NCBI GenBank assembly: GCA_905116865.2
Contig: CAJHNH020000547.1
Coordinates: 1-64,000, forward strand
Direction: 5' to 3'
DNA: 64,000 nt
Source of the DNA: Candidula unifasciata
Lineage: Eukaryota > Mollusca > Gastropoda > Stylommatophora > Geomitridae
Shown: positions 1-64,000 of the stretch, in pieces
Position numbering within the stretch: position 1 is the first letter of the stretch
How the letters are laid out: the number at the start of each line of letters is the position of its first letter
Position numbers and translations under genes: made by a program
The notes under the pieces: model-generated
Database searches by the model: none
The model's input: the letters and a program-made list of their open reading frames with translations, nothing else
What the model was told of the DNA's origin: nothing

Positions 1-800
1 CACTGCAAACCTCCAGTTCATCAATGACAGAGCGACACTGTTGATGGCCTTAGAGAGATGGGACCATCTGCTAATTTGGGGCGCAGCGCACCTACATCGC
101 TGCTGAGAATGAGAGAATTGTGAGTAAAGATCGTCAGCCAGACATAAGAGGCACACCGGACAAACGAGAGGTCATGTCAACCAGCATAAGACACACTATT
201 AACCGCTAGGCGCTGATAAATATGTTGAGAGAGGAGTCTGGGCACTAATGGACGTGCCGGAGTGTTGTGAAGATTGCCCAGCTCATCGTTTATAAATGGC
301 AAACAAACATGCAGTGCACAAGCTTAAGAAGCCATCTCGGATTATGGTAAATTTTCATTCGTAAAGAACAATTTATTTATCCCTGACAATTGTTCTTGTT
401 TAAACTTGTATCTAGATTACAGCAATTTCTGATAAGAAGAACCATTTCTTGAGCTCCCAGTAAGTTCTCATTATCAGGTCTGCACTATAATCATATATTT
501 GAAAAAATATATGTATAAAAAAAAAATACCTTCCAAAAGAAAAACAACAACCGACAATACACCTCTGTTGGAAGGCTGGTTAGAACCCAACACTTGAAGG
601 GGTTGGGTGGAGGAGGGGTGCGAGCTGTGCCGCCAGACATGTTGAGCGGGTGTAGTAGTTCAATGGGCTTAAGCTCATATTTACTGCTTATACAGCAACA
701 GTTTTGACGTACGGCTGAAAATCCTCGACAATTAATTAAAAAGCCCAACAATATCTTGAGGTCTCGAAAACGTCGTTTCACATAATAATACTTAGAAGTC
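1..800. other. Unassigned upstream or intronic DNA
   Basis: I see no coding exon, RNA gene or clear element here. There are A/T-rich stretches and an A-run near 519-530. It lies 5' of the first recognised DNAI4 exon, so the unseen first exon or promoter could be here or outside the window. Confidence 0.4.
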
Positions 801-814
801 CTTGGACAGCTAAG

Positions 815-1110
815 AGCAGCAAAGTAGATGTTTTGAAAGATGCCAGTACTTTAAGACAACTCATCACAAACATCAGAAGCAGACATCAGTTTTTGGGCAT
901 GTTATGAGAAGAGGGAAAGTGGAACATGTTGTTACCACTTAAAAGATTCGTGGAAAGAGAGACAGTGGAAGGCAGCGCTAGAAGATTCTTGACAGCCTTT
1001 TGACATGACATGGAGGGATACCAATACACAAACTGATTAATGCACTATGTTGAGGATCGCAGATTGTCGAGAGCCATATCGGCCACACCAGTCAGCATGG
1101 CACTTGATTG
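815..1110 (+). mobile_element. RTE-type LINE tail fragment
   Basis: Frameshifted translation shows the C-terminal signature of RTE reverse transcriptases: FGHVMRRGK, then an Arg/Gly-rich GKRDSGRQR-like segment and a terminal DRRLSRAI-like end. No RT core remains. It is an old 5'-truncated copy and makes no protein. Confidence 0.55.
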
Positions 1111-2890
1111 ATTGATTTCTGTGAAAGTTACACGAACTGTCATTGGTGGAAATTACTTGCAACGCCTCAGTAATATTTTACAAGCATAACATTTTAAAAT
1201 ATAACAACTACATAGTTATTCATTATTATTAAAGTAAACATAATTTATAATTAACTAACTCAAAAGTTTCTAATTGAAAATTATTTTTATCTTCGGTACT
1301 AGCGCACAAAAAGTAATCAACCAATCAAAACTACCTTTGCTATTGAGGTGTCTCTAATGACAACAGAGACGCCAAAATTAGCAATACGCCGGTGACTAAA
1401 GCAAGCGGCAACTTTGATGAAAGAAAATACAACAAGTGTCCATACTATGAAGATTACTGACCATATTCCATAACATAATCACAGTTAAAGCCAAAGATCA
1501 CTGAAATGTCTACCTCTAAACCTAGCAAGAAACTTACAGCACCTAGGTAAGAAACTGGAAACTTTAAAAACGGCTGACCCGTTTCAAAATCACGTTCACA
1601 TCTTCAAGATGATACATAATATTGAATCTGGTCTTTCTAACACTTACGCACAATTTAAGTAATTCAAAATTGAGTGTTGGCATACTTTAGCAATTATTTT
1701 AGCAATTTATTGGAATTGTCATTATAGTTTAAATTTGACCATACGATGGATAGATAATACAAAATATCAAAGATTGGCTTAGCGAATAAGCCGCAGGCAA
1801 TGCAACAGGGCAAATGCATGAGAAATCAATCAGGTGCCATATTCACAATGCATTTGGCAGCAGCGAATCTCCTACACCTGTAAGCGTAACCTTAGTATCT
1901 GTCAGTTGCCTCTCCACTGTAAAAGTTCTGCAATGGATTTTAAGTATTTTGTATCTCTCTATGGTTGTCCAAGTTGTCCACACTCTTAGATTCCCACATC
2001 TCTCTGTATTTCTTTCAATGTGTGTCTCTCTCTCTTTCTCAGGATTGCAGTCTATAGAATTAACATCTCAAAGATGAGAATCAAACAGGTAAAAAACCAT
2101 GAAACCCTATTCAACCGTATAGCACAGTATATTGAGGCAACACAAAACGGTTTTGAAGTAACCTGTAATAACAGTGTGGGTGGATGTGGTGATAAACCTG
2201 ACTTCATCTGTTATATTTCCATTTAAACTACTGTCTAACATAGGTATTCCCTGCCCTCCTCCATTTTTGGTACAATAAATTTATTGCCCCCTTTAAAAAT
2301 AAAAAATCCTAGTGCACTCCACTAATCTAGGGGGTGTTATGTGGTGGGTTACTGTCAGCACAAGCACACCGAATGTTGCAGCCCACACAAAGACAGCTGG
2401 CACAAAAACAGTTGTGCATGAAAAAAAATTCGCATGCACATCAGTTTTTGCAGTTTTCCACTGGTGCACACACACAAACTTTTGCACAGATTGTGGGAAT
2501 GCAGAATAAAGTCATGTCAAAACACCCACGGAGCAGTGGAATGGACTGGGGATTCTGGGTGGTTTCCTTTGTTTCTGATCACATACAATTATTGTACCCC
2601 ATTTTTGTATGGAAAAGGGGGAGGGGGAGGGAGGGGGGGGGGTGTGAAGCCAGTAATTTTGTAAGGGAAGTAAGAGCCCTCTTTAACCATTTATTCAAAT
2701 CCGCTCTAAATATTTTTTAAAAAATACATTTAATATTATTTCAAGTATAGTATATTTTTGTTTGCCACTAGCAGCACCTGCAGCGCTTTTCTGTGGCTCA
2801 GACTGGCAAACTGGAAAAGAAAAAAAAAGTTGAATGCACGTGTGTCGAATATGGTTAATATCACAATCATTGTATGAGCAGATATACAGA
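1111..2890. other. Unassigned AT-rich stretch
   Basis: No gene is supported. A G-rich run lies at 2616-2642. Two splice-like segments (1809-1879 and 2042-2089) were considered as upstream DNAI4 exons but are not supported; see the rejected list. Confidence 0.35.
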
Positions 2891-2893
2891 CAG

Positions 2894-3185
2894 TCTTCTT
2901 CTTCTTCACATTCACTGGCTACAAACTCCGGCGGAAACTTGTAGTTTTTTGTCCACCTCTGGACTGCAGTCCTGTTTCAGAAGCTGAGTGTTGGGTGTTT
3001 ACCTGTTTAACAGATCTCACTAATTTTTATGCAGACTGTTGGTTTCTTGCCTCACAGGCAGATGCACTCTGACTTCAAACGAAGCTCCCAATTAGTCGAC
3101 TCTTAAGACATGCTTTTGGATAGGCAGTGGATCTGTTCTTGTTTTCCCTATAATAGGCCCTGGAACCGACATGGGGACAGATAGT
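2894..3185 (-). repeat. SINE-B copy (GAA-tailed retroposon)
   Basis: Read on the minus strand this is one of more than 15 copies of a ~280-bp repeat. It runs from a 'gaccc-act-gcc' head through a GTCGACTAATTGGGA-like core and a 'cggagtgcatctgcctgagag' region to a 3' tail of GAA repeats, which appears at 2894-2907 as CTTCTTCTTC. The tail and variable 5' ends suggest LINE-dependent retroposition. Confidence 0.6.
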
Positions 3186-3195
3186 TTGATTTGCG

Positions 3196-3360
3196 GACTC
3201 TAGAATTATACAGTCATCCACATGTGGATGCAGTTTTTTTGTTATTTGAAGCCCCACCCTGGCTTCTGCAGAGGGCCCTGATTATAGCCGGGGCATAAAT
3301 ATGGCCTTGCCAAATATATGTGTGGTGTCCTGATGGAGTACAACTACCCTACCTACCTAC
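3196..3360 (+). repeat. Repeat family C copy with TACC tail
   Basis: It shares the block 'tttgaagccccaccctggct' and the ending 'tcctgatggagtacaact' with copies near 20963, 22300 and 30598. It ends in a short tetranucleotide array (ACCT at 3347-3361), as retroposon tails often do. No coding capacity. Confidence 0.5.
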
Positions 3361-3639
3361 CGACTTTTGAACTCGCAGCATATAAGTGTCTTTATAGTAG
3401 TGGTGGTTTAAATTGTATTATTAGGACTTAAAAAGATAGGTTTTTTGTGTAACACATGCTAAAGTTTTTTTTTTAGTTAGCAGCTGAAATTAAAGCTTAC
3501 TACTGTTTTTCTAAATTACCGACAGACTTGCAAAAAAAAAAAAGAAAACCAACAACATGAGAATAGCAGAGAAATCACAATTAAAATATAAATAAATAAT
3601 TATAAATAATATTTAAAAAAAAAGAGAACTTTAAAATCA

Positions 3640-4440
3640 TGTTTTAAACTCAATTAAAATCATGTTTAAAGCTCTCTCAGTTAACAGTGACTGTCATAAA
3701 CCCCCCCCCCCCTTTCCCCCAACCACTGACTACTCCTCTCTCCCTCCCCGAAGGATTTAAAATTCATCACCTGGCAATTTGTAATTGACCTTGGCATCCA
3801 TGTCCACCCAGACTAAATGAACTTCGAGCTGTCTCAGTTAACAGTTTCTGTCATCACCCCATTCCCTCCTTTTCCTCCCAAATGCACCGACTACTCTCTC
3901 CCTCACAGAAGAAATGCCAACATCTTAACATTTGCATACATTATTGTCAACAACTCTTAAATACCATAACAACCAGCTTCATGCAGATTTCTGAGGTCAA
4001 CAGTCAAAGGTTGACTATCAGTATAAATAACAACTTGCATCATGAATGCGGCAAAGAAGAAAAATAAATCAGATCCTTGGAAAACAAAACCAAGATGCCT
4101 ATGTGATCGTTGCTGGAGCCTTATAGTTCATGCCTCGTGCAACATTCTTATATAAAAACATGCACATATTCGAATACAAGGTTCTGTGAAATGTTTAAAG
4201 TAATCGGCATAGACCTTTAAACATAGCTTCGTGCAGAGGTTTGAGGTCAACAGTCAAAGGTCGCCCACCAGCGGAACTAAAAACAATTCCAGGCCGGCAA
4301 CAAAACAAAAACTGACGTGATCATTACTGTAGCTTTGTTCATGGTTTGTGTGACTCTGTTACATAAAAACAAGCATATAATTTTGTGTGAAAATTTGAAA
4401 GCAATCGGTTAAGAACTTTAGGAGATTAGCTATTACAACC
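3640..4440. repeat. Two local direct duplications
   Basis: A block around 'ctctcagttaacag' and 'gactactc' occurs at about 3665-3750 and again at 3828-3905. A second block starting 'ttgaggtcaacagtcaaagg' occurs at about 3980-4200 and 4225-4440 (first copy reads 'tctgaggtc'). These look like old tandem duplications or repeat pieces. A C-run lies at 3703-3716. Confidence 0.45.
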
Positions 4441-4640
4441 AACAGAAATTTAAATTGTTATTAAAATAGATTGTGTACCATAATAATAACTGCACACATT
4501 CCTCCTTTCCCTATGGCAATGTTTTCTTTGTGTCAGCACACCTGCTATTTACCTTTTATCGCACACTGTCACTATTTAAGAGAATAATTATCCTGACCAT
4601 GCTATACATTTGTTTCTGCCTGTCTGTATATTTCAAACAG

Positions 4641-4812
4641 CTGGACAAGCGATGCCAATCGTAGCAAAAATGCATCATTCACGAGAGGAAGTAAAATTGG
4701 AAGCAGGAATCCAACATTTGCCAGTATACATAGTAATATTATCTCTTCTGTTAGTAAGAAACATGCTGCAGGAGGAACTGAGAGGTCATCAATGATGAAA
4801 CAAGTTGTTCAG
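4641..4812 (+). CDS. DNAI4: DNAI4 exon, Ser-rich N-terminal region
   Basis: A pyrimidine-rich tract ending TTTCAAACAG precedes the exon and GTAGGA follows it. The one fully open frame starts WTSDANRSKNASFTRG and ends SSMMKQVVQ, in phase 0, so it joins directly to ILDEFGNDVTP of the exon at 9852. The segment is Ser/Lys-rich and probably disordered, as in the family's N-terminus. The exon begins with 1 nt of a split codon, so a preceding exon must end in phase 2; I could not identify that exon. Confidence 0.8.
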
Positions 4813-5188
4813 GTAGGATAGTTCAAAGAAGAATCTGTATATTTTTCATGTTCTAAATGCATATTTAAGCAAATTTTGAAAACAAATAATTTTATCAAAT
4901 GTTGGGACTGAGCCACTGCTTTTTCCTCCAGGCTGTTCCCAGTCTAACATGACACATCGCAGATAAGATGCACAGTCACTTAAAGTTATATTTAGGGTAG
5001 ATGTAATAGCTAGACAAAACTACCTAACTGTACCCTGCTTGTCTAGGTGGTGGGGATTAAGCATTTCCAAGTTTCCAACAGACTTCAAGTATATGACTCA
5101 ATCAGTATTGTTAGACCCAATAAAGGCATGATTAATAAAAAATAGCAACAGAGAATTAAATCACATATATCAATAAGTACTAATTCTT

Positions 5189-5488
5189 CTTCTACTTTTC
5201 ATTTACTGTAAAATCGAACAGAAAATTCTAGTTGTTCGTACACTTTTGGACTTCAGTCTTGTTCTAGAACTTGAGTTTTGTATGCATATTAGTTTTACAG
5301 ACCTATCTTATTTGTATGTAGACTCTTAGTTCCTCACCTCTCAGACAGGTGCACATCGACTTAGAAGGAACACCTCTAATTAGTCGACTTTCACAACATG
5401 CTTGTGTGTGTGTGTGTGTGTGTGGGGGGGGGGGGATCTATCTCTCCCCCACCCTCAAATAAAAGAACCATGGTAACCACACAGGGAT
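5189..5488 (-). repeat. SINE-B copy interrupted by GT/G tract
   Basis: Minus-strand SINE-B with the GAA-type tail at its left end (CTTCTTCT near 5187-5194). The 'tctcagacaggtgcacatcgac' and 'tagtcgact' blocks are recognisable. A (GT)n plus G-run microsatellite at 5403-5434 interrupts its 5' part. Confidence 0.55.
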
Positions 5489-5516
5489 AACTTCTTCTTC
5501 CCTTCCACCTTTTACC

Positions 5517-6310
5517 TCATCGAAGTGTCGGGGGGGGGGGGGGATGTAATGTTCGTTGATGAGCTCTGTAAAGAGCACTATTAAGACTGATGTTCATTTC
5601 TGTAAGGCTGTTCTTAATGCCATCACTCCATATTTTCCGAGGTCTTCCACTCGCTCTATACCCATTGTAACGTTTTAGTGTGGCTCGCTGTGGTGAATAG
5701 TACCAGGGCATTCTTGTTAGGTGTCCAAACCACTTCATTTGTTGTTCTTTGATGACCTGTAAGACTGGCTTTATTCCTAGCATTTGTCTGATTTCATGAT
5801 TTGGTATTCTGTCTTTCCTCGAAACTCCTGCAGCTCTTCTAAGGCATTTCATCTCTGTTGTCACAATTTTACGTTCATTGGAGGATGTAAGTGTCCACGT
5901 TTGGCATTGATAGCATAGTGTTGGTCAAAAAATAGTTTTGATAAGATTTACTTTAGTACTCTGAGGTATCTGCTTGTGCGTCAACAGGGGAGATAGTTGA
6001 CCCAATACTTGATTAGCTTTGGCACATCTGGAGCTAATTTATCTGTCCAGTTTTCTGTCAGATGTAAAAAATGCTCCTGAATACTTAAATTCCTCTGTTT
6101 GTCTAAGGGTGTTGTTTTTTAATTTAATTTCTAAATTGTCTTTATGTCTTCCTAACATCATTGTCTCTGTCTTCGTAGTGTTTATTTTCATATTATATTC
6201 CTCCCCTTTGTTACTAATTTGATTTAGGTGGTTCTGTAGGCATTCCGTATTTTCTGCTATGAGTACCTGGTCGTCGGCGAAGAGTAATTCTGTAACATCT
6301 TCTTCTGTAA
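5517..6310 (-). pseudogene. RTE reverse transcriptase C-terminal remnant
   Basis: On the minus strand the open part (5864 to 5517) reads VTTEMKCLRRAAGVSRKDR, then MKWFGHLTRM and GRPRKIWSDGIKNSL, the standard C-terminal region of RTE-clade reverse transcriptases. Interrupted pieces up to about 6310 include FADD-type residues, a KTET segment and LCYQCQTWTLT. It is 5'-truncated and broken. A close relative of its 3' end lies at 59450-59705. Confidence 0.75.
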
Positions 6311-6674
6311 TATCTTCTTCATATAATCAGGGGTAACTCATATAATAAAATTATTAAAATTGTGTTAACAGCAAGTTACAAGACCTCATGGAGTAAGTGA
6401 AATGTTCATTCGATATTAAGTCATTCACTGCCAAGCAACACACAATGCGTTTACTAATTTCAGCTGACATGATCACCTTCTCTGAACTCCTTGTAACACG
6501 TGCAGCTGTTACACTCACCCATTCTGTTCCAATTCTTACTTTAATTCCACTTTTCCCCCACAGTGTTATTATTTTCATGCATGAGATTCTCACATTGATT
6601 AATTATTGTAATAAATTATTAAAATAGTTTGGGTTAATATAACATCTGCGTGGCACTGAAAGAGTTATATATAT

Positions 6675-7529
6675 TAGGGCTGTACCGAATAGTGATTTTC
6701 ACTAATCGGCCGAATACGAATAGCTGGACCAACTATTCGGCCGAATACGAATACGAATATTGAATCATCATCATCATGTGCTTTGCCGGCTGGCATGGGC
6801 GAATATGCCTTGCCACAATCTGCGATCTCCTGCAGCACGTATTAGTTCGTGTGCTGACACACCTCCATGAAAAACCTTCGTTCCGTGTTGTCAGCATTAG
6901 GCCAGCTTTTTGTCTCACTGAAGGTATTTCCAGCTGTACTAAACAGGAAAATACGACAAATACAGAGAGTCAAAATGAAAACCCGCAAGGCGAGACATCA
7001 AAAACAAAAATAACGCCGATGAAGAAAACAATGCCGTCCTTACAAGTCGCCCCGCCCCCGCGAGCTCACGAAACCAGACGCCGGGCGGCCAACGCCAGAA
7101 GATCAAACAACAAAGACAATCAAGAAACCAAACGTCGATCAAGACATTCAGCCGCTGCCGTTTCCACGAGACGACGAAAGAACAGATACGACACCCATAA
7201 ATGATGACGAACTCCCGTTACTTCAAAGAATCAACGAAGAGGACACTCCACTCAAAGAAATCAAGCCGACAACACTACTCGCAACACATGCAAGATGGAA
7301 ATAAAGGGGCACTTGGTACGCTCGTAGGTGGTGCACAAAGATAACGCTTCACAATATAAACCAAGGTGGGAAGTCTTGATGTTTTTTTTCCACCAGTCCA
7401 GAAACGGTTGTGAGGTAACCACTATTCGTATTCGGCCTGACCGCAACTATTTGGCCGAATACCGAATAGTTATTGGGTCCACTATTCGGCCCCGAAGCGA
7501 ATACGAAGCGAATATTCAGTACAGCCCTA
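6675..7529. mobile_element. hAT-like element with subterminal TTCGGCC repeats
   Basis: The ends are inverted: 'tagggctgtaccgaata' at the left and its near-complement 'tattcagtacagcccta' at the right. The flanking 8-bp ATATATAT repeats fit hAT TSD length, but the site is an AT tract, so they are weak proof. Repeated ATTCGGCCGAATACG motifs fill both subterminal zones, as in hAT elements. The 855-bp interior (about 6900-7260) is richer in C and G and has an open frame (6776-7204) that I do not recognise; no DDE transposase is visible. Probably non-autonomous. Confidence 0.75.
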
Positions 7530-7671
7530 ATATATATATAATGATAATATACATTGGAAAGGCGGTAACATTACAGTAATAAGCAAGATATACAAGAGTA
7601 ACCAGTGTATTTTTCTAATTAGGACATGTAAAAGCAGATAACGTTGAAGAATTAATTAAGAAGAGAATATG

Positions 7672-7930
7672 AATAGCAACATTTGCAGATCTAGCCAATT
7701 TGTCTGTCTGTTCATTCTCTACCATGCCAGCATGACCTGGATAAAAGATCCAAAGTATGTTCATTACCCAAGACTTTCCCAGGGAAGCTTGCCCCTCTCC
7801 TCAAAGCATCCCTGTCTTCACCTTTCTCAGCATGCTTTTAGAGCCTGTTACAACTACGATATGTGAATGCATCTTGTTCTCTAGCCACAGGAAAGCTTCA
7901 GTGACCGCCTCCACCTCTATTCTTATGCTA
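7672..7930 (-). mobile_element. RNase H-type LINE fragment
   Basis: Minus-strand pieces resemble EVEAVTEAFLWLENKMHSH, a SKSMLRKV-like segment and PGHAGMVENEQTDKLA, which fit the RNase H domain of I-type non-LTR elements (active-site strand and the HxGxxGNExAD-like region). It is related to 49440, 50030, 57425 and 60300. Degenerate. Confidence 0.6.
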
Positions 7931-8980
7931 GATGTTGTGGTATCATATGCTAGGCCTGAAAGAGCCTGGATTGAAAATAAAATAAAAGAGAATAGTGAAA
8001 CACTTTAGCCACATTGATCCTTCCGCCACAGGAAAACTAAAACCAGTGAGTCATATCCACGTTGGAAAAAAAATTCTTTAATCTAAAAAAAAAAAAAACA
8101 ACAACAATTGTTTACAATTTATTTATCTGTATTTCTAAAACCCTCCCCTTTTGAATATAAAGAGATTCGTAAAGGGGTAATCAATAAACATGAACAAAGT
8201 GAAGTATTAAATGGGATACATTACCCGGGAACTAAAAAAACTATATGTATAGGGTGACTCTTACCGTGACCCTATGGCCTCTGTCACTGAGGTGTACTGG
8301 AAAATATGACATTAACATAGCTATTAAAAAAAGATTTATTTGGCTCGCTGGGACCCCTGTGTTATTTTTAGGTAACATCTTCATATCCTGACCACTTAAT
8401 CTTGTGGGTATGCAAGAACTCAGCTAAAAGCATTAACTATGCATCTCATAAACAGGTCACTGTAAACAAGGTGGAAAAGTAACATTTATGGGGATTTTGA
8501 CTCAACAGGCAGTGTTTGATTTTTGGCTTTGTGAGGCAGAAGGGTTAAAAGGCATGACACTCTTATAAAAGCAATGATGGATGGATATTTTGAGGGCAGG
8601 TGAGCAAGAGGTAGACATCAATATTAAGGGGAAATACAGACATTAGTCTCTCAGCATGTACAGCCAGGACAAGAAACAAAAATTATTGAGAGATTCATTG
8701 CATTTCTTTATTTTGCAGATGGCACCTAATTGATTGAATATCATGAATTCTAACAAAGCATGATTGTTAGACATATTTAAAAACTAACTAGCAGGTGGCA
8801 GTATATGGCATCTAAAAAGTATCCAGCCTGAATCTTTACAGTGGTAACAAATAAAGCATGGACAGTGTCCCCTGGCAGGAAAAAATGTAAAGGACCCTCA
8901 TACACATGCATAACATTATTCTTGCCTGCAAAAAGCATCAGTTGCTGAAGTAAATGAGTTAGTGTAGTGAATGCCTGTCA
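7931..8980. other. Intronic stretch without recognised features
   Basis: I see no exon or named element. There are A-runs near 8085-8098. The sequence is AT-rich and lies in the intron between the DNAI4 exons at 4641 and 9852. Confidence 0.35.
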
Positions 8981-8988
8981 GATTTTAA

Positions 8989-9316
8989 CCCTTTCACCCT
9001 GGTGACCTAGAATAAAACAAAGCCAAGCTCTCATAATTTCATTTTTTTTTTAAAAGTTAGTTGACTATCTTTACAGGACGTTGCAGAACCAACCCCAGCA
9101 TTTTTTGGCTGTTGTGATTTTTCTAGAAAAATTTTACATTCAATAGTTTGATAATTTCATCCAAAAAAAAAAAAAAAAACTTCTCAGGAAAAAGGTCCTT
9201 AGAAAAATGACAATTTTACAGGTTACACCCCAAAACAAAAACAAAACACACACCCACACATATCCACCCATCCACAATAGGAATTGTTGGTTTTGCGGCT
9301 TCTCAGAACAAAAGGG
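8989..9316. mobile_element. Candidate TTAA-flanked MITE
   Basis: TTAA lies at both ends (8985-8988 and 9317-9320). The element begins CCCTTTCACCC and ends with the complement of CCCTTTTGTTC. This is the piggyBac-type TTAA plus CCCTTT pattern. The inverted match fades after about 6 bases, so the call is tentative. Confidence 0.4.
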
Positions 9317-9851
9317 TTAATTTGCAGCAAAATAAGGAAATAACAACTCTGGTCTGCTGGTTCTGTAATTAAATCCCCTTTAGGGTTAGGATTTTATTTA
9401 CTGATCTGGGTTTCTGGGCTGATCCAGCCTAAAAATGGCTGCTCGAAAATGTTCTAGGGTGCAAAGATGGCCTGTGTGAAACTGATTACATCACCCACTG
9501 AGTTCTAATTGGTCTAATGTACAGGACTAGTATGATAGAGTCAGTAAACCACAGGGTTTGCACATTTGAACAATTAGTAGTGGTACATTGGAGGGGCTGC
9601 TGCATCAGAGGACTGAGCACGCAGTGGGATGCCCAGTGTGCAAAGAGGTCTATTGTCATAACATAACACAACATAACAAGGGTATGCACAGGAGTCCTTT
9701 ATTTTTTAATTACTATTTGAATCACTGTTTGCATTTGGGAACTTAACATAGACTGTAGCTTAAAGGTCTCTTGCCTGTGCTGTAGACTAAATGTGTTGGC
9801 TTATGAAAAGAAAAGTGAATATAACCTTTGGCTTTTTTGTCTATGTAACAG

Positions 9852-9962
9852 ATTCTTGATGAATTTGGAAATGATGTTACACCTCTGCCCCTGCTTCATG
9901 TGGATCCCAGCTTGATGAAGAAAAATCAGGCCAATGTTTTAGCAGATGGATCAGTAGGAACT
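9852..9962 (+). CDS. DNAI4: DNAI4 exon, GNDVTPLPL motif
   Basis: Acceptor TATGTAACAG, donor GTAAGT, 37 codons, phase 0 at both ends. It reads ILDEFGNDVTPLPLLHVDPS and ends ADGSVGT. The GNDVTPLPL stretch is a conserved N-terminal signature of DNAI4/WDR78 as I recall the family. It joins KQVVQ of the previous exon. Confidence 0.88.
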
Positions 9963-9982
9963 GTAAGTTGCAATTTAAATTT

Positions 9983-10276
9983 CTCGCATGGGTTCTGGGA
10001 CCCCATTTTGGGGGGAAAAAAGAATAGATCCACTGCCCCCCTTTAAAGCACATAGTAAAAGGTCACTGATTAAGGTTGTTTCCTTTAAAGTCAGTGTGTA
10101 TCTGTCTGAGAGATGAGGAGTCAACATTTCGCAGTAAAAAAGAAAGCCAGATCTGTAAAATGGATTGCTCACAAAACCTAATTCCAGAACACACTGAAAG
10201 TCTAGAAATGGGCAAACAACTGGAACTTTCTACCAGAGTCTGCAGCTGTGGATGCTCAGAAGAAGAGAAGAGTCTA
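9983..10276 (+). repeat. SINE-B copy just after a DNAI4 donor
   Basis: It starts at 'gggttctgggaccccatttt', passes 'agtcagtgtgtatctgtctg' and ends with GAAGAAGAGAAG. It begins about 20 bases after the donor at 9963. Confidence 0.6.
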
Positions 10277-10749
10277 TTTTAATCTTTTAGATTTTGTTAT
10301 TTCTGAAATAACGATAAAAATGTTTAATAATTGTATGCACTAAGCAGTGAGGCTTATAATAAGAAAGCAGAAATACAGAATACAGACAAACCAAAATGCA
10401 ATGCCAAGATGAAAACAATCTCAAACAGGTGAATCATTTGAAATTGTTAAGGACACTTATGATTTTGGATGAACTGTCATAATATCAGACGGAAGACATT
10501 GTGCACAGATTATAAAAAGAATTACCATGGAAAACATGATTTTTATTAAAAAGCTGTCAGCTACAGTCAGAAAGTGTGTGTTATAGTGGTTATTATAGAA
10601 ATCAGCTTTGAGTACCAATCAAGGCACAATGTACACACACACAAAAAAAAGAAAAAAGTGAAGAACCTTTTTTTACGCTAGTGGAATGTCGGGCATATGA
10701 TGTTCTACTCGTATTTTTATAGACTAAGTGGCATCAAGTGAGGACTGAG
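10277..10749. other. Intronic stretch, nothing recognised
   Basis: AT-rich, with a short (AC)n/A-run near 10632-10655. No exon or clear element seen. Confidence 0.35.
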
Positions 10750-11165
10750 GCTTTTGAACATAAATGCCTTCAGGTATATTGAGCAAAAAGATCTTTGTGG
10801 TAAACTTTTCTTCTTTTATCCAACTATGCCATGAAGTGTCACAGAGAGGAGTTAGATATAGTTTCCTGTCTCTTGCTAATTGTGAAGCTTGTGTTAATAT
10901 CATATCACGTTTTTGTAGTGTCTCTTTTACTCCCTCAACCCATCTCTTTCTTGGTTGGTTGCTTGCCTTATATACTGTCGTTCTTGTGAGGTGCATTCTA
11001 ACTGGTGGCTTATTTTATGCTCTATTCTGACCAGATGACCCAATCATTTGATTCTTTCTTGTTCTATGAAAGCATTTACTGGTACTGTGCCTTACATAGT
11101 TCTTAGTTCTTCTGTGGTGACTATCTCTTCTGCTCTTTCCCGCTGCCTTTTTGAAACATCTCATC
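10750..11165 (-). mobile_element. RTE C-terminal fragment
   Basis: Minus-strand translation gives pieces such as IKWLGHLVRI, RKRWVEGVKETLQKRD and ASQLARDRKLYL, the terminal region of RTE reverse transcriptases. Frameshifts and stops are present. Its outer end at 11161 is close to a SINE-A insertion. Confidence 0.6.
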
Positions 11166-11171
11166 ACACAT

Positions 11172-11453
11172 TCATGCGTGGCTTAGGCCTTGCGAGTCCG
11201 ACTCGTATTTCTAACGTAACGTGATCGAAACCCACTGCTGGCTGCATGAATTTTTATCAAAGTATGGGGCGTCGCAGGTCGACCCAGCCTAAAATGGGTA
11301 CCAGGATGTATCTCCTGGGAAAGTAAAGATGAGCGGCATAATGCTGACCACATTACCCACCTAGTGCCGATTGGTCTGTAAAAATATGGGTGCTCTTTCC
11401 ATATGCCTGATGCACCTAAAGGCATGAAAAGGGATCTTTACTTTACTTATTTA
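11172..11453 (+). mobile_element. SINE-A2 with 10-bp TSD
   Basis: A 282-bp SINE flanked by a perfect CATCACACAT duplication (11162-11171 and 11454-11463). The 5' part is tRNA-like: an A-box-like GTGGCTTAGG segment and a B-box-like GATCGAAACCC. The body ('ggtcgacccagcctaaaatg', 'ctgaccacattaccca', 'gtgccgattggtctgtaaa') is shared with all SINE-A copies. It ends CTTTACTTTACTT. Confidence 0.82.
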
Positions 11454-11670
11454 CATCACACATGTTGTAATTTTATATTTATGTTTTTCTAGGACTGTCT
11501 ATGTCTGACATTGATAGCATTAAGTTGGTATAAATAGCATATTTATCAGCTGTTTTTGTGTGTGTGTGCACTAACCCTAATTAATGTGATAGTTAATTTT
11601 GATTACTTATTTAACACACTTTTTTTCCCCTCCAATAACTGAATTGATACATCTGAAATTTTCTTCAAAG

Positions 11671-11768
11671 CCAACAGACTTAATGTCCCAAACCACAGCT
11701 TCAGTATATGGTGCTACACAGGTTGGGACAACTGGGACAAGCATTTTTGGCGGAGGACCCTTTACCAG
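11671..11768 (+). CDS. DNAI4: DNAI4 exon, Gly/Thr-rich linker
   Basis: Acceptor TTTCTTCAAAG, donor GTATTT. The 32 codons plus 2 nt read PTDLMSQTTASVYG and then STSIF-like GTSIFGGGPFT. The AG at the end pairs with the first A of the next exon to make Arg. Low-complexity Ser/Thr/Gly composition agrees with a flexible linker before the conserved core. Confidence 0.8.
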
Positions 11769-12039
11769 GTATTTCTACTGCATTCAGAGTTGTGCTACTA
11801 TGAATATCTGGTCAGAAATAATTGTCTAAACTAGCGTTTGCTATTTGTTATTACGTAACAAATTTAATATGGAGCTTCAGGGAAAAAAAGTTCCAGTAAA
11901 TCAAGAGGTGAGGAAAGATGCTGTTGTTGAAAGACAAGCATTGAGAGAAAGGGAAAGGATATAAACTCTGTCCACACACAAGTCGATAATATGAAAATTA
12001 AATGAACGGAAACATATAAGTTCTTGGGTGAAAACTTCA

Positions 12040-12320
12040 ACTGCTCCAACATGTTAAGAGAATAAATACAATCTGGAAATCAATCTGGAAATAAAGTATA
12101 CTATGCCCTTCAACATCTGCTAAAGTCAAAGAGAGGTAAAAACTGTATACACAAGGTAGATAAATGGTCGTAGACCACGAGGCATACCAAGAAGTTTATG
12201 GAGAGATATGTCCAGAGAGATCTGCAAACATTTGGTGCTACCAACTAAAAAGAGAAGGTCAACCAGAGAGATGAGTGGAGGCGGGTGATATCTACACTCA
12301 GAATGCTAAAGAAGAAGAAG
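12040..12320 (+). mobile_element. Probable LINE tail fragment
   Basis: A broken frame gives GRPRGIPRSLWRDMSREICK, the GRPR...W pattern at the end of RTE reverse transcriptases, followed by 'aagaagaagaag'. Short and decayed. Confidence 0.4.
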
Positions 12321-12595
12321 AGTGATGAAAGCCAGTTAATTCATTTTACTGATTTTCTCACTTCATCTGTATAGATTATTTTAGTTGTTTGGTCTGTAAA
12401 TCAATTAAAAAAAATATTGTTTAGTAACATAAGTAACACATTTTTTTAAAGGAATTTTTTTAGATTCCTGAAATACAGGAAATATGAGATCTTGACAATG
12501 TTTTTTTTTTTCAATGTCAACAGAATGAAAGGGTTAAGTAAGATTTTGTGTGGATAATTTTAAGCATGTGTTTTTGTTTTGTTTTTGTCTTTTAG

Positions 12596-12681
12596 ATCAG
12601 TTTTTACGCAGTCATATGATACTGCCTCAGACTCTCTTCCTCTTGATGAGTTTGGACCAGCAGAAGTTACTACATTTTCAG
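12596..12681 (+). CDS. DNAI4: DNAI4 exon, linker segment
   Basis: Acceptor TTGTCTTTTAG, donor GTTAGA. One base completes Arg, then 28 codons read SVFTQSYDTASDSLPLDEFG and end AEVTTFS, with 1 nt left for the next exon. Acidic and Ser-rich; no motif of its own, but phase and position fit between the linker and the TETDTIW exon. Confidence 0.8.
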
Positions 12682-12787
12682 GTTAGACAAGCATATTTTA
12701 ATTTTATCTTTGATATAAAACCACAAATGAATGACAGTACAATGTATGTGGCAGATCAATAGAAATGATTGAATATAAACATATAGT

Positions 12788-12791
<4 letters not shown>

Positions 12792-12865
<74 letters not shown>
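12792..12865. repeat. (TA)n(CA)n microsatellite
   Basis: About 50 bases of TA repeats followed by about 24 bases of CA repeats. CA and TA repeats resume at the other side of the foldback element (13347-13368), so the foldback appears to sit inside one microsatellite. Confidence 0.95.
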
Positions 12866-13346
12866 GGCTATCCTCAGAATAATGGTCATAAATTATCGAG
12901 GTGGAAAATATACCCTAACAGGGCCTCAGTCACGTGTCAATTGCGCAGTTCCGTCGTCTTAAAATGCGAGCTTCCGGTGACATCCGCCACCGCCGAATTG
13001 CTAACTTTCAGCACCTTCTGCCACCGCCAAGAGTGTCCCCCACGCCGCTCAGGCGGCGTGGATTGGGGCTAAACTAGATGGCTAGAACTCACAAGCAGCA
13101 GCTACCACATCTCCTGCAGCTTCCTTCATTTTATTTGCTTGTGAGTCCTAGCCATCTAGTTTAGCCCCAATCCACGCCACGTGTGCGGCGTGGGGGACAC
13201 TCTCGGCGTTGGCGGAAGTCGCCGAAACTTCGCAATTTGGTGGTGGCGTTATAGTCCCTGGAAGTGCACAGTTGACACATGACTGAGGCCCTGTTAGGGT
13301 ATATTTTCCGCCTCAATAATTTACGACCGTTATTCGGAGGATAGCC
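12866..13346. mobile_element. 481-bp foldback element
   Basis: Two arms of about 210-230 bp are inverted copies of each other. The left arm starts GGCTATCCTCAGAATAATGG; the right arm ends with the complement of GGCTATCCTCCGAATAACGG. The block 'ccctaacagggcctcagtca' and the block 'attggggctaaactagatgg' match in both arms. The loop is short, about 35 bases near 13100-13135. The arms have many CpG sites in an AT-rich setting. No ORF of note. A foldback or hairpin MITE is the best fit; the superfamily is not clear. Confidence 0.85.
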
Positions 13347-13425
13347 CACACACACATATATATATAGAGAGAGAGACAGAGAGAGAGAGAGACAGAGAGA
13401 GAGAAAGAGAATGAGAGGAGGAGGA
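13347..13425. repeat. (CA)(TA)(GA) microsatellite
   Basis: Short CA and TA runs followed by GA repeats with interruptions, continuing the microsatellite interrupted by the foldback element. Confidence 0.85.
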
Positions 13426-14357
13426 CAGTGTGTGTTTGTCTAAAGCTGGAACAACTAGACAATTAATTATAATATAAGGAACACTAAGTTCATCAAAATG
13501 TTATGCGACAGAGATGATAGAAGAGGTAATGTCAACAATGTGCTTCACAAAGAAGGTAATTTAAGAAGGTGAAGAAACAGTTCGCTCTGGCGCAAACTGG
13601 GAAAAATAGATAAAACGATTAAGACCACAGTAATGATAACAATAGTTTGATTAGTTCAAAGGAAAGGTTGGCTGGTAGTGCTGGGGTTCGAGCATTCACT
13701 TACTGTACTACACAGTAGCACTGGAATTGATGTCTAGTAATGGCCGGCTCTAGTTTGGTCCCACTAAGGTGGTTCCTAGATTAACCAGGCCTTATTGGAT
13801 GATTGTTACAAATTTGGAAAAATTAGGTTAATTTTCTAAATACTAACCACCTTACTCCTTATGAGCTATTCCTTTATGAAAAATATTGACCTTGCATTGT
13901 ATTTTCTGCTTGTCTATTTCAAAGCAAATGCAGTTCATTTACTTTGAAAAGAAATATAATCATTCATTTTCTACTGCAAAAGTTATTTCATTTCTTGAAG
14001 ATTTTGCAGCAGATGTCCAGAAGTAAACCATAACACAACCTGCCACACATCCTTTTGATTGTGAATACAGAAGGAGAAAAAAAAAAATTCATTCATGTGG
14101 CTAAACACTTTTTGATCAAAGCACATGATTTAGAGACAAATTGTCTGGATCAAAGAAGTTGCATTAAAAAAAAAACATTATGTGGGTGGCTAGGGTAAGA
14201 AATAAACTGGTTGTAGGATGGCAAGAATTAAATGATTTTTTTATGATAGAAAGGGTTAATGTAACAAATACCTAGGAAATAGTTAAACCTACATTCTTAA
14301 GCTTGTTGAATTTTTTAAAAATTAAAAATAAAAACAAATTATTATCTTACATTTTAG
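13426..14357. other. Intronic stretch without clear elements
   Basis: AT-rich intron between DNAI4 exons at 12596 and 14358. Apart from A-runs (14079-14088, 14166-14175) I see nothing definite. Confidence 0.35.
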
Positions 14358-14539
14358 AGGTTCGCCACAAGCGACAGGAAATACAGGAAGTGCCAACAGA
14401 GGCAGATTTGGATAAAATAGTCGACATAACTCTGACAGAAACTGACACCATATGGATGTTTGATTTGCCAGACACCAAAGTGTCCACAGAGAGTGCTGAA
14501 GCCGAGAAAGTAATCAGTGGAATTAGAGCTTATACAGAG
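14358..14539 (+). CDS. DNAI4: DNAI4 exon, TETDTIW signature
   Basis: Acceptor TTACATTTTAG, donor GTGAAA, 2 nt plus 60 codons. It contains VDITLTETDTIWMFDLP, the most recognisable motif of DNAI4 in this window, followed by Glu-rich sequence and EKVISGIRAYTE. This region precedes the WD domain in the family and is conserved between animals. It leaves phase 0 and continues as LQKSRVGNDLY in the next exon. Confidence 0.93.
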
Positions 14540-14789
14540 GTGAAATTTCACATTTTCTCTTCAGATAAATCTTCTGCCTGTCTGTCTCCCAATGAAGCAT
14601 AAACTCTCAACCAAATCACATCTAACTCTTTGTAGAACTGGTAATGATTGGTTAGATTTTGCAGTAGAATTTTCTATGGGATGAAGTAGCCAGTCTTGTA
14701 TCAATGCTCTTGTTATCTCTTATAGGATGCAGAGGTGCATAACCATAGGTAGGCGGGATGCACAAGAACCAGGGCTTATTCTGGTCAAC

Positions 14790-14935
14790 CCCCACATAGG
14801 TTCCAGGGCCCTATTGTAGGGAAGAATATAACATACACAGTGGCTCCCTAATAAGCATTTTGTTAAAGTCTATTTATTGGGGGTGTTTGCCACACAGAAA
14901 TTGTGCATCTATGTGAGAGGTAAGGAACCAGAATA
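14790..14935 (+). repeat. Partial SINE-B
   Basis: Contains the SINE-B head ('ccccacataggttccagggc', 'ccctaataagca') and a 'gaggtaaggaaccag' block but lacks the usual 3' module. Confidence 0.4.
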
Positions 14936-15155
14936 AAAAAAAGTCAGAAAATTTATCACAAACATCAGAAAGAGACAGTCATAATTTTTTGGTCATGTTA
15001 TGAGAAGAAGAAAACTGGAACATATTGTAACCACAGGAACATCTGTGGAAAGAGAGACAGGAAGACAGCGTGGAAGATGCTTAACAGCCTTTTATCATGA
15101 ACTTGAACTGATACAGGCAGTTGGGGATCGCAGATTGTGGAGAGGCATATGAAGT
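14935..15155 (+). mobile_element. RTE C-terminal fragment
   Basis: Translation gives FFGHVMRRRKLEHIVTTG, an ERETGRQRGRCLTAF segment and GDRRLWRGI, a 5'-truncated RTE tail. Same subfamily as 815-1110 and 35317-35680. Confidence 0.6.
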
Positions 15156-15430
15156 GAATATGAAGTGTAGATCAGCTGATTTTCTTGTAAGCATGTACTT
15201 TCTGTAAAAAATTTATAAAAAATTTTTTTTTTAATATAAACATATTTATAGAAAACCTTTTTGCAATTATTTAAATGTAAACAATGAAATAATTTTTTAT
15301 GTAAATAAATACAGTTTAGGAAATACAATTACATACATAATATGTTGTGTCATTTTAAATGTGCTCCTTTTGAAGGTTTTATATAGATCCTATCTACTTC
15401 GTTAACCTCACATATTACATTATTTAACAG

Positions 15431-15538
15431 CTCCAGAAAAGTCGTGTTGGTAATGATCTGTATGCAGAGCGTGGTATGAACACTTTCAATGAACCTCTTA
15501 AGCTGAAGAGTGTTCATACACAAAAGATAGAAACACAG
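15431..15538 (+). CDS. DNAI4: DNAI4 exon, VGNDLYAERGMNTFN
   Basis: Acceptor TATTTAACAG, donor GTAAAT, 36 codons in phase 0. It reads LQKSRVGNDLYAERGMNTFN and ends VHTQKIETQ. The NDxYxERxMxTFN pattern is a conserved pre-WD segment of the DNAI4 family. Confidence 0.9.
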
Positions 15539-16239
15539 GTAAATAAACATGCTTTTTTTGTATGTCTAAACTCCTTGAAGTACCAGAAGGTTTCACAGGG
15601 AATGCCAGATAAAGAAATAACTAGGATGTAAAAGCACAAATGCATTACTTTTCAAGTGGCAATACGCACAGTGGTAATTACTTTGGAGAACAGGGAGATA
15701 TTGAGAAGATCTAGGGTCACATAACTAATGTAGTCATTACAAACTGTGCCAGTTAGGATTTTTATGTTTTACACCCCCTCCACTCCCCCCAAATGTTGAT
15801 GATAACCTTACCAAAGATTCTAACACAGCTCTCTCATATTATAATCCTGCATTTTATCTGTTTAGCCAGTGGTCCCTCTGTTGTCTGTGTTTTAACTATT
15901 AAGTTCATTTGTTGATTTCCTAACTGTATATATTAATTTAATTAACTAAGTTGTTCTTTCCCCGACATGAGAATCCATGTTAGCGTAGTGAACAATTATG
16001 ATATTATAGATTAGTGTTCGGAGTTCACTAGAAGAAGATTGTTTTTTACAGTGAGAAAAAATTTATGAAAAAGCTGCATAGAGCCAATCCTGGTGTATGA
16101 AAGTAAAACAAGGAATATCAGTAGATTAGAAATTCTGTGAATGCTTCAGAGATAGAAATCAATAGGAGAACAATGAGACACCAAGGACAGGTTAAAAAAA
16201 AAACTAATGAGAATGTCTTGAAAGAAATTATATGATACC

Positions 16240-16510
16240 AATCCATGAGTTGGTTCTGAGTCCCATTTTAGGGGGAAAAAGTAAAGACCTACAGTCCCCC
16301 TAATAAGTATGTTGTAAGAGTCGACTAAGGTGTGTTTCCCTTGAAGTTGGAGTACGTCTTCCTGAGGGGCGAGGAACCAATAGTCTGCATACAAATAAAT
16401 CAGATATGTAAACTGGATGTGTGTGCAAAATTCAAGTTCTAACCAAGACTAAAGTCCATAAGTGGATGAACAGCCAGAGCTTACCAGAGTTTACAGCAAG
16501 TTAATACAAA
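16240..16510 (+). repeat. SINE-B copy
   Basis: Starts 'ccatgagttggttctgagtc', contains 'agagtcgactaagg' and 'ttggagtacgtcttcctgag', and ends in a GAA-rich tail that has grown into the adjacent long purine tract. Confidence 0.65.
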
Positions 16511-16549
16511 TAAGATGAAGAAGAAGAAAAAGTAAAATAATAATAATAA

Positions 16550-16580
<31 letters not shown>

Positions 16581-16665
16581 AAAAAGAAGAGGAGGAAGAA
16601 GAAATAGTAGAAGAAGAGGAAGAGGAAGAAGAAGAGGAGGAAGAAGAAGAAGTAGAAGAAGAGGA

Positions 16666-16698
<33 letters not shown>

Positions 16699-16805
16699 GG
16701 AGGAAGAAGAAAAAGAAGAGGAAGAGGAAGAAGAAGATGAAGAGGAAGAAGAAGAGGAAGAGGAAGAAGAAGAAGAGCAGCAGCAGCAGAAGAAGAAGAT
16801 TTAAT
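16511..16805. repeat. Expanded GAA/GAG purine tract
   Basis: About 290 bases of almost pure A and G on the + strand, mostly GAA, GAG and AAG triplets with a short AAT run. It starts where the SINE-B tail would be, so it is best read as an expanded retroposon tail. The long Phe/Leu-rich frames on the minus strand are an artefact of this tract. Such purine tracts can form triplex DNA. Confidence 0.9.
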
Positions 16806-16825
16806 AATGAGAACTGCTGCAAACA

Positions 16826-17065
16826 AGGACACTTAACATTCTTTTGGCATATCATGAGAATAGAACAATTCTGGAGTTAGGTATGCCAGTGAGAAAGCTG
16901 AAGGAGAAGAGAGGCAGAAGGAGAGCAAGAGTGAAGATGTTGGACAGATTGGTATCCTGTCATGTAGAGACATCTGTATCAAAAATTGATTGTCAGAACA
17001 TGGAACAGAAGGCTGTGGACAGACATGATCACCAACACCACATGATATGGACTCTTTCAGTCCCA
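16826..17065 (+). mobile_element. RTE tail fragment
   Basis: Open pieces resemble FFWHIMRIEQF, KEKRGRRRARVKMLDRLVS and KIDCQNMEQKAVDRHDH, matching the end of RTE proteins. Decayed, no RT core. Confidence 0.5.
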
Positions 17066-17439
17066 ACCAAAGCACCATGTGTAATCAGGTATTGTTTATG
17101 TATACCAAACAACAAACAGTTTGATCTTGTGTTTAACCTAATCATATTGTAGGAATATGGCTACTTTTTTTTTTCTCCAAATAGCAAACTCAGTATTTGT
17201 ATTGCATCTGTGACAGTTTAGCTCTCAAACTTCATTTCTGTTTATTGTAACTGTTGTTATCTTTCAGTGTCTGGCAGAATATTATGGTAATTAAGAGTTA
17301 AGAAGAGTTTACTTCCAAAGATAGATGGTCTGGAAAAACAGATAAAGACATTTTTTTAAATTCAATGTTTTGTGAAGATTAAAAGCATTTAAAAAATATA
17401 TGGTTAAGTGTCAGCAAGGATAACAAAAATAAAAAATTT

Positions 17440-17880
17440 TGAGAGCATGCATCTTCCCTGTAGCAACATAGGGATGTGAGTCGTGGACTATGTCCCAGAC
17501 CTTAAGAAAGCAAATAGGGACTTTGGAGCTGAAATTATTCAGAAAGATTCTCAGAATACCATGCACAGAGAAGAGAAGAAATACTGACATTTTAAAAGAT
17601 TTGAACATCAAGGAAGTTTGGCTATTAAATAGTTGCTTGTCTATAGCATCTTGTCTCGGGAGCTGAAATATTTTGGTTATTTCAAGCGTTATGGCAGACT
17701 GGAAAAAAAAATAGCAGAAGGCATAGTACTAGAAAGGAGGAGCAGGGACGGACCAACATGAAGATGGGCACAGGATATAAGGAACTCCTTGAATAGGAAA
17801 GTACAAAAGGCAGGAGAGTGCCTTTTAAACATATATTCTGGAGTAAACATTTGAAATCTATCAAAACAAGTACATTTACA
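17440..17880 (+). mobile_element. RTE C-terminal fragment, EFGxLK-type subfamily
   Basis: Interrupted frames include 'caacatagggatgtgagtcg' (CxSWT region), a RKILRIPCTEKRRNT-like stretch and 'aagtacaaaaggcaggagag'. It resembles 20817-20960, 44660-45065 and 59745-60115. Confidence 0.5.
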
Positions 17881-18217
17881 AAATAACTGTAGCAACTTCA
17901 TGTAGAATATAACTAAGACAATTTATGTATAGAATATCAGCTTTACTCTCAATCCTAATAAGTGATTTACTTTCTGTAGATGTGGTGCACTGTTATTCAT
18001 GACTCTTGCAGATTTAGTATCTATCTTGTAATTGAAGTAAATCAAAACTGCTGATCTTATTCTTGATTCATGGTTGATTTTTTTTTTGACACATGCTACA
18101 CTTGTATAACTACTCTTTTTTTGTGTGTTTTTGAGTGTAGTATATATTTGATAAATATCTAGTGTATTAACATATAAACATAACATAATATATTTGTTTT
18201 CATGATTGCATTTGCAG

Positions 18218-18287
18218 GAAGTGGCAGCAGAATGTACAAACTGGGACATGTATGATACATTTAAAGTGTTTGAAAAAGAGGAAACAG
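18218..18287 (+). CDS. DNAI4: DNAI4 exon, TNWDMYDTF
   Basis: Acceptor TTGCATTTGCAG, donor GTAAAT, 23 codons plus 1 nt. It reads EVAAECTNWDMYDTFKVFEK and ends EET. The TxWDxYDxF motif is typical of the conserved segment before the DNAI4 WD domain. Confidence 0.9.
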
Positions 18288-18414
18288 GTAAATTTCTACT
18301 TGCTTATTGCCTATTTTTACATGTGTATTCATTGATAGGCTGCCTTTGTTAGATAAGTTAAAACATTCTGAGATAAAATTTACTTGTGTGTATGTATTCA
18401 AATTTTGGCATCTG

Positions 18415-18925
18415 TGGCTGAGGGATTACAAATGCGGTTTATAATTTCACAATACCTGGTTTGATTCAGCTGCGGATGATTCAGAAGTAGACTGCTCTGC
18501 ATGGATTTCAACAATGGTATAGAGCATCCGTTCTCAACCTGTGGGTCACAACCCTTTTTTATGTGGGTTGAATGACCCTTTCACATGGGTCACCTAAGAC
18601 CATCGGAAAACACATATTCATTTAAAGTTATGAAGTAGCAACGATAATCAAAAGTACGGTTGGTGGTCGCCATGAGGAACTGTATTAAAGGGTCAGGGCA
18701 TTAGAAAGGTTGAGAACCACTGATTTAGGGCATCAACCATGTAGAGGCAATCTCAGACACAGAACATAATATTACCTAGTAAAACCACAAACAGCCAATA
18801 CATTCTGGGATTGGGTGCTGACCACATCATCTACCTATTGCCTACTGCCTACTAATCTATAAATATAGGGCTAGCCCTATATGCCCAATACGCCTGAAAG
18901 AGTGGTAAAGGGCCCTTTATTTTAT
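18415..18925 (+). mobile_element. SINE-A copy split by a SPIN-like MITE
   Basis: A tRNA-like head (A-box-like GTGGCTGAGGG, B-box-like GGTTTGATTC at 18425-18480) is followed by the SINE-A body, ending 'gggctagccctatatgccca' and 'gggccctttattttat'. The body is interrupted at 18525-18722. Confidence 0.65.
18525..18722. mobile_element. SPIN/URR1-like hAT MITE
   Basis: 198 bp with terminal inverted repeats GGTTCTCAACCT-type (left variant 'ccgttctcaacct', right complement 'aggttgagaaccactg'). The interior has 'tgggtcacaaccc', 'aatgaccctttcaca', 'taagaccatcggaaaaca', 'ttatgaagtagcaac' and 'gaggaactgtattaaag', which I recognise from the vertebrate SPIN/URR1/OposCharlie3 hAT group. The 8-bp flanks GTATAGAG and ATTTAGGG match at 5 of 8 positions. 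Confidence 0.85.
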
Positions 18926-19194
18926 AATTTAATTAGCATAAACTGCTACTAGCACCATACAATTGGAACTGGAACTCTTCACTGCCTTCTGAAGATGAGG
19001 ACGGAGCACTTATGGAGATGTCCAGAGTGCTGTAATTTCGGTTCTTAACTGAACTCAACTCAACTTAATCTGTGAAATAACACTTGAGAAGTGAAATTTT
19101 AAGATTTTTAACATGAATCCAAACTTAAACACACTCAAAAACAAACATTTTAAAAAAAAAAACACTTGTGTGATGAAGAAATCTACCAATTTAA

Positions 19195-19440
19195 CTTTTT
19201 AAGGCTGATTGAGAAACGATACTGTGACGCAGACTGTGGAAACAACACTCTGCATTAAATACACAGATTAGGAGAATGTATGCTTAACCATACAAGAACT
19301 GTTGGAACAACACCCATCATCAAATTTATTGAGAAACAAAGAATGAAATGGTTTGGCCATCTATTGAGAATCTGAATATCGAAACACCAAGATGCAGGGT
19401 GGCCTGAAGTAGTACTTGGGCCTTAATCTGCACCCAGGTG
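19195..19440 (+). mobile_element. RTE tail fragment
   Basis: Shows TVGTTPIIKFIEKQRMKWFG and HLLRI, nearly the same as the corresponding segment of the RTE at 41247-44447 (GTIPIVKFIEKQRMKWFGHL). Truncated after this. Confidence 0.6.
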
Positions 19441-19482
19441 GACTTTTATTATGTAATGCCCATGTAGAAAACATCCTGTCCT

Positions 19483-20804
19483 TCTTCTTCTTCGTTCACC
19501 GGCTGTGAATTCCGGTGGAAGGTCCCGGTTAATCGTCCGCTTGGACTTTTGTCTTTTACCTGGACCTGAGTTTTGCGTGTACAACCGTTTTGTTGTTCCC
19601 TGCCTCATGGGCAGCTGTACTCCGACTTCGGGGGAAGACGTCAGACCGATTTCTAGGATGACTGTGGCCATTGTTTTGTGTGGGTCGAGACGTTACCTGA
19701 TTTGTGTGGTGTCCACTTTGTCTCCTTCCCTGCAGGTATTGCCCCGGAGTACCCCTTTGGGGCAGCCCCCTGTGGAACGGTTGGCCCTCAAGGGAAGGCA
19801 GGGCCAGATCATGGGCATTCCCTGCCATCCAAGGAGGCTTCCATTTTTGCAGAGCCGGCACATGGCGCTCTGGTTCTGGGCTCACCCAAGGAATCGTCAC
19901 GTCCTGCACATGCCTGCTTGACCTCACAACCGTATTAGGCCTCCCGCTCGACAAGGGCTGCGCCCTCTGGAAGTCAGCGGGGAGCAGCCCGCAAATTCTG
20001 GACTTTTGTGACCACCCAAATAGGTACATTCTTTTTCTTCGCACGTTAGGTATCTTTGACGAGCCGTTAGCCCGACAAAATTCAACATTCTGCGTCAGGC
20101 ATATCGTTATCTGTTTGGTCCCAGCACTAGGGAGAGTGGGGTCTTTTGGTGTGGACATTTGGACTTTTTCCATTCAATACGATTTGTGATGATAAGATTT
20201 TGAGCTTACTCGTGTTACGTGGGTTCTAGTTTTGTTGGACATTTAGGCTTAGCCAGCCGATGGATGGTTGCTGTCTTGGTGTACCTCAGCGCGGTGACGA
20301 CAACACTGAGGGTTAACAGAGGATGTACATGGGTAGAATCTTGCTGCGAGACGCCACCCACAGGAGATGTTACTCGTCTGTGCTGCGGGTAAATCTCTAG
20401 GTCAAGGGTTGAGTCTCAGCAGAACAATGTTCTCTTCACTCCCCATTCTTTTAACCAAGGGTTGTAATTTTAGTTGTACATTCGGCAAGCACTTTACTCA
20501 TGTTCCTAATGAGTTTTGATAACCTTTTTCACCCATGCGTTTGGGGGCGGGCTGATGAGAGCCACAAGGACACATCACCTCTGAGGGCCGCCAAACTCCG
20601 AGATCCCCTGACAGCTCTGTTAATGCTCACTTGAGACATTATCCGTAGCGCACGATGAGGACGTGCTGCAGGGGTCTTGCGTGAGGTTCCGTACAACCAG
20701 AACAGTGAAGGACTGGCGCCCGAGTGACGTACGGAGTATCTCCTTATACCCATCATGTTGGACTTAACTTTCCCTCACGCCTGTGACATAAATCACCGCG
20801 CCAC
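19483..20804 (-). mobile_element. 1.32-kb GAA-tailed retroposon, SINE-B relative
   Basis: The block is bounded by a perfect 12-bp duplication ACATCCTGTCCT (19471-19482 and 20805-20816). On the minus strand it ends with the SINE-B 3' module ('gaagtcggagtacagctgcc' to 'cacagccggtgaacg') and GAAGAAGAAG. The rest (20804 down to about 19700) has no SINE-B match, is GC- and CpG-rich, and resembles only 45440-45700. Removing the block rejoins an RTE fragment (tcctgtcct-gaaagctgaggtac). No reverse transcriptase is present, so it must have been moved by enzymes from elsewhere. It has one long minus-strand frame (see next). Confidence 0.85.
19556..20173 (-). CDS. 205-aa ORF in the 1.32-kb retroposon, unknown
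   Basis: An uninterrupted minus-strand frame starts MEKVQMSTPKDPTLP and ends VVHAKLRSR. It is rich in Pro, Arg, Ser and His and has no motif I recognise. The last third lies in the SINE-B 3' module, and the copy at 37276-37461 ends in the same peptide VVHAKLRSR. It overlaps open frames on the other strand, as GC-rich DNA often does, so coding status is uncertain. Confidence 0.3.
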   Translation of the reverse strand: MEKVQMSTPKDPTLPSAGTKQITICLTQNVEFCRANGSSKIPNVRRKRMYLFGWSQKSRICGLLPADFQRAQPLSSGRPNTVVRSSRHVQDVTIPWVSPEPERHVPALQKWKPPWMAGNAHDLALPSLEGQPFHRGLPQRGTPGQYLQGRRQSGHHTNQVTSRPTQNNGHSHPRNRSDVFPRSRSTAAHEAGNNKTVVHAKLRSR

Positions 20805-20816
20805 ACATCCTGTCCT

Positions 20817-20960
20817 GAAAGCTGAGGTACTTTAGTCATGTTCAGTGACATGATAGCTTGGAAAAGAAAACGGTATAGGAGGGTACAGTTTCTAGAAAAA
20901 GAGGCAGGGGTCGAGAACTTCAAATGTGGATGGATAGATGACATACTTACATTATTCTAG
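20817..20960 (+). mobile_element. RTE fragment, target of the retroposon
   Basis: Continues 'gaaagctgaggtactttagtcatgttcag', matching 'agaaactgaaatattttggc' in the RTE fragment at 44830. It is interrupted by the element ending at 20804. Confidence 0.5.
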
Positions 20961-20962
20961 TC

Positions 20963-21130
20963 ATCCCCCTGTGGGATGCAATTTTTCGATATTTTGAAGC
21001 CCCACCCTGGCTCTTGCCAGGGGCCGCAATACAGCCCAGCCATAGATATGGTCTGGTGGCTGAACGCGGTTTTCCGGACCTCTCCACTGGTGATCCTCAT
21101 CCGCATGGTGGCACATTATGTCACTAAAAT
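20963..21130 (+). repeat. Repeat family C copy
   Basis: Contains 'gatgcaatttttcgatattt', 'gaagccccaccctggctctt' and 'gatcctcatccgcatggtgg', close to the copy at 30598. The 3' tail is missing or replaced by TACTACTACTAATAATAATA. Confidence 0.6.
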
Positions 21131-21450
21131 GTACTACTACTACTAATAATAATACATGACGATGAAGATGCATTGGCTATGAAAGCACATAGGGCTGGAG
21201 AATTGGCTAGAGAAAGAGAGACTTTCAGGTATGTCGTGAAGAGAGAAACATTCTGTTAGGACCTATTTGGTGATGATAATGAACTGGTAAACCCAGGTTA
21301 AAATGGGTACCGGGAAGTGCCGTGGGAAGTAAAGGTAGCTGGTGTGATGTCTATAAACTTGTTTGCCTAATGTATCATTAGCGTGATATGACCATTTAAT
21401 GTTTTTTTTACTTCTGCATACTATAAATGATGATTTTAATACAACTACAG

Positions 21451-21510
21451 CAACGCATGAAGAAGAAAGTGTAAAAGATGAGGGCTTCAGTGAACTTTCA
21501 GATGAAAAAG
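21451..21510 (+). CDS. DNAI4: DNAI4 exon, acidic linker
   Basis: Acceptor CAACTACAG, donor GTCTTT (weaker than the others). Two nt complete Ala, then 19 codons read THEEESVKDEGFSELSDEK with 1 nt left. Highly acidic. Phase fits both neighbours. Confidence 0.75.
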
Positions 21511-22299
21511 GTCTTTTTGTTTTATAATTATAGATTTTTAATTGAATTTGTTCAATATATTTTTATAATGTTGAAAAGCTTTAATTTTGTACTGGTTATT
21601 CCACGTTGATTCTTTTATCTAAAAAATAATCATGTTTTGTTTCAGCGTTTAACATTTTTTTCAGACATTTCAATTTTTACTGTGAACAATTACAGTAGCA
21701 GTTACAATAGTGAACAAAAACAAAAAGGGATGAAAATTACAAGTATTACTTTGCACAATTGTACAGAACAAAAAATAAAGAAGTCTCTAAATGTTAAAAT
21801 TAAGAGGATTTATTTAATTGCACTGGGTTTTATCTCATATGGCTTGGTCTCTGTCTGGAAAATGGCTAGCTGGCTGCCGAGAGCATAACACAAAGCACAA
21901 ACACTGAAGCTTCAGTGACAATCCCCATAGGTCTCCATAAAAATTGCACTCATGAACTGAACAGTACAAGAGCAAAATGAACACACCTTCAAATCGCAAG
22001 GGAAGCCGGATGACCATTTGCCATGGAAAGAAGTCTTACTAAATTAAAAGTTTTCTGTCAGGGAAAAAATTAAATCCTCACCTATACAGTCCATGGTGAC
22101 AGCACTAGCTGTGCGGCACTAAATTCTCAGGCTCAGAGACCCTCAATCCCTCAACCCCTACCCTGCAAAAGTGGTAGATACAGGCTGTAATGGCAGTTTA
22201 GGGATTACCGATATTAATTTAAGAGTCGACAGAATAACACACTGGGTGTACCAATAAATGCTTTATCTCCTGCAGCAAATGTCGTATCAATTCCTATCC

Positions 22300-23045
22300 C
22301 AGTATGAGACACAGTTTTTCATTATTTTAAAGCCCCACCCTGGCTGTAGTCGGAAGACCCTAATATAACCTGATGGTGGAATTGAGTTTCTGGGACTTGA
22401 GCATCGGTGATCCTCATCTGAATGGTGGCACTGTGTCACCGGTCAAAATGGACACTAGGCAGGCCACTGTTTAAAGCCGAGGCAAATTGTTTGCTTCTGG
22501 ATATAGTTTCGTCGCCAAGCTTCTGAGTTGAATACATGGCGTGACACTGTGAGCTGCGGATTCCATTTGGAATTTTTTTTCAACTGACCAACGTAATGGT
22601 GTGTGAATTGTAGATTCAGAAAATGGCGCAATGCCTGTCGTCGCAATTTTGGTGGTGCCCGTATGTGATTAAAATTGATCGCATGGGCAACTGCAGATCT
22701 GTTGGTGACTTCTGCTACCATCAATGATGAACTGCATTTCTAATGTCGGACTGTTTGTGTTAGCACTTTGGATGGCTACCATATGCTTTAATGCAAGTGT
22801 ATGCTAGATATGCTGAGTCAGCAGTCTGTCGAACTTTCCACAAGGGACTGTGATAAACATTCTGTGTGTTTTTCGCTGGCAAAGGAGCGGAGCAAAGATG
22901 GGGTGACCCGTTTGCTATGAAGCTGAAACTAAGACTACCAGACTACCAGACTACCAGACTTTGTGTCACTGGGTGTTGCTCGCTCGTTGTACAGTCCTGG
23001 TGGGGGTTGAATGTCACACATACAGCAAATGTCATAAAGTGGGTG
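22300..23045 (+). repeat. Repeat family C copy split by an insertion
   Basis: Left half 22300-22442 ('aaagccccaccctggctgta' to 'atggtggcactgtgtcacc') and right half 22962-23045 ('tgtgtcactgggtgttgctc', 'gtcctggtgggggtt') join to one family C copy when the inserted 519 bp is removed. Confidence 0.65.
22443..22961. mobile_element. 519-bp insertion of unknown type
   Basis: Flanked by TGTGTCACCGG and TGTGTCACTGG (22432-22442 and 22962-22972; 10 of 11 match). It starts 'tcaaaatggacactaggcag' and ends in a short array of GACTACCA units (about 3 copies). No terminal inverted repeat is evident, so a retroposon is more likely than a DNA transposon. A minus-strand frame (22455-22724) is open but unrecognised. 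Confidence 0.55.
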
Positions 23046-23616
23046 TGCTGATCATTTCAGTAGCCCACTGGTTGCAAACACATCACCTTTACCTCTTTTG
23101 CGTCCTTTTTTGCCAAATCCCCTGATTCTAAATCCAAACAACCTTATAGTCACCTAAGATTGTTTTATTCATCAGTATTAATTTATTTACGGTCTTGGTG
23201 GAGGAGGGGAAGCGCACCTCCCAGGTTGAAAACCATTGGGCCTTACGGCCATTATCGTTTTGGGTGCCTTTACTTCTCAGACCATTCCTTGGTGCTTATT
23301 TCAGGCTGTGTAGCCCTGGTTGACCCGATCAGTTGAATAATAACTGGGGTTTAAACCTTCAAAACACCTAGCCAGCAAGTGTGCTTCAGTAGCTACTGTA
23401 TTCTCCAGTACTAACACACAGTCAGTACTGGCAGCTCTTCTTCAGAACAGTTTCTGGTGAAAACAGGGATTAAAGTATTTTAATTGAGTAAACATAAACA
23501 TAACAAATTCTTTATTTCTAACAAAACCAGGCTTAAATAAGACCCAAAAAAAATGAAACCCTGTTTGTATTTATTCAGAACATAACTTGCTGCATTATTT
23601 TATGTTGATTATTTAG

Positions 23617-23775
23617 AAGAGGACGATGATGAAGATGAGGAGGGCACAATAAGCAGACCAACTAGTCCTAAAGAAGAGGAGGCTGAAACAGTAGATAATG
23701 TTCCATCAGCAATCAGTGCAAAAAGAGAGTCAGCTGTACATGCTGTTAGCAGAGGTGGTTCAGCCTTTCAACAGT
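23617..23775 (+). CDS. DNAI4: DNAI4 exon, acidic Ser/Glu-rich region
   Basis: Acceptor TTGATTATTTAG, donor GTAAGT. Two nt plus 52 codons plus 1 nt. It starts EEDDDEDEEGTISRPTSPK, then EEEAETVDN and ends SRGGSAFQQ. The low-complexity acidic start is probably disordered. It leaves T, which joins CT of the exon at 26510 to make Ser. Confidence 0.85.
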
Positions 23776-23811
23776 GTAAGTTTGAAGTTGCTTAGTATGT
23801 GTCTACTTATA

Positions 23812-24088
23812 AGTGAAAAAAAGTTAAAGACCCCTTTCAACGTCTTTAGGCATATAGGGCATATAGAGCTAGACCTATATTTTATAGACCAATGGCACAA
23901 GATGGGTGATGTGGTCAACATCACGCTGGCCGCCTCTACTTCCCGGGTCTGCACCCGGTACCCACTCAAGGCTGGGTCGACCTGAAAGCCAAGGTCATTT
24001 TTGAAGAAAAGTCCGGCTCCGCCAAAGAGCGAACCCGCGACCTTCTGAGCCGCGGCGCACGTCTAGCCGCTCTGCCACGGCGACTCCC
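23812..24088 (-). mobile_element. SINE-A1 with perfect 13-bp TSD
   Basis: A 277-bp SINE on the minus strand flanked by GTGTCTACTTATA (23799-23811 and 24089-24101). Its 5' end (right side) is clearly tRNA-like: CGTGGCAGAGCGGCTAGA as A box, and CGGGTTCGCTC as B box. The shared SINE-A body follows. It inserted about 35 bp after the donor of the preceding exon. Confidence 0.9.
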
Positions 24089-24169
24089 GTGTCTACTTAT
24101 ATTTGATTCTTTCTCACAAGTTTCCCTGCTGAAGATTTTAGTGTTAAAAACTATCTTTAAATTGGATTC

Positions 24170-24445
24170 TTCCTTTGTGGCTTCTAGGGCCCCATTGTGT
24201 TGAAAACAAGACCCACTACCTCCCCAACAAACATGTTATATGAGTCGACAATTGGGCACATCCTTCAAAGTCGGAGTACATCTGCCTGAGACACAAGAAA
24301 TCAAGAATCTGCATACAAATAAGCCAGATGTGTGAAACGGATGTGCACACAGCACTCAGGTTCTGGAACAAAACTAAAGTCTGGAGGTGGATGAACAATC
24401 AGAACTTTCTGTTTTACAGCTGGTTAACACAAAGAAAAAGAAATA
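24170..24445 (+). repeat. SINE-B copy
   Basis: Begins 'ggcttctagggccccattgt', has 'gagtcgacaattggg' and 'gtcggagtacatctgcctga', and ends 'cacaaagaaaaagaaataag'. Confidence 0.65.
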
Positions 24446-24661
24446 AGATTCTTTAGCAATGTAAGTGTAAATCAATGAAGTTTGGCTGCAATGGATCTCC
24501 AACATGCCCTATAATTTGTCTTGGTTATACATTCTCTAAGGTTGCTGGTTGTCCATCTCTTGATGTTGTCCTCCCACTTGTATCACCGTCTATCTCTTGC
24601 CATCATGCCTTCATCCTTTTTTCTCCAGTATGGTTTTCAATATGATGCTTATCATCATCAT

Positions 24662-24945
24662 GCGGGGTCTGTGGCTTAGGCGTTGCGAGTCCGACTCGTA
24701 ATCCAACGTACCGCGATAGAAACCCACTGCTAGCTGCGTGGATTTTTATCATGGTATGGGGCATCGCAGGTCGACTCAGCCTAAAATGGGTACCAGGATG
24801 GCTGTCCTTGGAAAGTAAAGATGGCCGGCCACATTACCCATCCAGTGCCGATTAGTCTGTAAAATATGGGACGCTCTTCCCATATACCCGATGCGCCTTA
24901 GGCCTGAAAAGGGATCTTTACTTTTATTTTTTATTTTTTTAATTA
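24662..24945 (+). mobile_element. SINE-A2 copy
   Basis: Head 'gtggcttaggcgttgcgagt' plus 'gcgatagaaaccc', body 'gtcgactcagcctaaaatgg', end 'gggatctttactttta'. Same head type as 11172 and 56538. Flanks 'tcatcatcatg' and 'tatcttcatg' may be a worn TSD. Confidence 0.75.
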
Positions 24946-24959
24946 TCTTCATGTGCCCT

Positions 24960-25700
24960 GCCAACTGGGGTAGGCTCACATGCGTCTGCACAGATCACAA
25001 TCCCTGGTTGCCTGGAACAGCTCTCTTGATGATGTCCCCCCATGCCATCGTTTCAGCCCATCCAGCATCATCTCTCTTGGTCTGTCTCTACCCCTCTTTC
25101 CAGTTTTCTTTCAAGTTATCACGATGTTCTTCAATGTCTCTCTTCTCATTATGTGGCCAAAGAACAGTGTTTGTCTCTTTCTTATTGTTGTAAATAGAAA
25201 TCTACTTTCATTAGCTTCTTTCAAATAATCGTTGCTAGTTACTCTGGCTGTTCAAGGTATTCGTAACATTCATCTCAGAAACCACATCTCTGTTGCTTCC
25301 AAATTCTTCCTAATTTGTTGACTGACATTCCAAAATTTGCTGCCATACAGCAGAACAGGTTCTGTGTAACATTGTAGCACTCTCTTTCTGACATATATGA
25401 TGCACATATGATGCTATGTTTTTTAATGTGACCACAATATTTCACTTGTCTTTCTACCTGCAATGCTATTTTCATTCACAGTCTCTCTAAAACCTCTGTA
25501 TTTGATTGGTTTTGTTTCTGTGAAATGTGATCTGTTCTTCTGTATTTTCACATTTCCAGAGAATACAGTTTTCTAATTGCTTGTTCATTGTCCAGGTTTC
25601 TGTACCATACAGTTAGTGTAAAAATGTGTGTAAAACTAAGTAAATATAACTTTTTCACACAATTGGTACATCTGGCGTATGGTTCTAGATCCATATGGTT
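24960..25700 (-). mobile_element. RTE C-terminal fragment
   Basis: Minus-strand reading gives FFGHIMRRETL, a KRGRDRPREMMLDGL-like block (around 25070-25100) and upstream pieces up to a TVWYRNLD segment (25600). Many stops. Confidence 0.5.
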
Positions 25701-26032
25701 ATAGACCAGTGATGCTATGATGCATGAGGTCGATGTCACACCATTTGTTTTTACTGCCCACCCAGGACATTTTCTTGTACCCATTTTAGGTCGGTTCATC
25801 CTGTGTATCCCATGTAATTATTTAAAAAATATTTCAAGTAATAAAAGTAATAGATCTGTTTACCTATTTAGGTGGCTATTATGGTTGCCAAGTAAACATA
25901 AAGAAAGAAATTACAATACATTTTGGCTATAAAATACTAAATGTTAAAAATCTCAACAAAATTTGGAACTGTAATGTAAATTATATAGTATTAGTTGTCT
26001 GCAAGCTGGTTTTATATATTTATATCTAAAAA

Positions 26033-26213
26033 TCATATAAGACGCGTGTGATTTCTATTTTCTTTCTTTTTAAAAAACCTTGGATGAGTTAGAGAGTAAT
26101 CTATGGATTTGGGGGGAGGGGGGGGGGGGGCGAAGACTATCTCTATATCTGCGCAGACAATGATTGCAACATTAACCATATGAGACATGTGCGATTTCTA
26201 TTTTCTTTCTTTT
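26033..26213. repeat. Short direct repeat pair
   Basis: The block 'gatttctattttctttcttt' occurs at about 26050-26069 and again at 26193-26212, with similar preceding bases (AGACGCGTGT and AGACATGTGC). About 145 bp apart. A G-run lies at 26116-26130. Confidence 0.6.
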
Positions 26214-26260
26214 ACATTTAGCCAAAATATGCCACAGCAACGTGTAACCAGGTACAGCTA

Positions 26261-26391
<131 letters not shown>

Positions 26392-26509
26392 GTAATGCAC
26401 ATTCTTACAAATACATCTGTATGTATGCACAAACACAGATACATACCTAGTTCGTAGATACTTTGTTAACACCCGACTTAATGAATTGTTGTCTATCACC
26501 AACATACAG

Positions 26510-26563
26510 CTTTGGTTAGCAGTAATAGCAAGTCCAGAAAAAGCAGCGTGTATGGAGAGAAAG
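26510..26563 (+). CDS. DNAI4: DNAI4 exon, Ser-rich 54-nt microexon
   Basis: Acceptor ACATACAG, donor GTAAGA. Two nt complete Ser, then [17 protein letters not shown] with 1 nt left. The basic RKSS stretch could be a phosphorylation region, which is inference. The donor hexamer ends at 26569 and the TA target of the mariner element follows at once. Confidence 0.82.
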
Positions 26564-27307
26564 GTAAGATATGCAAGGGGAAGTCAAAAAGTAAGTCACA
26601 AATGCTTATGGGATCCTAGGGAAATGTAGCTTGTAGTTTCTAAACGTTTTATTAGGTGACAGAAACATAGAACTTTATGTCTCTGTTTGTTAGATGGTGC
26701 TAGGTGTTGCATGCGCATTTACAAGACAGAAACAAAATGGCGACAGTACTTATGGTGTACCCTTAAAGAACAACGTGGTGTTGTGCGTTTTTTTTGGGGG
26801 GTGAGGTGGGAGGGGGTGGGGGGCAAAAGGGCTGCATGCAAAGGACATTCATAAGGAAATGCTTCCTGTTTATGTTGACAAATGTTTATCCCATAAAGTG
26901 GTGCATAGCTGGGAATAATTTTTTCTCAAGAACGCTTCATGGTGCAATTCAATGAAAACGTCCAAGCCTGCTGACTAAAGAAGTACTGCTCCTTCATGAC
27001 AATGCCAGACCACATACGACTTTGTTAACTTAGGAGAAAATTGTCCATCTAGGGTGGGCATTTCTGTAACATCAACCTTACAGCCCTGACTTGGCACCTA
27101 GCCATTTCCACCTTTTTGAAACCCACCTTGGCAGGAGACATTTTGCAAATGACGCAGAAGTTGAATGCGAAGTGAAAAGTGGGGTACTCCTGTCAAATCC
27201 GGACGAAGAATAAAAAGCCTTGGACGACTTAGTCAGAGTTCTCTCAAGCAACATGACAGATAGACGCACTCACATAACTAACATCGTTCTTCCGACGCAC
27301 GACTTAG

Positions 27308-27616
27308 TTGCCGGGAACGACTATCGTGACTGACGCTTGGCGAGGCTACAGCAACGTGGCAAACTTACGGCATGGCATCTATCTGCACGAGGTAGTAGTC
27401 CACCAGACCAACTTCGTTGACGCCGTACACAGTCACATACACACACAAACAATTGAGGGCCTCTGGATGCTGGTCAAACGCACAATTCGCCAACGATTGG
27501 GCACCAGCCGCACACTATTGGCGTCATATTTAGCAGAATTTCAGTGGCGCCACGCCCACAAACATCAGATTGTCGGCCAGTATTTCGAAACCCTACGTCA
27601 AAATTTTCACATCTAA
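27308..27616 (+). pseudogene. ISXO2-like (Merlin) transposase, C-terminal part
   Basis: About 100 residues show the ISXO2/DDE_Tnp_IS1595 fold signature: [11 protein letters not shown] contains the second catalytic Asp, [19 protein letters not shown] contains the catalytic Glu, and [14 protein letters not shown] closes the domain. The first Asp and the N-terminal DNA-binding part are missing, because the left TIR is only about 60 bp upstream. There is no ATG at the frame's left end. The stop TAA lies inside the first unit of the telomere-like array. Not active by itself. Confidence 0.9.
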
Positions 27617-27773
27617 CCCTAACCCTAACCCTAACCCTACCCCTAATCCTACCCCTAACCCTACCCCTAACCCTAACCCTAACCCTACCCCTAACCCTAA
27701 CCCTAACCCTACCCCTAACCCTACCCCTACCCCTAACCCTACCCCTAACCCTACCCCTAACTCTAACCCAACA
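27611..27773. repeat. Interstitial telomere-like array
   Basis: About 160 bases of CCCTAA units mixed with CCCCTA variants (on the other strand TTAGGG and TAGGGG). It lies wholly inside the Merlin element, so it is not a chromosome end. Confidence 0.95.
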
Positions 27774-27778
27774 ACTGC

Positions 27779-27968
27779 ATGATGACTACACAACCATTCA
27801 CGATGCCTCACGCAACCGTACGCAACCCTGCATGCAACCATATGATGACCACTCATCCCTTCACGATGCCTTACGCAACCGTACGCAACCCTGCACGCAA
27901 CCATATGATGACCACGCATCCCTTCACGATGCCTTACGCAACCGTACGCAGCCCTACACGCAACCGTA
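27779..27968. repeat. 63-bp minisatellite, 3 copies
   Basis: Units starting ATGATGAC lie at 27779, 27842 and 27905, with the start of a fourth at 27968. The period of exactly 63 keeps one frame open (MMTTHPFTMPYATV per unit). Units two and three differ at only a few sites. Within the Merlin element. Confidence 0.92.
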
Positions 27969-28554
27969 TGATGATAGGTAAGTGTGTCGTTTGTTTCGTT
28001 GGCTTTTCCGATCACTGTTCGCAGTGCGGCCAAGGGAGAGAACTCTGATTAAGTCGTCCAAGGCTTTTTATTCTTCGTCCGGATTTGACAGGAGAGCCGA
28101 AAAGTGGTTTATAAAACAGAGCACGCAGTTCTATGCAGCAGGTTTGTGAGGGCTGATAAAATTAATGGACAAGTGCATCAATGTTGGTGGAAATTATGTT
28201 GCAAAATAAAGTGTAAAAATGCACCCTTTTGAGTTATCATCATAAGTGTTTTTTTTTAAAAACAACCTTTTGTGACTTACTTATTGACTTCACCTCATAG
28301 AAGAAGGAATATGTACCTGCAAAGTGCAACCATAGAAGACAATGAATGGTAATCGGAGAGGACAAAGAGAGAGAGAGCACAACTGTGAAAAGTGTGGTAA
28401 AGTGTGACACAGTATAACCGACCAGTCACATCTTTTCCTTAAATGTGCGTTGTATTCTAAACACTGCATTATGGTCCAGTGTGTTTATAATTGCTTTTGT
28501 GTTTGTTATTTGATCCATCATCATCATCAACAGACTCACTATCACTCTAACAAT

Positions 28555-28735
28555 CTGTAGCAAAAGGCAACTAACTGGGAGTGTTTCCTTCGAAGTCTGA
28601 GTGTGTCTGTGTGAAAGAAGAAAAACAATAGTTTGTGTACAAATAAGCCATATCTGTAAAATGGATATGTATGCAAAACCCAAGTTCTGGAATAAGAAGA
28701 AAATCCAGAAGCTTTCTGTAGCACGTACCATCAGT
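28555..28735 (+). repeat. Partial SINE-B
   Basis: From 'gtttccttcgaagtctgagt' through 'aaataagccatatctgtaaa' and 'aacccaagttctggaataag' to 'ccagaagctttctg'. The GAA tail is missing. Confidence 0.55.
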
Positions 28736-28945
28736 TCCTTTGGACTACCATCTACCATCCCATGATGCTAAACTGTTGAGCACATTTTCTTTTGGTCTTC
28801 CACTGCCTCTCCTCTAACTTTCCTATTGTCATTACATACTCTAGGTTTCCCCTTCTCAAGACATAACAAAAGAAACTGAAAAATTGATGTCACATAAAAT
28901 ACAGGCAAACTTATTTATAATGAAAGAAAATATTATCTTACCCAG

Positions 28946-29067
28946 GTGTCAAAACCCCAGGCAGTTCATCAACTATTGTTGGATCTGAAATTCAGTCTTC
29001 ACTGGACACAGCTATAGAACTCAGTGAAAAAGATAAACTTGCTCAGGAATGGGAAGAACTGTCAAAG
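28946..29067 (+). CDS. DNAI4: DNAI4 exon, helical SEKDKLAQEWEELSK
   Basis: Acceptor CTTACCCAG, donor GTAAAT; two nt plus 40 codons. It reads VKTPGSSSTIVGSEIQ and ends AIELSEKDKLAQEWEELSK, an acidic, probably helical stretch. Split Gly with the previous exon. Leaves phase 0 into SEQLKNHLFLLERV. Confidence 0.85.
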
Positions 29068-29154
29068 GTAAATTTTACAATTAAACAAATTTTCGGTCAG
29101 TATTGTTCTCTATCATTTTGTTCTTGAAAAAAAAAATAAGTGAAAAAAAAGAGG

Positions 29155-29475
29155 AAAACTTGCACGAGAATGGGAGGAACTTACAAAGAAGTAAAAAATC
29201 TCATTCAGTACTGTTCTACCTCCTTAATTTTACCGGCGGTAAACTCCAATGGAAAATTAATCCAATTCTGAACTTTGATCTTGTTTCAGATCTTGAGTTT
29301 TGCATGCACATCTGCATAGTGTCATGGATTATTTATATGCAGACTGTTGGTTCTATACCTCTCAGGTAGATGCTCTATTTCAGACAAAACACTCCCAATT
29401 ATTTGCCCTTTCATGACAAGCTTGTTAGAGCACAGTGGGTCTAATCTTATTATTCTCACTTTGAAACCCTGAAAA
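29155..29475 (-). repeat. SINE-B copy
   Basis: Recognisable from about 29225 ('aaactccaatggaaaat') to 'gtgggtctaatcttattatt' near 29450. The 'aagaggaaaacttgcacgag' stretch just left of it (29150-29180) also resembles the preceding exon end 'aaacttgctcaggaatggga', a possible small exon-derived duplication. Confidence 0.5.
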
Positions 29476-29549
29476 GAAAATAGTGAAACATGTTTATGTG
29501 CTTAAATATGTAGGCTCTATAAGGGTAATTATTATTATTGTTATCTTCT

Positions 29550-29800
29550 TCCTCTTCTTTGTTCACTGACTGTAAGCTCTAGCAGAAGGTCCAGGTTGTT
29601 CATCCATTTGAATTTAGTTTTACTTACACATCCCTTTTTTACTGTCTTATTTGTGTGTAGTTGGTTTTTCCTTGCCACCTGGTCAGATGCCATCTGACTT
29701 GAAAGATGCCCCCAGTTAGTCGACTCCTACAACATGCTTGCTGGGAAGGCAGTGGGTCTGTTCTTATTTTCCTCACAATGGGGCCCCAAAACACAAACAG
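29550..29800 (-). repeat. SINE-B copy
   Basis: Minus-strand copy with CTTCCTCTTC tail at left, 'cacctggtcagatgccatct' and 'agtcgactcctacaac' blocks, ending 'acaatggggccccaaaacac'. Same orientation as the copy to its left. Confidence 0.6.
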
Positions 29801-29889
29801 GAAGATTTTTAATGAAGTAGCTACAATGCACACACTGCTGTCTTTGGGAATATTACATGGTGAGGTCCCATCTTTTCCACAGTGCAACT

Positions 29890-30139
29890 CTTATATAGGG
29901 CTAGACCTATATTTTTTTAGACTAATCATTTTTTTTAGAATAATCACCACTTGGTGGGTGATATGGTCAGCATAACGCCAGCAGCCTTTACATTTCAGCA
30001 CTTGACCTGGTACTCACTCAAGGCTAGGTTGACCTGAGAGCAAAAAATTAAAAAAAAAAAGTCTGTCACTCTCAGGATCCAAACACAAGACCTTCTGGAT
30101 CCACAGATGTGTGTCTAGTCACTACACCACAGAGGCTGT
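29890..30139 (-). mobile_element. SINE-A copy
   Basis: Minus-strand SINE-A: 'agggctagacctatattttt', 'ggtgggtgatatggtcagca', 'actcactcaaggctaggttg' and a tRNA-like head ('ccacagaggctg' complement) at right. A C-run follows at 30142-30158. Confidence 0.65.
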
Positions 30140-30199
30140 TCGCCCCCCCCCCCCCCCCAACCCCTCTTCTACCTGAGGAATATAACATTGTTATTCACA

Positions 30200-30420
30200 A
30201 TCACTAACCTCTAAGCAACAGAGACTCATGGCAAATCATGAGAAAGGGAAAAATGGAAATGTGCCAACAAGCAGGTTTGAGAGAAGGAGAGAATGAGATA
30301 GACTAAAAGAGAAAATGTCAGAGAGTTTGATATCAAGTCACAGAGGGACATCTGCATAAAAAAATTATTAGCAGTACACAGGTTTTTAAGGCTATAGACA
30401 TACACCAAACATGATGACAA
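30200..30420 (+). mobile_element. RTE tail fragment
   Basis: Frames with MANHEKGKMEMCQ and 'gttgatatcaagtcacag' match the RTE fragment at 16826-17065. Decayed. Confidence 0.4.
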
Positions 30421-30597
30421 ACATCAGATAGCAAGGACTTTAAGAGAAAGAAAAGAGAAATGGATCACAAACTAACAACCTAATTAGTTTCCCATCAGGA
30501 ACAAATATGCAAAAAGGTTGTTCTCTTCATAGCAGAACACAGCAGTTACTTTAGATTATTACTTTGACAACTGTTAATGTGTACAAAAGATTATGCT

Positions 30598-30830
30598 GTC
30601 CCCATGTGGAATGCAATTTTTCAATATTTGAAGCCCCACCCTAGCTTTTGCCAGGGGCCCTAATTATAACCAGGTCATAAATATAGTCTAATGACTGAAT
30701 GATTTTTCTGAGACCTCTCCACGGGTGATCCTCATCCGCATGGTGGCACATTGTGTCATTGGGTGTTTATCGCTTTGTGTAATGTCCTGGTGGGGTACAA
30801 CTTACATAGATACATACATACATATTGTTG
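30598..30830 (+). repeat. Repeat family C copy, best preserved
   Basis: Runs from 'ccccatgtggaatgcaattt' through 'ttgaagccccaccctagctt' and 'gatcctcatccgcatggtgg' to 'gtcctggtggggtacaactt' and ends in ATAC/TACA tetranucleotides. This gives the family length of about 230 bp with a microsatellite tail. Confidence 0.6.
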
Positions 30831-31309
30831 ATGAGTCATTCAGTAAATGTACTTTACATTGTTTATTGTATGATACATCAACTCTTTCTGTTCCAAACAG
30901 GGTGGGTTAGTCTTTAAAAAAGCACACTTGAGGTCATAATGATAATTTGGTTAAGGTATTTGTACTGTGCTTTGAAGGCTGTGGGTTTGCTTTTTGATCC
31001 ATCCTTGGGTTCATGAATGCAAAATATGGAGATCTCTAGAGGAGGGAAGATTGGGGGGTGGGGGGGGAGGGACAGGGGAGGTGGCATCATTGCTGGAGCT
31101 AGAGAATTTTGCTTCATGCAGTGCTCTTACAGGTGTTCAGCTGCCACTTTGCACAGGGAGACTGAGCCATGTGGGATAATACCTGGTTCAAAGAGACATC
31201 AATCCTCTTGCCTTTAACACTGTTTAAATGATTTTCATGCAGGGGGTTCTTGAGAAGCGAAAACTGTTTTCAATTTTCCTTCAGGGAAAAATGGTAGAAA
31301 CAAATACCA

Positions 31310-31815
31310 GTGTAGGTTTTAGGGTCCCATGTTGGATGAAAACAGAAGAGACCCACTGTCCCCTAATAGGTACTTGTATATTATAAAAGCCGACTAAATA
31401 GGGATTTTTCCTTTGAAGTGAGTGTATCTGCCTCAGAAGCAAGGACCCAACAGTCTGCACACAAAAAATCCAAATCAGTAGAACAGATATGCATGCACAT
31501 GGTACAAGACCAACATCTCCTTCTGCTGGAATAGAACCACTGAAATTATGTTTATATAAACATTGTGCTATTGTCTTCATTCAATTAAATTAATTTTCAT
31601 GTGTGTTAAACACCATCTCTTGTCCTTGTGGGTTCATGGGATCCATTTGGGGGAGGGGGAAGAATAGACCCACTGTCCTTTAACAAGCATGTTATTAAAA
31701 AGCATCTCCAACAACATGAATGTGCACACATCCTGTGTAAAAAAGGACCAAAGTCCAGAAGTGGATGGTCAACCAGAACTTTTCACAGGAATAGAATCGG
31801 TGAATACTAATGAGA
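31310..31815 (+). repeat. Two SINE-B copies in tandem
   Basis: First copy 31310-31570 ('ttagggtcccatgttggatg', 'taatttt...tgcctcagaag'). Second, shorter copy 31600-31815 ('gtgggttcatgggatccatt', 'aacaagcatgtta', then directly 'gtgcacacatcctgtgtaaa' and the tail AGAAGAAG). The second has an internal deletion. Confidence 0.5.
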
Positions 31816-32157
31816 AGAAGAACATATTCTTTGTTTTACATTGTGTGAAAATATAAAATTAATTAAAAAAAAAAAAAAAAAAAATTGAAGACGTAATAGA
31901 AACTCTACAAGTTTAAATATCATACTTACTTTTGTAAATGCATTTTGATAAAGTGTAAGCATATGTTTAGCTCATCTGTTTCATCATATTATATCAAATG
32001 TTCTTCATTGCTAACATTTATATTTGGTTATATCTTGCTCATTTGTTTCAATCAGATATCTTGACAAAGTTGAACAGATGAAGAGCTTATATGTTTCCCT
32101 GTAATATATTTTACAGTACTGAAGCTCTTCTTTAGTCAAACATTATTCATGTTTCAG

Positions 32158-32260
32158 TCAGAACAGCTGAAAAATCATCTTTTCCTGCTGGAGAGAGTGA
32201 TATGCCTGAATACCTTCCAAAACAAACAAGCCCAGTATCGTGGGTTCAAGCCTGTACTTA
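32158..32260 (+). CDS. DNAI4: DNAI4 exon, LLERVICLNTFQNKQAQYRGF
   Basis: Acceptor CATGTTTCAG, donor GTAAGT; 34 codons plus 1 nt. It starts SEQLKNHLFLLERVICLNTF and ends YRGFKPVL. The LxLxERVxxxNxFQxKQAxYRGF pattern is well conserved in DNAI4 just before the WD domain. Confidence 0.93.
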
Positions 32261-32364
32261 GTAAGTATCATATGTAACCATATTTTTCAGCTCTACCTAT
32301 CTTATACAGCTTATATGCGTAAATATGAGTTTATAGAAGTAGACGCTTTCCCATATATATACTA

Positions 32365-32580
32365 GCAAGTCATAGTAGTGCAGTGGCCAGCATGTTTCTT
32401 GTTGGTCTGGTGTTCAAATCCCTATTTAATTTCTTAAATACCAAGCACTCTCTTAGCATTTACTGGCTAGTTAGTTTTTAAACGCTTTCAACGATATGCC
32501 TACTTAGTGCAAAACATGCCTATCTATGACCAAAATCCTTCAGTCCACATCCTGAAGAATTTATTTTAAATTAAGGACGT
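32365..32580 (+). repeat. tRNA-headed SINE-like sequence
   Basis: A-box-like TAGTGCAGTGGCCAGC and B-box-like GGTGTTCAAATCCC lie 30 bp apart at 32373-32425. No TSD found and no matching second copy in the window, so low certainty. Confidence 0.35.
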
Positions 32581-32599
32581 ATTTAATTTGGAATGTCAT

Positions 32600-32850
32600 A
32601 GTGTTATTCATTCCTGTGAGAGTTCTGGGGCTGCATTGTTAGAGGAAAGTAAGAACAGACCCACTGCCTCCCCAACAAGCATGTTGCAAGAGTTGACTAA
32701 CTGGGGGGCTTCCTTTGCAGTTAGTGTGCATCTGCCAGAGAGGCAAGGAACCAACAGTCTGCATACCACTAAGTCAGATTTGTAAAATGGACATGCATGC
32801 AACACTCAGGTTTTAGAACAAGACTCAAGTCTAGAGATGGATGCCATCCT
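32600..32850 (+). repeat. SINE-B copy
   Basis: From 'ttctggggctgcattgttag' through 'gttgactaactggggggctt' and 'gtgtgcatctgccagagagg' to 'gtctagagatggatg'. It runs into a (CA)n tract at 32873-32920. Confidence 0.6.
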
Positions 32851-33329
32851 CTGTGCGCGTGTCCCTCACCTACACACACACACACACACACACGCATGCG
32901 CATGCGCACACACACACAAATAATGCAAAATGGTATGTACTGAGAAAACTGGTAGGAAGTTAGCAGATTGTTTCCATGCACATATTCACAACATGTCTCT
33001 AAAACCAGTCCCCCTCGATTTTAATAGTTCTGATCATCAAAGTGAAATTCAAATCTCAGTTACTAACATAAAATCATGCTCCACTGATCAAAGCTGATAT
33101 AGCCGTCGTAAAAGTACTTTTTCTGATATCCTGGGAAGTAAAGACTGCTGGCATGATGATGACCACGTTGTCACATACTGCTCGTGTCGCGTGCCTGTTT
33201 AAGGATTTCTCCTTAAGAACCAACAGCACTCTGAAATAGTATAATGATGAGGTGTCGGCTCGTATTGGTCTAAAGGGTATCCCGTGGCCAATATACACCC
33301 AACCTATTTTAGGAGTAGGGCAACTCAAG

Positions 33330-34960
33330 CCATGGCACTACAGAATATATAATATTCCTAGGTGCAACTTGGCTGGACGTCCCCACTACTACAAGAAAAT
33401 AGCCACCAGGCTATGATAATGTAATATCACAGCCATGTTAACACAGATTAAGATTACTGATTATACATACATATACTCTAGACAGTTTTGAACAGTGAAT
33501 GATGGACACTCAAGTCAATAAAGAAAACTTCCAAAGACATGTAATAAATGCAACATATATATCATAAAAGACTCAAGTAAAGATATTCAAGAACAACTGG
33601 AATAATGAGAGATCAAAACCAAAGCAACATTGACGGACCCTCGAAGAGATTCCTAGAGACAGCCTGATTTCATCACGGTGACTCAGAGTGGAACAAGGCA
33701 TCAAACCACAGAGTCTCTCTACTTATCTAGTCCAAATTGGCGTCACTGCACTCATCAGTTCATGATTACTTGAACAGGCTGACACTTTTGGGAATGTTCA
33801 ATTCGATGGTTGATCTGGTAAAAACAGTCACAAACAGAGTTCAATCACTGGAGCCCAAACAAGCTCCTGAAGAGGGTACTCTGGTATAATGTTTGCCCGG
33901 GTGGCCTGGAACAACTGCCTCTCAGTCACTCGAGCCCAAACAAGCTCTTGAAGAGGGTACTCTCTGATTAAAGACAAATGGGTGGCCTGTAAGCTGATGC
34001 CTACACTCTGGCTTCCACTTTGCTGTCTGCCATGGTGATGGTTTGGTAGTTGGTGATTTTGTGGACTGCTGATTGACTGCCTGGCCTCCAAGGAGATATC
34101 ATCCTGTGTCAAGAAGGAACTCAGAATAAGTCGTCATCTCATTTATTTACCCTCCACCCTTAGCAATCACTCAGAAGACAGCTCTCAGGATAATGAGACA
34201 GTTCAAGTCTCCATGTATCTATGTTGGTCAGTCAGTAAAAGAGATAGGAGACAAGTTCCACAGTGAAGACAGATAGACTGTATTAGACAGAGAACATCAT
34301 CTCTCCACATTCACATCTGCACTTGTAGTCACACAGACCACCATTATCTCACATATGTCAACCCTATGTTTTGTTAGTGTCTGCTATAAATAACCCCTGA
34401 CGTCACTGTGTGTCGCTTGCTGTGCGAAGACGCCGTGCACTGACCCAATTAAATCTGTCGGCTTCATCTCAATCCAATTCCCTAACTAGTTAGTTAGAGA
34501 ACGATTAGCTTGCTAGATTAAAACATTTACATTAATATTGGGCTAGTTAGGGCACCAACTCTATGCTAGAAAAGGGGAAGTTTTAATTTAGGTGGCTGTT
34601 GGCACTTGGACACCAAGAATGGTCTCGTTCTGTGATGTCTGATAGCTGAATCATTCCTCCCTTCAGCAGCGGGTTAACTTTATAGATATATATACCATGG
34701 TACTCGTGAACTATAATCGACTTACCCAAGCTCAGGATTCCTCCAGGAATTGACTGGTAAAATCAAGGTTCAAGACAGAATTTAAGCACAAATGCAAAAT
34801 ACTTCTGATCTACTTGGAAGTCTGGCAGAGGATGAAGCGGGGGAAACTTAATGTCACTTTCGAAGAAAGAAGCTTCCAGATCAATACGCCGAGGAATGAA
34901 TAGGCTTCTCGAATCAGGAATATTATTACAGAGAACATCTACCCCACATTTGTAAGTTTG
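33330..34960. other. Unassigned intron sequence with local duplication
   Basis: The block 'gagcccaaacaagctc' plus 'gaagagggtactct' occurs at 33851-33882 and 33931-33963, each followed by 'gggtggcctg'. Around 34380-34480 lies 'gtctgctataaataacccct' and an AATTAAAT, which could be promoter and polyadenylation signals of a solo LTR; I found no TG...CA ends or TSD, so this is not claimed. Confidence 0.3.
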
Positions 34961-35109
34961 AAAATGTGGACTTCACAAGAGACCTAGAACATATAGAAAT
35001 ATCTATTTCATCAGATAAAGGTATAAATAGATATGAAAGACTATATACCCACCGAACGGGTCTATATTTGAAATGTGACCTGTCCGCTAGGGGCGTTAAC
35101 AGCATGAAT

Positions 35110-35245
35110 AGTCTAATGTGTAGGGGTGGGTTTGATCATTCCACGACACCCATCACCCATCAAGTGCCATTTCATCTATAAAATATAGGTCTAGCTCAAT
35201 ATACCCAATATGCCTGAAGAATCGGAAAAGGGTCCTTTCCTTTTC
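35110..35245 (+). repeat. 3' half of a SINE-A
   Basis: 'acccatcacccatcaagtgc', 'tctataaaatataggtctag', 'atacccaatatgcctgaag' and 'gggtcctttccttttc' are the SINE-A 3' end. No head. Confidence 0.55.
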
Positions 35246-35316
35246 ATTAAAAATACTTCTTCTCCTGATGTATATTTTGTCAAGTCTGTTAATAGCTATT
35301 TAGGTGTCATAAACAA

Positions 35317-35680
35317 GCCAAACAATTTCTTGAGGCCTCAGAAATGTGGTTTTACAGAAGAATCCTTAGATTTCCCTGTACAGCCAACAAGAGCAACCCG
35401 GATATTTTGAAAGAGGTGAAGGCTTGAAGACAACTTATCACAAACATCTCAAAGTGACAGATATCATTTTAGGTCATGTTATTAGAAAAGGAAAACTGGA
35501 GCATGTTGTCCCAATTCAAAAGATCTGCGGATAAGAGACAGAGGAAGACAATGCTAGATGATTCTTGACAGCCATTCGTCATGGCATGGAGGGGTGTTAA
35601 CACATGCTTTTGAGGATAGCAGATTGTGAAGAGGTGTGATTTTCCATTCCAGTCAGCAGTGCACTTGATGATGATGATGT
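35317..35680 (+). mobile_element. RTE fragment inside the minisatellite
   Basis: Broken reading gives 'cctcagaaatgtggttttac', RRILRFPCTANKSNPDIL, a GHVIRKGKLEHVV-like block and DSRLLRRG. It separates one minisatellite unit from the rest of the array. Confidence 0.55.
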
Positions 35681-36164
35681 TGATAGGTTTCATTAATATT
35701 CTTCTTCTTCTAATGAATATTTTATGGAGTCTTGAAGCTGTTTTAGCAGTCATCAAAAATCTTCTTAATCTGATATACATTTTATGAAATCTTTTTTTGT
35801 AGCTGTTTAATTAATATATATATAATTAAAATACTTTTTCTCTTTATGTATATTTTATGAAATCTTGAAGCTGTTATAGGGGTCATACAAATACTTTTTC
35901 TGAAATATATATATATATATATATAGGAATGTATATACACACTTTAGGAAGTCTTTTATAGTGTTAGAGATGTCATTAAAAACTACTTGATTTTTCCTGA
36001 TATATATATTTTATAGCCTGTTGATAGCTGGTGCAGATATCATAGAAAATACTTCTTCTTTTGATGTATATTTTATGCATTCTGTTAATAGCTGCCATCG
36101 ATACCATAGAAAATACTTTTTCTTTTGATGTATATTTTATAGATTCTGTTGATAGCTGCTATAG

Positions 36165-36298
36165 TAAAAAGTAAAGTGAAGGTCCCTTTTCCATTTTTAT
36201 AGACCAATCGGCACAATATGGGTGATGTGGTCAGCATCATGCCGGCTGCCTTTACTTCCCGGGACTGCACCCGGTACCCACTCAAGGCTGGGTCGACC
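36165..36298 (-). mobile_element. 5'-truncated SINE-A with 12-bp TSD
   Basis: 134 bp of SINE-A 3' body ('gaccaatcggcacaatatgg', 'cactcaaggctgggtcgacc') lies between TAGCTGCTATAG copies at 36153-36164 and 36299-36310. The repeat context supplies the same word naturally, but its exact placement fits a TSD. Confidence 0.8.
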
Positions 36299-37032
36299 TA
36301 GCTGCTATAGATACCATAGAAAATACTTCTTCTTTTGATGTATATTTTATGGATTCTGTTGATAGCTTTTATAGATACTATAGAAATTACTTCTTCTTTT
36401 GATGTATATTTTATAGATTCTGTTGATAGCTGCTATAGATACTATAGAAAATACTTCTTCTTTTGATGTATATTTTATGGATTCTATGGACAGCTGCCAA
36501 AATACTTCTTTTGATGCATATGTTAGGAAGTCTTAGAGCTATTGTAGTTGTCACAAAAATACTTAACTTAGGCTATTCTTCTGATGCATATTTTATGAAA
36601 TATTTTAAAGCTGTTATAGATGTAATAAAAAACCCTTTTCTTTTCTGATGTATATTTTTTGAGGTTTTAAAGCTGTTGTAGCTTTCATAAAAATACTTAT
36701 TCTTCTGAAATGTATTTTATGGAGTCTGTTTTTTGCCGTTATAGAGGTCATAAAAAAATCATCTTCTAATTCTTGCTTTGTGGCGTTGGTAATCATGTCT
36801 GTCAACATCTTTCTTTGTCTCATGTACTGATAATTTCTGTTATATGTGTTCTTCCATGTCATAGTACCAAACTGTCCACAGTTGTCTCTTCTGATCCCTC
36901 TCTGTCTCTCTTCCTGTCTAACTTTCTTGTTGACACAACTTACTCCAGTTTGCTAACTCCTCATGATTACTATCTGTGGTTAAACAGTTTAACGTCATTA
37001 GATTCTACCTAATATTTATTTTTAATGTCTAG

Positions 37033-37068
37033 AAACAGTCAAACATCCTAAAAAGGGTTCAAAGAAAG
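37033..37068 (+). CDS. DNAI4: DNAI4 exon, 36-nt Lys-rich microexon
   Basis: Acceptor TTAATGTCTAG, donor GTATGT. Two nt complete Lys, then TVKHPKKGSKK with 1 nt left. Very short, but phase fits both neighbours (PVL-K and A-SVGDPS) and the borders are good. It might be alternatively spliced; skipping keeps the frame since its length is 36. Confidence 0.72.
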
Positions 37069-37275
37069 GTATGTTTCTTGCTGATTTTGAGCATTTTTAT
37101 TCATTTCTCGCTTATATAAATTCCATTTCATTACACCACTTTTTGGGGTTTTGTTTGTTGTAGTGTGCATATTTTTTTTAAAGTGCATAATTATCATAAG
37201 CAAGAATAGAAAGTAAAAGACAGTTAAAACAGAGAAGATTCAGTCCAGTCAGGATTTGCTGTATGGCATAGCACT

Positions 37276-37540
37276 ATGTCCCTGGGAGTGGTAGTCGTGC
37301 ATTGTAAAGCTGTCTTTATGCATAGCCACGCTAGACACTTGCCAGGAGCCTCCCACTATTGGAGCCCCATTTCCCTCGAAGTCGGAGTACATCTGCCTGT
37401 GAGGCAGTTAACGGCAAAAGCCAGTAAAACGGTTGTACACGCAAAACTCAGGTCCAGGTAAAAGCCCAAAGTCCAAGCGGACGATTAACCGGGACCTTCC
37501 GCTGGAATTCATAGCCGGTGAACAAAGAAGAAGAAGAAGG
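37276..37540 (+). repeat. SINE-B 3' module with a different head
   Basis: From 'ccctcgaagtcggagtacat' to 'gccggtgaacaaagaagaag' the sequence is nearly the same as the 3' end of the 1.32-kb element, including the frame VVHAKLRSR. The upstream part (37276-37370) matches neither the short SINE-B head nor the long element. Confidence 0.65.
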
Positions 37541-37749
37541 AACCCCATGCTGATTTGTGTATGTCAAGTTTGTAGTCATTTCATACTGTGTCATCTTATC
37601 TGTGTTTATGTTTTAACACCAGATTTATTGAACTGCCAGGAAAATGAATTCATGTTTAATATTATTGACCATTTATGTTTCATTCCTTTGAGGGGTTGAT
37701 GTAAGGGCCCCAACACACTGGTTTTCCTAGGGCCCATAATACTGTTAAG

Positions 37750-37960
37750 TTAGCTCTGGTGTAGCACCAAGGTGCTTATCCTCTGGCCTAAATGTCTTGG
37801 GTTCGGATCTGCCTTAAGCACATGTTTTCTTTAAATGACCTTGATCAACCCAGGTCAAGGGGGCTTAAAATGGGTAACAGGAAATATCCTGAGAAGTGAA
37901 GTCGCCGTGATGTTGATCACATTGTCCATTGAGTACCAATATGAATCTAGCATCACAGTT
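37750..37960 (+). repeat. SINE-A body with a third tRNA-like head
   Basis: Head 'tgtagcaccaaggtgcttat' with B-box-like GGGTTCGGATC, then 'gatcaacccaggtcaag', 'taaaatgggtaacaggaaat' and 'gatgttgatcacattgtcca'. The body is SINE-A, the head differs from types A1 and A2. Confidence 0.55.
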
Positions 37961-38104
37961 TGGTGTGGTATTGGCATTAAAATGGTCCCTAACTTTACTG
38001 TTAATTTACCATATCTGTAATTTACCACATGGCACAGTGTCAGTGCTGTTAACTTTAAGGTTAGTTAGTTAATTAGTTGACAGAGATGTTCCTTTTTTTT
38101 TTTT

Positions 38105-38575
38105 CAAGGCCTGTAAGCTCCAGCGGAAAATCCAGTTAGTTCATCCTGAGATTTTTATGTACATTCATTTTACTGGCAGCTGGTTGTTCCTTGCCACTTG
38201 GGCAGATCCACACCGACTTTGAAGAAAGCTTTCAGTTAGTTAACTCTTATGACATGCTTGTTGGGGAGGCAGTTGGTCTATTCTTACTTTCCTCACAAAG
38301 ATCAGTTTCATGTGGGTTCCGGAGCCCCATTATGGGAAAACAAGAATAGACCAACTGCCTCCCAAAAAAGCTTGTCGTAGGAGTCGACTAATTGGGAGCT
38401 TCTTTTGAAGTCAGAGTGCATTTTCTTAAGCGGCAAGAAAAATCAACTGCACACCAGAAACCAGTAAAACAGAAGTACACGGAAAAGTCAGTCCCTGGCA
38501 CAAAACCAAAGTTCGAATAGATGAAGAACCAGGACTTTTTGCCAGAGCTTACAGCCGGTGAACAAAGACAATGAA
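38105..38575. repeat. Head-to-head inverted pair of SINE-B
   Basis: A minus copy (38105-38300, 'aagctccagcggaaaatcca' to 'gttggtctattcttactttc') faces a plus copy (38312-38575, 'gtgggttccggagccccatt' to 'cagccggtgaacaaagac'). Together they form an imperfect hairpin of about 200-bp arms in the intron transcript. Confidence 0.65.
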
Positions 38576-39109
38576 GATTTGTGTGCCAGTTTAAACAGGC
38601 ATGCAAAGAAAAAAAGCAAGCTGATAGGCTTGCAGGTAACGCTACTGTCTGGGGCAGATGAGCCGTGGACCAGGCTGATTTACTGAATGCTTATCTAGAA
38701 GTAGGACTCTTTTGAGAACCAAGTGACTGTAAATCTGCAATCATAACTAGACAGCATGAACAGCAAGTTAAAAGGGGTTTGCTTCCTTTCTGTGCCAGTG
38801 GAAATCACACTAAATGTCCTTGACTGTCTTGTTTGAAAAACTAATGAAAACATATCAGTCCCAGCAAATTGTTAGCTTTAAAATGAGGGATATAAAAATC
38901 AAACATGTTTTTTCATACAGAATAATTAACTGAAATAAAAAAGTAAGGAAAAAATGAAACATTTCAAAAATAGCTAATAAATGGAGCATAGGCCCTCAAC
39001 CAGCTTACATCATTTCCTATATTTGCTCACCCTAGGTCTTCCCTATGTTTTTAACTTCACTGTTTAGTTCCCTTCGCCATGTTTTGTTGTCTACTTTTAT
39101 TTCTATATC

Positions 39110-39400
39110 CTTGTTGGTTCCAGTTTAAAGCCCGGCAGACAATGCAGGCTATTCATTCACTTCTGAACCTTGGTCTTGTTTCAGAACTTGAGTTTTACAT
39201 ACACATTCATTTTACAGATCTGGCCTATTTTTATATAGACTATTGGTTTTTTTCTTTCAGACATATGTCTTCTGACTTAAAGGAAACACCCTTAATTAGT
39301 CGTCTCTTATGTCATGTTCATTAGGGGGCAGTGGATCCATCCCCCCACCCCCTTCCCCCAGTAGGACCCCAGAACGCACACAGGGAATAACCATTTAAAT
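39110..39400 (-). repeat. SINE-B copy
   Basis: 'gttccagtttaaagcccggc', 'cttgagttttacatacacat', 'cttaattagtcgtctcttat' and 'aggaccccagaacgcacaca' give a complete minus-strand copy about 120 bp before a DNAI4 exon. Confidence 0.6.
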
Positions 39401-39527
39401 ACTGGTTATTTAATTTAGCAAACTGACGTACAGTTGAAGTATGAAAAGGCATGTTTACTTTTAAAGATATCTGTGATATTGTTAGTGCGTTCTTACTAAA
39501 CTGTATAATTGTTTGCTGATTATACAG

Positions 39528-39658
39528 CAAGTGTTGGTGACCCTTCCATAACTCAAAACTTGGATATGAGCCCAAACCTTGAACGATTATGGTCATACGA
39601 CTGTCCTTTGACTCGAGGCAAAAATGTCAGTTGCATTGCCTGGAATAAATCAAATCTG
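39528..39658 (+). CDS. DNAI4: DNAI4 exon, start of WD domain
   Basis: Acceptor GATTATACAG, donor GTAAGT. Two nt complete Ala, then 43 codons: SVGDPSITQNLDMSPNLERL, WSYDCPLTRGKNVSCIAWNK, SNL. The LWSY...GKNVSCIAWNKxNxDLLAVGYG pattern is the entry into the first beta-propeller blade of axonemal dynein intermediate chains. Confidence 0.94.
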
Positions 39659-39789
39659 GTAAGTTTTAAAGTGCCTTTAGTCAGGTTGACTTAACTCTTT
39701 CTAACCCAAACAACACTCATTGTGGGCTTGGATTTCATTCATGTATAGGAAGCATATTATGCATGTTTTTGTGCATCTATATGTGTAAA

Positions 39790-40100
39790 GGACTGTAAAA
39801 AGCTCTGACAATATGTTTGCTTCCTACAAGGAGTGTGAGTTAAAAGATAAAAAATGCAATTGTGTGGACATGTAATAAGATCAAACATCCTCTCAGAAAC
39901 GAGACTACAGGGCTCATTGTGGTGGAAGAGGAGAAGAGGCAGACCAAGAAAAACCTGCAAAGTTTGGCAGACTGGAGGAGCCTCACATTTGCGAACATGA
40001 AGTCCAGTGCATTTGACCGACAGTGGTGGAGGGATCTGATCAGACTGTCTATAAATGATGACTCAAAAACATATGGTTCTGTAGTGCTATGATTATCATG
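39790..40100 (+). mobile_element. LINE tail fragment
   Basis: 'ggctcattgtggtggaagag' and 'gaagaggcagaccaagaaaa' encode a WWKRRRGRPRKTCKVW-like segment followed by 'cagtggtggagggatctgat', the end of an RTE-type protein. Frameshifted. Confidence 0.5.
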
Positions 40101-40971
40101 ATGAATGTGTGCAACATGTGCATCTGCACAGGGCTACACAATTTTAAATGTGGCGAAATTCTAAGAGCGCAAAATATAATTGGTATATTTAAAAATGGTA
40201 ATGTCTTTATTAATTTTATCATTATGAAATTTTCATTTTGAATTGTGCATCATGCTCCATTAGGACCCCAACTAGCACCTTTGTTTTTATCAGTTGTGTA
40301 TTCTTCTTCTACTGCCTTCTATCCCCCAGTGGGGCATTGGCTCTCAAACAACTCACTCCAAGTTGTTCTATTTGCTATAGCATGCAGCTCTCTCCATATC
40401 CTCCTCATCTTTTTAACTTCATTCTCTAGCTCCCTTCTCTGGTTTTTTTTTGGGGGGGTATTCCTTTATTTCTATACCCCTATGTGTTCTAGTGCAGTGC
40501 AAAGACATTCTAGTTATATTGTTCTCAGGTTTTCTCAACTTGTGTCCTATCAAAGGCCAGCATCTTTTCTTCACCTCTTGGTCCTGAGAACTTGTTTTGT
40601 TCTCTCCCAAAGCTCTACATTAGCGATTGTATCATACTATTTAATTCCCTGTATTCACCAATTAAAGTTTTGTATTAAGTCAAGTTTATATATTTTAGTA
40701 CAGTTTAAAACCGAAGTAAATAATTCCACAATTTACTGATAGTATTCAGTAAACTAATAAGGATGTTGAAGTTTAGCCAAGGGAAAAAGGGACCTAAAGG
40801 ACTGCACAGGAGCATCATACATTCTAAATACGTCCTGACTATTATGCCTATGAAGACACTTTTTTCTAAGTAACCTGTTCTCCAAAGTTGATGCAGTCTA
40901 ATAACATGACCAGGAAAGGTTGTTTGCAGAAATGGCTAAAGTTTATCATTATTAGTGAGTGCCTTTTTCTT

Positions 40972-41236
40972 CTTAATGTTCCCTTGCTGTAAACTTCACG
41001 GAAAGTTCTAGTTGTTCCTCCAATTTGGACTTTGGTCTTGTTCCAGAACTTCAGTATTGTATGCTCATTCATTTTACAGACCTTATTTGTTTATTTGTAT
41101 GCAGAATGTTGATTCCTCCCCTCTCAGGCAGGTGCACTCTGATGTAGAAAGAAGTTAGGTCACCTTACATGACATGCTTGTTACGGGGACACTGGTCTAT
41201 CTCCCAATGGGACCCTGGAACCCATACAGAGAACTG
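40972..41236 (-). repeat. SINE-B copy cut by an RTE insertion
   Basis: 'ccttgctgtaaacttcacgg' to 'caatgggaccctggaaccca'. The RTE element starts at 41247 just beyond its 5' end. Confidence 0.6.
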
Positions 41237-41295
41237 AGTGCCAATTCTTCTTTCTTTTGTCAAAATCTGCTTGTGCCGCTAGGCGTCGCAGTCTA

Positions 41296-43149
41296 TCAGA
41301 TGATCGGCAACCGAGCCAGGGCGCGCTCAGTCGCTTCATATGCCGTGATGTTATGAAGTCTCAAGTTGTCCGTGACTCCTTCAATCCATCTTCTTCTTGG
41401 TCTTCCCCTGCCTCTTGTTGTTTCGATTTTCATGTTGTATGCTCTTGATGCTGGCATCGTTGGTTCCATTCTCATTAGGTGACCAAACCATTTCATTCTT
41501 TGCTTCTCAATAAATTTAACGATGGGTATGGTTCCAATAGTTCTTGTAATCACATCGTTTCTCACTCGATCTCTTCTGGTTTTATTCGCAGCCATTCTCA
41601 AACATCTCATTTCACAGGTGGTTAGTCTTCTCTCATGTTCTTTTGTTAATGTCCAAGTCTGACATTGATAACCTAATGTCGGTATAAAGATTGTATTTAT
41701 AATTTGTCTTTTTATCTCAGCTGGGACAGCAGGGTGTTTTAAAATTGGGGCAAGCTGGTATGCGACATTGTTGGCTTGTTGGATTCTTGCTTCGATCTCT
41801 CTGTCTATTTTACCATTGGATGTAAAGATACTTCCCAGGTATTTAAATTCTTGCACTTGTTTTAGGCTGTGATCTAGAATCTTTATGTCGATGGTCTGTT
41901 GCTCTCTACTTATGCTAATGACTTCTGTCTTTTCAGTATTGATCTTCATATGATGCTTGAGGCAACTGTCGTGTAGTAGGTTCATGTGGTCTTGCAGCTG
42001 TTTACTATCACTGTGAAATATGCATTGATCGTCGGCAAAGAGCAGCTCATTGAAGTCCTCCTGTTTATCGACATCTGTTGGTGTTATGTCTATTTTATTA
42101 ATATTGTCCATAAATATTATGAAAAGTAAAGGTGAAAATACACAACCTTGTCTTACTCCTGATGTTACTGGGAACCAGTCTGTGATGCCAGCTCTTGTTC
42201 TAATGGCGCTTTCACTTTGTCTATAAATAGCCCTAACACAATCTAAAATTGTTCCATTTATACCGTAGTTTTCAAGAACTTTCCATAATAAATTTATGTT
42301 TACTCTATCGAAAGCTTTTTCTTGATCTATGAAAGCGATGTTCATTTGATGTCTGTGTTCTATTGTCTTTTCGCTAACTTGTCTTAAAGCAAAAATAGCG
42401 TCAGTACACCCTCTTCCTTTCCTAAATCCGACCTGTGATGGGCTCAGGATCAGTTCTACAATGGATCTAATTCGTTGTTCCAGAATTTTGGCAAACATTT
42501 TTCCCACGTGGCTTAGAAGGGAGATGCCTCTGTAATTGTTACAATCTTGCTTATTGCCTTTTCTTTTCCAAATTGGGACTATAAGAGCTCTTTGCCAGTC
42601 TGTTGGTACAGTTCTTTAATTCCAGGCTTTCCTAAATATGTGGAGTAGCCAGGTGACTCCAATTTCTCCACAAGCCTGTATTGCCTCGGCTGATATTCCA
42701 TCAACACCTGATGCCTTATTTTTGGGACTGCATCTGATTGCTTCTCTGACTTCTTGTTCGATTATTGTAGGCTGTTCCTCGTTTGTACATCTGGGTGTGA
42801 ATGGTACTGTTTCCTCATTTCCTGTTACATTCAGAAGAGTCTGAAAATATTCTTTCCACCTTTCTCTGATCTTGCCCTCCTCATGTATGGGTTTGCCTTG
42901 ACTATCATTGACATATTCAGATGGCTGGAATGGTTCATCTCTAGTCCTCATTTTTGCAATGGTTTTGTAAAACTGTCTACTAGATTTAGCACAGATTTTG
43001 GTAAGATTTTCCCCATACATGATCCAGGATGTTTCCTTGGATTGTTTAATTTCTCTTGCAGATTGTCGCCTGGCAATTCTGTACTTGATATAATCGTCAT
43101 CTGAGCGGGATCTTAGCCATTTCTTGTATTGCTCCTTTTTACATTTCAC
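41296..43149 (-). pseudogene. RTE copy 1 reverse transcriptase part
   Basis: One frame with a single TAA at 42616-42618. In order: DDYIKYRIARRQSAREIKQ, FKxLLN-like WKEYFQTLLN, NKASGVDGISAEAIQ, IVPIWKRKGNKQDC (past the stop), YRGISLLSHVGKMFAKILEQ, motif A AFIDQEKAFDRV, TSGVRQGCVFSPLLF, catalytic motif LLFADDQCIFHS with Asp-Asp, LGSIFTSNGKIDREIE, GYQCQTWTLT, and the RTE end MKWFGHLMRM and GRGRPRRRWIEGVT. All RT core motifs are visible. The stop would truncate the protein before the catalytic site. Confidence 0.92.
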
Positions 43150-43157
43150 TGCTTGTT

Positions 43158-44423
43158 TTACTTTATCATTCCACCATGCTGTTTTTTTTTCCTGAACGTT
43201 CCTCCTGTGTATCTAATACCACAGAGTGTTGTTAGGCAGTTCAGAAGAGTGTTCTTAAATTTTTGCCACGCAGCTTCCACATTGTCACTTGATGTTATTA
43301 GCTCAGCCATCTTCGCCGTCATTTCTGCCTGTACTTTTGCTTGGTTGTCTAGATTGCTTAAGTGTCTTATGTCAATCATTGAGGTACGTACTGATGTTTT
43401 TGGTTTTTTGTTAATTGTTGCTTCGCTTAGATATACGATCAGCGGTCGATGGTCTGTATTTAAAGAGATGTTAGGAATTACTCTTGCGTCTTTTACTAAG
43501 CTTCTTCTCTTTTGTCGATTTAGTATGTAGTCCAACTGTGCGGCCTGGTCTGGGTTGCTCCATTTATACCAGGTATTTATTTGGCTTTGTCGATGCTGAT
43601 AGAAACTATTGGTGACATAAAGGCCATGCTCTGCACAAAGTTCTAAAATACGCTGCCCGTTGTAATTGCAGACTTTGCTGTTGTCTGAGTGTGGCCCCAT
43701 ATATTCCTCCCACGGTGTTCGCCTCTGCCCTATATGCCCATTTAGGTCACCTATTACCATAAGATCATCATTTGCGTGTATCTGACTGATGACAACCGAC
43801 ACTGAGTCAAAGAAGTTATCTTTCTCTTCCAAGGTGTAACCATCATTGTTGGGTGCGTATACCTGCACAATGCTTGTATTTCTTGTTTTCCCGTAGAGTT
43901 GCAATACTATAATCCTTTCAGATACATATTCTATATTCTTTACATGTTTAGCGATATCCGGATGGAGAATAAAACTGACTCCGTGAGTCGCTCTCTGCTC
44001 TTTCTTAACGCCGCTCCAAAATATGACATAGTTGTTATGAATTTCTTTTGTTATGTTGCCTTTTTTCCTGCAATCTGATATTCCCATTATATCGATCTTA
44101 TGTTTCATCATGAACTCTACTATTTCTGGTTCTTTATTTGTAAGACCACAAACATTCCATGTTCCGATTTTTGTCGCTTGGCTAGTTTGTTTACAATGAG
44201 TGAGAGATGGCTGACCTGTTCTCGAGCCCTGATTGTTGTTACGTTTGATGGATTTTCTAATCTCGTATATTGTTTCTAGAGCAGATTTTTGTGAACTCTT
44301 AAATCCACTGCCGATTTGCTGGACCTGACACAGATTCATCCTTAAGAGAACACTGGAAAACACGTAATTCACATTGAGAACACTGAAAAATTTCACACCG
44401 GTTGAATAACACACACTGGACAA
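43158..44423 (-). pseudogene. RTE copy 1 endonuclease part
   Basis: 421 residues. KIGTWNVCGLTN carries the first catalytic Asn. The usual Glu position reads MGISDCRKKG, so Asp replaces Glu. QVYAPNND, VIGDLNGHIGQRR (Asp, Asn) and NTDHRPLI (Asp-His) complete the exonuclease/endonuclease/phosphatase fold. The frame leaves the RT frame at an A-run (KKKQHGG instead of the expected KKTAWWND), so a one-base indel separates the two. The start at 44423 is only 24 bases from the 5' TSD. Confidence 0.9.
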
Positions 44424-44659
44424 ATTGGAGTCACCTGGCTACTCCACAGTGCCAATTGATGTATAAAAATATGGCACGGGCAACAAATGCTTAGTATTAC
44501 GCATCATGTCAACAGAACCTCACTGCCTATAGAATTGCTTAACGCTATATGCAAAGGTGAAAAGTATTGATGTCATTTGCTACCTACTATGTTATAATAT
44601 ACCAACGATTTCATGATGATTTGTTACAATTGTTTCTTCATTTATAAATGGTTCCATGT

Positions 44660-45065
44660 TGTAACATGTGGATGTCAGTTCTGGACTATCTCGTGGCCAT
44701 TATAGAAGAAAATAAGGGCTTTTGAACTGAAATGCTGTAGAAAGATTTCTATGGACAAAGAAAAAAAAGAACAAACTGACATCCTTAAAGATCAGAACCT
44801 CTAGGGAGATTGGCTAGTAAACAGTATCTTGTCCCAGAAACTGAAATATTTTGGCCATATCAAGCACCATGGTGGATTGGAAAGAAGGCATAGTGCCAGG
44901 AAAGAGGGGCAGGGGCCGGCCAGGGCAAAGATCGACACAGGATATAAGTGACATCTTTGGTAGGAAAATGAATGAGGTGGGAGATCTAGAGAAAGACCAA
45001 GTTTCCTTTATGCAGGCTGTGATAACTGCAGCAAAGGACCTGTTACATGATGATAGTGATGATTT
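44660..45065 (+). mobile_element. RTE C-terminal fragment
   Basis: 'atgtggatgtcagttctgga' region, 'aagaacaaactgacatcctt', then 'gaaatattttggccatatca', VPGKRGRGRPGQRSTQDISD, and EVGDLEKDQVSFMQAVITA. This is the subfamily also seen at 59745-60115. Confidence 0.65.
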
Positions 45066-45439
45066 TTTTTTCATTTTTCATTTTATAGCCTGGGTTTCTT
45101 GGTGGATAGTGCCTTTACTTACTTGTGTGGTGGTCCAGGTTCAATAGCTAGGAGTAACATAATTTTTCTACTGACTTTCGTGGATCTCAAGTTCTCAGAT
45201 GGTGAATAGAGCATCATATTTTACAGTATGTAGTGACAAGGGAAGCTGTGACAAGCTGTCTTGTTATAAATGCCAAGCAAAATAATGATTCTTCTTCTTC
45301 ATCATTTTTGACCAAGTGACATAAGTGCATTGTATACAGCATGGCTGTTATATTTGCGCCTTTCAGCCGACACATCTGATGTCTTCAGGCATTTAAAAAA
45401 AAAATCCAGGCTAGCCTTTCCAGTTAGGTTCATGGGACA

Positions 45440-45700
45440 TTTGTAACCTCATATGTGTGGTGATTTCATCATTCACTGATCTACAGGTTTTTCCCCTAGA
45501 GATGCTGTCCAGGCCAACTGTGTGCAGCTTGGTTGACTCTCAATGGAAAGCAGGGGCAGAACATGGCATTCCCCACCATCCAAGGAGGCTTCAATAATAA
45601 TTCAACACCCAAAGACAAATATAATAAATGTCTGAATGGCTTGGCCATGTGGCATGGGTGGGACAAGACACCAGACCTATCGTGGGATTCTTTTGCTCAC
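45440..45700 (+). repeat. Internal fragment related to the 1.32-kb retroposon
   Basis: 'ggttgactctcaatggaaag', 'caggggcagaacatggcatt' and 'ccatccaaggaggcttcaat' match 19780-19850. It shows that the non-SINE-B part of the 1.32-kb element is itself repeated. No SINE-B module is attached. Confidence 0.6.
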
Positions 45701-45824
45701 ATGAGATGGTCAGGTTGACTGCCTACAGCCAGTCACCATGGTACATGGTTATCCTGAGAAGATGTGAAGGCCTAATACACTGAAGTATGAAGTACTTCCC
45801 CGTGTGGGTCCTGCCCCCTTTTTT

Positions 45825-45850
45825 TTTGGGGGGGGGGGGGGGGGGGGGTT
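45825..45850. repeat. G20-type homopolymer run
   Basis: A run of T followed by about 20 G. Other G or C runs lie at 30142-30158, 48388-48430 and 5426-5434. Possible G-quadruplex sites and assembly weak points. Confidence 0.85.
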
Positions 45851-45896
45851 TTAGTAGACAGACTACACTATAACAAGCATGTTGTAAGCGGCGATT

Positions 45897-46168
45897 AGCC
45901 GCCGTGGTGTAGCAGCTAGAGGCTTGCATGCAGATCGGAAGGTCGTGTGTTCAGGTCCTAACAGAACCAGACTCTACAAAAAAATATCCTCGGCTCCCAG
46001 GTCGACTCAGTCTTGAGTGGGTACCAGGTATAGTCCTGGGAAGTAAAGGTGACCAGCATGATGTTGACGACATCACTCATACTGTTTTGTCTATAAACTA
46101 TAGGTCTAGCCCTATATGTCCAATATGCCTGGAGGCATCAAAAGGAGTCCTTTACTTAAATACTTTAC
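45897..46168 (+). mobile_element. SINE-A1 inserted into a SINE-B-like repeat
   Basis: tRNA-like head (GTGGTGTAGCAGCTAGAGG A box, GTGTTCAGGTCC B box), shared SINE-A body, end 'aggagtcctttacttaaata'. Flanks TAAGCGGCGATT (45885-45896) and TAAGAGGCGACT (46169-46180) match at 10 of 12 and rejoin a SINE-B-like block 'aacaagcatgttgtaag' plus 'gactcaattgggttt'. Confidence 0.8.
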
Positions 46169-46319
46169 TAAGAGGCGACTCAATTGGGTTTGCTGAAATC
46201 AGATATGTAGGGCTGAAAGGTGATGATTTCATAGCTTAGCTGTACACCACAATACAGTCTACCAACTACCTTTTAACTAAATGTTGAAGAAGAAGGGACT
46301 ACGTTAGTGTCTTAAATAT

Positions 46320-46490
46320 AATCACACCAGTCCCCTTTACATCCCAGGACTGCACCTGGTACCCACTCAAGGGTGGGTCGACCTGGGAGTCAAGTCATTT
46401 AAAAAAAAAAGAAGTCAGGCTCCGACAGGACATGAACTCACGACCTTCTGATCCGAAGGCGGACATCTAGCCGCCAACACCGCGGCTTCT
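46320..46490 (-). mobile_element. SINE-A1 5' portion
   Basis: Minus strand: 'ggactgcacctggtacccac', 'ggtgggtcgacctgggagtc', and a tRNA-like head CGGTGTTGGCGGCTAGATG (complement) with the B-box-like GAGTTCATGTCC. The 3' half is missing. Confidence 0.65.
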
Positions 46491-46680
46491 TCCTGCCTAT
46501 TTATAGTGATTAATTTTACAGCTGTTTCAATATTCACAATTGTTTTCAAGTGGTGGAAAAAATACAATATGTTGCAGTGTAGTAAACAAATACTTATGTT
46601 GTCAACAACTTGCACAAATAAATTTAATTTTGTATACTGTATTTTTTAAATACAAACCTTCATTTCACTGTTGCTTGCAG

Positions 46681-46767
46681 GATCTGCTTGCTGTAGGCTA
46701 TGGTCAGTTTGAATTCACCAATCAAAAGCCTGGATTAGTCTGCTGCTGGTGCATCAAAAACCCTAAG
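46681..46767 (+). CDS. DNAI4: DNAI4 exon, WD blade DLLAVGYGQFEF
   Basis: Acceptor TTGCTTGCAG, donor GTAAAC, 29 codons, phase 0. It reads DLLAVGYGQFEFTNQKPGLV and ends CCWCIKNPK. The LLAVGYG...GLVxCWxxKNP pattern is a WD-type strand set of dynein intermediate chains. About 7 kb of intron, with an antisense RTE, separates it from the previous exon. Confidence 0.94.
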
Positions 46768-46789
46768 GTAAACTTTTGAATTTAAGAAG

Positions 46790-46910
46790 CAAAGAAAAAG
46801 AAATGGGTACCAACTAAAGTCCTGGGAAGCAAAGGTGGACAGTGTGATGTTGACCATATCACCCATCACGTGCGGAAACAAATGGGTGTAAATAAAAAAT
46901 CCTTTACATT
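46790..46910 (+). repeat. Partial SINE-A body
   Basis: 'aagtcctgggaagcaaaggt', 'gatgttgaccatatcaccca', end 'aaatcctttaca'. Starts within 25 bases of the exon's donor. Confidence 0.5.
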
Positions 46911-47297
46911 TTCACTTACTTGAAGAAGAAGTCAAATTCAGAAGTAAATGTGTTAAAAACCACACCAACTTTGGCAACTAAAATACCTTTTCATTGTATA
47001 TGTGTAATTTATCAACTCATGTTTAAGATCATCAAGTGCCAGGCTGACTGGCATGTGCGCTCATGATTTTTCATATTTTGCAATCTCCACCTGTGTGAAT
47101 CATTTCATATACTGATCCTTTTCTCCAACATTACAAAAGGCAGCAAAAATCTTTGGTATCTATCTTTTCACAAATTTTGCCAGATGTCACAACATTTTCT
47201 ATTTTTCTTTTCATATTGTGGCCAGATAATAATGACTATCTCTTTCTGAAGTTTGGCTTACATTTAAGCACCAAAAAAAAATTTGCCTACTGTTTAA

Positions 47298-47433
47298 CTC
47301 TTTGAGTCCCAAGGAACACATCATACGTTCATGGCTTCCTACCTAGAAGCCCAATGAACGCATAATGCGCCGATTTTATGACTTTTTTACTACCCCCTTG
47401 GATGTGATACTAAACCCCCTGGGATTCAAAGAG
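47298..47433. mobile_element. piggyBac-type MITE with TTAA ends
   Basis: TTAA at 47294-47297 and 47434-47437. Inverted ends CTCTTTGAGTCCCAAGG and, as complement, CTCTTTGAATCCCAGGG match for at least 14 of 17 positions. 136 bp inside, no ORF. TTAA target and short size fit a piggyBac-like MITE. Confidence 0.82.
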
Positions 47434-47569
47434 TTAAGAAATAGTTAACACTAGATATAGCTGTATTCTTTTAAATATATTGTTAGTTAATTTTAATGCA
47501 ATTTATTAGAGTCATATTGAAGCAATTGAAGCATGAGGGATGTTTAAAGTTGTATTGAAGTATTAGATT

Positions 47570-47930
47570 GAGAAGTTATTCTTCTCTTTTTTCTTCTCCT
47601 CTTTTTCATCTTCATCTTTTTTTTCTATATTGATTAGAAAACAACTAATACTATACATTTTTTTAATACATACATTTTATTTATTTTAATGTATTTATTG
47701 AATAACTGTAATTGAAGCATTAGAAAGAGAGAGTTCTTCTTTTGCTTTTTCTTCTCTCTATCTCTTCTTCTCCTCCCTTTCTCCAACTTCCCACCTCTTT
47801 CTCCGTCTCCTGGTTCTTCTACATTTCCTTCTTCCTTTCTCATTTTCATTTTCTTCTCCTTTCCTCTCCTTCTCCTCTTCTTTTACCACTTCACTTGCTT
47901 GACCCAAATACATTGAAAAAAAAAAGAATA
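47570..47930. repeat. Pyrimidine-rich tract
   Basis: A strongly T/C-biased stretch on the + strand (47575-47625 and 47740-47885) of CTTCTT-type words. Low complexity; the open frames across it are not genes. Confidence 0.7.
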
Positions 47931-48207
47931 TAATTGTCTCTGCTTACAAGTGAGCATATTCAATTAATAAACATTCTTTAAACAGTTCAAATGTAGAGAA
48001 CTGAAGTGATTGATATCCATTTAAAAAACAAAAACAAAACACAAATGAAACAATTACACTGATTAAGAAAGCTGAACAATTGGGAAACATGACCTGGAGT
48101 GATTATTACAGTGATTGTTTCAAATTTAATAACAAGTTTGAAAACTGGTTGTGGAGAGGCATTATCACCTACACCAGTCAGGATGGAGATGGAGGAATAA
48201 ACTACAT

Positions 48208-48319
48208 GGTAAAAAGTAAAAGTAAAGGACCCTTTTACGCGCCTTTAGGCGTATAGGGCATATAGGGGTAGACCTATATTTTATAGACCAATCGGCACAA
48301 GATGGGTGATGCGGTCAGC
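48208..48319 (-). mobile_element. 5'-truncated SINE-A with 12-bp TSD
   Basis: 112 bp of the SINE-A 3' end ('aaaggacccttttacgcgcc', 'gaccaatcggcacaagatgg') between AATAAACTACAT copies (48196-48207 and 48320-48331). Confidence 0.85.
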
Positions 48320-48472
48320 AATAAACTACATATTGTGTTACAATCCTCCCTTTTTTGGGTTTCTGGTCTCCATTTGTAGAAAAAAAGTGGGGGTGGGGGG
48401 GGGGGGGGGGGGTGGTGGGGGGGGGAGAGAATAGACCTGATGTCCCTTAACAAACACATTGTAAAACGCAAC

Positions 48473-49458
48473 TGATTAATGGTTTGCTGAAATCATATAT
48501 GTTGGGCCAAAAAGTGCAGATATCGCAGCCTATCTGTTAGCAACAGTACAGTGTGCCAGCTGCCATTTTCTAAGGGTATACGCATAAGAAAAAGTATGAT
48601 TAAGGTTATTACTGCAACAAATGTCTTATAAAACAAATAAAGGATTATGTGTCCATATTTGTAACTAATGTTATCAAATAATTTGAAGGTTACTGACTAG
48701 TCCCTGTTAAGCAGTTGACTTGCTTTGCGAAAAAAAAAAATTAAAATCTTTATGTTTAACTAGCATCCCCTGAAGGGAGGAGCTTTTGGTTATAATTGTG
48801 ACTAGGTTTATGTGTGTCATACAAATGGCTTAGCATTGCTCACAACCAAGTAGCCCTGAAAAGGAAACTTGCAGTGTTGATGCGATCAGTAGAGACAGAC
48901 CCAAATACTGTTCCAGCCGGCAATGAAGGGGCTTCACTGGCCAGCCAATGGATGGCGTGATCGCCCATGTCAAGCAGTGTTGTATTAAATTCTAATTTTA
49001 TAAACAGGTTGGCTGCTATGATGTGGTATTGCCATTTTAAAACACTTCTTGGCTGGCTGGTCTAACCTTGATTAATGGTTTGCTGAAATCAGATATGTTG
49101 GGCCAAAAGAGCACAGATATTACAGTCTATCTGTTAGCTACAGTACACAGTGTCAGCTGCCATTTTAAGGGTATACGCATAAGAAAAAGTAATGTAATCT
49201 TTCACACACACACACACACACACACTCGCACAAAAACATGTGTTCTGCAATGATATGATTAAGGTTATTACTGCAACAAATATCACAAACATCGGATACA
49301 GAATTGTGTCCATATTTCTTATTCAAATCATTTGAAGGTTATTTACTAATCCTTGTCAAGCAGTGCTGTTTTGTGTTCTAATTTTACAAACAACTTGGCT
49401 GCTATGATGATGGTATTGCTATTATAAAGCACTTCATGATTGGCTGGCCTAACCTTCA
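48473..49458. repeat. Tandem duplication carrying decayed exon copies
   Basis: Two units share 'gattaatggtttgctgaaat', 'agggtatacgcataagaaaa', 'aaggttattactgcaacaaa' and 'ggttggctgctatgatg'. Unit one is about 48473-49068, unit two 49069-49458. Unit one is longer by about 250 bp (48722-48970) bounded by AAGCAGT-like words. Near the end of each unit lies a copy of the acceptor and first ~28 nt of the DNAI4 exon at 51858: 49008 (AG kept, 1-base deletion) and 49394 (AG changed to AA). Confidence 0.75.
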
Positions 49459-49800
49459 TCTCTCTGCCAAGTTATGCAGGAGTTCAAGGAAACAAGCATA
49501 CAGATTATCTTGCAGACACCACTGTTGCTATGACTGGTACGGTAATGGACAAAAGCAAAGTTATCAGTGCCGTGCGTAGCATCTACTGTGACGATGAATA
49601 TGGGCATAACTATGTATTCCTGTCTAGGCTGATCGACTTGAGGATGCAGCCAGAAGCTGCTAGAAATTAAAATTTCTCCAAGGGGACAAGATGTTTGATC
49701 AATCAACACAGAACAGGTTTCATCAGTCATTTTACCTTGTAGAGCTTTTGAGGAGAAGATCAGAGAACTTGTGGATCTGTCCGGACTGCTGTTATGATAA
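49440..49800 (+). pseudogene. RNase H-type LINE C-terminal remnant
   Basis: Reads LTFISLPSYAGVQGNKHTDY and LADTTVAMTGT (position of the HVGxxGNExAD motif), then LRMQPEAARN and a frameshifted ENLWICPDCC end. The C-terminal CxxC is typical of I-type LINE ORF2 ends. 5'-truncated. Confidence 0.6.
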
Positions 49801-49887
49801 TCTTCACTAACTGCTAATCACTTTAATCGTTTCTATTATTAATGTCTTAATCGTGTTATTTTACAGTTCATATTTGAACTTTTTCAG

Positions 49888-49965
49888 TACCCAGAAAGAG
49901 TTTTTACATCAAAGCAGGGAGTGACAGCAGTTGATTTCTCTGCCTCAAATCCTAACCTGTTGGCT
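49888..49965 (+). CDS. DNAI4: DNAI4 exon, WD blade GVTAVDFSASNPNLLA
   Basis: Acceptor ACTTTTTCAG, donor GTGAGT, 26 codons, phase 0. It reads YPERVFTSKQGVTAVDFSAS and ends NPNLLA, which joins VGYYDGG of the next exon to give the usual NLLAVGYYxG of a WD blade. Confidence 0.94.
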
Positions 49966-50029
49966 GTGAGTACCAAATTCCTGAGTACACATTAGAGATA
50001 TACAATTGAATGTTAAATGTTGAATTAAG

Positions 50030-50460
50030 AATCAACATCACAGCACTCAGGACATTCCCCATAAGCGCTCCGTCCCCATCATCAGCAGCAAGCTGAGAGT
50101 TAAAATTCTGACGGTAACTGTCCGTATATCCATCTCGCCTTTCCCCTGAGTGTCGATCAGTTCCCCTTGTAACTCCTCACAGTGCTATTCTTCACAGACC
50201 GTAATGATTTGTCTGTTCCTCGGCACTTTTTACTCACTCCCAAAGGACCCTCACAACATCCAGTTTGTCATACATCGATTCAGCACCAAGTGGTGCTGAA
50301 CCAGCCAGTCTATCTGCCTGCTCATTCCCCAACACACCATCATGACCTGGGGAAAATATCCAAAGGATGCTAACTACCCTAGACCTCTGAAGTGATGCTT
50401 GTCACTCTGCACGGAGCATACCTGTCTCCACCTTTCTCAGCATGCTCTGTGAGTAGATAT
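50030..50460 (-). mobile_element. RNase H-type LINE remnant
   Basis: Minus-strand pieces: NEQADRLAGSAPLGA, LDVVRVLWE, RIALRGVTRG and a DGALMG end. Closely related to 57425-57960 and 60300-60680. Frameshifts and stops are present. Confidence 0.6.
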
Positions 50461-51084
50461 GCTGTTGAAAATTTGTATGGTTTTGCTGACCCCAGGTGCA
50501 TGTCTGATTTTCTGACAGTTGCTTGGTTTAATAAAGCAACACCTGTTAATATACATTTCATAGGTTTGTGATTAGGCTATCGTGACGGATTTCCTTTGAT
50601 CGTCCCTTGTAAAATTATGCTTGTTTGCACTTGACATACTGAGTTTGTGGTGTACCTTGTGCACATTTTAGAACTTAGTGGCAAACAGCCATGTCTGTTT
50701 CTGCATTAACGGGGAAGCTGAATGGTTAAGTTTTCCAGTGTGTGCTGCATGATGGCTTGTTTGAAAGCATCTTTTTGATGTTACTATTTATTACTATGGT
50801 CTTTATTTTATGTCTTTTTCTTCAGTGTCTGTTAGGAACTCACATTGGTAATCAGGATTCTTCAGTACTCTCTGTCAATTGTTATGCTGAGAAATGATGG
50901 CAGGGGCATAATTTTTTTAAATATTTGTTTAATCTTGCTTATTAAGTTTTTAATGTACCACTTTCTCTGCCCCTTATATTATGTATTTCATCACATAAGG
51001 CTAATTTCTTGATTCTTCTTCTGTAAATGTATCTTTTCCTTATGAGCAAAACGTTTAGCAAATACAAATCTTATCCTACTCTCT

Positions 51085-51830
51085 TCTTCTTCTTCTTCTT
51101 CTTCTTTTTCTTCTTCTCTCTACTCCGGGAATGTCTCATGGCATCAAGGCAGAAAGAGATCTCCAGAACAGGCCCTTCTGTTCACTTCGTGTATAGTACT
51201 TTTCAGTGTCTCTGTTATTTCTGCGGTCCGTATTCTGTGTGGTCAACCTCTTTGTTACCACTGTATCTGTGTAACATTGCTCTCTGTGGTGCCCTGTCTG
51301 CTGCCAATCTTGTTACATGGCCAAACCATTTGATTTATTGTCTACCTATAAAGTTCAGTATTGGTTCTGTGTCAATTCTTCTCCTGATACCATCGTTCCC
51401 AAGTCGATCTTTCCTCATTACACCTAGCATAGTACGTAAACATTTCATTTCTGTCGTGACTATTTTCCTTCTGTCTTCTGAAGACAGTGTCCATATTTGA
51501 CTTTGATAGCAGAGCGTTGGTAAGAATATTATGTAAAACAGTGTACTTTTAGTGTTCATATTCACATGCTTGCATTTCAAAATTGGTGCCATTTGGCCTT
51601 GATTGGCTTTATTGCATCTTTGTTGAATTTCTTTATTTATTCTTATGTCTTCTGAAAAAAAAAATTCTTTCCGGATATGTAAAATCCTTCGCCTGCTTTA
51701 ACTGGTGTTCATCAATTTTGATATTGGTGGTTCTTCCTTTTCTGGAGAATATCTTCACTTCTGTCTTGTCTGCATTGGTCTTCATATCATAGTCGCATTC
51801 TGAGTGTAATGTGTGTATATACATATATGC
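51085..51830 (-). pseudogene. RTE reverse transcriptase remnant
   Basis: Minus strand: NADKTEVKIFSRKGRTTNIK, IDEHQLKQAKDFTY, then a break, MAPILKCKHVN, LPTLCYQSQIWTLSSEDRR, TTEMKCLRTMLGVMRKDRLG. 5'-truncated after the FADD region, with a TTC/GAA-type tail at left (51081-51118). It ends only about 28 bp before a DNAI4 acceptor. Confidence 0.7.
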
Positions 51831-51857
51831 TATTTTATGCTCTAATTTTACAAACAG

Positions 51858-51931
51858 GTTGGCTACTATGATGGTGGTATTGCTATATACAATGTCCGCA
51901 AGTCAGTGGATGAACCAGTGTTGGACAACTT
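51858..51931 (+). CDS. DNAI4: DNAI4 exon, WD blade VGYYDGGIAIYNVRK
   Basis: Acceptor TTTACAAACAG, donor GTAAGT; 24 codons plus 2 nt. It reads VGYYDGGIAIYNVRKSVDEP and ends VLDN. The GYYDGxIAIYNV strand is a standard WD motif in this family. The 5' 28 nt and upstream intron occur twice more as decayed copies at 49008 and 49394. Confidence 0.95.
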
Positions 51932-52319
51932 GTAAGTGAAAAATTATAAAAATGTTATATTTATAAGCCTGAGAAATATTATTTTAAACAATCCTTCAAC
52001 ATTAACAAGTTGCTAAAATGACTCAAGTAATTTTTTAAAAATTTTTTCTTAAGATGCTGTAAAAATATGAGATCTTGAGACATGCTGTTGAGTATTCTGA
52101 GATGAAACAAAGAGTGAATTATTATTGCTAAAAAAAAATTTGATAAATAAATAAAAAAAAAAGAACTACTTTGCCATACTTTTAAATGCACTAATTATTG
52201 ATATAGTGCGACTGGCTATGTATTTAAATTAAGTCTGTAAGTAATGGAAGAGGGCAGTAAGCACTGTGAAGAAGAAATTGTGTATTACTTTCAAAGATGC
52301 TATATTAAAAACTGTCTTC

Positions 52320-52690
52320 ATCTTATAGTCAATTCATTAGATTCACGTCTATCCACAACCGTCTGTCTCCTGTGCTTTCAGTCAGTTCTGACAAAATGAT
52401 CTTCCATGAAATGATGTCAAACTGTCCAGCATCTTCTCTCTCAGTCTTCCTTGTCCAGCATCTTCTCTCTCAGTCTTCCTCTGTCTCTTTTCCCCTCTAA
52501 CTTTCCCACCATCATGATGCACTCAAGTTTTCTGCTTCTCATGACATGACAAAAAATCTGCTTTGTCTCCTTCTGATGAGGGCAGTTCTGATGAGTCAAT
52601 TTCTTTCAAGACATCTCCATTTCTCTTTTGATCTGTCCAGGATGTTCTCATTCGTCTATGAAAGCACATCTCTGTGCAGAGGATGAAAAG
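52320..52690 (-). mobile_element. RTE tail fragment
   Basis: Minus-strand sequence matches the GHVMRSRKLE...RGKRQRKTERE-type tail. An internal 38-bp direct repeat ('tccagcatcttctctctcag' twice at 52425-52480) is present. The RTE copy 2 target site lies at its right end. Confidence 0.45.
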
Positions 52691-52717
52691 TATCTTATGT
52701 TATAAATCTTACTTACT

Positions 52718-54082
52718 TTACTTAGTCGCTCCTCTTCTACCTTGGGGTGTAGAGGTTTGCCAGAGAGATCGCCAGACGTCTCTATCAACAGTTTTCTTTC
52801 TGGCTTTGTTCCATTCCAGTCCTCTGTCAGTCAGGGACTGTCGGATGTTGTCTTCCCAGCGCACCCTGGGTCGTCCCGGAGGTCTGGTTCCCTGGTTCTT
52901 AGCCTCCCATGCTTGCCATGGTGGCCGATTTTCTCCCATTCTGCACACATGTCCAAACCATCGTAACTGTGACTGATCCACTCGGGTTAGTAAGGGCTGG
53001 GTATCAAGATCTTGACGTATTGTCAGATTGCGGACTTTGTCCCTTCTTGTCACTTGGACCACCTTTCTCAGGTATCTCATTTCCGAGGCCTGCAGCTGGC
53101 TTCTGTGAGCTGTTGTCATTGCCCATGACTCACACCCATAGGTCAGGACTGGTACATAGGTAGAGCGGTAAACAGCCATTTTCGTCCTCTTGCCAATTTC
53201 TCTTTTGCTAAGAAACCCTCGGTTTATGGCCTGGAAGAGTCTCCCAGCAGCTGCTTTTCGTGTAGCCAGCTCAGTCTTAATGCCTCCATTTTGGTCTAAT
53301 ACAACTCCAAGGTATTTGAACTGGTTAACCTGCTCCAACTCATACTGACCCATCATGATCTGGTGTTTCTTCTCCTCTCTTGAGATCACCATGGTTTTAG
53401 TTTTGGAGACACTGATGGTCATCCCTTTCTTTTCAAGCTCTTCCTTCCAGACAAGTAAGTTAGACTGAAGGTGTGCCTCTGATTTAGCTATCAGGGCCAC
53501 ATCGTCTGCAAAAGCCAGCTCTGATATACAGATTGGTCTCATCTTCCAGTACCCTACAGAGTACTTTTTTGTCTTCTCCTTACAGGTCTTGATGACATCA
53601 TCCATCATAAGAATGAAGAGGTAAGGTGAGAGAATATCACCTTGTCTAACACCGCTGGTGGTCTTAAATTCTTCTCACTTTTGGTCTGCTGTTCTTACAT
53701 AATTTCTGCACTTTTTGTAGAAACTCTGTATTGCACTGATCAGGGGTGCTGGGATGTTTTTCCCTGCCAAGCAGTCCCAGAGCTTGTTCCAGGGTACCTT
53801 GTCAAATGCCTTTTCCAGATCCAAAAAACATAAGTGAATCTCACTCTTATATTCCAGGGCTTTTTCACTCATCTGTCTCAGTGTGAAGATAAGGTCTTGA
53901 GTACTTCGGTTTGCTCTGAAGCCGCACTGGGCCTCGTCCAGCTGTGGCTCTACCAGACTTCTAAGTCTCTGCTCAAGAATTCTAGAGTAACTTTTACCGG
54001 GAATGCTGAGGAGGGATATGCCTCTGTGGTTTTCACATTGTCTGTTATCACCTTTTTTTAAATATAGGTATAATGATGGCAA
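52718..54082 (-). pseudogene. RTE copy 2 reverse transcriptase part
   Basis: One frame with a single stop at 53675-53677. In order: KKGDNRQCENHRGISLLSIP, LEQRLRSLVEPQLDEAQCGF, motif A FLDLEKAFDKVPWNKLW, (stop), TSGVRQGDILSPYLF, ELAFADDVALIAKSEAHLQ with the Asp-Asp pair, QFKYLGVVLDQNGGIKTELA, TYGCESWAMTTAHR, LRWFGHVCRMGE, GTRPPGRPRVRWEDNIRQSL and a short end with QTSTPQGRRGATK. RT and RTE motifs are otherwise complete. Confidence 0.93.
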
Positions 54083-55616
54083 TCTCCCAATCTTTTGGTA
54101 TAGTTTTGCTACACCAGGCTGCCTGGAGAACCTTCAGTAGAAGGCGCTCACCTTCGACTCCCATATATTTGACCATCTCTGGTGTTATACCATCATGACC
54201 TGCTGCTTTTCCCAGCTTAATCTTCTCAATAGCTGCCTTCAATTCTTCCATCCTGATGTTATCTTCCCCATGATTGAATTCCTTCTCAGCAGTGAGGTCC
54301 ATTATTTCTGGGTCATGACTTCCCTCAGCGCCGAGGAGCTCTGAGAAGTATTCTTTCCATCTGCCCATGATATCATTTGTAGAAGTAAGCAGAGCCCCTT
54401 CCTTGTCTTTTATGAATTTAAGTGGGCACTCTCTCTCCTTCCTCATGTTCTTAAGGGTCTTGTAGAACAGTTTTTGGTTTTCTCTTGCATTCTTTTCCAA
54501 CTTTTCTCCAAACTCTTCCCATGATTTCTGTTTTGCTTTAAGCACAATATTTTTGGTCTCTGTTCTGAGTGCCACATATTGTTTATATTTTTCTATTTCT
54601 TCAGCTGTGTTCCTGGCTGCCAGGTATTGCTTCCATGCCCTTTTCTTTTCTCCTATTTTCAATTTGACTTCTTCTGTCCACCAAGGTGTCCTATGTCCCC
54701 GCCTTCCACTTGAGACTTCACCACATGCTTCTACTGCAGCTGCTGTGAGGATATTCTTGAATCTGCACCAGAGAGTTTCAGTGTCCTCTGATGATTCTTC
54801 TTCAGTTCCTATTGCTTTCACTATAAGCTCCTGGTATCTAGCCTTAATATCTGGCTCTCTTAGCTTGTATGCTTTAATCCTCATCCCTTCTTGGTTGCTT
54901 GGTTTCTTGCATAGTTGTCGGTGTTGCCTTGTTGGAGCAGTTCTTTCAGTTGTTCTCTTTATTGTGACCAGATAGTGGTCACTTCCAATCTCTGGTCCTC
55001 TCATGACTCTGGCATCTCTCACAAACTTGAATGAACTTTTCCTAACTATGGCGTAGTCAATGATGGATTTTTCATTCTTTGAAGGTTCATATCTTGTGTA
55101 TGCATGTATACGCTTGTGGGGGAATTTTGTGTTTGTAATGACAAGGTTCTGTTCCCTGCAGAATCTGAGAAGTCGCTTGCCATTATCATTCAAAACATCT
55201 TCACCATATCTCCCGATCACTCCACCCCATCTAGAGTGATCATTTCCTACTCTGGCATTTAGATCTCCTAGGAGGATAATTTCATCGTGACAGTCATCTA
55301 TGGTCTTTTGGAGCAGTTCAAAGAATTCTTCTTTAACATCTACTCGCTCACCTTCATTTGGCCCGTACACAATGACAAAATTGACAATTTTATCTTCTTC
55401 TTTCAGATCTAACACCATTATTCGCTCTGAGATGAATTTCCATCCCTTGATGTTACTAACTTGATTCCTGGCCACAATACAGCCAACACCTCCCTTGGCT
55501 CTCTCCGTCATAGGGACACCACTGTAGAGCAGCATACTTCCATCGTGATCTGTGATTCCTTGCCCCTTTTTCTTGGTTTCAGTCAGAGCCAAGACTCCTA
55601 ATTTTGCTTTCCTCAT
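54048..55616 (-). pseudogene. RTE copy 2 endonuclease and RT N-terminus
   Basis: 522 residues from MRKAKLGVLALTETKKKGQG, where Glu of the endonuclease site is kept. Upstream of this Met the same frame stays open to about 55757 and encodes YGTWNIRGINGKENELV, the first catalytic motif, so the real start is upstream and perhaps not ATG. Later motifs: VIVYGPNEGER, LLGDLNARVGNDH, GSDHYLV, then EFGEKLEKNARENQKLFYKT, GKAAGHDGITPEMVKYMG and IIPIFKK at the frameshift. Confidence 0.92.
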
Positions 55617-55949
55617 CTCCCCTACTAATTCGTTTTCCTTTCCGTTAATGCCTCTTATATTCCATGTTCCATAAATCGTAGTCCGTAAGCCATGCCAGTT
55701 CGTCGCCGTTAAGATCCGTCCGGTTTTCTCTCTGTAGTTACTTGTAATCGTGGTTTAAGGCAAACAGGTGATTGGCCTGTTGTGCCTTTGCATGGTGGAG
55801 GGGCTGCCTCCTTGCGGCCTCCATGCAGGCCGTCTGGCTGATTCACGGTTACCCACTACTTCCGGAGACGCATGAAGCACTCAGGTTCAGCCAGACCCTC
55901 CTCCTTTTACAGCCGGGCTTGGGACCGGTCTTAGCGGAGTTATGTTATA

Positions 55950-56395
55950 AATCACTCTCATTAAACATCAGAAAACGAATACTGAAATGTTATATTGAGA
56001 CTGTTCTGTTGTTTGGCAGTGAATATTGGAATGTGAGCAAGAGTTTGGAGGCAACTGAGATGTAGTTCTTGAGAAGAATGTTGCGAATACCTTGGACTGC
56101 CAGAATAACTAACAATGATTGCCTGGAAATGGTTAACGAAAGTAGAACATTATATACAACAATGAGAAGGAGACAAAGTTCTTTGGTCATGTGATGAGAA
56201 GCACTGGAAAATATCATGACGACTGGAAAAATCAATTTTAGAAGGGGCAGAGGCAGACCAAGAGAAATTACGGTGGATGGCCTAAGACAATGTCAAGGAG
56301 GAATATCATCAGTGGAATTGATCCAGAACACAAAAGACCGAAATCTGTGGAGATGCATGAACACCAACGCCAGCTAGCAAGGCACTTCATGATGA
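55950..56395 (+). pseudogene. Older RTE fragment hit by RTE copy 2
   Basis: Reads SLNIRKRILKCYIETVLLFG, SEYWNVSKSLEAT, FLRRMLRIPWTARITNN, a FGHVMRS segment and a Gly/Arg-rich tail. It begins exactly at the right TSD, so the young element inserted at or next to the older one. Confidence 0.65.
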
Positions 56396-56537
56396 ATTAA
56401 AATAAAAGACAGCCCTCTAGCTTTCTGACAGTGATCTGAAATTCTCACCATGGAAGAGAATTGAACTTCACCTTGAAAGATTTTCAAACACAATAGTTGA
56501 TGTACATGTCAACTGCAGCCAACTTTTTCCTTTGGAG

Positions 56538-56820
56538 TAAAAAAAAAAAGTAAAGATCCCTTCTCACGCCTTTTAGGCACATCGGGCATATAGGAAGAGC
56601 ACCCATATTTTTACAGACCAATCGGCACTCGGTGGGTAATGTGGTCAGCACTACGCCAGCTGTCTCTACTTCCCCAATACAGCCATCCTGGTACCCATTT
56701 GAGGCTGGGTCGACCTGCGACGCCCCATACTATGATAAAAATCCATGCAGCCCGCAGTGGGTTTTGATCGCGGTACGTTGGATTACAAGTCGGACTCGCA
56801 ACGCCTTAGCCACGAACGCC
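56538..56820 (-). mobile_element. SINE-A2 with ~15-bp TSD
   Basis: Minus strand; head at right is the A2 type ('gtggctaaggcgttgcgagt', 'ccgcgatcaaaaccc'). Flanks ACTTTTTCCTTTGGAG (56522-56537) and ACTTTTCCTTTGGAG (56821-56835) differ by one T. 3' end is A-rich. Confidence 0.85.
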
Positions 56821-57032
56821 ACTTTTCCTTTGGAGACGGCACTAAAAGGATTAAAAAATTGAACAAATCACTGTTCAGAAATACTGCATGTTTAAAAATA
56901 ACAAAGATTAAAATCCTTGAAATAAAATATTTTCACAAACTGTTTAAAATCAAGTTATTCATTCATTTATGTTATTTAGGTTCTTTCTTTGTGATCTAAT
57001 GTGACTTATCCTGCGATATTTTTCATGTTTAG

Positions 57033-57187
57033 TGCCACACCAGGTAAACATTCAGGTCCAGTCTGGCAGCTGAGATGGGTTGAGAAGGAAAGAGGCTCAG
57101 GTGAAGAGAGGGTTCATGTACTAATTTCCATTTCATCTGATGGGCGTGTATGTCAATGGTCCATACGGAAAGGACTTGAAAGTTATG
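57033..57187 (+). CDS. DNAI4: DNAI4 exon, WD blade PGKHSGPVWQLRWVEKERG
   Basis: Acceptor TTCATGTTTAG, donor GTAAAT; 1 nt completes Phe, then 51 codons and 1 nt. It reads ATPGKHSGPVWQLRWVEKER, GSGEERVHVLISISSDGRVC and QWSIRKGLESY. The HxGPVWxLxW and SISxDGRVxxW pattern is one full WD repeat and a hallmark of DNAI4. It follows the intron with RTE copy 2. Confidence 0.96.
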
Positions 57188-57424
57188 GTAAATATCTTCT
57201 TATAGTCCATGTCATGTAGCGTTGTTAGTCAGTGTCTATTCACAGATTTCTGTCTCATGTACTTTCAGTCATGTTTGTCACAAATAATCTTCTATGTCAG
57301 GGCTATTCAACTGTCACCCCTGGGTTGAATCTTGCCCGCTGACGCTTAGCAAGTGACCCAAGGATCATTGCAATTTATATTGTATTTATGTTTTTTTTTT
57401 ATGATCATAATGTCTAGTTTATGA

Positions 57425-57960
57425 ATGGAGGTGGAGGCAGTCACTGCTGCCTTCTGCTGGCTTGAGAATCAGCTGTACACACATGCTGTCATTGTAACTG
57501 ACTCACAAAGCATGTTGAGAAAGGTGGAGATAGGCATGCTTCGTGCAGAGTGGCAAGCATAACTTCAAAGGTCCAGGGTAGTTAGCATTCTTTGGATATA
57601 TTCTCGAGGTCATGCCGGTGAGTTTAGAAATGAGCAGGCAGATAGACTGGCTGGTTCTGCACCACTTGGTGTTGAACTGATCTATGACATCCTGGATGTT
57701 GTGAGGGCCCTTTGGGAGCAAGTGAACAGTGCCAAGGAACTGATAGATCATTATGGTCTGAGGAGAATGGCACTGCGAGGAGTTACAAGGAGATCTAGCC
57801 GACGCTTGACACTCAGGGGATAGGTGAGATGGATATACAATCAGACAGTTACTGGTACCTTTGGAATTTAACTCTCTGCTTGCTGCTGAAGATAGGGACA
57901 GAGAACTTATGGGGGTGTCTCGAGTGCTGTGATGTCGATTCTCAATTCATTATGCAACAT
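57425..57960 (+). pseudogene. RNase H-type LINE remnant, best copy
   Basis: Reads MEVEAVTAAFCWLENQLYTH, VIVTDSQSMLRKVE (the TDS strand carries an active-site Asp), SRGHAGEFRNEQADRLAGSA (HAGxxxNExAD), LDVVRALWEQVNSAKELI, RMALRGVTRRSSRRLTLRG, YNQTVTGTFGI and ENLWGCLECCD. A few stops and a shift. It is the 3' part of an I-type LINE ORF2. Confidence 0.75.
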
Positions 57961-58329
57961 TCAGCATTTTTTAATGCTGGAGTTCAGGCCTCAGGCTCGT
58001 GGTGATCTCCATTTTCAACATTTTGGCTCCTGAGTTAACTTATCTGAATTGCTCTGCTTTATGTCATGATGCCAAATTGTCCAGCATTTTCTCTCTTGAT
58101 TTCCTTCTGTCTCTCTTCTTCTTCAACTGTCTCAGCATCACAATGTACTCTAGTTTTCTCATAAAGGTAAAGTTGGGAGATGTGAACAAGTGTCATTGCA
58201 CACGGTTAAAAACCATAAGTGCTCTGCCACCAGTACGGACAGTCGATAAGAAACTGTCTGCCTGTGTCGCCATCCGCATGCAACTCCGTAGCAACAGTGA
58301 CATTCCTCCATTTACCCCAGAGTGTTAAC

Positions 58330-58465
58330 TCTGGTACCTATTACTTAGAGGCTGTGTGAACCCTGGGAACCGCCTGGTTTCGAACACCGGCCGTGGGCTG
58401 CAGCGAGTCGCAGCTGGAAATGAAAGCGAGTCTCTTATCAACTGCGCTAATGTGGCCCATCTCTT
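58330..58465 (-). repeat. tRNA-like SINE head
   Basis: On the minus strand TAGCGCAGTTGATAAGAG is A-box-like and GGTGTTCGAAACC is B-box-like, about 40 bp apart. The downstream part ends near a TTAACACTCTGGGGT boundary at 58325. Not a functional tRNA: no clear acceptor stem. Confidence 0.45.
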
Positions 58466-58975
58466 CATGATGTTACCAAAGAAAAAAATTTGATTATCTC
58501 CTTTTCTTGTGGGTAATCGATTCTCTTTGTGTGTTAATTTCTTTCCAGACATCCTAGTACTCTTTTTATATATCTATTTTATCTATCTATTTTATTGTAT
58601 ATGTTTATATGTGTGTGTGTGTATATATATATATATATGTATATGGTATTTATTATATAATGTATATATGATAATTTCTCTTCATACATCTACAAATGCA
58701 TATTTCCTCAGCTTCAACAGAGCTTGTCACTAATTAGCTGACTGTCCATGAATAACTTCCATATATCAGGACCGGCTTTCTATAGCTCTTAAGAACTTTT
58801 CCCCCCACCCCAGTCGATAAAGATAGATTACTCAGATTATTTTTCGTTTTGTGAAATACTTACCTTTGCTTGAGCTATTTAACATTCAACTTCTTTGTTA
58901 CATCTTCTGTCTGCTGTTTTTCAGAGTACCAAGTACCTCAATATATTGATTTCCTTCAGAACATGGTATTATTAT

Positions 58976-59234
58976 AACGAGCCTGTTTTCATGCCTTCAG
59001 GCGTATTAGGCATATATGACTAATAATTTATAGACCAGTCAGCACTTGGTGGGTGATGTCATCAACACTAAGCCGGCCAACTTTACTTCCCAGGACTGTA
59101 CCTGGTACCCATTTAAGGCTCAGTAGACATGAGAGCCTAGGTAGTTTTTGAAAAATGTCTGGCTCTGTCAGGACCTGAACCCATGACCTTCAGTTTTGCA
59201 GGTGAACATCTAGCCACTACACCTTGGTGGCCCC
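58976..59234 (-). mobile_element. SINE-A1 with 14-bp TSD
   Basis: Minus strand; head at right ('ccaccaaggtgtagtggcta' as complement), body in between, 3' end at left. Flanks CATGGTATTATTAT (58962-58975) and CATGGTGTTATTAG (59235-59248) match at 12 of 14. Confidence 0.8.
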
Positions 59235-59449
59235 CATGGTGTTATTAGATTATTGTAGATATACAGGCTTTAAATCTGTTGGCACCAACGGGTTTAGCAT
59301 CAGAGGATCAAGCGGGTTAATGATATTTAGAAATTTGAGGAGTGTAACACATTAAAAAAGACCATGCTAATTAAGCTGCTGTGCAGGATACACATGTTAT
59401 ATATACATCAAGGTGACCAGGAAATGTTGAAGAATAATATTGAATCTTC

Positions 59450-59705
59450 TTCTTCTTCTCTTACATCTTGTACCTCAGAGAAGTGTCTGGGGATGATGTA
59501 ACATTCATTCATGAGCTCTGTCAAGAGCACTGTTAAGACTGATGTTTAATTTTGTAAGGCTGTTCTTAATGCCATCACTCCATATTTTCCAAGGTCTTCC
59601 ACTCATTCTATACCCGTTGTAACGTTTTAGTGTGGCTTGCTATGGCAGATAGTACCAGGGCATTCTTGTTAGGTGTCCAGACCACTTCATTTGTTGTTGA
59701 ATACT
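59450..59705 (-). mobile_element. RTE 3' end, sister of 5517-5760
   Basis: 'atgatgtaacattcattcat', 'gagctctgtcaagagcactg', 'ctccatattttccaaggtct' and 'gttaggtgtccagaccactt' are nearly the same as 5540-5745. A 5'-truncated copy of the same RTE subfamily with a TTC tail at its left. Confidence 0.7.
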
Positions 59706-59744
59706 GCTACAAAATATAATTATGTTAGTAGTTAAATCATCATC

Positions 59745-60115
59745 ATCATCATGCAGCAGGTCTTTTGCAGAACATCACTCTCAACGCGGTCTGCAGAAAG
59801 AAACTTGGTCCCTCGCCAGCTCTCCCACCTCGAGTACTTTTATATTTAAGGAGTCACTTATATCCTGTTCCCATCTTCGTTTTGGTCGGCCCCTACCCCT
59901 ACTTCTTGGTACCATGCCTTCTTCTTTTATTCTTTCCAAGATGCTGTTTATTAACCAGTCTTTCTTGATGTTCAGATATTTTAAAATGTAAGTTTTTCTT
60001 CTCTTCTGTGTCCTTGGTATTCTGAGAATGTTTCTATAGCATTTCAGCTCAAAAGCAAAATGAACAGTGATGAGAGAAACCAAAGGTGTTGGACTGGATT
60101 CCATCCATGATAGCG
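59745..60115 (-). mobile_element. RTE C-terminal fragment
   Basis: Minus strand frame: RNILRIPRTQKRRKTYILKY, LNIKKDWLINSILERIKEEG, MVPRSRGRGRPKRRWEQDIS, DSLNIKVLEVGELARDQVSF. Long open stretch, so one of the less decayed tails. Confidence 0.7.
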
Positions 60116-60299
60116 AAGGGATTGCACCGGATAGAATGAAATAGAGGAATACACTGCAAGCCCAATGTGACATAATATTGATGATGATGAAAGTTTGCCT
60201 CACCGTAAGGCATACTGGATATATATATAGTGTTAGCCCCGTATTTTCTTTACGCTTACTGAGAAATGTGGTCAGTATCACACTAGCAGCCGGGTCAAA

Positions 60300-60680
60300 G
60301 GATGTTGAATGTTGAATTAGGAATCAACAACACAGCACTTGGGACACCCCCATATGCGCTTTGTCCCCATCTTCAGCAGCTAGCGAAGAGTTAAAATTCT
60401 GATGGTACCAGAAACTGTCTGATTGTATGTCAGTCTCGCCTTTCGCCTGAGTGTCAAGTGTCGACCAGATCCCCTTGTAACTCCTCGCAGTGCCATTCTC
60501 TTCAGAATGTAAGAATCTATCTGTGCCTTGGCACTGTTCACTCGCTCCCAAAGGACCCTCAATGTATCCAGCTTGTAATAATTCAGTTTATCACCAAGTG
60601 GTTCAGAACCAGCCAGTCTATTTGCCTGCTTATTTCCCAAAACACCTGCATCGAAATTGGCCAGGTAATTGGAAATGAAA
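60300..60680 (-). mobile_element. RNase H-type LINE remnant
   Basis: Minus strand: NKQANRLAGSEPLGDKLNYY, KLDTLRVLWERVNSAKAQID, RMALRGVTRGSGRHLTLRRK, TYNQTVSGTIRILTLR. Related to 57425-57960 at the same position of ORF2. Confidence 0.7.
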
Positions 60681-60856
60681 AAAAAAAAAAACTCAAACTT
60701 AAAATAGATTTATTGACATGACCACCAGGCATGCAGGCTATGCACTGTGCTACTGCTACTTCCCTAACTTACCAGGGGCACCGTTCTATATAATTTTCAA
60801 ATTACAGTGTTTTATTTTTCTTTCTTGACATTTGAACACCATTCCTGTGTTTTCAG

Positions 60857-60983
60857 ATGTGATGAAACTAAAGAAGATGCCCACAAGAATGGCAGGTAAA
60901 ACAAGGGAAAAGAAAGGGGAAGCATTTGTCTCTCGATTTGCAGGCGGGATGTGTTTTGACTTTCATATCAAAGACTCAAATAT
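60857..60983 (+). CDS. DNAI4: DNAI4 exon, WD segment DVMKLKKMP
   Basis: Acceptor TGTGTTTTCAG, donor GTAAGT. Two nt complete Asp, then 41 codons: VMKLKKMPTRMAGKTREKKG, EAFVSRFAGGMCFDFHIKDS, N, and 2 nt left. The DxMKLK...SRxAGGxCFDFHxKDxN(I)Y pattern matches the family between two blades. Confidence 0.95.
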
Positions 60984-61012
60984 GTAAGTCTTAAAATGTG
61001 TGTTGTCATACA

Positions 61013-61025
61013 CTTTAGAGAAAGA

Positions 61026-61077
<52 letters not shown>

Positions 61078-61220
61078 GAGAGTAAGAGAGAAAGAGAGAG
61101 ACAGAAAGAGAGGGAAGGCATAGAAAGACACAGTAAGGGAGAAAAAGTGATTAAAAAATTGAGGAGAGGGAGGGATAATAAGATTGAGGGAAAGAGAGAG
61201 AATAATCAAGAGAAGGATGG
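61013..61220. repeat. GA-rich microsatellite tract
   Basis: About 200 bases of mostly (GA)n with interruptions, purine-only on the + strand, starting 30 bases after a DNAI4 donor. Confidence 0.95.
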
Positions 61221-61599
61221 ATGAAGATAAGTCACGCAACAGAAAGGTAGAGGAATAGGATTGAATTTCCAGTTAATATTTGCAAGGCTGTTGGACTAGG
61301 TCTACCAAATCTTGTAAAATATTCAGAAACTTAGAATATGAAAATCTTCAACAGATGTTTGAGACAGTAATAACAGAAAGTAAAAACACAAGGACTTGTC
61401 TTGATTAACAAGAAAATAGGTGCAGTTGTAACATCAAAGAAACTGATGAAATCAAAATGTGATTTTACAATTCAAGAATACATGATCGGAAAGGCAGAGC
61501 TAACAGAAAGGATGCTAGATGGTCTATCATGGATAATTAGAATTAATCCAGAGCACAGAGGGCTGAGATCTGTCAAGAGACAAGAAAAAAATGCTAGTT

Positions 61600-62240
61600 G
61601 GCTAGTAATTCCCTTCCTGATTTGTCCCCTCCACGCAACATGGTTCATGACACTTTGTTCCCATGAATCTATCTCAGTACTTATATCATTCATGTCCCGT
61701 TTGCACACATCTTTATATTGTAGTAGAGGCCAACCTTGACATCTTCTTCCCAGCTGTAATTCACTGTAGAGGATGTCTTTAGGTACTCTACCATCCTCCA
61801 TTCTCCAGGTGTGACCCAGCCACCTCAGCCTTCGGAGATTGAACATTGAGAAAACCTGTTGTAATACCTGCTCTTTCCAGTACTTCAGTGTTTCTGATCT
61901 TATCTTGCCACTTTATGCCATGTATTCTTTTTTAGACACTTCATGCGAATAAGCTGACCAAGTTTCACTGCTGTGAGAACTCAATCCCGGTAGAAGAGCA
62001 TGTTTGTTTTAATCCTGAGCTTTCTGTTCTCCCAAACTCTTTGTTGTTAATCTGTTCATTGTTGTTGCTGCCTTAACTATCCTGAAGTTGATTTCTCCAT
62101 CAGTGATAGCTTGCTATTCATGGTGAATCTGAGTTATGTAAGAAAGTTAACAGTCTCCAGCTATTTACCATCAATGTAGACTGCAGCAAGTCTATCATAA
62201 ACACTTTGCGCCATAATCTGTTTCTTCTTTTTTTCCCCCT
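61600..62240 (-). pseudogene. RTE-like reverse transcriptase remnant
   Basis: Minus strand: IMAQSVYDRLAAVYIDGK (the segment after the catalytic site), then broken TVNSFTYL-like and KTNMLFYRD pieces, RRLRWLGHTWRMEDGRVPKD, ILYSELQLGRRCQG and YKDVCKRDMN. A second fragment of the same subfamily is at 63840-64000 (RWPDHTWRIEDGRVP). 5'- and internally decayed. Confidence 0.65.
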
Positions 62241-62489
62241 GATTGTTAGTCCAATTTTAAATCATGCACGAGCAAATGCAGATAGTCCTAAAGGTTTGCC
62301 TGGCCAGTCTGAGATGAAGGAATCTCAGTCTGGATGGCAAACCAACAGTACCCAGCTCAACATCCAAAGAAGTTTCAGTCAGGGCACCTGTGACAGCTAC
62401 ACCAGTCAGATGTAGCAAGGTAATCTCTATGTCCTTTTGTGTCCCATACTTTGTGGGTGAGGACTGTATTTTTTCCCTCTTTATTTCAG

Positions 62490-62577
62490 ATATCTAGCAG
62501 GCACAGAGGAAGGCTACATTCACAAGTGCTCCTGCTCTCACAATGAACAATACCTAGAAAGTTATCAAGGTCACACG
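62490..62577 (+). CDS. DNAI4: DNAI4 exon, WD blade YLAGTEEGYIHKCSCS
   Basis: Acceptor CTTTATTTCAG, donor GTAGAG. One nt completes Ile, then 29 codons: YLAGTEEGYIHKCSCSHNEQ and YLESYQGHT. This is the near-invariant TEEGxIHKCSCSxNEQYLxxYxGH stretch of DNAI4. It leaves phase 0; the remaining C-terminal blades (expected GPVYxVxWNP next) are outside the window. Confidence 0.97.
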
Positions 62578-62639
62578 GTAGAGTCATGCACTTAATTGCA
62601 CATTTTTAAACATTCAGATTTGTGTTAAAATGAAGTTAA

Positions 62640-62705
62640 ATTGCCTCTTGTTTTAAGAGGTGAGGAACCAACATCCTGAACTCAAGTTCTGGGGGTTTGA
62701 GGTTT
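62640..62705 (+). repeat. SINE-B fragment split by insertions
   Basis: 'gaggtgaggaaccaacatcc' and 'aactcaagttctggg' are SINE-B. The rest resumes at 63370 after a LINE tail and a SINE. Confidence 0.5.
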
Positions 62706-62740
62706 GAACAACGGATCAATATCATGGCACACGGGTAGTA

Positions 62741-63009
62741 TGTTGTTGTTGTTGTTGTTATCGATCCAGCGGCGCATGAGCTTTCGCCCTTTGGCCCAAT
62801 GCCATGTAGTGGAATTTGCATGTTTTCACAAGCTGTTCTTTTCCTCCGTACAAGGTGTTCCACTTGTCTGGTCTCGGAGGGAGTAGCGTTCTTCTTGTCT
62901 CACTGAGTTTTGGGCACTCAAAGAGATGGTGTTCAACAGTTTCATAGGGGTAGTTACATAGCTGGCACTCTGGGGAGTGTTGTGGCTGTATTCTGTTTAG
63001 GTGTCCATT
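62741..63009 (-). mobile_element. 5'-truncated LINE tail with perfect 12-bp TSD
   Basis: 269 bp between ACACGGGTAGTA copies (62729-62740 and 63010-63021). Minus strand reads one open frame RIQPQHSPECQLCNYPYETV, EHHLFECPKLSETRRTLLPP, RPDKWNTLYGGKEQ and ends ALGQRAKAHAPLDR, stop. The CxLC...HHLFxCP block is the C-terminal zinc-like motif of Jockey/I-type LINE ORF2. After the stop comes a CAA-repeat tail. Open frame and perfect TSD suggest a recent insertion. Confidence 0.9.
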
Positions 63010-63059
63010 ACACGGGTAGTAACCTATAAGTGCTTCCTTCTTCTTCTAACTCACGTCTG

Positions 63060-63367
63060 AGTCCAAAGAAGCTCAGCACAGTGCACAGGCTTTGTAGCAC
63101 CAGCGATGATCCTGAAATACTTTGAGTAGATTTTTAAACTCCAAATCTTGTCTGGGCAGCGCCATTAGGCTACTCTTTTCGATTTCCAAATACCATGGGA
63201 TTTTGTACATGGACAACAATGCACATGGGCGTCCGATCTCACTACCCAGAGACCAGGGACTAGAAGTCCAAGTCCACATGAAAAAATCCCAGCCTTTACC
63301 GGGGATTGAACCCGAAACCTCTATGTAGCACTCGAGGCAGACACCATGCCTTGAGACCACGCAGCCC
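63060..63367 (-). mobile_element. tRNA-derived SINE, separate family (SINE-D)
   Basis: On the minus strand the right end reads GCGTGGTCTCAAGGCATGG (A-box region) and TTTCGGGTTCAATCCCCGG (B box and T-arm) about 35 bp later. The rest of about 230 bp is not shared with SINE-A or SINE-B. Only one copy seen here. Confidence 0.65.
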
Positions 63368-63369
63368 CC

Positions 63370-63465
63370 TCAAGCACTGGAATAAGACTAAAGTTCAGAA
63401 GTCGACAAAGAACTAGAATTGTCCACCTGAGTTTACCACCAGTAAATGCAAAGAAGAAAACGAAA
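63370..63465 (+). repeat. SINE-B 3' module
   Basis: 'caagcactggaataagacta', 'aagttcagaagtcgacaaag' and 'gtaaatgcaaagaagaaaac' form the SINE-B end with its GAA tail, completing the copy begun at 62640. Confidence 0.55.
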
Positions 63466-63839
63466 AAATGTTGTCACATGTTTGAAAAAAAAAAGGAAAA
63501 GATACCTTTTTCAGTCACGTTATAAGACAAGAGAATGTGGAGAAGGTTTTTGACATCATAAAGATCAAGGTTATTAGAGGGATAGATTGACAGAGAATAT
63601 GCAGAGGACAGGTGTCCTTATGTTATGAACATAATCATCAATAGTAATAATAATAAAAATGAAAATTTGCTTGCATAGATTATTAAAAACTAAATTTTCT
63701 CTTACACTAAAATACCCTATGCTTACTTCTACCGTTTGATGCAATTATGTTATCATAATGATCCTGCTTTATGTGTGTGTGACCTATTGAAACAAAAATA
63801 TAAAACACAAACACTGAGGTATTAGAAAGAACAGTTAGA

Positions 63840-64000
63840 ATAATAGTTTTCTCAATGCTCAGTATGAAGTCTCAGATGGCCGGATCACACCTGGAGAATA
63901 GAAGATGGTAGAGTCCCTATGGTGAATTAAAGATGGGTAGAAGATTTCAAGGCCGACCTCTACTATGATTTAAAGATGTGTACATGAGGGAGCTAGACAG
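63840..64000 (+). mobile_element. RTE tail fragment, runs off the window
   Basis: MKSQMAGSHLENRRW-like frame; better read as RWPDHTWRIEDGRVPMVN, a GRRFQGRPLL-like segment and LKMCT. Related to 61600-62240 in the opposite orientation. Continues past 64000. Confidence 0.5.

Follow-up and report, generated by a model that had tools for sequence, protein, structure and literature searches.

A retroposon of 1322 nt lies at positions 19483..20804 (minus strand) of the window, the 64,000-nt stretch of Candidula unifasciata DNA analyzed here, and represents a family that is probably noncoding and non-autonomous, 1.3-1.4 kb long, GAA-tailed, dependent on a LINE and copied by target-primed reverse transcription. 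The copies that we read have fixed ends, target-site duplications (TSDs), a common insertion-site motif and a GAA tail; the family is present in high copy number and has neither a conserved reading frame nor a reverse transcriptase (RT).

The element reads on the minus strand, with its 5' end at 20804 and its GAA tail at 19483, and other copies begin and end at the identical bases. The 12 bp ACATCCTGTCCT occur without a mismatch as a direct repeat on either side of the window copy, at 20805..20816 (5' side) and 19471..19482 (3' side). The first-pass annotation had described a GAA-tailed retroposon of 1.32 kb with a perfect 12-bp TSD, and both the direct repeat and the ends common to the copies bear this out; the boundary at 20804, which it had singled out for checking, is the base at which copies elsewhere start. 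The 5' terminus common to the copies, GTGGCGCGGTGATTTATGTCACAGGCG, occupies 20778..20804 (minus strand), and the (GAA)n tail occupies 19483..19493 (minus strand) and varies in length among other copies. GAA-type tails are visible in the flanks of the copies read, a few of them imperfect (L026, L041). The consensus is 1323 nt long. As had been noted from the sequence, the element is rich in GC and CpG relative to its surroundings: its GC content is 51.6% versus 39.3% for the window, and its CpG observed/expected ratio (O/E) is 0.70 versus 0.40. A separate repeat family is represented nearby by 20964-21123 and 30599-30758 (83% identical to each other), the former followed by a TACTAC/TAATAA-type tail.

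We searched the 1.34-Gb genome assembly (7176 contigs) and examined 40 copies, namely the window copy and 39 loci fetched with their flanks, these being the best-scoring of 4872 candidates. Many of these best 40 span the element from first to last base at 87-96% identity to the window copy. Full-length copies, defined as starting no more than 10 nt from the 5' end and ending at nt 1310 or later, made up 34 of the 40, a proportion biased upward because the best-scoring matches were chosen; the check for full-length copies across the genome that had been proposed from the window alone thus came out positive. The other six (L035, L042, L043, L044, L045 and L046) are truncated or rearranged, and at L045 (contig C4949) several pieces of the element in both orientations are clustered within 7 kb. 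At one further locus, L018 (around 920-1590), an element copy apparently sits inside an RT coding region of a LINE.

To count ends across the whole assembly, we used two 27-mers with up to 3 mismatches. The 5'-end probe gave 1768 matches and an element-specific probe near the 3' end gave 1877, and the reversed control of each gave 0. The outcome named at the outset as speaking against a retroposon family, namely that this 5' end would occur nowhere else, was therefore not what we found. With the two ends counted unpaired, the ratio of 5' to near-3' matches is 0.94, which hints at completeness of most copies. We also paired the zero-mismatch matches listed for the two probes as far as contig C502: for 36 of 61 near-3' places, a zero-mismatch match to the 5' probe lay no more than 2.5 kb upstream on that strand. 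At least three of the 25 unpaired near-3' places (C146, C289 and C391) are fetched full-length copies, indicating that mismatches account for part of the unpaired places. The spacing between the probes was 1127-1131 nt in 13 of the 36 pairs and 1082 nt in the window copy; the most frequent class among these pairs accordingly exceeds the window copy by about 46 nt.

TSDs of at least 10 nt with no more than one mismatch were found in 28 of the 36 copies with a preserved 5' end (starting no more than 10 nt from it), versus 1 of 1260 mispaired flanks used as a control. One of the 28, at L027, is doubtful, as it is sited in GAA repeats; among the eight copies in which the script found no TSD, one (L021) has a TSD apparent by eye. 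With L027 left out, TSD lengths were 11-13 nt in 22 of 27, and the 27 sites shared the insertion motif T(T/C) before A/G: base -2 was T in 22, base -1 was a pyrimidine (T or C) in 25, and the TSD opened with a purine (A or G) in 26, against a background around the sites of 0.31 for T and 0.49 for A plus G. When flanks of up to 300 nt on each side were compared, three same-strand pairs alone passed E 1e-20, two of which involve rearranged copies; the copies are therefore separate insertions. Sharp ends and TSDs are also what a DNA transposon, or another element not copied through RNA, would leave. In the window copy, however, terminal inverted repeats were not found, and TSDs of 10-16 nt, together with a GAA tail that varies in length and is confined to one end, make this origin barely credible.

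The same data bear on whether the copies could be 5'-truncated remnants of a larger LINE that happen to stop near one site. The LINEs compared with the element for its 3' end were two, RTE-A and RTE-B (described below), which leaves such an origin some room. Truncation would scatter the 5' ends, whereas the copies read share their first base beside unrelated flanks; the 1768 matches to the 5' probe also fit a fixed start, the flanks having been read in the fetched copies only. We consider this origin highly improbable.

Divergence from the consensus was 1.7-5.5% in 33 full-length copies, many of which are only 2-3% away, and 10.4% in the remaining one, L047. The low divergence between copies supports recent activity of the family. 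CpG content, which the first-pass annotation had taken as a sign of youth, does not serve this purpose: L047, the oldest copy read, has the highest CpG O/E (0.82, versus 0.67-0.80 in the other 33 full-length copies), and CpG richness is therefore no clock.

The last part of the element, a module of about 155 nt at 19483..19637 (minus strand; approximately element nt 1168-1322), is shared with SINE-B, a short repeat of about 280 nt whose head is unrelated to the element. An nhmmer search of the window with a model of 34 copies picked up the tail in 15 further places, 10 of them at E<1e-5 and 5 more weakly (E 0.0045-0.027), and the module also recurs in the fetched loci. The 3' end had been reported as common to at least 15 short SINE-B copies; the sharing holds for the 10 strong matches, and the count of 15 is reached only when the 5 weak ones are included. 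A similar stem-loop beside the GAA repeat is predicted in the tails of both repeats. A third tail-bearing type, a short copy at 37326..37534 (plus strand), has a different head and the tail closest to that of the element (85% over 164 columns). Thus, SINE-B resembles the element in its last ~155 nt, the similar predicted stem-loop and the GAA tail, but differs in its unrelated head, its far shorter length and its more diverged copies (68-89% to a provisional consensus). The proposal that the element is the parent or a relative of the commonest repeat therefore stands with regard to the common tail, whereas parentage is not borne out, as no more than the last ~155 nt are common to both, the heads are unrelated and SINE-B is more diverged.

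We then analyzed the coding capacity of the family. The window copy carries a frame of 205 aa at 19556..20173 (minus strand), which is present in this copy only and is not a gene: its ATG is missing from the consensus, and the window copy has a 1-nt deletion. The open frame that had been noted is thus real in the window copy and is not a feature of the family. It had no match in Pfam or PDB. A frame of 168 aa in the consensus is intact down to its stop codon in 4 of 34 copies (read by hand). Substitutions over sites outside CpG at codon positions 1, 2 and 3 were 162/155, 210/148 and 183/147, respectively, and no third-position excess was found in this 168-aa frame. The test for purifying selection that had been suggested for the open frame accordingly gave a negative answer, with no codon-position bias and no constraint on the frame. 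The longest stop-to-stop frames of the consensus are 173 aa (sense) and 177 aa (antisense), and these lengths, together with the lack of a Pfam match to the 205-aa frame, agree with the earlier statement that the element has no RT.

No known RNA was recognized in the element: Rfam gave no match at E up to 5, and no tRNA was found in the window. Words resembling Pol III boxes at the 5' end score no better than those elsewhere. SINEs are roughly 0.1-0.6 kb long, and the element, at 1322 nt, exceeds this range. No ribozyme was recognized at the 5' end: there was no Rfam match, the fold of the first 132 nt was unremarkable against shuffles (z -0.80) and nothing convincing was seen by eye; diverged ribozymes can escape both the Rfam and the folding test.

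The lack of a conserved coding frame and the fixed 5' end would also suit processed lncRNA pseudogenes, retroposed from a single noncoding RNA gene of the host. The tail of the element is (GAA)n and not poly(A), however, and no AATAAA occurs in the consensus; moreover, the 3' module is common to SINE-B. In addition, the copies fall into two groups, set by hand from the identity ranking, that differ at 35 consensus positions, which suggests lasting amplification. A pseudogene origin is improbable in light of these features, and a LINE-dependent retroposon family remains the better account.

Two LINEs with GAA-type tails are the best candidates for the driver of such a family. RTE-A, at 41245 to about 44418-44448 (minus strand), was recognized by its RVT_1 domain (E 3.1e-37), its genome copies and its 3' ends, and is 3.2 kb long. 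RTE-B is a fragment at 5491..6305 (minus strand), recognized by its likeness to the RTE-A protein and by its 3' ends; a further piece of it lies at 59449-59698 (minus strand). We use 'RTE-like' for both as our reading of domain and length, not as a clade placement; a length of 3.2 kbp is given for RTE-BovB in PMC10294476. The genome search with RTE-A scored 96 matches including that of the window, the others having 91-99% protein identity, and five copies compared in DNA were ~99% identical. The 134-aa C-terminal piece of RTE-B scored 150 matches including its own, the others at 90-95% and many with equal scores. Both LINEs are young. A GAA-type tail was seen in 8 of 8 RTE-A 3' ends read, where it is short and partly imperfect, and in 10 of 11 RTE-B 3' ends read. 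Both flanks were examined in five RTE-A copies: C4330 has a TSD of 11 nt by script, C5595 and C6867 show matches of 8 and 7 nt, respectively, and C3600 has none; the window copy had none by script and one of 10 nt by eye. At its 5' end, the window RTE-A copy carries, by eye, an inverted stretch of ~30 nt derived from itself, as twin priming would leave. Another LINE, at 52721-55754 (minus strand), has an endonuclease and an RT and ends, by eye, in an AAGT-type repeat, not GAA.

These LINEs resemble the element in the GAA-type tail and, for some RTE-A copies, in short TSDs; they differ in encoding an RT and in the sequence that precedes GAA. The ~155-nt 3' module was absent from RTE-A and RTE-B, the two LINEs read at their 3' ends. 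Homology of the tails beyond GAA was rejected, as it was not significant by permutation of the last 40 nt (fractions of 0.34 for RTE-A and 0.08 for RTE-B; 0.95 and 0.79, respectively, in the local comparison). A SINE-B copy sits just 3' of the window RTE-A copy; because all 8 RTE-A 3' ends read finish with RTE-A sequence and a GAA-type tail, this SINE-B is separate and RTE-A was rejected as the donor of the tail. A LINE with the same 3' end as the element, or one containing the whole of it, had been proposed as something to look for, and neither was found in the two GAA-tailed LINEs read. An RTE-like driver is suggested by agreement in tail type, TSD size and youth, and not by sequence similarity.

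In size and noncoding state, the element would also fit an internally deleted derivative of one LINE, in which a 5' UTR was joined to a 3' UTR and the coding part was lost. A relic akin to element nt 960-1115 is found at 45442..45596 (minus strand; nhmmer E 1.9e-19, ~69% identity over 150 columns), and these 150 columns, which resemble element nt 961-1110, are situated upstream of the window RTE-A copy, as might be expected if the element derived from RTE-A. However, it lies about 1 kb past the point where the window RTE-A copy and C3600 cease to match, and outside the apparent TSD of the window copy as read by eye. Nor does it precede any of four other RTE-A copies, of which three have truncated 5' ends and C3600 alone is informative; the relic was rejected as an RTE-A 5' UTR on the strength of C3600 and the by-eye TSD of the window copy. 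An RTE-A 5'-end probe gave 85 matches in the genome. The 3' end of RTE-A also differs from that of the element. With 5' ends compared for RTE-A, derivation from one LINE is unlikely, although less so than the other alternatives considered here.

One truncated copy is joined to ribosomal RNA. At L043 (element at 1588-2713, upstream sequence to about 3300, minus strand), element nt 178-1322 is joined to 18S rRNA, of which ~135 nt, starting from its first base, precede element nt 178. The 18S part matched Rfam SSU_rRNA_eukarya at E 1.2e-28, the printed match running on into element sequence, and the GC-rich sequence upstream of it resembles a 5' ETS, for which we take it. No TSD was found for this chimera. 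One possible origin of this structure is a template jump, in which the reverse transcriptase moved from the RNA of the element onto pre-rRNA. The 18S sequence hinted at a gastropod, as did a homology search in which the best named hit among 120 listed of 2102 was from Elysia marginata (57%), with Branchiostoma at 56%; no COX1 match passed the cut-off.

We infer an RNA intermediate, target-primed copying and the identity of the driver from the features described above. In the LINE-dependent scheme, the RNA of the element would start at a fixed base (GTGGCGCGG...) and end in the predicted stem-loop plus (GAA)n. The enzyme of a LINE, most likely a GAA-tailed RTE-like LINE, would recognize this RNA end, nick the target at TT(T/C)|(A/G) and prime reverse transcription of the RNA from the nicked target, with duplications of 10-14 bp as the result. 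More tentatively, the element may be an invertebrate counterpart of SVA: a kilobase-long noncoding RNA of which an RTE-type LINE nearly always makes complete copies, recognizing its terminal stem-loop plus (GAA)n, an end captured by several unrelated heads (those of SINE-B, of the short copy at 37.5 kb and of the element). We regard this broader reading as possible, with the balance leaning against it.

The SVA and LAVA elements of hominoids are composite retrotransposons that are large, noncoding, non-autonomous and LINE-driven, with TSDs and high copy number. The element appears comparable to them in size class, noncoding and non-autonomous state, TSDs and high copy number, but differs in lacking a tandem-repeat array (Tandem Repeats Finder returned 0 rows for the window copy) and in having (GAA)n instead of poly(A). 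The driver of SVA and LAVA is L1, whereas that of the element is apparently RTE-like; the comparison is one of features, and no sequence kinship is expected. EhSINE1 of Entamoeba and SIDER/RIME of trypanosomatids are non-autonomous LINE partners that are larger than typical SINEs, at about 0.5 kb. By description, the element would resemble them as a non-autonomous LINE partner larger than typical SINEs and differs in that they are from protists and about 0.5 kb long, versus 1.3 kb here. EhSINE1 and the SIDER/RIME retroposons are treated in PMC2996970 and PMC2323293. To our knowledge, few noncoding retroposons reach a large size, and those that have been studied well come from primates. The SINEs of a curated set described in PMC10294476, which is limited to bivalves, are 174-404 bp long; the element is likewise non-autonomous and without coding capacity but is more than three times as long as the longest one listed and has no clear Pol III promoter. 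The main text of a paper on gastropod LINEs (PMC11203168) contains no match for 'GAA' or 'non-autonomous', and no comparable large GAA-tailed noncoding retroposon was found in the literature searched, a comparison that lay outside Repbase and Dfam. Elements of this kind are known; the novelty lies in the size, the tail and the apparent completeness of the copies.

With ~1,800 probe matches that apparently represent mostly complete copies of 1.3 kb, the family would show that an invertebrate LINE enzyme copies long foreign RNAs in full. Because many copies are so close to the consensus, they may serve as insertion markers, and a comparison of the heads joined to one tail could reveal what the enzyme needs.
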